From a virus: a stretch of DNA of 30,478 nucleotides. Both the position numbers and the translations under genes were made by a program. Shown piece by piece: positions 1 through 30,478 of the stretch. The DNA is taken from positions 5,452-35,929 of the IMG/VR virus record IMGVR_UViG_3300030328_001354. The stretch is one strand, 5' to 3'. The first letter of the stretch is position 1; each line of letters opens with the position of its first letter. The notes below the pieces were generated by a model. That model made no database searches, was not told where the DNA came from, and worked only from the letters and a program-made list of their open reading frames with translations.

Positions 1-470
1 CCAAATCCTTGACCAGTAGTACCAGTTATTTGTCCAGTATCTTTATTATATGTTGGAACTTGACCTCTGTTTAAAGCATCTAATTTCATTTGTGATGGTA
101 AACCAGTTAGATAATTTATAGCAAAACCACCAGGCACTATTCCTGCTATATTTTGAGGTAATATGCCTTGTGCATCTTCTCGTAATTGCTTTGCTGCTTC
201 ACTACCTGCAAAATTAAAATCAGAATAATCAGTTTGCCCTGCCATCATGTTTTCTGTTACTGGAGGTGCAGATGCAAGTTCTTCTGTTGTTAAAGTAGGT
301 GGAACTGAAACTGTTGGTAAAGAGCCAATATTTGCTCCACTAAAATCATCTACATAATTTGGACTTTGTTGTGTAAATTGATATTGCTGTCTAATAGCAT
401 CATCTCTTGCTCTTAACTGATCTATATCAGTTGAAATATTAGCATTATCTTGTCCTGCTTCACTACCCAT
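1..470 (-). CDS. Hypothetical virion-region protein, 3' end missing
   Basis: The reading frame opens with ATG at 470 and runs without a stop through the left edge, giving at least 156 residues. The start overlaps the stop of the upstream acyltransferase gene (TAATG), so the two are translationally coupled. The visible part is acidic and rich in Asp, Ser, Thr, Gln and Pro, and looks mostly unstructured up to about residue 90; residues 100-150 contain Gly/Pro and hydrophobic stretches (GILPQNIAGIVPGGF). I do not recognise a family. Its place after terminase, portal and the HlyC-like gene suggests a head or head-assembly role (a scaffold-type or minor virion protein), but that is inference from position alone. 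Confidence 0.7.
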   Translation of the reverse strand, partial: MGSEAGQDNANISTDIDQLRARDDAIRQQYQFTQQSPNYVDDFSGANIGSLPTVSVPPTLTTEELASAPPVTENMMAGQTDYSDFNFAGSEAAKQLREDAQGILPQNIAGIVPGGFAINYLTGLPSQMKLDALNRGQVPTYNKDTGQITGTTGQGF

Positions 471-874
471 TACAATACTACCTTTTTAATTAATCCGTTT
501 TTAGTTCTTTTAAAATTCATCACCTTACCTTTTCCATAAAGATCAATAAGATGCTTTCTGGCTTCTGACATTAACTGCCTGACATTGCCAAAAGGACAAA
601 TAATATCAATTAGCCATAAATGATCGCCACCATTAAAATCATGGTTTTCAATTATCTTTTTACCCTGTAAATACCTGTGATGGTTTTCTTCGTTTAACCA
701 TGCCCAAGTCATAAACCCTAAAGGATGCTTTTCACCTTCCCAAATGCGATATTGATTACTCGCAATCGGTGGTAACATTACCCTAAAACAATCCTGTATT
801 TTATAAGTATGATGCTGTCTGGAATGACCCATCAACCACACTACCTTACCTAGTGCTTCGCTGTTTGAAATCAT
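470..874 (-). CDS. HlyC-like toxin-activating lysine acyltransferase
   Basis: The 134-residue product aligns by eye along most of its length with HlyC, the enzyme that transfers an acyl chain from acyl-ACP to internal lysines of RTX toxins. Shared landmarks in order are LGKVVWL (residues 8-14), His21 at the position of HlyC catalytic His23, LPPIASNQY (34-42) matching LPAIRANQY of HlyC, MTWAWLNEEN (55-64), and WLIDIICPFG (87-96), where Asp90 matches HlyC Asp92. Both known catalytic residues are therefore present. It is slightly shorter than HlyC (about 170 aa), lacking the C-terminal tail. It overlaps the portal stop (ATGA) and the next gene start (TAATG), so it is made with the packaging/head genes. 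No RTX nonapeptide repeats are seen in this window, so the acylated target is unknown; a virion protein is possible. Confidence 0.85.
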   Translation of the reverse strand: MISNSEALGKVVWLMGHSRQHHTYKIQDCFRVMLPPIASNQYRIWEGEKHPLGFMTWAWLNEENHHRYLQGKKIIENHDFNGGDHLWLIDIICPFGNVRQLMSEARKHLIDLYGKGKVMNFKRTKNGLIKKVVL

Positions 875-2844
875 CCAGTAACCAGTTTGGCTGCATCTAT
901 CTCAAGTTTTTGCTGTTTTAAAGCTACATCTGCTTCGGTTTTCTGTCTGTCTAATTCTAATTGCGCTACCTTAACCTGTGCATCTGCCTGTGCTTTTTGT
1001 GTATCAGCTTTAACTTTTGCTGCTTGTACCTCAACAAATTTATCATTGGCATTAGGTTGTGGTTGTGGCTGTTCTATTGCTTCTAAACTCTCTTCCAACT
1101 CCCTAGCACCTGGAAATGCTCGTGCAGCAAATAACATCATAGTCTTTGCCTGGTCAAAACCTAAAGCACCACTTCCAACTAAAGGACCTACTGCTTGTAA
1201 AAACTGTACCATTGCAGTTAAAAATTCTGTGCGTGATTTTTGCTCCATAGCACTATCTACAGCAGCAGATTCTTCGGTGTCTATTGATAACCTATAACTC
1301 CTCATGCGATCATCACGCATGACTGCAACTGCTTCAGGGGAGATAGGCAGACCAGTCATGCGCTCCAATACATTTGGCTCTAAATTCTCAACCAGTAACT
1401 CGCCTTTTAAATTCATAATCGTATCAAGAAAACTCTCAATCTGTCTTTGACGATTAATCAGTCGCATAGCACCAAACTGACCTTTTATCCTTTGTGCTGT
1501 TGCTGTTTCCCTACTTGCACTCTGACCTCGCATAATGTCGGAAATGCCTGTAATCTCATAAATGGTATTTACAACAATTTCCCTTGATTGATACAAAGCT
1601 GTAAGTGCTTTTATTAATCCCTCAAGAGGTGCTTCCTGCATGACATTAGCTAAACCACCACCTGCCTGTAACATGGCAAAATTTTCAACTGGAATAAACT
1701 CATTATCACTAGCATCTGACATTCTGACAAGTTCCTGAAAAGAAGCATCATAAACACCCCTTCTCTTTAATGCTTCTGTTAATGCACCTATTCTTTGTGT
1801 AATTAAATCCAGTTCGTTTATCTGATCTTCATAAATAAATATCTCTGGAACTGGCAAAGTTGTGTCAGTTGTTGATACCCCATATAAAGGTTCTGGCATT
1901 GGAAAAAAACCTTCTAAATTATAAGGATCATCAAATTCTTCCAATATCTCGTCAAAACCATCAGCTATAAATATCTGCTTATTACTTCTTTTATCCCAAA
2001 TCTCCCACACTTCTGCCATATCTGGCTGATTTTGTGTGTTTTCATAATGGTCATTTTCTGTCTGGCGATAAGTTAAAGGTATCTGTTCGCCTTTAGCACC
2101 ATAATAATCAACTAAATCCTGCCTGGTTAGCAAATGCCTGAAGCATATCCATTTAACATCTTCCCAACATCTTGAAGGTTGTAAGGTAAAATCCTGCCAA
2201 TGAACATACTCACATCTTATATTCTGCTCACCAATATACTCGGTTGGATCACCATCCATGTATGACCCCATAGCATCTTTCTTAATATTGCCTGGATCAA
2301 TCTCACCACCATTCTGGTCAAAATACTGTTTGCCTATTTCTATCTCGGCAATACCACCAATTTCATTGCCACCTATACCTCGAATGGCTTTTTCAGTAAC
2401 ATTTACCCTTTCAAGTTCCCCAGATACAATAACTGGATCATATCTCATTCTAACAACACCCCTGCCGACAATAAGCATATCTTCTATTGCCTTGCGCATA
2501 GTGCTATCAAAATTGTAAACATCTAACTGGTACTGCAATGCTCTTTCCATAACCATTGCAATATTTTTCCCAACAGGATCGCTACTTCTAAATCGTCTTG
2601 TAACCTTTGGTTTTGGAGTTTTGAAATACAAAGCAGATTTTAAAGTATCTACATTGGAATGAAATATATTCATTCTGGTTTCTCTCTCAAACCTGTTAGG
2701 GTTATCATCACGATACCTGGCAACCAGATCATCACTTCTATTGCGCCAAAGTTCTTCAAACTTTCTTGCTTTAGCTATCTGATCGTTCCAGTATGCTGCT
2801 CTCTCACCCTTTTTTTTAGGTTCTCTATCGTATTTACTGTCCAA
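871..2844 (-). CDS. Portal protein
   Basis: This 657-residue protein has the size, position and character of a podovirus (P22-like) portal, the dodecameric ring through which DNA enters and leaves the capsid. It starts with a basic, charged segment and continues through a long mixed alpha/beta body. Residues about 330-480 hold the typical portal helical region (EDQINELDLITQRIGALTEA, then SREIVVNTIYEITGISDIMRGQS, then SRETATAQRIKGQFGAMRL). The last 60 residues form a Gln/Ala/Lys-rich coiled coil. The start is TTG at 2844, directly after the TAA of terminase in the same frame; GGAG seven bases upstream supports it, and the next in-frame Met is about 57 residues inside conserved-looking sequence. 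Confidence 0.88.
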   Translation of the reverse strand: MDSKYDREPKKKGERAAYWNDQIAKARKFEELWRNRSDDLVARYRDDNPNRFERETRMNIFHSNVDTLKSALYFKTPKPKVTRRFRSSDPVGKNIAMVMERALQYQLDVYNFDSTMRKAIEDMLIVGRGVVRMRYDPVIVSGELERVNVTEKAIRGIGGNEIGGIAEIEIGKQYFDQNGGEIDPGNIKKDAMGSYMDGDPTEYIGEQNIRCEYVHWQDFTLQPSRCWEDVKWICFRHLLTRQDLVDYYGAKGEQIPLTYRQTENDHYENTQNQPDMAEVWEIWDKRSNKQIFIADGFDEILEEFDDPYNLEGFFPMPEPLYGVSTTDTTLPVPEIFIYEDQINELDLITQRIGALTEALKRRGVYDASFQELVRMSDASDNEFIPVENFAMLQAGGGLANVMQEAPLEGLIKALTALYQSREIVVNTIYEITGISDIMRGQSASRETATAQRIKGQFGAMRLINRQRQIESFLDTIMNLKGELLVENLEPNVLERMTGLPISPEAVAVMRDDRMRSYRLSIDTEESAAVDSAMEQKSRTEFLTAMVQFLQAVGPLVGSGALGFDQAKTMMLFAARAFPGARELEESLEAIEQPQPQPNANDKFVEVQAAKVKADTQKAQADAQVKVAQLELDRQKTEADVALKQQKLEIDAAKLVTG

Positions 2845-4281
2845 TTATAATCTCCAACCTCTCGGTTTATTAACTTTATCAAGGTTACTCATCAATTCAC
2901 CGACAGTCGGCTCTCTCCAAATATCCTCATCTAATTCAGGTAATTTCCTTGTGTATGGTCTTGACATACAGGCATAACGAATATCGTCTGCTGCATGATC
3001 TTCCTGTGTGGTATCAATATCTTCCATTCGGTGCTTATCATGGGTTAAAACTGGTATTGTTCTAATGCTGTCTACACAATCTTTGAACATATAAAGCATG
3101 GGAACACCATCATCCCCAATTAACCTCTGCCTAACCTGATCCCAACCATTTATGCGTGAATTATCTGCCCTTCTAAAACGCACTCCCATTTTAGACAATC
3201 TTTCACCTATAGATGGACCACCATCAAATTTCCATATAGATGGATCAGCTACAGAATAATCTAATTTGCCATCTTCTTTTTCTCTTGCCCTTATCCCTGC
3301 ACCAACTTCTTCAGCAGTCATTCTAATGCCTACATTCGGTCTACTTGACCCATACCACTCCCTGTACCTAACCAATGCACCATCTGGTATAGTCTCATGT
3401 CCTTCAGCTACTGCCCACCAACCTACAGAAAATGGCGAAGCTGAACCCCAATCAAATGACCTAAACTTTAACCAGTAATGAGGTATCTGAAATGGTCGGA
3501 TAACATGAATATCCCTTTTCCAAATATCCCCAAAGAATGAACCTACAACTAAATCCCAATCACCATCTCGCAATGCCCTAGCTAATTCCTCTGGCAAACC
3601 AGAAAACGAACTCGCATAATTAGGATCAATATATTTATTATCCTGCATCTTGGCAGGAATATACATGGTTAGCCAACCCTTATCTTTTGGATTATCTGGG
3701 TTGCGCATGGTTACATCATAAAAATAAGTTTCTCCTGGAGCAGGATCAATATACAAACTCTTTAAGAAATTATGACTTTGACCACCAGGATTGGCAGTCA
3801 TTACTAATCTCGGTAAATACTCCTTCTGCTTTGGCTCAAAAGAACCAAGTCTCATTCTACTTTTAATATAACCAAGCTGATAAGCAGTCATCTGTCCTGC
3901 TTCATCAATCCCTGCTATATGTATTTCTGTTCCCTGAATACGATCACAATCACTATCTCTTTCCAAATACTGAAACTGGATAGAACTACCATTGTAAAAT
4001 TCAAATCTTTTTCTGGTTTCATTAAAATTACCCAACTCATTAGGCAATTCTTTTTTCAATGGCTGAATGTGGTTAGCATCTAACTCTGGCAAAGACCTTC
4101 TAAAAATAAAGGCATTTAACCCTGCATTTTCAAGGCAAAAAGCAATTATATCCCATCTTAAACTATGGCTCTTTCCACCCCCTGCTGCACCACCAAACAA
4201 TATCTGCTGTGCCTTACACTTGTGCAACAACTCCTGTTTAGGTTGAGGAGTGTACTCAAGTTTGATCGTCTTTTGTGCCAT
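2845..4281 (-). CDS. terL: Terminase large subunit
   Basis: The 478-residue protein is the DNA-packaging motor and headful/cos nuclease. Visible motifs are Walker A GGAAGGGKS (30-38), Walker B HIAGIDE (121-127, catalytic Glu127) and the coupling motif MTANPGG (161-167). The C-terminal RNase H-like nuclease has acidic residues in SFDWGS (Asp277), SVADPS (Asp346) and EDHAADDIRY (Asp428 and Asp432 region). All expected elements are present and the length is usual for the family. It lies downstream of the small subunit, with a 162-base non-coding gap between them, and abuts the portal gene. Confidence 0.95.
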   Translation of the reverse strand: MAQKTIKLEYTPQPKQELLHKCKAQQILFGGAAGGGKSHSLRWDIIAFCLENAGLNAFIFRRSLPELDANHIQPLKKELPNELGNFNETRKRFEFYNGSSIQFQYLERDSDCDRIQGTEIHIAGIDEAGQMTAYQLGYIKSRMRLGSFEPKQKEYLPRLVMTANPGGQSHNFLKSLYIDPAPGETYFYDVTMRNPDNPKDKGWLTMYIPAKMQDNKYIDPNYASSFSGLPEELARALRDGDWDLVVGSFFGDIWKRDIHVIRPFQIPHYWLKFRSFDWGSASPFSVGWWAVAEGHETIPDGALVRYREWYGSSRPNVGIRMTAEEVGAGIRAREKEDGKLDYSVADPSIWKFDGGPSIGERLSKMGVRFRRADNSRINGWDQVRQRLIGDDGVPMLYMFKDCVDSIRTIPVLTHDKHRMEDIDTTQEDHAADDIRYACMSRPYTRKLPELDEDIWREPTVGELMSNLDKVNKPRGWRL

Positions 4282-4443
4282 TGTGCAACCTGATAGATTT
4301 TATTTTGTTGTGCGTGGGTGCGTGTTTGTATATCGTTTTCGCCCTCGCCAAAAAGTTAATGTCTGGGGGTCAGGCATGGGGGGGATATATCTAGTAAATG
4401 TCTAGTAGACTTTCAAAACCCTAGCAAATCCAATGGTTACAGA
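4282..4443. other. Non-coding gap between small and large terminase; possible packaging site
   Basis: This 162-base gap is unusual in an operon where most neighbours overlap. It contains G-rich runs unlike the AT-rich surroundings (a GTGCGTGGGTGCGTG-type stretch near 4310-4325, and two runs of G near 4365-4383), a CGCCCTCGCC block near 4341-4350, and a direct repeat TCTAGTA at 4390-4396 and 4401-4407. No convincing ORF is seen. Packaging start sites (cos or pac) often lie in or near the terminase genes, so this is a candidate. That is inference from position and composition only. Confidence 0.3.
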
Positions 4444-5082
4444 CTACTGCTCAACTGATTTAGTATCAGTGGTGCTAATGTTAATGCTTTCCTTATCTGT
4501 ATCTCTGTTAATGTTTATCTGTACTGCTAAACTATTGTTTTTACTTTCTTTTTCCCCAAATATTTCTCTGTGAGTTCTCTCTAATACCCAAGTATCAGCT
4601 TTCCAATCACCTCTTTTCCCTGCATTTGAGATGTTCTGCATCCTGTCAGCTACAGCCATACTTTCGGCTTTGCGTACATTATCAGCAAAAGATTGATTCT
4701 CCTTCAACCACCTCATAAAACTATCCATGCTAATCCCACTAGCTTGAACAGCAATCTTTCTAGGGTTGCCAGACCTTAATAATCCGAGAATACTATCAAT
4801 AGTCTCTGGCTTATCTTTCTGATGTTTCTGGACATAGTTGCCAAATGGTTGCAATGCAACTTTATCGGTTGCAACCTTTTCTTTGGTTACAGTTGCAACG
4901 ACCTTCCTGGCTAACCTTACTTTCTTATTACTTGCTAACCAACCTTCCTTCTTGGCTCGTTTGGTTATGGCTTGTCTTGATATGTTATAATCTTTAGCCA
5001 TAGCATTAAGTGATTCACCACTTCTTACTCTGGCTTCTATTTCAGTCCAGTCTATTCCTGGTTTGTATTGATACTTTCTCAT
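4444..5082 (-). CDS. terS: Terminase small subunit
   Basis: The 212-residue product has an N-terminal helix-turn-helix (residues about 20-50: GESLNAMAKDYNISRQAITKRAK), a basic linker, a second helix-turn-helix-like stretch at about 95-135 (RKIAVQASGISMDSFMRWLKE), and a helical region to about 180, ending in a polar tail. This is the usual build of phage small terminases, which bind the packaging site as a ring and hand DNA to TerL. Position directly upstream of terL supports the call. No strong Shine-Dalgarno sequence is visible before the ATG at 5082. Confidence 0.85.
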   Translation of the reverse strand: MRKYQYKPGIDWTEIEARVRSGESLNAMAKDYNISRQAITKRAKKEGWLASNKKVRLARKVVATVTKEKVATDKVALQPFGNYVQKHQKDKPETIDSILGLLRSGNPRKIAVQASGISMDSFMRWLKENQSFADNVRKAESMAVADRMQNISNAGKRGDWKADTWVLERTHREIFGEKESKNNSLAVQININRDTDKESINISTTDTKSVEQ

Positions 5083-5208
5083 AAGAACCGACCTATCTAT
5101 AATGCAATCGGAATTGGAAAAGGATGTGAACTACAGACAGATCGGCATCTTACAAAAATAATGCCCATATTTTGTCTGACTTGTCTAGTGCTTACACAAT
5201 ATTTTTTT
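5083..5208. other. 126-base gap before small terminase
   Basis: No gene is seen. The stretch is AT-rich on the terS-distal side (a run of eight T near 5203) and carries an ATCGGCAT/ATGCAATCGG-type sequence near 5103-5150. It could hold a promoter for the packaging genes, but I see no clear -35/-10 pair and no terminator hairpin. Confidence 0.3.
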
Positions 5209-5586
5209 TCATTCATCATTTAATCTATTAGCTAATTTAATTAAAACCACCTGCCACTTTAACTTTGCAGTATCTTTATTACATCCCATCATCATAGCAA
5301 TTTTTCTCCAGGAATACTTATGACCTCTTGCCCATACAATTCTCTGTTCTTCCTGCTCTAAACTAATCAACCACAATAATGCCTGATCCATACTATCAAT
5401 TTGCTGACCAGTAGGTTTAGGTCTTGATACTGTAAAATCGTTATATCCATAAGCTGTGTTAGGGTCATTAACATGATCTACCCAAGAGGATAACTTTTGT
5501 TTTCTAACTACTGAAGGCAGTCTTGTCAGTACATCAACCATTTCATCAAAACGATCAGCTAATAATGCTGCATCATAATCACTCAT
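5209..5586 (-). CDS. DUF6362-like helix-turn-helix phage protein
   Basis: The 125-residue protein resembles the DUF6362 family found near terminase genes of alphaproteobacterial phages. Residues about 90-120 (HKYSWRKIAMMMGCNKDTAKLKWQ) look like a sigma-70 region 4-type helix-turn-helix, so DNA binding is likely; the N-terminal half (LADRFDEMVDVLTRLP) is helical. GAGGTG before the ATG at 5586 is a good ribosome site. Its start lies inside the end of the replication protein gene. Function is not known; a regulatory or packaging-linked role is inferred from position. Confidence 0.7.
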   Translation of the reverse strand: MSDYDAALLADRFDEMVDVLTRLPSVVRKQKLSSWVDHVNDPNTAYGYNDFTVSRPKPTGQQIDSMDQALLWLISLEQEEQRIVWARGHKYSWRKIAMMMGCNKDTAKLKWQVVLIKLANRLNDE

Positions 5587-6388
5587 GTTTCACCTCAAAT
5601 AAATACTGATATTTTGCAGGACAATATGTTTTAAACTGTGGATCGTCAGGTCTAGGACAATCATTAACAGACCATCTACCTCTACCCCACATACCTGCAT
5701 AAGTTTCCCATTTAGTCTGCTCTCTATCAATATTCAGCGCAGATAACTCTTTCGTTTGATTATCAAAGATTTTGAACAGGTAGGCACGAACATTACCTTC
5801 AGGTTTATTCTCTGCACCCTTCCTTAAAATAGATAAGACCAGTTTTTCCTTATCTGCCCTATCCTTATAACCTGCCTTAAACGACATAGATAGAAGTTGT
5901 CCTATAATATCCCCTGCTTCTTTAAAGGAAGTATATTCTGTAAGCCAATTCTTATACCATTGCCATTCATTCTGTGGAACAGGTTTACCCTGTTCTGCCA
6001 TTTGTATCTTTTCTTTACTTAGTATATCTCTTTCTTTAGTAGTGTACTGATTTGCCGTATCTGGTTCAGCCGTATCCGATAAACAAGGAAATGGTGAATC
6101 ATAAACATAGTAGGTAAATTCAGCATACTTACCCTCAACTCTATGTGCTTCTCTTACAATGTATCTTTCTTTGATTAAACTTGAGATGACCTTGTAGGAT
6201 TTATCTTTTCCAAAGCCAAACCTATTCTGTATATTTGTTGGCTTTACAATCCAGTTAGAAGGTTTTGATAGTAAATACACCAAAACTGCCAAACTATCGG
6301 CATCTAACCTATCATTGTTAATAAGATCATTAGGCATAACCGAATAGTTATCTTTTAAAGATGATTTAATGATAAAATCTTCACTCAT
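5579..6388 (-). CDS. Winged-helix phage replication protein
   Basis: The 269-residue protein begins with a winged helix (residues about 15-85, including MPNDLINNDRLDADSLAVLV and a recognition segment NRFGFGKDKSYKVISSL) and ends in a helical domain with conserved-looking WQWYKNWL and Trp/Pro-rich segments. The layout fits phage replication initiators of the lambda O/DnaD-like class, which bind the origin and recruit the helicase. No helicase or polymerase is visible in the window, so host replication proteins are probably recruited. It overlaps the radical SAM gene (ATGA) and the DUF6362-like gene. Confidence 0.65.
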   Translation of the reverse strand: MSEDFIIKSSLKDNYSVMPNDLINNDRLDADSLAVLVYLLSKPSNWIVKPTNIQNRFGFGKDKSYKVISSLIKERYIVREAHRVEGKYAEFTYYVYDSPFPCLSDTAEPDTANQYTTKERDILSKEKIQMAEQGKPVPQNEWQWYKNWLTEYTSFKEAGDIIGQLLSMSFKAGYKDRADKEKLVLSILRKGAENKPEGNVRAYLFKIFDNQTKELSALNIDREQTKWETYAGMWGRGRWSVNDCPRPDDPQFKTYCPAKYQYLFEVKHE

Positions 6389-7401
6389 TGCATCACTTCC
6401 AAATTTTTTTTGTAAAAATCAAATTTAGGCATTGCATCAAATGTTGTTATGCTTCTGTTGTAATAAAATCTTTTATAATCTTTCCATGATTTATGTCGGT
6501 AATCTCCTCTAACAACAAATCTCTGAAACAGTTTTAAATCTTTTTTCTGCTGTAGTGGATCGTAAACCATAGGATAGGGCAGAACCCCTATATCAACCAT
6601 TTTATTAAATCTGTACCAAATTCTTTCCCAAGTTTCTCTACGATCATAACCAATCAGCATATATGCCATAATGTGATTAGGTTTTATTCCATGTTTAATA
6701 AGTAAATCTACACCTTTAAAAAATCTTTTTTCATCTCCAATATTATCCCAAGCTGTGTATATTCTTTTATTTTTGAATTGGTCATCCATATAATTTAATG
6801 TTGATAATTGTTCGGCTACAGTTTCATCTATCAAACGAATATTTATTCCCTGATTAAAACAAACTTTAAATTTTCCTTCTTTTATTTCTTTAACTCTTGC
6901 AGTCCAATCTTCCTCTGGCTGACCAAAGAAATCATTGTCTAGCAAATGCAATTTTTTAGGAAAATCCTTACCTCTCCAAATGTCATAAACAGTTTGTACT
7001 GATTTATTTTTACCTTCTTTGGTAGGAACTACACAAAATTTACATTTTAATCTGCAACCTCTTTGTGTAAAGCCAAGACTAAATTCGTAATCTGGATAAA
7101 ATGAATAATCTAATTTATCATAACTACCAATATAATCCTCTACTTTAAGAGCAAAATTATCAGTACCAGTTCCACCTATAATTGCATTTGGGTAGTTTTT
7201 TTTAAGTCGTTCAATTCTGTTAATAGAAAATTTAAATATACTTGATGCAAAAACAAAATCATATTCTTCATCAAACAAATCTTTATTAACTGATCTGGTA
7301 AAAAATACCTCATAATTTTTTTCTTTAAAATATGAACTTAATTTCATAAGTGCTAAATTAGGTAATTTGCCATCTATTTGAATAAGTTTAATTTTACTCA
7401 T
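6385..7401 (-). CDS. Radical SAM protein with B12-binding-like N-terminus
   Basis: The 338-residue protein carries the radical SAM cluster motif CxxxCxxC at Cys116, Cys120 and Cys123 (GCRLKCKFC), which binds a [4Fe-4S] cluster to cleave S-adenosylmethionine. Residues 1-95 alternate strands and helices (IKLIQIDGKLPNLALMKL, then DFVFASSIFKFS, then AIIGGTGTD) like the Rossmann B12-binding domain of the B12-radical SAM superfamily, though no clear DxHxxG cobalamin motif is seen. The rest fits a TIM-barrel (LHLLDNDFF, VCFNQGINIRLI, AYMLIGYD). Its substrate cannot be read from sequence. It sits among DNA-modification and nuclease genes. Its ATG overlaps the stop of a tiny Cys-rich ORF. Confidence 0.8.
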   Translation of the reverse strand: MSKIKLIQIDGKLPNLALMKLSSYFKEKNYEVFFTRSVNKDLFDEEYDFVFASSIFKFSINRIERLKKNYPNAIIGGTGTDNFALKVEDYIGSYDKLDYSFYPDYEFSLGFTQRGCRLKCKFCVVPTKEGKNKSVQTVYDIWRGKDFPKKLHLLDNDFFGQPEEDWTARVKEIKEGKFKVCFNQGINIRLIDETVAEQLSTLNYMDDQFKNKRIYTAWDNIGDEKRFFKGVDLLIKHGIKPNHIMAYMLIGYDRRETWERIWYRFNKMVDIGVLPYPMVYDPLQQKKDLKLFQRFVVRGDYRHKSWKDYKRFYYNRSITTFDAMPKFDFYKKNLEVMQ

Positions 7402-7475
7402 TGCTTCACCTTACAAATAGGACAAACATGGTTACATAGTGCAACCTTGCATTTGATACACAGCTTAACTTTCAT
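7398..7475 (-). CDS. 25-residue Cys-rich peptide (mini zinc-knuckle-like)
   Basis: A short ORF begins at ATG 7475 (or the tandem ATG at 7478) inside the end of the methyltransferase gene and stops at 7398, overlapping the radical SAM start as ATGA. It therefore fills exactly the only gap between those two genes. The peptide has five Cys and one His in 25 residues: CIKC at 6-9, then CNHVCPIC at 14-21, and is otherwise Lys/Val-rich. Paired CxxC motifs suggest a metal-binding knuckle. The pre-radical-SAM ribosome site (AAGGTG) lies within it, so translation coupling is an alternative role. Confidence 0.5.
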   Translation of the reverse strand: MKVKLCIKCKVALCNHVCPICKVKQ

Positions 7476-8463
7476 CATGCTCTGCAACCTTAATGGCATA
7501 AAACAATTCTGCTGCAACCTGTGGTACAATACTATTTCCTAATGATTTCAACTTTTTTGTCCTGTCTTTTTGGTTTTGGGCAACTCTTGGGATGTCTTTT
7601 GGTTCTTCGGAGAAATGTCCAGATAATGCTTCGGATAACCCATCAGCCATGTAACCCAATCTGCGTTCAAAGTTCCCACTCCTGTGTTTCTCACTTGTGG
7701 ATCGTTCCCTAACATCTTTTGCATCTTCTGTCTCTGTAACTGTGCTACTGCTGTGACTAGACTTATCTGCCCATCCTTCTCTCTCAGATGTTTCTCTGAT
7801 CTTGGACCTCTGCTCCCATCCCATGCGTTTGGGGTTGGGTACATCATCATGGTTTTCTGATCTACTTGCTCCCTCAAATTGCCTGGTCGTTTCCTGCCCT
7901 TTCTGTGTCCTTCCTGCAACTTCTTCGTTGCTTCCTCTGATCTTGGTGGCAAGTGATCCATTGTGTTCGGAGTTGCCAATAATCCATACTCTGTCTCGTC
8001 TGTGGGGAGCATTTTTGGCACAAGCTGGAATAACAACCGATTGAACGGAGTAACCTTCGTTTTCCAAATCAGTTTGGACTTGTTCGAATAAAACCCCTTC
8101 GTTGATGTTAATAAGACCGACAACATTTTCCCCAATAATATATTTTGGTTTGCAATCTTGTATAATTCTAAGCATTTCATCCCAGAGCCACCGATCATCT
8201 TCTGTTGCTTTTTGTAGTCCTGCTTGGCTAACTGCTTGGCAGGGAAATCCTCCTGCGACAATATCAATTCTTCCAAGTCCAGTTGCATCTATTGTCCTGA
8301 CATCATCATATATCGGTACATCTTTCCAATGTTTGCGAAGTACCTGCTGACAGAATTTATCCTGTTCACAAAAGGCAACTGTTTCATACCCACCAACAAG
8401 TTTTTCTGCTGCGTAACTAAAACCACCAATGCCACTAAAGAGATCAAGCAAACGCATAACCAT
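7465..8463 (-). CDS. DNA C5-cytosine methyltransferase
   Basis: The 332-residue product transfers a methyl group from S-adenosylmethionine to carbon 5 of cytosine in DNA. Motifs, counted from the ATG at 8463, are motif I LLDLFSGIGGFS (5-16), motif IV GGFPCQ with nucleophile Cys75, motif VI GENV (111-114), motif VIII HRRDRVW (154-160), and motif X SLGNSIVPQVAAELF near the C-terminus. The region between motif VIII and the C-terminus, where the target-recognition domain should be, is very hydrophilic and Ser/Glu/Arg-rich, and this same DNA has a long open second frame. The start at 8463 is just after the stop of the upstream nuclease gene (TGAC-ATG), preceded by GGGAG; ATG at 8457 is also possible. 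It probably protects phage DNA from host restriction. Confidence 0.88.
   Translation of the reverse strand: MVMRLLDLFSGIGGFSYAAEKLVGGYETVAFCEQDKFCQQVLRKHWKDVPIYDDVRTIDATGLGRIDIVAGGFPCQAVSQAGLQKATEDDRWLWDEMLRIIQDCKPKYIIGENVVGLININEGVLFEQVQTDLENEGYSVQSVVIPACAKNAPHRRDRVWIIGNSEHNGSLATKIRGSNEEVAGRTQKGQETTRQFEGASRSENHDDVPNPKRMGWEQRSKIRETSEREGWADKSSHSSSTVTETEDAKDVRERSTSEKHRSGNFERRLGYMADGLSEALSGHFSEEPKDIPRVAQNQKDRTKKLKSLGNSIVPQVAAELFYAIKVAEHDES
7548..8288 (-). CDS. Second-frame ORF inside methyltransferase, methyltransferase-C-terminus-like
   Basis: A 246-codon frame runs in the same direction as the methyltransferase, shifted +1, across its middle and 3' part. Unlike an ordinary shadow ORF it has protein-like features from about residue 68 on: KLIWKTKVTPFNRLLFQLVP, then EYGLLATPNTMDHLPPRS, YPTPNAWDGSRGPRS, and GTLNADWVTWLMGYPKHYLD. 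The 'PTPxAxD ... LNxxWVxWLMGxP' pattern resembles the C-terminal part of many annotated phage C5 methyltransferases (from memory, not searched). The first about 65 residues look unremarkable. It may be reached by ribosomal frameshifting from the main frame, by internal initiation, or be a relic of an ancestral frame. No ribosome site decides a start. Confidence 0.4.
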   Translation of the reverse strand: MQLDLEELILSQEDFPAKQLAKQDYKKQQKMIGGSGMKCLELYKIANQNILLGKMLSVLLTSTKGFYSNKSKLIWKTKVTPFNRLLFQLVPKMLPTDETEYGLLATPNTMDHLPPRSEEATKKLQEGHRKGRKRPGNLREQVDQKTMMMYPTPNAWDGSRGPRSEKHLREKDGQISLVTAVAQLQRQKMQKMLGNDPQVRNTGVGTLNADWVTWLMGYPKHYLDISPKNQKTSQELPKTKKTGQKS

Positions 8464-8464
8464 G

Positions 8465-8863
8465 TCATAACATCTCCCTTGCAATCATGGCATAAGTGTC
8501 AAAATCCATATCGGTTACATATCGCCAATCTCTTTCTGCTGTTTCTACCTTGTTTAAGATAGACATTGGCACTCTTACTCTTACTGGTAATCGGTCAAAT
8601 CTATAGATTAAAATAGGAATTTTCCTACACATATTAGCAGCAGTACAAGTCTGTACCCACCATTTTTCATCAGGTAAAAACCCTTTTCTTCTGCGCTTAC
8701 ATTCTATGGCAAATGGAAAGTCTGTATCTTCTGATATTAAATCGCCATGATCTTGGGTTCTGTATTGTTCAATATCTCTTTTCAGCTTTATGCCTAGTTC
8801 GTCATAATGAAGCTGTATAACCTCATACTCAAAACCTTTTCCCTTGTTTCTGCTATCAGTCAT
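8465..8863 (-). CDS. PD-(D/E)XK nuclease, possible Holliday junction resolvase
   Basis: With the start at ATG 8863 (overlapping the stop of the upstream gene as ATGA) the product has 132 residues. It shows the core of PD-(D/E)XK nucleases: Glu13 in FEYEV, acidic residues in DHGDLI (38-43), and FAIECKRR (51-58) giving the E-x-K pair Glu54/Lys56. Size and motif layout resemble Hjc/phage resolvases that cut branched DNA before packaging, but a restriction-type or repair nuclease is equally allowed. A longer upstream start (8893) would run far into the previous gene and lacks support. Confidence 0.7.
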   Translation of the reverse strand: MTDSRNKGKGFEYEVIQLHYDELGIKLKRDIEQYRTQDHGDLISEDTDFPFAIECKRRRKGFLPDEKWWVQTCTAANMCRKIPILIYRFDRLPVRVRVPMSILNKVETAERDWRYVTDMDFDTYAMIAREML

Positions 8864-9678
8864 CCAGTACACTCCCCTAAATTTGCTTGGCAAAAATAAC
8901 CTTGTTGGTCAAACACCCAATCTTGTTGTTGATTTACAAATTTATTCATTTTTTTTAAGTTACGATCTCTGTTAAACTGTTTGCCAGTTTGCAATTCCAT
9001 ATCAATCCACCACTTACTTTTTTCTGGATATTGTTTCATCATCATGGCTAGTTGTGCTTCAGATTTTAAAAAACACAGATCACAATTACCCATTAAGGTT
9101 TTGCCTTTAACAATAGGTAAATTAAGTTTAAAATTTTGTTTGTTCCAAAAAGTTTCTATGTCAAATAAAGTAACTTTATTATTTACAAGAGGATAAAAAG
9201 GATAAAATCCATCTCTAAAATCTGTCTTTGCTCTATGTTTTTCATCATGTCTTATACCAAGAGCATTTTGCCAATGTTTCCAATGTAATTTTTGCAAATA
9301 TTTTTGTGCAGTTTGAATTTTTAAAATACCAGTACAAAATCTCTGTAAAGCATTTGGTAATCTTCCATACTTTAATATAATTTTTTTAAAGGGTTCTCCA
9401 TTGCGACTAGCTGAATTATGATTTACTTTTTTAAAGGTGTTTTTGTTGTTTATCTGATTATATTCAAGCCATACAATATCTACATTCCATCTATTAGAAC
9501 ATTCTTGAACAAAGTCTAAAGTCTGCTCCATTTCTCTGCCAGTATTTGTAAAAATAACTTTAGCTTTATCTGGCAATCCATCATTAGCTTCTAATATCTT
9601 GTAAAGCATATAAGCTGAAGTCCGACCACCACTAAAACTAATCTGCACATTTTCTTCTGGTAATAAATAATCAGGCAT
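8860..9678 (-). CDS. PP-loop ATPase, PAPS-reductase-like family
   Basis: The 272-residue protein has an N-terminal PP-loop, SFSGGRTSAYM (residues 14-24), which binds ATP in adenylating enzymes of the PAPS reductase/sulfurtransferase superfamily, followed by VIFTNTGREM, typical of phage 'phosphoadenosine phosphosulfate reductase' homologues. Further Cys-containing motifs are RFCTGILK, GNCDLCFLKS and CQANLGEC near the C-terminus, which could form a metal or iron-sulfur site. True sulfate reduction is unlikely for a phage; nucleic-acid or base modification is plausible. It lies between a zinc-binding protein and the nuclease/methyltransferase genes. Substrate is unknown. Confidence 0.75.
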   Translation of the reverse strand: MPDYLLPEENVQISFSGGRTSAYMLYKILEANDGLPDKAKVIFTNTGREMEQTLDFVQECSNRWNVDIVWLEYNQINNKNTFKKVNHNSASRNGEPFKKIILKYGRLPNALQRFCTGILKIQTAQKYLQKLHWKHWQNALGIRHDEKHRAKTDFRDGFYPFYPLVNNKVTLFDIETFWNKQNFKLNLPIVKGKTLMGNCDLCFLKSEAQLAMMMKQYPEKSKWWIDMELQTGKQFNRDRNLKKMNKFVNQQQDWVFDQQGYFCQANLGECTG

Positions 9679-9961
9679 TGTCTATCCATGCTCTAGGAAG
9701 ATGGGTTTGAATGTGAGGTACTTTACCTACATCATTTTCTTTTAATGCTCTTGGATCATCTTCAAACCAATGTTCAGCAGGATCATATTCGCCAGGTTTA
9801 AAATCATCTTTATTAATTTTAAATGTTCTTGTAATTTTAGCTTTATTAGCCAAACATCTTTTACAGACATTTCTAATTTTTTTAACATCACTTACCTGGC
9901 ATCTGTAATGTCCAAACAATGAATTATGTTTAATAACATTACATTTTTTGCATAGCTTCAT
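9671..9961 (-). CDS. Small zinc-binding protein
   Basis: The 96-residue product has two CxxC pairs, CKKC at 4-7 and CKRC at 33-36, separated by a basic stretch containing His and Cys. This spacing is like the zinc ribbon at the front of phage HNH-type or recombination-endonuclease-like proteins. The C-terminal half is acidic (DDFKPGEYDPAEHWFEDDP) and has no visible nuclease motif. It begins directly after the Cro-like stop and overlaps the PP-loop gene start. A nucleic-acid-binding role is likely, but the function is unknown. Confidence 0.65.
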   Translation of the reverse strand: MKLCKKCNVIKHNSLFGHYRCQVSDVKKIRNVCKRCLANKAKITRTFKINKDDFKPGEYDPAEHWFEDDPRALKENDVGKVPHIQTHLPRAWIDNA

Positions 9962-10180
9962 TTATTTATCCTTCCTCATGGTGTTTAAAATCATAAGTTC
10001 CTTAATCATGGGATGCTCTTTGGCGATTCGTTCTATTGTCTCGGTGTTTGGATTAGTCTTGTTGTGCTTCCATCTATGCAAAGTCGTATAATCAACATCT
10101 AGTATCTTGGATGCTTTGTAGATACCACCAAATGTGCTTTCTATTGCAGAAACAATCATATTATTAGTTTTATTTGACAT
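9962..10180 (-). CDS. Cro-like helix-turn-helix repressor
   Basis: From ATG 10180 (MSNKTNNM) the product has 72 residues. Residues about 17-45 (GGIYKASKILDVDYTTLHRWKHN) form a helix-turn-helix of the Cro/YdaS type, followed by a short helical tail. It is divergent from the repressor gene, the arrangement of cro and cI. An upstream in-frame ATG at 10198 would lie inside the operator, so 10180 is preferred. No Shine-Dalgarno sequence is visible; the palindrome 10180-10199 begins at the start codon. It is the first gene of the long leftward operon. Confidence 0.8.
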   Translation of the reverse strand: MSNKTNNMIVSAIESTFGGIYKASKILDVDYTTLHRWKHNKTNPNTETIERIAKEHPMIKELMILNTMRKDK

Positions 10181-10201
10181 ATAGGCAATAATGCACATAA
10201 T
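10174..10201 (+). promoter_or_regulatory. Promoter of the CI-like repressor gene
   Basis: TTGACA at 10174-10179 and CATAAT at 10196-10201 are separated by 16 bases, a strong sigma-70-type match. The transcript would begin near 10208, leaving a leader of about 43 bases with the GAGAGG ribosome site before ATG 10251. The spacer is filled by the palindrome 10180-10199. Confidence 0.7.
10180..10199. promoter_or_regulatory. Operator 1 (repressor/Cro intergenic)
   Basis: Inverted repeat TATAGGCA-N4-TGCACATA; the left arm matches the reverse complement of the right at six of eight positions. The same 8-4-8 layout recurs at 11074-11093 and 16728-16747, each time within the spacer of a promoter. It lies in the repressor promoter and at the Cro start codon, so binding would affect both directions. 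The binding protein is inferred to be the CI-like repressor or the Cro-like protein. Confidence 0.65.
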
Positions 10202-10216
10202 GTGATATCAATGCAA
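10188..10216 (-). promoter_or_regulatory. Possible leftward early promoter for the Cro operon
   Basis: On the minus strand TTGCAT (10216-10211) and CATTAT (10193-10188) are 17 bases apart. The match to consensus is moderate. The expected start of transcription would be near 10181, immediately before the ATG at 10180, which would give a leaderless message; this fits the absence of a ribosome site. It overlaps Operator 1 and the repressor promoter. Confidence 0.4.
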
Positions 10217-10250
10217 TAAGTCGGAAATAAGTTATTGAGAGGATTTGATT

Positions 10251-10982
10251 ATGAAAAATACAAATGATAATGTTCATTCCATATCAGATAAAAGGGAAAG
10301 GGATGAAATGCAAAAGGAAGCAGTTAAGGAGCTTATAAGACAAATAACACTTGAAAGAGGTATATCTCCTAGTCAGTTAGCTAGAGAATCAGGTGTAGCT
10401 GAAAGCACTATTACAGGTTTTATGAATGATCGTTCTGGTCGTGCAAAACATGGTTTGTCAGCACAGACACAAAATGCCATAGCACAAAAGTTTCCAGAGT
10501 TTAAACAAGCATTTAGCATACCAAGATCAGCTAATACTTTACATTCTATACCTGTTATTGGGCAATGGAAAAAAAATTATAATGTAACTCCATTGATGCC
10601 CAATATGGCACAGAGCATAAGCCAGAATTATTTTAATGGTATTGAAAACCAATCAGCAATTATGGAAACAAAAGAAATGCTTATTACTCATGTTAGAGGT
10701 GATGAAGATAGAGAAAATGCACAACAATTTAGTTCAGAAGAAGGTATATATAGAACTGATACTAAATATTATGTTTTTAATAATGAATTTGAAAACCCAT
10801 ATGATGCTTCTGAATGTTTAGGCAAAACTTGTTATGGGGTTTGTGAAGATGGAATATTTTATTTAGGTGTTTTATCTGTTAAAAAAGGTAAAGCACGACT
10901 CTTAAAATTTAATGGAGAACGCATAAGAGAAAATTGTGTAATAACTGGAGTTTCCAAAATACTGTGGTGTGCTTTTCTTTAA
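10251..10982 (+). CDS. CI-like lysogeny repressor
   Basis: The start is ATG 10251, with GAGAGG eight bases upstream; the TTG six bases earlier is not needed. The 243-residue product has an N-terminal XRE-type helix-turn-helix at about 30-75 (RGISPSQLARESGVAESTITGFM), a linker with SIPVIGQW, and a C-terminal domain whose strands (CYGVCEDGIFYLGVLSVKKGKARLL, then VITGVSKILW) resemble the S24/LexA fold. The Ser-Lys dyad used for self-cleavage is not recognisable: the expected GDSM-like motif is replaced by FENPYDAS. It may be a non-cleavable repressor controlled in another way. It is divergent from the Cro-like gene and ends at a good terminator. Confidence 0.8.
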   Translation: MKNTNDNVHSISDKRERDEMQKEAVKELIRQITLERGISPSQLARESGVAESTITGFMNDRSGRAKHGLSAQTQNAIAQKFPEFKQAFSIPRSANTLHSIPVIGQWKKNYNVTPLMPNMAQSISQNYFNGIENQSAIMETKEMLITHVRGDEDRENAQQFSSEEGIYRTDTKYYVFNNEFENPYDASECLGKTCYGVCEDGIFYLGVLSVKKGKARLLKFNGERIRENCVITGVSKILWCAFL

Positions 10983-11008
10983 AATAATTGTTAAAAACCA
11001 CTTTTTTA

Positions 11009-11040
11009 AGCCAGACTTTGTTTAGTTTGGCTTTTTTTTT
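11009..11040 (+). terminator. Rho-independent terminator after the repressor gene
   Basis: A 9-bp stem AGCCAGACT / AGTTTGGCT (one G-T wobble) with a six-base loop at 11018-11023 is followed by a run of nine T ending at 11040. It lies 27 bases after the repressor stop and isolates the repressor transcript from the rightward operon. Confidence 0.9.
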
Positions 11041-11068
11041 GATTATTTTAAAAATTAAGATAATATAG

Positions 11069-11095
11069 TTGACAATAAGCATTTGTGCATATAAT
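11069..11095 (+). promoter_or_regulatory. Rightward early promoter
   Basis: Both boxes match consensus exactly: TTGACA at 11069-11074 and TATAAT at 11090-11095, with a short 15-base spacer. The start of transcription would fall about 11102-11104, at the ATG of the first gene (11104), so the message is probably leaderless. Operator 2 fills the spacer. Confidence 0.7.
11074..11093. promoter_or_regulatory. Operator 2 (right early promoter)
   Basis: AATAAGCA-N4-TGCATATA fits the same 8-4-8 pattern as Operators 1 and 3; the left arm is the weakest of the three (six of eight matches to TATATGCA). It overlaps both boxes of the rightward promoter, so occupancy should block transcription. Confidence 0.6.
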
Positions 11096-11103
11096 TGTTA
11101 TTT

Positions 11104-11967
11104 ATGCACGATACAAGCGAAATTGGAAATTATGATGAATCTTTAGTAGATATGTGGTTTCCATCTAGGACTGATATAGAAAACTGCCCACTAGATTTCT
11201 TTAATGTTAAGTATGTTTATCAGCTAGAACCAGAAAAGTTTTTAGCAGGTGCTAAATTAAGAGCAGGTTCTTCTGCTGAAAGTTGTGCAGTACATATATT
11301 AAAAGGCATACCAGAGAAAGAAGCCAGAGAACATTGGAAAGAAGTATTATCACTTCACTTCCCTATCCATGAGAGAGATAAGCTACAATTAAGAATTTGT
11401 TTGGAAGAATTTAATGATGTTGTAACGCATTTAATAAACGCATTAAAGCAGTTAAATCAAGAACCTATTGACGATCAATTATTAGTAAAAGACCATGCTA
11501 AAGGGTTAGATATGGCGATTGGTGGCTATATTGATCTTGATACTAAAAACAATTTTATTGAGATAAAAACACAATGGTCTACTGCTATGCCAGTTTTAAA
11601 AAAAGATGGTACGATAGCTACTAGAAAGCCATCTAAATTATCTAATCCAAGAACATTCCACATAAGGCAGGTTGCTACCTATTCTTATGCTTGTAAAAAA
11701 TTACCGATTATTATTAATGCCAATGCTTTTGATTACACAATTTTTGATAGTAATAACTGCGAATATTTACAGAAAAAACCACTAAAAATGGCATTTGAAA
11801 CCATGAGGTTAAGTGCTAGGGCAAGACAGAATTTACTTAAAATAAGCACCGATCCAAGAGTATTGGCAGAGCATATACCACCACCTAATTTTTCTCATTA
11901 TGTCTACAACGATTTTGATGATGAGACTTTGCAAGAAATTAAACAAATTTGGGGATATGAAGAATGA
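11104..11967 (+). CDS. RecB/Cas4-like PD-(D/E)XK exonuclease
   Basis: From ATG 11104 the product has 287 residues. The nuclease core is GGYIDL (Asp144) followed by FIEIKT (Glu153, Lys155), then HIRQVATYSYA, the Q-x3-Y element seen in RecB, lambda exonuclease and Cas4-like nucleases. The N-terminal half (FPSRTDIENCPLDFF) resembles the RecB-family 'S-x-I/L-x-x-C-P' start, and a Cys is retained there, but a full four-Cys iron-sulfur site is not obvious. It is the first gene of the right early operon and probably acts in recombination or end processing, as lambda Exo does. The ATG lies 8 bases after the -10 box with no ribosome site. Confidence 0.7.
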   Translation: MHDTSEIGNYDESLVDMWFPSRTDIENCPLDFFNVKYVYQLEPEKFLAGAKLRAGSSAESCAVHILKGIPEKEAREHWKEVLSLHFPIHERDKLQLRICLEEFNDVVTHLINALKQLNQEPIDDQLLVKDHAKGLDMAIGGYIDLDTKNNFIEIKTQWSTAMPVLKKDGTIATRKPSKLSNPRTFHIRQVATYSYACKKLPIIINANAFDYTIFDSNNCEYLQKKPLKMAFETMRLSARARQNLLKISTDPRVLAEHIPPPNFSHYVYNDFDDETLQEIKQIWGYEE

Positions 11968-12434
11968 TTAAATATAAATTTACACTTACTTACATAGTAT
12001 CAATTGCACTAATAAATATAGGTTTCGTATATGTGCCTTTAATACCATTTTTTGACACTATGTACCCACCTATGAGTATCATTGTAGGACTCATTTTTAT
12101 ATTAAGAGATTATGCACAAAGAGAAATAGGACACAAAGTTATAGGAGCAATGCTAATTGGTGCTTTTTTAAGTTACATTATGGCTGATCCTTATGTAGCT
12201 ATTGCATCATTAGTTGCTTTTCTAGTTTCTGAAACTGTTGATTGGGGAGTTTTTACTGTAACTAACAAACCATTGCATGAAAGAATTTTAATAAGTTCTT
12301 TAGCATCAACACCAATAGATAGTGCTTTATTTTTATACATGATTGGTCATTTTAGCATACTTGCAACTGCAACTATGTTTGTTTCAAAGATGCTTGGTGC
12401 ATTAGCAATTTGGCATTGGTTGAGACAAAAATGA
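11964..12434 (+). CDS. VUT/YhhQ-family queuosine-precursor transporter
   Basis: The 156-residue membrane protein has about five hydrophobic segments: 8-26, 36-46, 58-70, 78-90 and 120-150. Family landmarks are present: FILRDYAQREIGH (46-58), ADPYVAIASLVAFLVSETVDW (74-94), and PIDSALFLYMIG. These match the VUT family that includes E. coli YhhQ, a transporter of the 7-deazaguanine precursors preQ0 and preQ1. It is somewhat shorter than the bacterial proteins. It overlaps the nuclease stop and the DpdA-like start by ATGA junctions, so transporter and transglycosylase are coupled. Role inferred: supply of 7-deazaguanine for phage DNA. Confidence 0.82.
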   Translation: MIKYKFTLTYIVSIALINIGFVYVPLIPFFDTMYPPMSIIVGLIFILRDYAQREIGHKVIGAMLIGAFLSYIMADPYVAIASLVAFLVSETVDWGVFTVTNKPLHERILISSLASTPIDSALFLYMIGHFSILATATMFVSKMLGALAIWHWLRQK

Positions 12435-13123
12435 TTCATTATCATGGCACACCTCTTACTCCTAGAGAACAGTTATATAAAATGGCAGGAAAACATTTTT
12501 GTGTTAGTTTTTATAATCCACAAGATGCAAAAATTTGTATTGAAATTGGTCAATCTGTAATGTGGGATAATGGTGCATTTAGTTGTTTTAAAAACAATGC
12601 AAAACTTAATTATAAAAACTATTATAAATGGCTTGAGGATAAATTAGGTCATCCCCATTGGTGTGTTATACCAGATATTATTGATGGCACTATATCTGAA
12701 CAAAAAAAACTTTTATTACAATTTCCATATCCACCAGAATTGTCTGCTCCAGTTTGGCACATTGCATTAGATATTGAATATTTATATTTTTTAATTGATA
12801 GATACCCAAAAATTTGTTTTGGAAGTTCTGGTGAATATTGGGAGATAGGCACATTTAAATGGTCGCAAAGACTTGATTATGTATTTAATTCTTTAGTTAA
12901 AAAATACACACATTTACCACATATTCACATGATGAGAGGTCTTTCTTTAGGTGGAACTAAATACCCTTTTGCATCTGCTGATTCTGTAAATGTAGCAAGA
13001 AATTTTAAAGATCAAAAAAAATGTCCAGAAAAAATGGCTAGGAAAATTGACAGCTTACAAAACCCAATTTGTTGGACAGAGACTCCTTTGCAGAAAGATA
13101 TGTGGGAGTCTAAAAATGATTAA
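12431..13123 (+). CDS. dpdA: DpdA-like DNA 7-deazaguanine transglycosylase
   Basis: The 230-residue protein resembles phage-type DpdA, a relative of tRNA-guanine transglycosylase that replaces guanine in DNA with a 7-deazaguanine base. Recognisable segments are HGTPLTP (5-11), AGKHFCVSF (19-27), IGQSVMWDNGAFS (39-51, Asp46), CVIPDIIDG (78-86, Asp82 and Asp85), APVWHIALD (106-114), ICFGSSGEYWEIG (128-140), HMMRGLS (166-172) and PFASADSVNVARN (179-191). The pattern of Asp residues and the GSSG phosphate-type loop agree with the family. The start is ATG 12431, overlapping the transporter stop; the earlier in-frame TTG lies inside the transporter. No preQ0 synthesis genes (folE, queD, queE, queC) are in the window. 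Confidence 0.85.
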   Translation: MIHYHGTPLTPREQLYKMAGKHFCVSFYNPQDAKICIEIGQSVMWDNGAFSCFKNNAKLNYKNYYKWLEDKLGHPHWCVIPDIIDGTISEQKKLLLQFPYPPELSAPVWHIALDIEYLYFLIDRYPKICFGSSGEYWEIGTFKWSQRLDYVFNSLVKKYTHLPHIHMMRGLSLGGTKYPFASADSVNVARNFKDQKKCPEKMARKIDSLQNPICWTETPLQKDMWESKND

Positions 13124-13211
13124 ATTAATTTTAGAATTTATAGGAACGATAATGATGTTTGTATCTATTTATTGTTTATTTTTATTAGCTTATGGATTTC
13201 AGGGGATATAA
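13116..13211 (+). CDS. 31-residue single-pass membrane peptide
   Basis: This ORF starts at ATG 13116 inside the last eight bases of the DpdA-like gene and stops at 13211, directly before the next ATG at 13212, so it fills the whole gap. The peptide starts MIKLILEF and is almost entirely hydrophobic to residue 26 (FVSIYCLFLLAYGF), with one Lys and one Glu near the front: a single membrane span. Within its end AGGGG provides the ribosome site of the next gene. Function is unknown; it could be a real small membrane protein or a leader for coupled translation. Confidence 0.5.
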   Translation: MIKLILEFIGTIMMFVSIYCLFLLAYGFQGI

Positions 13212-13580
13212 ATGGCATTTCAAAAACCACCAGTAGATTCAAGGAATATATATACAACTGGAGTTGTGCAACAAGCTTGTGCATCTGGAACAATTAAAAC
13301 ACCATCTGATCTGCTAGAGTGGACTAAAATAGCTACTATGGCTTATGACAGATATATGAGTTCTGATAGTAATGCAGTTAAAGAAAGTGCATTTGCTATC
13401 GTAACAGGTCATCTAAATGGTTGTACTGATATAGCGCAACTTGAAGGTGATGAAGGTCGGAAAATTCCACCTTTATATGTAAAACTGGAAAAAGAAATTC
13501 AATTATTTTACAACGATCCAGTTTTTAAAAATCTTTATACACAATTATATAACTTAACAAGAGAGAGACTATTAAAATGA
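13212..13580 (+). CDS. Hypothetical early protein
   Basis: The 122-residue protein is not recognised. It is mixed helical, with TPSDLLEWTKIATMAYDRYMS in the middle and LYVKLEKEIQLFYNDPVFKNLYTQLYNL near the end, soluble and slightly acidic. AGGGG sits eight bases before the ATG, and the stop overlaps the next gene as ATGA. Its place between the nuclease/DpdA genes and an SSB-like protein suggests a DNA-metabolism role. Confidence 0.7.
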   Translation: MAFQKPPVDSRNIYTTGVVQQACASGTIKTPSDLLEWTKIATMAYDRYMSSDSNAVKESAFAIVTGHLNGCTDIAQLEGDEGRKIPPLYVKLEKEIQLFYNDPVFKNLYTQLYNLTRERLLK

Positions 13581-13930
13581 TAAATGAACAAATGGATATT
13601 TATTTTGTAGAAGGTAATCAACAAAGAGGTTACTCGCAATATAGCACAAAAATTGGTGTGATATTACCACCAAACCCACAAAGAAACGAACCTGATCCAG
13701 TTTTAATTCTTAACTTTGAGTCAAAAAAAAGTGGCAAAATGGTTGTCATGCCTAAAGGTCAAAAGCCAAGTCAGGCAGGTCAGCAGCAACAAGGTTATCA
13801 AGCACCTCAAGGTGGGTTTCAGCAGGGAGGAAATCCCCAACCCAATTACCAACAAGGCGATCCAGGAGCGCAGTCTCAAGCCGATTACAACAATGCGCCC
13901 TCTGGGCAGCATCCTTACCAACCTCGTTAA
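13577..13930 (+). CDS. Hypothetical protein with Gln/Gly-rich tail, SSB-like build
   Basis: The 117-residue protein has a beta-rich first half (MDIYFVEGNQQRGYSQYSTKIGVILP, then PVLILNFESKKSGKMVVMP) and a low-complexity tail from about 62 on, made of Gln, Gly, Pro, Asn and Tyr. This resembles the small beta domain plus flexible tail of single-strand-binding proteins, but the usual acidic DDDIPF-type end is missing and the beta domain is short. Called only as SSB-like in build. It is within the recombination region of the right early operon. Confidence 0.6.
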   Translation: MINEQMDIYFVEGNQQRGYSQYSTKIGVILPPNPQRNEPDPVLILNFESKKSGKMVVMPKGQKPSQAGQQQQGYQAPQGGFQQGGNPQPNYQQGDPGAQSQADYNNAPSGQHPYQPR

Positions 13931-14197
13931 ATGAAATCAATAGATTTATTAGAGAGGTCTATTAGGACTATTAAAGATCGTGGCAAAGTGTATGGAGAAA
14001 TTAAAGAAAACCATACACAAATTGCTCAAGGTTGGTCAGTTATATTTGGTGTTGAAGTTAAACCCTATCAGGTCGCACTTGCTAATGATTGGCAAAAAAC
14101 AGTTAGATTATTACAAACACCAAATCATACTGATAGTTTAGTGGATAAGGTTGGTTATTGCATTACTGCCAATGAATGTTTGAGGAAAGATAAATGA
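13931..14197 (+). CDS. Small conserved phage protein (DUF6378-like)
   Basis: The 88-residue protein contains DRGKVYGEIKENHTQIAQGWSVIFG, then YQVALANDWQKTVRLLQTPNHTDSLVDKVGYC. This pattern (R-x-YG-x3-x-NH, then K-x-x-R, then D-S-x-x-D-x-x-GY) is common in small phage proteins of unknown role usually listed as DUF6378. It starts directly after the previous stop (TAA-ATG) and overlaps the next gene. Confidence 0.7.
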   Translation: MKSIDLLERSIRTIKDRGKVYGEIKENHTQIAQGWSVIFGVEVKPYQVALANDWQKTVRLLQTPNHTDSLVDKVGYCITANECLRKDK

Positions 14198-14397
14198 CAA
14201 AAAAAGGTGTAAAAGTATTAAGGTTTTTAAGAAAATACATCAAAGAACATGAAATACCACCTACCAAAGCTGAAATACTTGATGCTATAGGTGGTAAATC
14301 TGTTATGGCTTTAGATTATGCCATTAAGAGTCTTGAGGAATCTGGTAAAGTTAAAAGAACTTTAGGCAAACAACGAAACATTTGGTTAGCTAATTAA
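14194..14397 (+). CDS. LexA-like winged-helix protein
   Basis: The 67-residue protein consists only of a winged helix resembling the LexA DNA-binding domain: VLRFLRKYIKEHEIPPTKAE (about 9-28), a recognition stretch GGKSVMALDYAIKSLEESG and a wing VKRTLGKQRNIW. There is no protease domain. It may be a small transcription regulator. It converges on the integrase gene, and the two stop codons share the four bases TTAA at 14394-14397, with no terminator between them. Confidence 0.7.
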   Translation: MTKKGVKVLRFLRKYIKEHEIPPTKAEILDAIGGKSVMALDYAIKSLEESGKVKRTLGKQRNIWLAN

Positions 14398-15512
14398 CCA
14401 CTCCTTTTCATTGGATTTAATTCTTCTGCTATATTCTCATCATCTTCATCAATTATATGACCATATAAATTTAAAGTTGTAGTAAAAGATGAATGACCTA
14501 ATTGTTTGGCAATCCATATAGGAGATTTACCATTAGACATTCCAACCTGCAAAACAATACTTGCATAATAATGTCTTAAAGAATGTAACCCACCCTTCCA
14601 TATAAAATCAGGATTTGTTTCTTTAAGTTTTTTTATTGCTTTTTTTAAACCATAATCCCTTAAAGTTTTTTGGCATTTAGGTAAGTTATTTTTACCTAAA
14701 AACAACCAATCTGTCTGTTTCATGCCTTTGGTATATTCAATAACTTGTTTAATAAATTTGTCATCCATATTTACAAACCTAACACTTGATTTTGATTTAG
14801 TTTTATTAAGATTTCTAACAGAGTCTATGCTTCTACTAACCTCAAATCTTCTTCTCATAAAATCAAAATCTTCAACCTTTAAAGCATTAGCTTCTGATGC
14901 TCTTAATCCATGTGCACAGAATTTGGTAAACAAAGCATGACAAGGATCACAATATTTATCTACTGCTTCTAATAGCTGAATTGCACCTTCTCTTGTTGGA
15001 GACCAACCTCTTTTCTTTTCATAATCAAACTTTAATGATTTGTCTGTCATGGGATTGTTTTGAAACTTAAAATGAATATAAGCTACATTTAAAGCATTTT
15101 TTAAGATGCCATACCAATGATTAATACTAATTTCACTCTTGTTTGAATATCTGTGTAAAAGAAGTTTTAATACTGCTTTCATATATTCTCTGTTAATATT
15201 CACAAGTTTTTTATCTTTAATTAGCTTGTTATCAATTCTTAAATTATTTTCAGCATCATAAATTTTTAAAAAATTCTTATAATCATTATAAGTTTTTTGT
15301 CTAACTTCTGGTGGTTGTTTTTCTTTTAAAAAAAGTTCAAAAGCATCTGCAACAGTTATGTCATGCCTATCTAAATTTGGGATAGCTTTCATGCCTAATT
15401 CTTCAAGTTTTTTTTCTAAACCTTTTGGAGTTGCACTTCTAGCAATAACTCTTTTTTGAACATTGCAACGATAATAATAAACATTATTCGTCTTATCATA
15501 TTTATACTTCAT
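14394..15512 (-). CDS. int: Tyrosine-recombinase integrase
   Basis: The 372-residue integrase inserts and removes the phage at the tRNA-Lys site. It has an N-terminal arm-binding part (1-50), a SAM-like core-binding domain (about 52-160) and a catalytic domain with Arg204 (HGLRASEA), Lys in the KTKSKSS hairpin (about 238-243), His310 and Arg313 (GLHSLRHYYAS), His340 (LGHSS) and nucleophile Tyr350 (TLNLYGHI). All catalytic residues are present and length is normal. Its operon promoter lies next to attP, about 1.2 kb upstream, and its start overlaps the preceding small gene. Confidence 0.95.
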   Translation of the reverse strand: MKYKYDKTNNVYYYRCNVQKRVIARSATPKGLEKKLEELGMKAIPNLDRHDITVADAFELFLKEKQPPEVRQKTYNDYKNFLKIYDAENNLRIDNKLIKDKKLVNINREYMKAVLKLLLHRYSNKSEISINHWYGILKNALNVAYIHFKFQNNPMTDKSLKFDYEKKRGWSPTREGAIQLLEAVDKYCDPCHALFTKFCAHGLRASEANALKVEDFDFMRRRFEVSRSIDSVRNLNKTKSKSSVRFVNMDDKFIKQVIEYTKGMKQTDWLFLGKNNLPKCQKTLRDYGLKKAIKKLKETNPDFIWKGGLHSLRHYYASIVLQVGMSNGKSPIWIAKQLGHSSFTTTLNLYGHIIDEDDENIAEELNPMKRSG

Positions 15513-15975
15513 CTCGTGTTACCTCATCAAAAAGTTTCCATGCTTCATTAAAAGATAAAAAATTCAGACAAGTATAATTAGGATATTTTTTCTCCAAAAA
15601 AGTTTCAAACTGTAAACTTGAAAGACCCCCTTTGTGAAAGGCATAAATTTCATTATCAATCTTATCAAAACAAATAAATTTAACATTCATATGTCTTTTT
15701 AATCTCTTTTTATCTACATCATCATACATTTTTTTATGACACCATGTATCTAATGGTTCAAAATCATCTCCACTTTTTTTAGCTAAATAATTTTTTACTT
15801 CTTCAATGTCCTTATAAGTAAATGGCTTTATCGGATATTGCCTATCACAACCACCATGACCATCATTGCTTACTTCAATGGCTTTTTCGTTATTAATATA
15901 AACGATTGCATTATAACAAGGTGTTTCTTCACTACCTTGTTTATAATAAGATATGTTTTTTAATTCTAATTCCAT
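15502..15975 (-). CDS. Hypothetical protein of integrase operon
   Basis: The 157-residue protein is not recognised. It begins with beta-type sequence (ISYYKQGSEETPCYNAIVYINNEKAIEVSNDGHGGCD is split by turns), has a basic middle (KKMYDDVDKKRLKRH), and ends in FLSFNEAWKLFDEV. It has no membrane segments. The ribosome site is the repeated block GGAGTAGAGTAATG, also found before two neighbours. It overlaps the integrase start. Confidence 0.65.
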   Translation of the reverse strand: MELELKNISYYKQGSEETPCYNAIVYINNEKAIEVSNDGHGGCDRQYPIKPFTYKDIEEVKNYLAKKSGDDFEPLDTWCHKKMYDDVDKKRLKRHMNVKFICFDKIDNEIYAFHKGGLSSLQFETFLEKKYPNYTCLNFLSFNEAWKLFDEVTRDEV

Positions 15976-16181
15976 TACTCTACTCCTTCTTTTACAATTT
16001 GAATTTGATCTGTAATCGCTATATCAAATTGGTTACTTTCTGTATCTTGACCTAAAACTTGAATAAAATATCCATGAGGTTTAGGATCGTATTTATAAGA
16101 ACTAAAAACTCTTAACATAAAGTTTTGTTCATTAATTTTAAAAGGTATATGTTTGTCTAACATTTCATAATCAATCTTCAT
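15975..16181 (-). CDS. Hypothetical small protein of integrase operon
   Basis: With the start at ATG 16181 the product has 68 residues beginning MKIDYEMLDKHIPF. The start is chosen because the repeated ribosome-site block lies immediately before it; an upstream ATG at 16226 would overlap the previous gene and has no such site. It looks beta-rich and soluble, with no known motif. It ends KEGVE, similar to the KGGVE end of the first gene, because the shared ribosome block is read as its last codons. Confidence 0.6.
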   Translation of the reverse strand: MKIDYEMLDKHIPFKINEQNFMLRVFSSYKYDPKPHGYFIQVLGQDTESNQFDIAITDQIQIVKEGVE

Positions 16182-16192
16182 TACTCTACTCC

Positions 16193-16501
16193 CTAAACTA
16201 TTCTTATTATTTTCATGTTGTCGCAAAAAAATGGTACACCTAAAAGGTCATCATCTTTACTTGAATGGTCTAAATAATCTTTAATCAAAAGGTCATCAAG
16301 ACCATACCCAATAGATTCAAAATACGCATTAAGTGTTTCATCTTCATTAACTTCAAACAAATTACTACCTTTATAATCATCATATAAAGTTTGTTTTGTA
16401 TGAATTTCAACAATCTCATGCCCATTCCAAGAGCAAAGATATTTTGCTTCTGCTTTTTTATCTGAATCAGTAGATTCAGTTAAAGTAATTGAATGTTTCA
16501 T
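16193..16501 (-). CDS. Hypothetical acidic protein of integrase operon
   Basis: The 102-residue product is acidic (many Asp/Glu in YDDYKGSNLFEVNEDETLNA and DYLDHSSKDDDLLG) and unrecognised. Acidic small proteins in phage early regions can be DNA mimics or inhibitors, but there is no motif to support that here. Start ATG 16501 follows the repeated block GGAGTAGAATAATG. Confidence 0.6.
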   Translation of the reverse strand: MKHSITLTESTDSDKKAEAKYLCSWNGHEIVEIHTKQTLYDDYKGSNLFEVNEDETLNAYFESIGYGLDDLLIKDYLDHSSKDDDLLGVPFFCDNMKIIRIV

Positions 16502-16512
16502 TATTCTACTCC
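16499..16512 (-). repeat. Repeated ribosome-site/start block
   Basis: The 14-base block GGAGTAGARTAATG, read on the minus strand, occurs at 16512-16499, 16192-16179 and 15986-15973, each time ending in the start codon of a small gene. It combines the ribosome site with the start, and in two of the three cases also the stop of the gene before. Confidence 0.75.
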
Positions 16513-16680
16513 CCCTTTTGTGTTGTTTAATTTGGTAATAAATTCAGCTTTAAGACAGTCATTATTCTGCATCTCAAACTGCATTTGTTCAGGTGTCCAA
16601 CTAACATCATCAGCCATAAACTTTAATGTTACTTGCCCTTCAATAGTGTTTAACACTTCTTTTAAATCTAAATTTTGCAT
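16501..16680 (-). CDS. Small first gene of integrase operon
   Basis: The preferred start is ATG 16680, with GGAG six bases upstream, giving 59 residues (MQNLDLKEVLNTIEG...). The longer frame to 16758 would include the promoter and operator and is rejected. A directionality factor (excisionase) is often encoded here, but this protein has no visible helix-turn-helix and is not strongly basic, so the function is open. Confidence 0.55.
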   Translation of the reverse strand: MQNLDLKEVLNTIEGQVTLKFMADDVSWTPEQMQFEMQNNDCLKAEFITKLNNTKGGVE

Positions 16681-16723
16681 TTTGTTCTCCAATTCCAATT
16701 TGCACATATTAGCATTATCACTC

Positions 16724-16752
16724 ATTCTATATGCAAAAATGCACATAGTCAA
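16724..16752 (-). promoter_or_regulatory. int promoter: Promoter of the integrase operon
   Basis: On the minus strand TTGACT (16752-16747) and TAGAAT (16729-16724) are exactly 17 bases apart. Each box has five of six consensus bases. Transcription would start near 16717, leaving a short leader with GGAG before ATG 16680. Operator 3 fills the spacer. Confidence 0.75.
16728..16747. promoter_or_regulatory. Operator 3 (integrase promoter)
   Basis: TATATGCA-N4-TGCACATA, an inverted repeat with seven of eight arm matches, is the best copy of the operator family. A further half-site TGCACATA is at 16701-16708. It fills the -35/-10 spacer of the integrase promoter, so the same regulator that controls the early promoters probably controls integration. 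Confidence 0.7.
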
Positions 16753-16777
16753 GCACAATCAGTTATGAATCAGTGGA

Positions 16778-16869
16778 ACAAGATAAAGTTCTACAAGATA
16801 CATTTACTGATTGCAATTTCTCAATCAGTTGTGTGTTTGGAGAGACAACAAGATACGAACAAGATAAAA
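16778..16869 (+). repeat. Left-arm integrase repeats
   Basis: Four ACAAGATA copies: a pair 15 bases apart (16778, 16793) followed by an ACTGATTGC-type inverted repeat (about 16805-16829), then a pair 11 bases apart (16848, 16859). Confidence 0.8.
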
Positions 16870-17004
16870 ATGTCCAAAAATGACACTTTTTTTGCTGTTT
16901 TTTAAGTTTTAGGTAAGTTGGTTTTAAGTTAGAAATAAGGTAGGTATAATTTCTGTAACCAAGTGTGGAAAAGGGATACAAGCTGTAACCCTTACTGGTG
17001 TTGA

Positions 17005-17057
17005 TGGTGAGCCCGACAGGATTCGAACCTGTGACCCACTGATTAAAAGTCAGTTGC
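17005..17057 (-). other. attP core: 3' half of tRNA-Lys(TTT)
   Basis: Read on the minus strand, the sequence starts at GCA before the anticodon arm, then gives the ACTGA/TCAGT anticodon stem around CTTTTAA (anticodon TTT), a GGGTC variable loop, the ACAGG-TTCGAAT-CCTGT T arm, CGGGCTC of the acceptor stem, the discriminator A and CCA. The 5' half (GAGCCCG acceptor strand and D arm) is absent. Integration would restore the host tRNA gene. Confidence 0.9.
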
Positions 17058-17100
17058 CAACATTTATAAACCATTGAAAACATTATCTTTTTTTTCTCCA

Positions 17101-17233
17101 ACTAGATACAACTAGATACGAAAAAGATAAAATTTTAAGGAATTTATGTCAACAACTTTAACAAGATACAAATTTACAAGATATAATCACTGATTGCGTT
17201 TTTTTAATCAGTGGAACTAGATACAACTAGGTA
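17101..17233 (+). repeat. Right-arm integrase repeats
   Basis: ACTAGATA at 17101 and 17111, AAAAGATA at 17122, ACAAGATA at 17161 and 17176, ACTAGATA at 17216, ACTAGGTA at 17226. The 22 bases from 17111 match those from 16848 at 20 positions, and the 17161/17176 pair repeats the 15-base spacing of the left arm, again followed by ACTGATTGC and an inverted repeat (17189-17214). Confidence 0.8.
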
Positions 17234-17679
17234 ACAATCAAACCCTGTCTATAACCATTCTCTCGGTCAAAAGTTAGGGTTTCTTTGCGTGGTTCATGCA
17301 CATAACTGCAATGAATCCAACCACTATTTTTGTCGTTTTCGTTGTAACATTCTAGGATTAATTGGTCAAAAGGCAGATGATCTTCAATCCATAAAGCTAG
17401 TTCATAATTGTCTACACCTGCAACCTCAAAATCGGCTGCTTGACCTTTTGCGTGTTGGCTTGTTATTTTTGATCCGATTGCAATACATAACTCTGGACAT
17501 CTAAACCCAGATGAAACAATAAATGATCCAAATTCATCTCTGATAGGTTGCAGAATATTCTCTGCTAGTAATCTTAAATTATCTATACTTGTACCATCAG
17601 GATAATTGTCAATTCCTTTTCTTAAAGCCACTTGAGATTTAAACATCTCATTCAAGCTAAAATTCTGTGATAACTGCAT
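17227..17679 (-). CDS. Endolysin, peptidase M15 family
   Basis: The 150-residue protein belongs to the zinc-dependent M15 peptidases (D-Ala-D-Ala carboxypeptidase/L-Ala-D-Glu endopeptidase type) that cut peptidoglycan cross-links at lysis. The zinc motif SxHxxGxAxD is at 74-83 (His76, Asp83), the catalytic Glu110 is in QLILE, and the third zinc ligand is His123 in GWIHCSY. The front (LSQNFSLNEMFKS) is the usual start of phage M15_3 proteins. No signal peptide is seen, so a holin is required. Start ATG 17679 follows AAGAGG in the preceding tiny gene. Confidence 0.9.
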   Translation of the reverse strand: MQLSQNFSLNEMFKSQVALRKGIDNYPDGTSIDNLRLLAENILQPIRDEFGSFIVSSGFRCPELCIAIGSKITSQHAKGQAADFEVAGVDNYELALWIEDHLPFDQLILECYNENDKNSGWIHCSYVHEPRKETLTFDRENGYRQGLIVT

Positions 17680-17681
17680 GG

Positions 17682-17762
17682 CTACCTCTTTTTTTTACTC
17701 ATTATTTTCTTTTTATCAGCAGTCGTTAATTTCTTTTTGTAAGTCTTTTTTTTCTTTTTCAT
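17682..17762 (-). CDS. 26-residue Lys-rich peptide of lysis cassette
   Basis: A tiny ORF starts at ATG 17762, overlapping the holin-like stop (TAATG), and ends with TAG at 17682, two bases before the endolysin ATG. Fourteen of its 26 residues are Lys, plus one Arg, arranged as Lys clusters (MKKKKKTYKKKL at the front, then KKK blocks). Its last codons form the endolysin ribosome site AAGAGG. The exact fit between two genes favours real translation; a cationic peptide could act on membrane or nucleic acid, or the ORF could only couple translation. Confidence 0.5.
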   Translation of the reverse strand: MKKKKKTYKKKLTTADKKKIMSKKKR

Positions 17763-18160
17763 TATCTTTTTCTGTTAATTAACTGCAAACCTTGCTTACC
17801 AAATCTGTACCCAAAAGATGAACCTATAACTATGTAAAGCATATTTGAGAACCAGGCAGGAGTGTGTTCATCAAGAAACATAAAACCTTCTTTAACAAAT
17901 GGTTGGGTATATGGAATAAAACAGCAGATTAAAATACCACCAAATATTAATGTCCAAAACTCATCTTTAAGACTATCTCCCATGTGGTCTGTAAGTTTCT
18001 GTTCCTGCAACATTGTACTTGTTGCTTCTGTCTCATAAACTTTTGCTTCAGCTTTTGCTTTAGCTACTTTAACTTCGGTTTCAGCTTTAGACTTGTCCAT
18101 ACGACCCTGCAACCAGGTAGAAGCTAATGAAGATATCGGACCTAATAATGCCTGTATCAT
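17762..18160 (-). CDS. Holin-like membrane protein (GTA 3TM-holin type)
   Basis: The 132-residue product has an N-terminal amphipathic stretch (MIQALLGPISSLASTWLQG), an Ala/Lys/Glu-rich helix (KAETEVKVAKAKAEAKVYETEA), then DEFWTLIFGGILICCFIPY (a membrane span, about 67-85) and WFSNMLYIVIGSSFGYRFG (a second, about 103-121). This order matches the GTA_holin_3TM family of alphaproteobacterial phages and gene-transfer agents. Its place just before the endolysin supports a holin role. Confidence 0.75.
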   Translation of the reverse strand: MIQALLGPISSLASTWLQGRMDKSKAETEVKVAKAKAEAKVYETEATSTMLQEQKLTDHMGDSLKDEFWTLIFGGILICCFIPYTQPFVKEGFMFLDEHTPAWFSNMLYIVIGSSFGYRFGKQGLQLINRKR

Positions 18161-18507
18161 TTCTTTATTTCCCTTTTACTAGCAATCGTGTTTCCAACTA
18201 TAAAACTACCTATTATTCCCATATTGGATATAACCCATGTAGAAGCTATAGATGATAAATGATCTACTCTATCTAATGGCACTATTGGAAACATTAATAC
18301 GACTATAAATGCTGTTACAGATAAAGCAGAAAACCATACTAAATACCTCTGCTGATCTTCTTTTTTATCTCTGTTTTCAAGCAAGATTAGTTTTTCTCGC
18401 ATCTCAAATTCTTCGTCAGAAACTATATTATCTCCATTGGTGTCTAGCTTCGCAAACTTTGAATCAGGTTCTAATCTTTTTTGTAAATACGATTTCTTTT
18501 TTGTCAT
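18157..18507 (-). CDS. Membrane protein with one EF-hand
   Basis: The 116-residue protein contains a single EF-hand calcium loop, DTNGDNIVSDEE (residues 22-33), with ligands at loop positions 1, 3, 5, 9 and 12, although position 6 is Asn rather than Gly. Two membrane spans follow, at about 54-73 and 88-106, and the tail is basic. It overlaps its neighbours on both sides in the lysis cassette. A second holin or lysis regulator is possible; calcium-sensing is inferred from the motif only. Confidence 0.7.
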   Translation of the reverse strand: MTKKKSYLQKRLEPDSKFAKLDTNGDNIVSDEEFEMREKLILLENRDKKEDQQRYLVWFSALSVTAFIVVLMFPIVPLDRVDHLSSIASTWVISNMGIIGSFIVGNTIASKREIKK

Positions 18508-18728
18508 TTAAACATCTCATTTAAACCAAACACTTCCATTATAATAAAAGTAAAGAATAACAATAAGATACCACCTGCTATTAACTTGCCACTAAAGTTA
18601 GTAGAACCTATTTTTATCGCCACAAACTCATTGCCTAATATTCGCAAAACCAGTTCAAAGCTGTTACTCCCAACATCAACAGAAATAATCTTTTTGCTTT
18701 TGTCAGGTGCTTTTATGTCTTGGGTCAT
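18504..18728 (-). CDS. Small single-span membrane protein
   Basis: The 74-residue protein has a soluble front half (KSKKIISVDVGSNSFELVLRILG) and one membrane span at about 49-68 (LIAGGILLLFFTFIIMEVFG). It is unrecognised. Position at the start of the lysis group suggests a lysis or membrane-attachment accessory. Confidence 0.65.
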   Translation of the reverse strand: MTQDIKAPDKSKKIISVDVGSNSFELVLRILGNEFVAIKIGSTNFSGKLIAGGILLLFFTFIIMEVFGLNEMFK

Positions 18729-20668
18729 TCTACATTTATAGATGGTAAAGACATATTTTGTGATAAGTTGCTTGTAAAAGCATTAATTGCTTCTGCTAAT
18801 TCACCATCTTTGCCTGGTAGAGTTGCTAATTTACCAAATTGTATTGAAAGAGGATTAACTCCCCTGCTTGATGCTTGAGCAGTTGTTTTAATCCACCTAA
18901 TAAATTTAGGACTTGTAAGTAATTTTGCTGCCAATCTTGGTGCTAAAATAGTTGATGTTATTGCTCCACCTGCTGCTTCTGGCTCACCTGCATACAATAA
19001 TCCACCTGCTCCTAATAAAGCAGTAACATTTCCAAAACCCATCATAACTTTACCTGTTCCAGAAGGATTACCAAGCAATCTTCTTTCATCAACAGTTCTT
19101 ACAATTCTAACCAAGCTATCAATTTCTTTTGCTACTTCTTTAAATCTTGTAACACCAAATAATATTCTTTTTGCGCCACCATCAAGACTATCCCATTGGT
19201 TCATAAAAGTTGTTGCAGACCATCCAGATTGAGGGTTAGCTTTATTGTACCCTAATCTTGAAAAAACTGATGCTGAAACTGTATCTCTTTCAGACCTTGT
19301 TAAAGTTTTAAACACATCCCTTATTCTTTGACCACCTTCTTTTCCACCTTGCATGGCAAAAGTAAAAACTTGGCTATCAAGACCTTTAGCTTGAATACTA
19401 GCTATTGTTTTTTCAATACCACCAGTTTTTTTAGATACATATTTTGTGTACTGATCTGCTTTTTTTAACAATCTTAATGCTTGTGGACTTGCATCTCCTA
19501 CTGATTTAAAAATATCATCAGATATTGCTTTATAAATTGCATTTAACTTACCATCACCAGTTGATTCAATTTTAATTTTACCAGGAGTTGCAGGACCTAT
19601 AATCTTACCAATCTCTGTTCTTACTTGCCTAATTACATTTAATGGTATTGTTCCATCTGGCGCATCTTTTAAAATATTATTTATTTTATCCAAAGATGGT
19701 TTATATATACTTTTCAATGTATTAGGAGCAGAAGCTACTTCATTTTCTAAAGTGGTTTTTAGTGATCTTATATTGTTTAGATTAACATTAACTTCTCCTG
19801 CTGCATCAAATGCTGCGCTATAAAGATCATCTTTTTTCTGTTGAATTTTTGCAAAAAAGTTTTTAGAACCTGCTCTAATTACATTTCCTATTTCTTCTCT
19901 GCTTCTTTCTTTTGTTCCCAATTTTTCTGTAATTCTGTTAGCAACATTTTTTAAATCTTTTACAAGTTTATCTCTTGATGAACCTATAATATCTGCTGCA
20001 AAAAAATTGCCACCTAATACTTCTTCTACATTTGCTATTGCTCTGCTACCAGTTAAAGTTGCAACAGTAGGTTGAACACCTAATTTATCAAAATCTTCTA
20101 CTCTTTGTCCTGGCTTTATATTAGTTAAAGTTTGTGTACCTTTTTTTATACCTGTTTTTATACCACGCATAGCACGATCAGCAAGGTTGCCACCAACAGC
20201 TTCTAAACCTATGTTTTCACCTGCTCTTAATAACTCTTTACCTAAAGGTCTATCCACACCACCTGGAGTTAAATAATCAGTTATTCTATCATAAAGTTGT
20301 CCTGCTGCTTCACTTCCAAGTGCAACTCCGATTGGAGTAGTGGCAACACCAGGAGATGCTAATGCACCACCTGCAAAACCTCCAACTGTAGAAGCTACAT
20401 CTCTACCTACACTACTTACATCACCAACATCTAAACCAGGTGGATTGTATACAGTTACTGTTCCATCTGTATCTTGAAAGAAAAAATTATCTTCTCCATA
20501 TTTATCTAAAATATTAAGTTTTGGATTTTTTGCTTGTAACTCTTTAGAAGTTAATACTTTTTTATAATATTTTTCTAAAATAGATTTCTTTTGATCTGAA
20601 GGTGCATTGCCAACAATACCTCTTATTGCCCAAGAAGCACCATCTTCATTAATATTAACTTTTGACAT
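18725..20668 (-). CDS. Large internal/ejection-type virion protein
   Basis: The 647-residue protein has a front region (1-75) of mixed charge, then a Gly/Ala-rich hydrophobic segment at about 88-125 (VASTVGGFAGGALASPG, then IGVALGSEAAGQLYDRI), a long helical middle, and another small hydrophobic patch near 560-590 (VTALLGAGGLLYAGEPEAAGGAI). Large helical proteins with membrane-active Gly/Ala segments are typical of podovirus ejection proteins that pass into the host envelope with DNA. No enzyme motif (such as a lytic transglycosylase Glu) is evident. The identification is by build and place. Confidence 0.6.
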   Translation of the reverse strand: MSKVNINEDGASWAIRGIVGNAPSDQKKSILEKYYKKVLTSKELQAKNPKLNILDKYGEDNFFFQDTDGTVTVYNPPGLDVGDVSSVGRDVASTVGGFAGGALASPGVATTPIGVALGSEAAGQLYDRITDYLTPGGVDRPLGKELLRAGENIGLEAVGGNLADRAMRGIKTGIKKGTQTLTNIKPGQRVEDFDKLGVQPTVATLTGSRAIANVEEVLGGNFFAADIIGSSRDKLVKDLKNVANRITEKLGTKERSREEIGNVIRAGSKNFFAKIQQKKDDLYSAAFDAAGEVNVNLNNIRSLKTTLENEVASAPNTLKSIYKPSLDKINNILKDAPDGTIPLNVIRQVRTEIGKIIGPATPGKIKIESTGDGKLNAIYKAISDDIFKSVGDASPQALRLLKKADQYTKYVSKKTGGIEKTIASIQAKGLDSQVFTFAMQGGKEGGQRIRDVFKTLTRSERDTVSASVFSRLGYNKANPQSGWSATTFMNQWDSLDGGAKRILFGVTRFKEVAKEIDSLVRIVRTVDERRLLGNPSGTGKVMMGFGNVTALLGAGGLLYAGEPEAAGGAITSTILAPRLAAKLLTSPKFIRWIKTTAQASSRGVNPLSIQFGKLATLPGKDGELAEAINAFTSNLSQNMSLPSINVE

Positions 20669-21858
20669 TACCAGTTTACCTTTCCACCATCTTCTTTATT
20701 GTTTTGATTTGTTAAAGTAAAATTCTTTAAAGATTTAATATCTCTGCCTTCATTAAAGGCATTAACATTGGAAGTTAATTCGTTTATTAATCTTTCAATT
20801 TTAAGTCTTACAACAGAATCTTTGTCAGTCATTTTAGGTACAATACTGTCAAAATATCTTTTAACTTCTTCTGGTGGTGCTGTTGCTCCAGATTTATCTC
20901 TTAATCTTAAATCAGATAAATTAAATATTATATTAGCTAATATTTGCGCATCTTCACTTACTAACTGTCCACCAGGTAAATTTAAACCTGCTACAGCACT
21001 TCTGTTTACTTCGCCACTCTGTAAATTACCACTAAATAAAATGTCTGTTAATTTACTTAATTCTTTTTTAGCAGAAACTGCATTTCCAACAAATTTAGAT
21101 TCAATAGTTGATAATTTTAATGGTTGTTCAGCAATTATTTCTTGTTGATTGTTTTCCTTTGTTTCAGAAGTATTATTTAAAATTTTATCAATATTTAAAC
21201 CTGGAATTTTTTTTGTTATAGTGCCACCTTGACCATCAGGAATTGTCATAATTTGATCTTTATTTAATATGCCTTTCCATAATTTAAGTTGTTTTAAGTC
21301 TGTTTCACTTTTATTAATTTTGTTATCAAGTTTTAAATATTCGTTTACTAAATTTGCTGATGAACCAATAGAACCTGGTGAAGCAGGTTTGTCAGTTGTA
21401 TATCCTTTATTTTGTGTAAGGTCTAAAAATGTTGGACTGCCCTCAATTACATTTTTTGTTTCCCCATCTTTATAAACATTCACAAACTTTGGTGTAACAT
21501 TTGCTTTTGAAACAGCTAATTTAGATGATAAATCTACTGCACTTGCTAAACCTAATTCTGGTCTAACATTAAACAATGCTTTTATAGGAGAATTTTCAGG
21601 TAAATTCATACCACTTAATGCTTTGGTCAAAGAATCTTTGTAAGCATCCTCTCTTGCAACTTGCCTGTCCATAGCACCTTTTTGTAGGTAAGCACCAACC
21701 AATGCATTTGATAACCTTCCTAAACCTGCAAGTGGTGTTCTTACTGGCTCTGATGAAACACCAGATTTTTGTAATTGCGCACCCAACATTCTGGCAGGAT
21801 CAGACTGATAAGATGGGTTTAATTGTTGGTATTGAAATGTGGGAAATCTTGTTGCCAT
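20668..21858 (-). CDS. Probable virion protein, unknown
   Basis: The 396-residue protein begins with a polar, Gln-rich segment (RFPTFQYQQLNPSYQSDPARMLGAQLQKSG) and a helix (LGRLSNALVGAYLQKGAMDRQVAREDAY), and ends with a helical domain (IESKFVGNAVSAKKELSKLTDILFSG and onwards). This style is common among phage internal or tail-assembly proteins, but no family is recognised. It joins the ejection-type gene (TAATG) and follows the Gln-rich protein, so the three are probably made together. Confidence 0.6.
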   Translation of the reverse strand: MATRFPTFQYQQLNPSYQSDPARMLGAQLQKSGVSSEPVRTPLAGLGRLSNALVGAYLQKGAMDRQVAREDAYKDSLTKALSGMNLPENSPIKALFNVRPELGLASAVDLSSKLAVSKANVTPKFVNVYKDGETKNVIEGSPTFLDLTQNKGYTTDKPASPGSIGSSANLVNEYLKLDNKINKSETDLKQLKLWKGILNKDQIMTIPDGQGGTITKKIPGLNIDKILNNTSETKENNQQEIIAEQPLKLSTIESKFVGNAVSAKKELSKLTDILFSGNLQSGEVNRSAVAGLNLPGGQLVSEDAQILANIIFNLSDLRLRDKSGATAPPEEVKRYFDSIVPKMTDKDSVVRLKIERLINELTSNVNAFNEGRDIKSLKNFTLTNQNNKEDGGKVNW

Positions 21859-21866
21859 TGTTTATC

Positions 21867-23039
21867 CTATGAAAGTAAGTAAGCTGAACCAAGTGAACCT
21901 GCTAATCCAAACAATCCACCCATATCTGCTCTTTGGTTAGCCATTGCCTGATTATAAGCATTTTGTTGAGCAGCCATTTGTGCGCCATAAGAACCAGTTA
22001 CATCAACACTTCCTGGTGCAAAGAAACTTGGTTGCTGAATTTGTGGACCACCTAACAATGCAGATAACTCATTAAACTGCTGTCCACGCAGGGCAGTTCT
22101 TTCTGCTATTTCTCTCTGTCTTTGCTGATTAGCAATCTGATTACTTAATAACTGATCGGCTACTTGTTGTTGCCTTCCAAGATTAGCTAACGACACATTC
22201 TGACCTGCTTGAGTAAATGCCTGTTGTTGTGCGCCTAAACCAAACTCGCCTTGTGCTGCTCTTTCAGCAAACTGTTGCGCCCTAGATTGTCTTGCTTGAT
22301 TGACAAGTCTGTCAGATTCTTGCCCTGCTGCTAATGTGCTTTGCTGTGCTAGTCTTTGAAGTTGCTCATTTTGTTGGTTTTCTAATCTATTAACTGCTTG
22401 ATTATATGGGTCAGAAGTTATGGGAATACCCCTATCTGCCAAATTTTGTTCTAAACCTTCTCTTTGCCTTGTGAACTCTGGCTGAAGTAAACCTAACTGC
22501 CTATTAAATAAAGTTTGTTCTATGTTTGTACGAAAATCCTGTGGATCAGAAACTAAATCTGTTAAACCTGCTGTAGATAAACCAGTTGGTTGTGAAAAAT
22601 CAGTAGCTATGTTCTGTTGAAAATTCTGTAAATTTTGGGTTGGATCTGTATCTCGTGCAGAAGTAACCCCTGATAAAGTAGGTGATGTTCTAAATGGATT
22701 TTGAAAATCTGGATCATCTGAATAGATTGGATTACCACTAGCATCTTGACCTATAATAGTTCTGCCTGTAACTCTGCCAAATGCAAGATTTCCTAGACCT
22801 AAACCAGTTCCTTCTTGTGCTGCCCTTAACTGTGTTTGAAAAGGTGTTTCCTGCGTAAAAGCAGCAGCTTGATCGCCTTCATTAACTCTGCCTTGAACAA
22901 ACTGACCTTGATCGCCTACAGAACCAAATAGTAAATTACCATAAGGTGTAAACTGCGAAATCCTGTTAGCATTAGCTTGAGCATTTATTAACTCATTCGG
23001 ATTAGGTGCAGGTGGCATTGATGGACTTGATTTTCCCAT
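21867..23039 (-). CDS. Gln/Ala-rich probable virion protein
   Basis: The 390-residue protein begins MGKSSPSMPPAPNPNELINAQ, a start often seen in phage proteins from marine samples, and continues with a Gln/Ala/Arg-rich helical region at about 180-330 (QQNEQLQRLAQQSTLAAGQ and others). It ends with a Gly/Ala-rich stretch and short hydrophobic tail (GGLFGLAGSLGSAYLLS). The layout fits an internal virion or tail protein. Its first 38 bases overlap the GNAT gene. Confidence 0.65.
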   Translation of the reverse strand: MGKSSPSMPPAPNPNELINAQANANRISQFTPYGNLLFGSVGDQGQFVQGRVNEGDQAAAFTQETPFQTQLRAAQEGTGLGLGNLAFGRVTGRTIIGQDASGNPIYSDDPDFQNPFRTSPTLSGVTSARDTDPTQNLQNFQQNIATDFSQPTGLSTAGLTDLVSDPQDFRTNIEQTLFNRQLGLLQPEFTRQREGLEQNLADRGIPITSDPYNQAVNRLENQQNEQLQRLAQQSTLAAGQESDRLVNQARQSRAQQFAERAAQGEFGLGAQQQAFTQAGQNVSLANLGRQQQVADQLLSNQIANQQRQREIAERTALRGQQFNELSALLGGPQIQQPSFFAPGSVDVTGSYGAQMAAQQNAYNQAMANQRADMGGLFGLAGSLGSAYLLS

Positions 23040-23454
23040 TTTTATTTCCTTTTATCCATTTACATTCTTGTTTTAACATACCCCAAACTATCCCATCATT
23101 AGGATAGTAGAGTTCTCTTAATATGCCTTCTGGCACAAAACCTAATTGTCTATTCATCTTCATAGCTTTTTTATTATTTTCAGCACAAGTTACTAGCAAC
23201 CTATTCGCTTTAACTTGTAGAAAAGGATAGGCAAACAAGGAATATAGGACAGACCGATTTGCCCAACTTTTAGTGGAGGAAGCTAAAGAGGATTCAATCT
23301 GCCCATCTCTGTAGTCATGGTAAACACAACCTGCTATTAACTGCCCATCCTGTTGTACTCCAATAGCTGTTGATGGTCCAAAGCCATTAATCCCCAACTT
23401 TTTTGCAACCCATGCCCTAACATAATCATCTACATTGGTAATTATAGTTATCAA
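23002..23454 (-). CDS. GNAT-family acetyltransferase-like protein
   Basis: The 150-residue protein has the order of GNAT N-acetyltransferases: an early beta segment (TAIGVQQDGQLIAGCVYHDY), a helix with LYSLFAYPFLQVKANRLLVTCAENNKKAMKMNRQLGF split over residues 72-108, then VPEGILREL. The 'N-x-x-A-x-x-x-N-x-x-LGF-x-x-EG' end is the acetyl-CoA-side helix and strand of the fold. Similar genes occur among tail genes of many podoviruses, with unknown substrates. It overlaps its neighbours on both sides. Confidence 0.8.
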   Translation of the reverse strand: MITIITNVDDYVRAWVAKKLGINGFGPSTAIGVQQDGQLIAGCVYHDYRDGQIESSLASSTKSWANRSVLYSLFAYPFLQVKANRLLVTCAENNKKAMKMNRQLGFVPEGILRELYYPNDGIVWGMLKQECKWIKGNKNGKIKSINATCT

Positions 23455-23645
23455 TATAATCTCATCTTTTCATTTACATTTACTAACTTGCAATAGCATT
23501 GGTAACTTTTGGTTTCTTCGCCAATTTTAACTGATTGTTGATGCAAATATTTCTTAAAATAATCGCAAGTATTAATAGATGCTGTGTGCATATTTCCTGC
23601 AGGATTTCCTGCAAGATAACAAGCAAGAAGAAATGCAGGTTTCAA
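23451..23645 (-). CDS. Small Cys-containing protein
   Basis: The 64-residue protein begins with a short hydrophobic stretch (MKPAFLLACYLAG) and has four further motif-like points: MHTASINTCDYF, LHQQS, and YQCYCKLV near the end. The N-terminus is too short for a standard signal peptide, though LLAC resembles a lipobox. Paired Cys could form a disulphide if exported. Both ends overlap the neighbouring genes by 4 bases, which supports translation. Unrecognised family. Confidence 0.6.
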   Translation of the reverse strand: MKPAFLLACYLAGNPAGNMHTASINTCDYFKKYLHQQSVKIGEETKSYQCYCKLVNVNEKMRLY

Positions 23646-24130
23646 TTAAAACCTCTTTCCTGTTTCCATAACCAAAGCAACAAAAATATAAATCCAATAA
23701 CTGTTGCTGAAAGAACAACTATGCCAATCCAGTTAAAAATCTTGTCCATCATTTGCTGTTTTTTGTAAACTAATTCAGCCCTGTCCTTACGAATTTTTCC
23801 CTCTATTGACATAAGTTCTGACCAACCCTGTGGACCATATTGCATATTAATTAACTGCTTTAATTCGTATCTTTGTTTTTCAAGTTTTTTTTTAGCTGTA
23901 AATGCTTCAATAGCCATAGCTTCAATAGAGCCACCTTTTAAAATGGATTGTAATAATGGAGGGTTTTTTGCCCTTTTCTCCATGTTCTCTATATCACTAG
24001 CACTAGTCATCCAGGAAGATACCTGTTTGTGCATATCACCCAAATCTTTACCGATTGCAATTCCTTCTTTTAAATAAGAAAATGCCTTACTTGCCACTCC
24101 AAGAGCAGCAGTAATTGTAACTGGGTCCAT
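23642..24130 (-). CDS. Tail-anchored membrane protein with coiled coil
   Basis: The 162-residue protein has an N-terminal hydrophobic/Ala-rich segment (VTITAALGVASKAFSYL), a long charged helix (EAFTAKKKLEKQRYELKQLI and onwards), and a C-terminal membrane span at about 132-154 (IFNWIGIVVLSATVIGFIFLLLWLW) with a short tail. Unknown role; a virion or ejection-channel component is plausible from position. Confidence 0.65.
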   Translation of the reverse strand: MDPVTITAALGVASKAFSYLKEGIAIGKDLGDMHKQVSSWMTSASDIENMEKRAKNPPLLQSILKGGSIEAMAIEAFTAKKKLEKQRYELKQLINMQYGPQGWSELMSIEGKIRKDRAELVYKKQQMMDKIFNWIGIVVLSATVIGFIFLLLWLWKQERGFN

Positions 24131-24137
24131 TGTTATT

Positions 24138-24329
24138 CTACTTTAATATTATGCCGATAAGAAGCATGATTGTCGCACCTGCTGTGCCAATCATTATGTG
24201 TTCTATTCTTTTAATGCGAAGTATTGTTTCTTTCCATCTCTCTGCCGATAAAGCTTCTGCTGTATCAATTTGTGCTTTTAATTCTGTAACAGTTAATTTA
24301 GGCATATACTCTAACAATCTTCCTATCAT
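24138..24329 (-). CDS. Short tail-anchored membrane protein
   Basis: The 63-residue protein has a helix of mixed charge (KLTVTELKAQIDTAEALSAE, then RIKRIEHI) and one C-terminal membrane span at about 46-62. It sits next to another tail-anchored gene, suggesting the two proteins work together. It overlaps the tail-fibre accessory gene by 4 bases. Holin-like size, but the lysis genes are elsewhere. Confidence 0.6.
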   Translation of the reverse strand: MIGRLLEYMPKLTVTELKAQIDTAEALSAERWKETILRIKRIEHIMIGTAGATIMLLIGIILK

Positions 24330-24889
24330 TCTTTAGGAAAATCATGTATAGGTGCATTTGCTCCAGTTGGATTACCATCACTATCTTTTGGCACATCAAA
24401 CAATGATTTGAGAGCATCTAAGTCAGAACAGTTGTTTATTTTGGTTTCTATTGTATCACAAGCAGTTCGTACTTTATCTCTAAAGGTAGTTGTTGCTGAT
24501 GCTATTGCAGTTCCTTTTTCAGATTTGCGAGTAATTTCCCAATCACTTTTAACAAGAAGGTCATTGGCTCTTTGTTTTGTTTGCCTAACCCAAATTGTTT
24601 TAAGTCCTTCGTTGATAACTTGGTTGCCATCAGCATCTTTAATTTTGTTTCCACTTTCATCAGTAGCATCTTCGTCAGCTAATTTTCTTTCAATTAAACT
24701 ACCATCAGCTTTTCTACCCCAATAAAATCTATTGTCATGTGGTGCAACATCATCTGTCCAAGCTAGACCTGCCGATTTTTTGTCTGAGTCAGACCAAACT
24801 CCCCAAGTAGAAGGATGTCGTATTTTGTTAGAATCAACCCAACTATTTCCTTCCTTAATATGTGTTCCATCTGATAATTTCCAAACCAT
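24326..24889 (-). CDS. Tail-fibre assembly/accessory protein
   Basis: The 187-residue protein has a beta-rich first part with many Trp (WKLSDGTHIKEGNSWV, then HPSTWGVWS) and a middle segment VRQTKQRANDLLVKSDWEIT, matching the 'R-x-x-LL-x-x-SDW' signature of phage tail assembly chaperones and fibre-accessory proteins. A helical end (FRDKVRTACDTIETKINNC) follows. Its gene lies just after the LamG-SPRY gene in transcription order, the normal place for a fibre chaperone. Confidence 0.7.
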   Translation of the reverse strand: MVWKLSDGTHIKEGNSWVDSNKIRHPSTWGVWSDSDKKSAGLAWTDDVAPHDNRFYWGRKADGSLIERKLADEDATDESGNKIKDADGNQVINEGLKTIWVRQTKQRANDLLVKSDWEITRKSEKGTAIASATTTFRDKVRTACDTIETKINNCSDLDALKSLFDVPKDSDGNPTGANAPIHDFPKE

Positions 24890-24901
24890 TATCTTCTCCT
24901 A

Positions 24902-27457
24902 TTAAAAAGCATTACTATATTTTTCAGGCATTTTTGCCCATGCCATATAAATTACAGTCGCACCACTAGTATTAAAACTGCTATGATTAGACCTTACTTT
25001 AAAACCATTACTTAATACATCTATTTGACCCTGCATAGTATTAGTATCTTCTTCAACAGCACTTAAGTTCCACCTTAAAACTGGTAATCCAGACGCATCA
25101 TTAAATTTTTGTCTAGTAGTATCTATAACATTCCAATCACCAGTACTATCAGCACGTTTAAGTGCAACAAGAGCAGGGGAAAACCCTAAATGAACATAAG
25201 GTCCATCAGCACTTCCATTTCCAGTATATGTATTAAATTTAGAATAGCCTTCTACGTCATGCCAACAATAAGCTACAAACTTATTTCCACTTGTATTGTA
25301 AGATGTGTCATCTGTAGTTATTAAAGTGCTACTAGGTGCAGTTCCTTTAAAATAACCATCTGCTCCATTGTCAAATTGAGCAACAGTTAAATTTAAATTT
25401 AAAAAATATCTCCCTTTAGTAGCATTTGATTCATGGTGGTAAGCTAACCAATTAACTGTTGCGTCTCTATCTGCTATAAAAATAAGAGTCGGTGCTGAAG
25501 ATAACCCATGAGCATAAGTTCCATCACTTCCAGTTCCAGTATAGGTTACAATGCTAAATCCTGCTGTTGTATTTGCTTGATGTACAGAATCTATTGTGCC
25601 TACACCAGTAGACGAAGCATCATTCGTAGTCGTACTCCCAGCATTAGCTTTCCATAGCCAATTTACATAAGTTCCACCATTATAATTTAATAAATCTCCT
25701 GCCGAGCCATCTGTTGTTGTATTAAAGCCATCAGAAGTAAACCCATTAAATATATCATGGGTGCTTTCTGCTCCATTTGATGCTGATAATGCACCTTTGT
25801 CATTACCTCTTGTGCTATCATACATTCTAGGCTGAAATGATTGATTTCTTGTTTTATTCCACATCATGTCTGCCTGAAAGTTAAATCCACTTATTGTCCT
25901 TGTAGCATTTGCATCACCACTATAAATAAAAGCTTCAAAATGGTCATCTGGTTGTTCATCTGAATTAGGTCCTAATGTTGGCTCACTTAAATTAGCCGAG
26001 CATAATGCAAGAAAATTATTAGGAACTGTGCTATGAAATCTGCCATGACCATTTTTATCAGAGTTAGATGTTGCTGTTTCTTCACCACCAAATGTACTGT
26101 CTTGTCCAAAATTAGCTACATGAGGATCATTAGTTGATGTGCCACCAGTCTTTGCAACGAATGGTTTAAATGTGCCAGATAAGCTAGTAAATCCAGCATT
26201 AGTTGTTGTACCATTTTGTATTTCACTTATTGTTGCTGAATTTTGCCAAGTTCCATTTTTACTAAAATAAATAGCACCATTATCCATATCAAGAGCAACA
26301 CCAATTATGTCACCATCATCTTGCCAACTATCGCCATAAGAAGCATTAGAGTTATTTCTTTTATTTCCAGTCTCTGAATAATAAACAAATTTATTGGAAT
26401 CGCTATATGATGTACTAGCTATATTTGAATGTTCGTACATTATTCCAACCATTCTAGCCAGACTGCCACTTCCTGCACTTCCGTTTCGTACCTCAAAATA
26501 CCATTTGCCTGATGATACTGCAAAATTTACAGCTTGTGTACCATTATTGCCATTAGTCAAAGCACGAAGATTTCCTTCAGTTGGCGAATTGTAAGCATCT
26601 TTATCTAACGAATTAAATGTAGCAAAGTTATTTTCTGGATTGTCAGGAAACACATTAGCTGCTGCAATGTTTGTAGTAGTCCAATGGTTATTCTGACCAC
26701 TTGTATCTGCTCCAACAGTTGTAGAGGATGCTGTGCCTACACCAGTTCCACTAGCAAATGCTAATCGGAAACCACCATTTCCATAAGTGACTGATGGGTC
26801 TTTGGGTATTAGTGCAGTTGCTTTTACCTCGCAAAAATCTGTGGGTAAATATTTATGACCATCTGTGTAAGTAAATAAAGCTAATAAACAAGCTGGAGAA
26901 TAACCATAATTATAATAATCTCCAATAGTCCATGCACCAGCTTTAAATCCAGTCATCTCTGAATAACTACTTCTATTGTCTGTTGCATAAGAAGCTTCAA
27001 CATTATTAATATATATTTTTAATTTTTCACTTGCAGTTCCATTATCTAAATCGCCACGAATATGTATATTGTACCAGGCAGTTGTATCTCTTAATAAATT
27101 GGAAGTTGCTAAAATTCTTGCTCCAGAATTAGTATGAGTAATGCAAAGACTATCCCCATCTCCCCAAGTACCATGCTCACCAAATTGAACTTCATTTAAA
27201 GCAGTACCACTTGTGCCATCTCTAAAGGTAAAAAGAGTCATAGGATAACTTGTATTTCTTGAATTTAATAAATCAGACCTTTTAACCCAAAAATTAATAG
27301 AAAAATCTGTTGCACTATCAACAGTACCCATAGTCCTTGTTAATCTTTCATTATTTGAACCAGTAGAATGTTGAGTAAATTTTAATGACCTTGTAGCTAC
27401 ACCATTAAAAAAACCACTATCTGATTTAGCAAACCACCATGAATTTGAGCCTGTCAT
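24902..27457 (-). CDS. Receptor-binding tail protein with LamG and SPRY domains
   Basis: The 851-residue protein has at least three parts. Residues about 20-215 look like a LamG/concanavalin-like jelly roll (SLKFTQ, then DFSINFWVKRS, then WYNIHIRGDLDNG, LKIYINNVEA). Residues about 305-455 look like a SPRY domain (GKWYFEVRNGS, then GDIIGVALDMDNGAIYFSKNGTW). Residues about 500-845 hold the DUF7483-like end common in marine phage tail proteins (FIYSGDANATRTISGFNFQADMMW, then YVNWLWKAN, SIVTYTGTG, and FVAYCWHD). Both front folds bind carbohydrate or protein surfaces elsewhere, so host recognition is the likely task. No enzyme motif is evident. Confidence 0.8.
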   Translation of the reverse strand: MTGSNSWWFAKSDSGFFNGVATRSLKFTQHSTGSNNERLTRTMGTVDSATDFSINFWVKRSDLLNSRNTSYPMTLFTFRDGTSGTALNEVQFGEHGTWGDGDSLCITHTNSGARILATSNLLRDTTAWYNIHIRGDLDNGTASEKLKIYINNVEASYATDNRSSYSEMTGFKAGAWTIGDYYNYGYSPACLLALFTYTDGHKYLPTDFCEVKATALIPKDPSVTYGNGGFRLAFASGTGVGTASSTTVGADTSGQNNHWTTTNIAAANVFPDNPENNFATFNSLDKDAYNSPTEGNLRALTNGNNGTQAVNFAVSSGKWYFEVRNGSAGSGSLARMVGIMYEHSNIASTSYSDSNKFVYYSETGNKRNNSNASYGDSWQDDGDIIGVALDMDNGAIYFSKNGTWQNSATISEIQNGTTTNAGFTSLSGTFKPFVAKTGGTSTNDPHVANFGQDSTFGGEETATSNSDKNGHGRFHSTVPNNFLALCSANLSEPTLGPNSDEQPDDHFEAFIYSGDANATRTISGFNFQADMMWNKTRNQSFQPRMYDSTRGNDKGALSASNGAESTHDIFNGFTSDGFNTTTDGSAGDLLNYNGGTYVNWLWKANAGSTTTNDASSTGVGTIDSVHQANTTAGFSIVTYTGTGSDGTYAHGLSSAPTLIFIADRDATVNWLAYHHESNATKGRYFLNLNLTVAQFDNGADGYFKGTAPSSTLITTDDTSYNTSGNKFVAYCWHDVEGYSKFNTYTGNGSADGPYVHLGFSPALVALKRADSTGDWNVIDTTRQKFNDASGLPVLRWNLSAVEEDTNTMQGQIDVLSNGFKVRSNHSSFNTSGATVIYMAWAKMPEKYSNAF

Positions 27458-27465
27458 CTTACCTC

Positions 27466-29190
27466 TTATGCTTCTGCAAATGCTAGTTGAGCAGCACCAA
27501 GATGAATCTTGCCATCTGCTTGGACAAAATAAGGAACTACGTCTATACCATTAGCACTTGTGGTTAAAGTTATTGAAGTACCCCCTGCAACAAAGTATCT
27601 GTCATCTGCGTGGGATAATGTTCTGCTTCCTGTTCCATCTTGGATAAAAGTAAATATCCCTGATTGACCTGCTACTTCATCTGTCGGATCATCTAATACT
27701 AAATTGCCACCTAGAGTCCATACAAAGTTAGTGTATTGCGACATATCTGGTGCTACTGTTCCTGATTTACTTGCTGTTTCTGTATTAGGTACAATTCCTG
27801 CGCTTAGTGTAATAGCAGTTCCAGTACCTGCATCTGATGCAATACTATCTAATGCAATACTTCCTACATTAGTTATGTTGCCATCATTAAAAGATGTAGC
27901 ACCTAAAGATATTGTGCCTGTAGCTGTAAGATTACTTGAACCAACATCAATGTTACCAAATCCACTTGTAATAGAACCTGCATCTAATGCACCAGTAGTA
28001 ACAATACTTGAACTTCCTGCTACAGCCGAAGCACCTATGTCTGATAATACCTCTGATGCACTTCTGCCTTCTATTGCAGTGCCATCTACTCTTAAAAAAT
28101 CATTATCAGCTACACCACTTGTAAACTTAGGCACATTATTATTTGATATACCTGTAGATAAAGTTGCTGTTGTTGTTATTGCAGTACCATTTAAGGTTAT
28201 AGCATCAGCTTCAAGAGTACCATCAAAGTCTCCATCTACTGCATCTATATTACCTTTAAATATTGTAGCTGTAACTGTTCCTGTACTTGGATTGTAAGCA
28301 AAATCTCCATCTGATTCCAAGCCAACATTACCAGTTGCAGAAGCATCTTCTATAAATGGAATTAAGTTTTCTTCATTTGTGTTTTCATTATCTGCTACAG
28401 TTACATGAGCAGAATTTGTTGCATTAGTAACTGTTACTCCTGCAATTACTGTGTTTAATGCAGTACCACCTACAGTAATAGCATCTGCTTCTAATGTTCC
28501 ATCAATATCTGCATCACCACTAACATCTAGTGATCCTGCATCTAATTCGCCTGTTAAAGTAATATTTCTAAAACTACCAATGTCCTTGTTAGCATCTACC
28601 ACAACTGCTTTTGATGCTGTAACAGTTCCACCAGTTAAGCCATCTAACATTTCTAGTTCTGCTTCAGTTAATTCTGCACCTGAACCTAATGTTAAATTAC
28701 CACCAACTGTAAGATGTCCTGCTACTGCTAAAGTAGAACTTGCAACTGTTGAATTTGGTGTATGAGTTAAATATGTAACAAATGACCCACTAATCTTACT
28801 AGCTAATGTAAGTGTGCCACCATCTGCAATAGATAATTTATGTTGGTCAGCATTATCATCACCCTGATCCGATTTTAATACTATTCCTAATGCTGCGCCT
28901 TCAACATTTGCTGCTATTTCTAAACTGTCATTTGTGCTTTCATCATATTGGATGGCAATGTCTGAATTTGTGCCTAAAAGTATAGTTTGATTGTCAATTA
29001 CACTTAAACCTACTGCAAATGGAATTTTAGCTGTAGTTGTTTGCGTACCATCTTTTAAAATACATTTTGTTAATGCTGTTGCGATACCATCAAACTCGCC
29101 ATCCATGCGTGATGCTTGAATCTTGATGCCATTATCCCTGTCATCTGTCCAATCATATAATCTTGAAAATGTGCCACTTGAAAATGCCAT
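27466..29190 (-). CDS. Repeat-rich tail fibre
   Basis: The 574-residue protein starts like phage fibres attached to the tail (FSRLYDWTDDRDNGIKIQASRMDGEFDGI, split by turns, about 9-37). It contains repeats of the type DGTLEADAIT-x-x-GTA (near 235-250 and 330-345), LTATGTISLG and LTLTGELDAGS, which suggest a long beta-structured trimeric shaft. ELTEAELEMLDGLTGGT (about 175-191) is a segment often seen in marine phage fibres. The C-terminal part (about 480-574) is probably a small knob. It is likely to join with the LamG-SPRY protein. Confidence 0.8.
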   Translation of the reverse strand: MAFSSGTFSRLYDWTDDRDNGIKIQASRMDGEFDGIATALTKCILKDGTQTTTAKIPFAVGLSVIDNQTILLGTNSDIAIQYDESTNDSLEIAANVEGAALGIVLKSDQGDDNADQHKLSIADGGTLTLASKISGSFVTYLTHTPNSTVASSTLAVAGHLTVGGNLTLGSGAELTEAELEMLDGLTGGTVTASKAVVVDANKDIGSFRNITLTGELDAGSLDVSGDADIDGTLEADAITVGGTALNTVIAGVTVTNATNSAHVTVADNENTNEENLIPFIEDASATGNVGLESDGDFAYNPSTGTVTATIFKGNIDAVDGDFDGTLEADAITLNGTAITTTATLSTGISNNNVPKFTSGVADNDFLRVDGTAIEGRSASEVLSDIGASAVAGSSSIVTTGALDAGSITSGFGNIDVGSSNLTATGTISLGATSFNDGNITNVGSIALDSIASDAGTGTAITLSAGIVPNTETASKSGTVAPDMSQYTNFVWTLGGNLVLDDPTDEVAGQSGIFTFIQDGTGSRTLSHADDRYFVAGGTSITLTTSANGIDVVPYFVQADGKIHLGAAQLAFAEA

Positions 29191-30478
29191 TACAATGGAC
29201 CTCCTGGTAAATAGTGAAAATTTGAACTTAAAATACTAATAGTTTGCGTTGTAGATGCTACTTTTACTCTTAAAGAAGCTGATCTTCCTAATCTGCCTAC
29301 GACTTTTCTTTTTTGGATAATTCCTGCTCCAGTTGTATCACCCCAAAAATCTTCATCCCACTCGGCAGAATCCCATGTTGCTAATTCAGAAACATAAGTT
29401 CCAGTTGCCAAAGTAAGACCTGATGGTGCTTGTTGATCTACTGCAACTCCAAAATCAAAGTTAATATCTCCTAATGCTTCAAGCATTGGTGCTACAGAAC
29501 TAAATCTTTTTATTGAACCTCTATCTTGAAAATAATTGTATGCGAATGAAATATCTGCTGTAATTGCAGTTGTTATATCAGCAGTGCCCCCAACTTTATA
29601 CACCTTACCTGAAGTTGTACCAAAATAAGTATCTCCACTATAATTGGCAAAAGTTATTGCAGGTATATTTTGAAATAATGCCCATGCTCTTGTTATTGGA
29701 TTAAAAACGTGTTGATTATAAGCATCTGTAGCATCACCAGTTGGATGATTAAAATACATTTTACTGCCATCTGCCGATAAATGTATCTGCCACCCAAAAC
29801 TACTGCCAGAAATGGCAACTTGCCTTAAAACTGTACCTCTAATCTTTTCAGATAAAGCAACTGCCTTATTTCCTGCTAAATCTTGCCTAAAAACCTGTGA
29901 AAGAGGTAAATATCCCTCTTTAGTCATTACTATTAAATCACCACCTAGTTTTGCCATTGCTCTAGGTTCGTTTATTGGTTCTGCTATTCTAAAAGTTCCA
30001 ATTAAAGCAAAAGCACTATCACCAGGATAAGAACCACTATAAACAAGTGCTTCACCAGATGACATCATAATGACAAGTAAATCGTCTACCCCTTCTCCAC
30101 CATCAATACTTAAACTGCCTATTTGGATAATATTACCACCAAATGTTCCGACCAAACCAACTGGAAACTTGGTGAAATTTCCTGTATAAGTATCTACAGT
30201 TGCAGAATAATAAAAGTTCTGATCTGTTCCTCGCCAATAATAAACTCTGTTCTTAAATACATGGACACCTTTTAAAGTAGATGATGAACTGCTATCCGAT
30301 AAAGTTATTGATAAATTAGCTGCTGAACTACCATCCCATGAAAATGGTGTATCTGTGCCATTAACAAAAACTGTATATCCATTAAACTCGGCAGTTTGAA
30401 ATCTACCATTAGATAAACCAGTTTTTTTACTTACAGCACTACCAGTATCAATTTGATATAAAGTACCATTAGAGCCGA
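29190..30478 (-). CDS. Tail/neck protein with beta-propeller-like repeats, 5' end missing
   Basis: The frame is open from the stop at 29190 to the right edge, so at least 429 residues are present and the true start is outside. The visible protein has repeats of the form 'GxxLYxIDTGS', VFVNGTDTPFSWDGS, VHVFKNRVYYWRGTD, MMSSGEALVYSGSYPG, KMYFNHPTGD and TYFGTTSGKVYKVGG, typical of beta-propeller blades. Such proteins occur as neck or tail proteins of P22-type and marine podoviruses (a gp10-like or tail-hub role). A TTG at 30155 is not a real start, since coding-type sequence continues upstream. Confidence 0.7.
   Translation of the reverse strand, partial: GSNGTLYQIDTGSAVSKKTGLSNGRFQTAEFNGYTVFVNGTDTPFSWDGSSAANLSITLSDSSSSSTLKGVHVFKNRVYYWRGTDQNFYYSATVDTYTGNFTKFPVGLVGTFGGNIIQIGSLSIDGGEGVDDLLVIMMSSGEALVYSGSYPGDSAFALIGTFRIAEPINEPRAMAKLGGDLIVMTKEGYLPLSQVFRQDLAGNKAVALSEKIRGTVLRQVAISGSSFGWQIHLSADGSKMYFNHPTGDATDAYNQHVFNPITRAWALFQNIPAITFANYSGDTYFGTTSGKVYKVGGTADITTAITADISFAYNYFQDRGSIKRFSSVAPMLEALGDINFDFGVAVDQQAPSGLTLATGTYVSELATWDSAEWDEDFWGDTTGAGIIQKRKVVGRLGRSASLRVKVASTTQTISILSSNFHYLPGGPL

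Follow-up and report, generated by a model that had tools for sequence, protein, structure and literature searches.

Several bacteriophages, SPR and phi3T among them, encode multi-specific C5-cytosine methyltransferases whose modular target-recognition domains are exchangeable by recombination. Enzymes of the same class can also be made of two polypeptides, as is M.EaeI, like M.EcoHK31I (YGGCCR). The small chain of M.EcoHK31I reportedly starts inside the gene of the large chain, in a different reading frame, and both chains are said to be required. The large chain carries motifs I to VIII and X and is described as containing a predicted target-recognition domain, the small chain providing motif IX (PMC3404938). 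Another partition is found in M.AquI, in which motifs I to VIII are borne by one chain and motifs IX and X by the other (PMC3404938).

The locus considered here lies in a stretch of 30,478 nucleotides (hereafter the window) taken from a 35.9-kb virus record that carries portal, terminase and integrase genes. An initial annotation had recognised in its main frame (frame A) a methyltransferase with motifs I, IV, VI, VIII and X, had pointed to an odd polar stretch in the recognition region of that frame, and had noticed a +1 frame (frame B) open for 246 codons over the same DNA. All of this was borne out: frame A matches PF00145 (E = 3.1e-46), TIGR00675 and PHROG_363 (E=7.5e-75) and its motifs could be located, the hydrophobic/aromatic content of the region is 15% in A vs 24% in B, and the +1 ORF was found exactly at 7548-8288 (minus strand), from an ATG, with the three peptides singled out by that annotation, GLLATPNTMD, YPTPNAWDGSRG and LNADWVTWLMGYP, all present in it. 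The ORF of frame A spans 8484-7465 (minus strand) and is open up to a TTG at 8484; its start is likely the ATG at 8463, which is preceded by AAGGGAG. The features of frame A, in window coordinates, are the following.

7465..8463, minus strand: frame A, catalytic chain of a C5-cytosine DNA methyltransferase (PF00145, TIGR00675, PHROG_363)
8419..8445, minus strand: motif I of A, DLFSGIGGF, AdoMet binding (sequence)
8227..8253, minus strand: motif IV of A, GGFPCQ with the catalytic Cys (sequence)
8122..8139, minus strand: motif VI of A (ENV) (sequence)
7978..8007, minus strand: motif VIII of A, PHRRDRVWII (sequence)
7597..7977, minus strand: polar linker of A, standing where the target-recognition domain would be, with no motif IX (hydrophobic fraction 0.15; no stops)
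7513..7596, minus strand: C-terminal part of A, DIPRVA...LKSLGNSIVPQVA, with motif X at 7513-7542 (sequence; substitutions after the B stop)

Frame A holds in one chain the motifs I, IV (PCQ), VI (ENV), VIII and X by which a C5 methyltransferase is recognised, but lacks the target-recognition domain and the motif IX expected in the same chain; no canonical motif IX was detected in A in any of 189 distinct nested relatives. As regards its neighbourhood, directly upstream lies a PDDEXK/RusA-like nuclease (window 8465-8893, minus strand), which overlaps the A ORF at its 5' end and is accompanied on that side by a phosphoadenosine phosphosulfate reductase-like protein (window 8860-9678, minus strand); a radical SAM protein (window 6385-7401) is found downstream.

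Frame B runs from the ATG at 8288 to the stop at 7548, +1 relative to A and wholly inside the A ORF (7465-8484). It matches PHROG_1008 (E=4e-24), the family of frame B, which bears the label 'DNA methyltransferase', and gave no match in a Pfam search. Its features are given below.

7548..8288, minus strand: frame B, nested +1 gene of 246 aa, proposed target-recognition subunit (ORF, family matches, selection, openness)
8295..8298, minus strand: Shine-Dalgarno AGGA, 6 nt before the B ATG at 8288 (sequence; enrichment over 89 distinct starts)
8022..8069, minus strand: core of B, IWKTKVTPFNRLLFQL, predicted beta hairpin (columns conserved beyond what A forces; AlphaFold strands 72-79 and 85-92)
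7842..7979, minus strand: cassette 1 of B, LATPNTMDHLPPRS... (present in 71/80 loci of diverse phages)
7671..7841, minus strand: cassette 2 of B, YPTPNAWDGSRG... (other cassettes instead in L006 and L007)
7614..7670, minus strand: LNADWVTWLMGYPKHYLDI of B, motif IX-like (hhalign against canonical C5 methyltransferases)

Across its relatives, B displays a common layout with an N-terminal part of the form ...TWKxKxTxxxRLLFQL..., between one and eight modules, each some 30-50 residues long, that open with (W/Y/L)PTPxAxD, and a C-terminal end of the form LNPxWVEWLMGFPxGWTDL. Near-identical phages swap these modules: the window, L006 and L007 have the same cassette 1 and differing second cassettes, and longer arrays occur in L009 and L010. 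In hhalign comparisons of B with canonical C5 methyltransferases, the motif IX-like part alone aligns, its counterpart being the canonical motif IX LTPxECxRLQGFPDGW (E=0.0012 to 0.0084, from one comparison and a short alignment). The AlphaFold model of B alone is weak (pLDDT 65, pTM 0.31), and neither a Foldseek search of this model against the PDB nor a profile search of B against PDB sequences returned a match; such an outcome would not be surprising for a chain that acquires its fold only together with its partner, but it proves nothing. In L050, L051 and L052 (B ORF 2958-4293), B continues for about 400 bases after A has ended and seems to be joined to an additional domain (...KTRPHLPPKDIFLNYLKKNLNKKELIAADIIKKTTIDHWLRSDHCFAYPTKEYW...).

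The openness of frame B exceeds what frame A would produce by chance. In synonymous shuffles of A, the longest +1 open run averages 110 codons and reaches 246 in 1 of 2000 (p = 0.0005); the observed +1 length was attained by no shuffle in 62 of 65 loci, the third frame being mostly unremarkable in the same test. Where B overlaps the catalytic motifs, it contains 3 stops in 109 distinct loci vs 192 +/- 9 in shuffles. Reciprocally, the A linker shows 0 stops in 11,569 codons of the recognition zone vs 443 expected from synonymous shuffles of B (65 loci), which argues that A is read through this zone. Openness is maintained in both frames. In the same 109 loci, individual B residues of the catalytic overlap are moreover conserved beyond the constraint exerted by A, with a W at 98% vs 39%, an L at 100% vs 31%, and two S at 97-98% vs 41-45%. 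Given the few stops and these residues conserved far past what A forces, B is, as judged from the alignments, a protein over nearly its whole length.

The distribution of substitutions points in the same direction. Substitutions were counted by A codon position in 664 pairs of relatives which, being non-independent, yield patterns and not p-values. For A positions 1/2/3, the region upstream of B gives fractions of 0.22/0.16/0.63 and the part where B covers the catalytic motifs 0.32/0.16/0.52; the recognition zone gives 0.61/0.22/0.18, and the stretch past the B stop 0.13/0.16/0.71, with A codon position 3 favoured again. Since A position 1 is B position 3, the constraint shifts to frame B in the recognition zone and returns to A past the B stop. 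The same pattern is seen in the recognition zone of the window's own lineage, with 208/92/75 substitutions at A positions 1/2/3. In the same line, the ATPNTMDHLPPRS cassette is 67-90% identical to that of divergent phages in frame B vs 29-50% in frame A.

Matches to B were retrieved from 70 phage records, 571 IMG/VR relatives and 205 GTDB relatives. Among 80 of these 205 GTDB loci, selected by B, 72 combine a nested +1 frame with motif X in A, the nested loci belonging to Bacillota, Bacteroidota, Pseudomonadota and other phyla. When relatives were chosen by the N-terminus of A alone, that is before the overlap, B was found in 68/68 of those whose A is intact and ends within its contig. The ATG of B usually stands directly after an in-frame stop, or within a few codons of one, with a Shine-Dalgarno sequence ahead (AGGAcaatagATG in the window; AAGGAGttagcaaATG, GAGGAGGAtataaaaATG and AAAGGAGGActtttATG in other loci). 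A Shine-Dalgarno match of at least 5 nt accompanies 54% of 89 distinct B starts; the corresponding figures are 10% for the remaining +1 ATGs and 25% for synonymously shuffled sequences. Internal initiation of B is therefore favoured by the presence of a Shine-Dalgarno sequence and an ATG at its predicted start. In a few relatives a clear ATG is missing at this position, and B may start at GTG or TTG instead.

Compared by description and not by sequence, the motif split between A and B is that of M.EcoHK31I: motif X in A (together with I-VIII) and a IX-like end in B are found in 186 of 189 distinct nested loci, with a loose B pattern and a short IX alignment. The start of the small chain inside the large gene, in another frame, is seen in the window and its relatives, as it reportedly is in M.EcoHK31I. 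The predicted recognition domain of M.EcoHK31I, in contrast, is described as part of its large chain, whereas A has a polar linker and the cassettes belong to B, often as multi-cassette arrays, in genes of phages and prophages from many phyla. A look-up of the EcoHK31I gene in the enterobacterial plasmid records examined gave only methyltransferases without a recognised B annotation, and frame B had no enterobacterial match. M.AquI (CYCGRG, alpha and beta chains) is likewise a naturally split C5 methyltransferase in which two chains make one enzyme, but motif X is in its small chain, whereas here A carries X, and the whole of B is nested. As for the SPR and phi3T type, it shares with this locus the presence of several recognition modules per enzyme, but carries them in the catalytic frame, whereas the modules are here in the +1 frame and would probably act in trans.

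Both of these other arrangements occur among actinophage relatives only. In Phinally gp5 (L095) and L224, homologous PTP modules, an EWMMGWP segment and motif X follow motif VIII in the catalytic frame; catalysis and recognition are thereby in one frame, unlike here, usually with a residual +1 ORF of one to three cassettes. The region from motif VIII to the end of these single-frame enzymes aligns with the B cassette region (hhalign 97.8%, E=1.3e-12), and such profile comparisons show the cassettes to be homologous to the VIII-X segment of single-frame phage methyltransferases. The model of the L224 protein is that of a C5 methyltransferase (HhaI E=6e-13), with a pLDDT of about 80-92 from EWMMGWP to motif X and a disordered cassette part. 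In L216, L219, L223 and Drake94 (L091), A ends past motif VIII and the array with IX and X is in +1, which makes them the most M.AquI-like forms. Among L205-L229, L091 and L095 as a whole, the array with IX and X is in the catalytic frame in most relatives and in +1 in these four; frame-changing indels between cassettes seem to shift the actinophage array between frames.

Several explanations can be considered for the two frames. The view that B is a frame shadow, open merely through the codon usage and composition of A and matched in databases through mis-annotation, finds some ground in the inconsistent annotation of B, which is frequently called 'methyltransferase', and in the part of its N-terminal similarity that is forced by A. 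The openness, the stop counts and the pile-up of recognition-zone substitutions at the B wobble position nevertheless contradict it, as does the identity of the common cassette, far higher in B than in A, and this view is rejected as having next to no probability. The overprinting suggested by the initial annotation is upheld in turn, B being open beyond chance, conserved, selected and provided with its own start; shadow annotations and stops in close relatives had been named as what would speak against it, and B is open in essentially all relatives, has a ribosome-binding site to itself and is the selected frame in the recognition zone. The same annotation had also envisaged programmed frameshifting, which fared less well. 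A +1 frameshift fusing motifs I-VIII of A to B, and so producing another form of the enzyme whose target-recognition C-terminus comes from B, would restore the usual motif order up to IX, and the end of A right past VIII in the actinophages L091, L216, L219 and L223, where B holds the rest including X, would fit with it. A frameshift product is expected to show a conserved slippery site and a downstream frame without a start of its own, whereas B has its own Shine-Dalgarno sequence and ATG, shows conservation ahead of any place where a shift would be useful, and shares no common slippery string between motif VIII and the first cassette (CCCT-like in 32/122 loci); the A linker is also kept open through to motif X. 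A frameshift is for us very improbable, and two complementary subunits are a better reading than two forms of one protein with different C-termini. Lastly, A could be untranslated in the recognition zone, through a double recoding from A to B and back to A or as a relic. The canonical motif order would then be obtained, and cassette arrays are indeed found in either frame in actinophages, but two recoding events would be required, B has its own start, and A is free of stops through the zone; hardly any credence can be given to this proposal.

Taken together, these comparisons show B to be a conserved and selected coding frame with its own predicted start, and the motifs of A and B to be complementary. 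We consider it likely, with good though not full confidence, that the locus encodes a two-polypeptide C5-cytosine methyltransferase in which A is catalytic and the internally started B supplies target recognition and motif IX in trans, because of the dual coding, the own start of B, its presence in relatives, the complementary motifs, the homology of the cassettes and the M.EcoHK31I precedent. In this model, A would comprise the AdoMet-binding and catalytic motifs I-VIII, then a long polar linker, then motif X; B, translated independently in the +1 frame from an internal ribosome-binding site, would provide the target-recognition cassettes and the motif IX-like segment, and the two would assemble into the active enzyme. 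PTP cassettes swapped or added in B would alter its specificity. The DNA of the recognition zone would be coding in B and a mere linker in A, and since the latter would tolerate almost any stop-free sequence, this DNA would be free to evolve in frame B. We infer that B is produced, that it associates with A and that it determines the target, the methyltransferase probably serving to shield the phage DNA from restriction. Of the link to target specificity drawn by the initial annotation, the idea itself stands, with cassettes in B that are homologous to the in-frame VIII-X slot, and the alternative C-terminal forms through which it was to operate do not. One could also propose that B is a real nested protein without being a methyltransferase subunit, namely an independent phage factor, for instance one that regulates or inhibits either A or the restriction of the host. 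The coding evidence is silent on function, B alone has no known fold, and a second nested +1 gene, B', lies over methyltransferases complete in one chain, which indicates that nesting can occur without the need for a subunit role. Such an independent role nonetheless seems unlikely, since neither motif IX nor a plausible recognition domain is ever present in an A that is paired with B, the B cassettes occupy the VIII-X slot in single-frame enzymes, and M.EcoHK31I offers a precedent.

The two-subunit reading can be extended, tentatively and with slightly less than even confidence, to a widespread class of phage and prophage methyltransferases whose specificity would be a cassette array in an alternative frame acting in trans: one catalytic subunit would be programmed by a nested multi-cassette recognition subunit, recombination in the overlap would alter the target range with the catalytic chain untouched, and one phage might methylate several motifs. 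The architecture itself is already known in kind, from M.EcoHK31I. What is new, as far as the searched literature goes, is its breadth in phages and prophages, the evidence of selection in both frames, the cassette arrays in a nested frame, and the connection with actinophage forms of the single-frame and AquI-like types; no account of nested +1 genes in phage C5 methyltransferases was found in that literature, most subscription journals being outside the search. These data suggest that the M.EcoHK31I oddity is a common architecture in phages and prophages. Except in small viruses, long same-strand overlaps in which both frames are selected are rarely seen, and ORFs of this kind are mostly dismissed as shadows; the logic of this overlap is clear, the same DNA specifying the recognition domain in one frame and only a linker in the other. 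Besides, the nested layout would explain the 'methyltransferase' labels that databases put on both frames, some records annotating both in this way and others just one. A further prediction is that A, if expressed without B as is implied by most annotation, would lack activity or specificity. The layout also puts on offer a putative natural split C5 methyltransferase with swappable cassettes.

Some records show particular features. In KT997847.1 (L002, 1218-2162), the methyltransferase is annotated as two CDS, broken in an A-rich stretch after which A resumes in another frame, the break being a probable sequencing error; B is annotated there as a putative methyltransferase. In Lactobacillus-type phages (L003 2164-2880; L098 2083-2790), the next gene overlaps the end of the A/B gene by 8 bases, and in Lc-Nu the gene after A/B is annotated as a second putative methylase.

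Finally, B' is a different nested +1 ORF of about 140-160 aa, of the pattern ...CSLSDILE...KYYLSxKACxGILRRAEKRGKxLP, lying over single-chain phage C5 methyltransferases that retain motif IX (L087 1663-2143; L090 1594-2074; L093 1645-2068; L180-L198). Its family is PHROG_16143, as determined from the L087 protein. Substitutions by A position in its C-terminal part are 0.75/0.10/0.14, vs 0.18/0.09/0.73 upstream of B', so that 75% of them fall at the B' wobble position. This concentration suggests that the +1 frame of B' is selected as well, and B' has the look of another family of nested genes.
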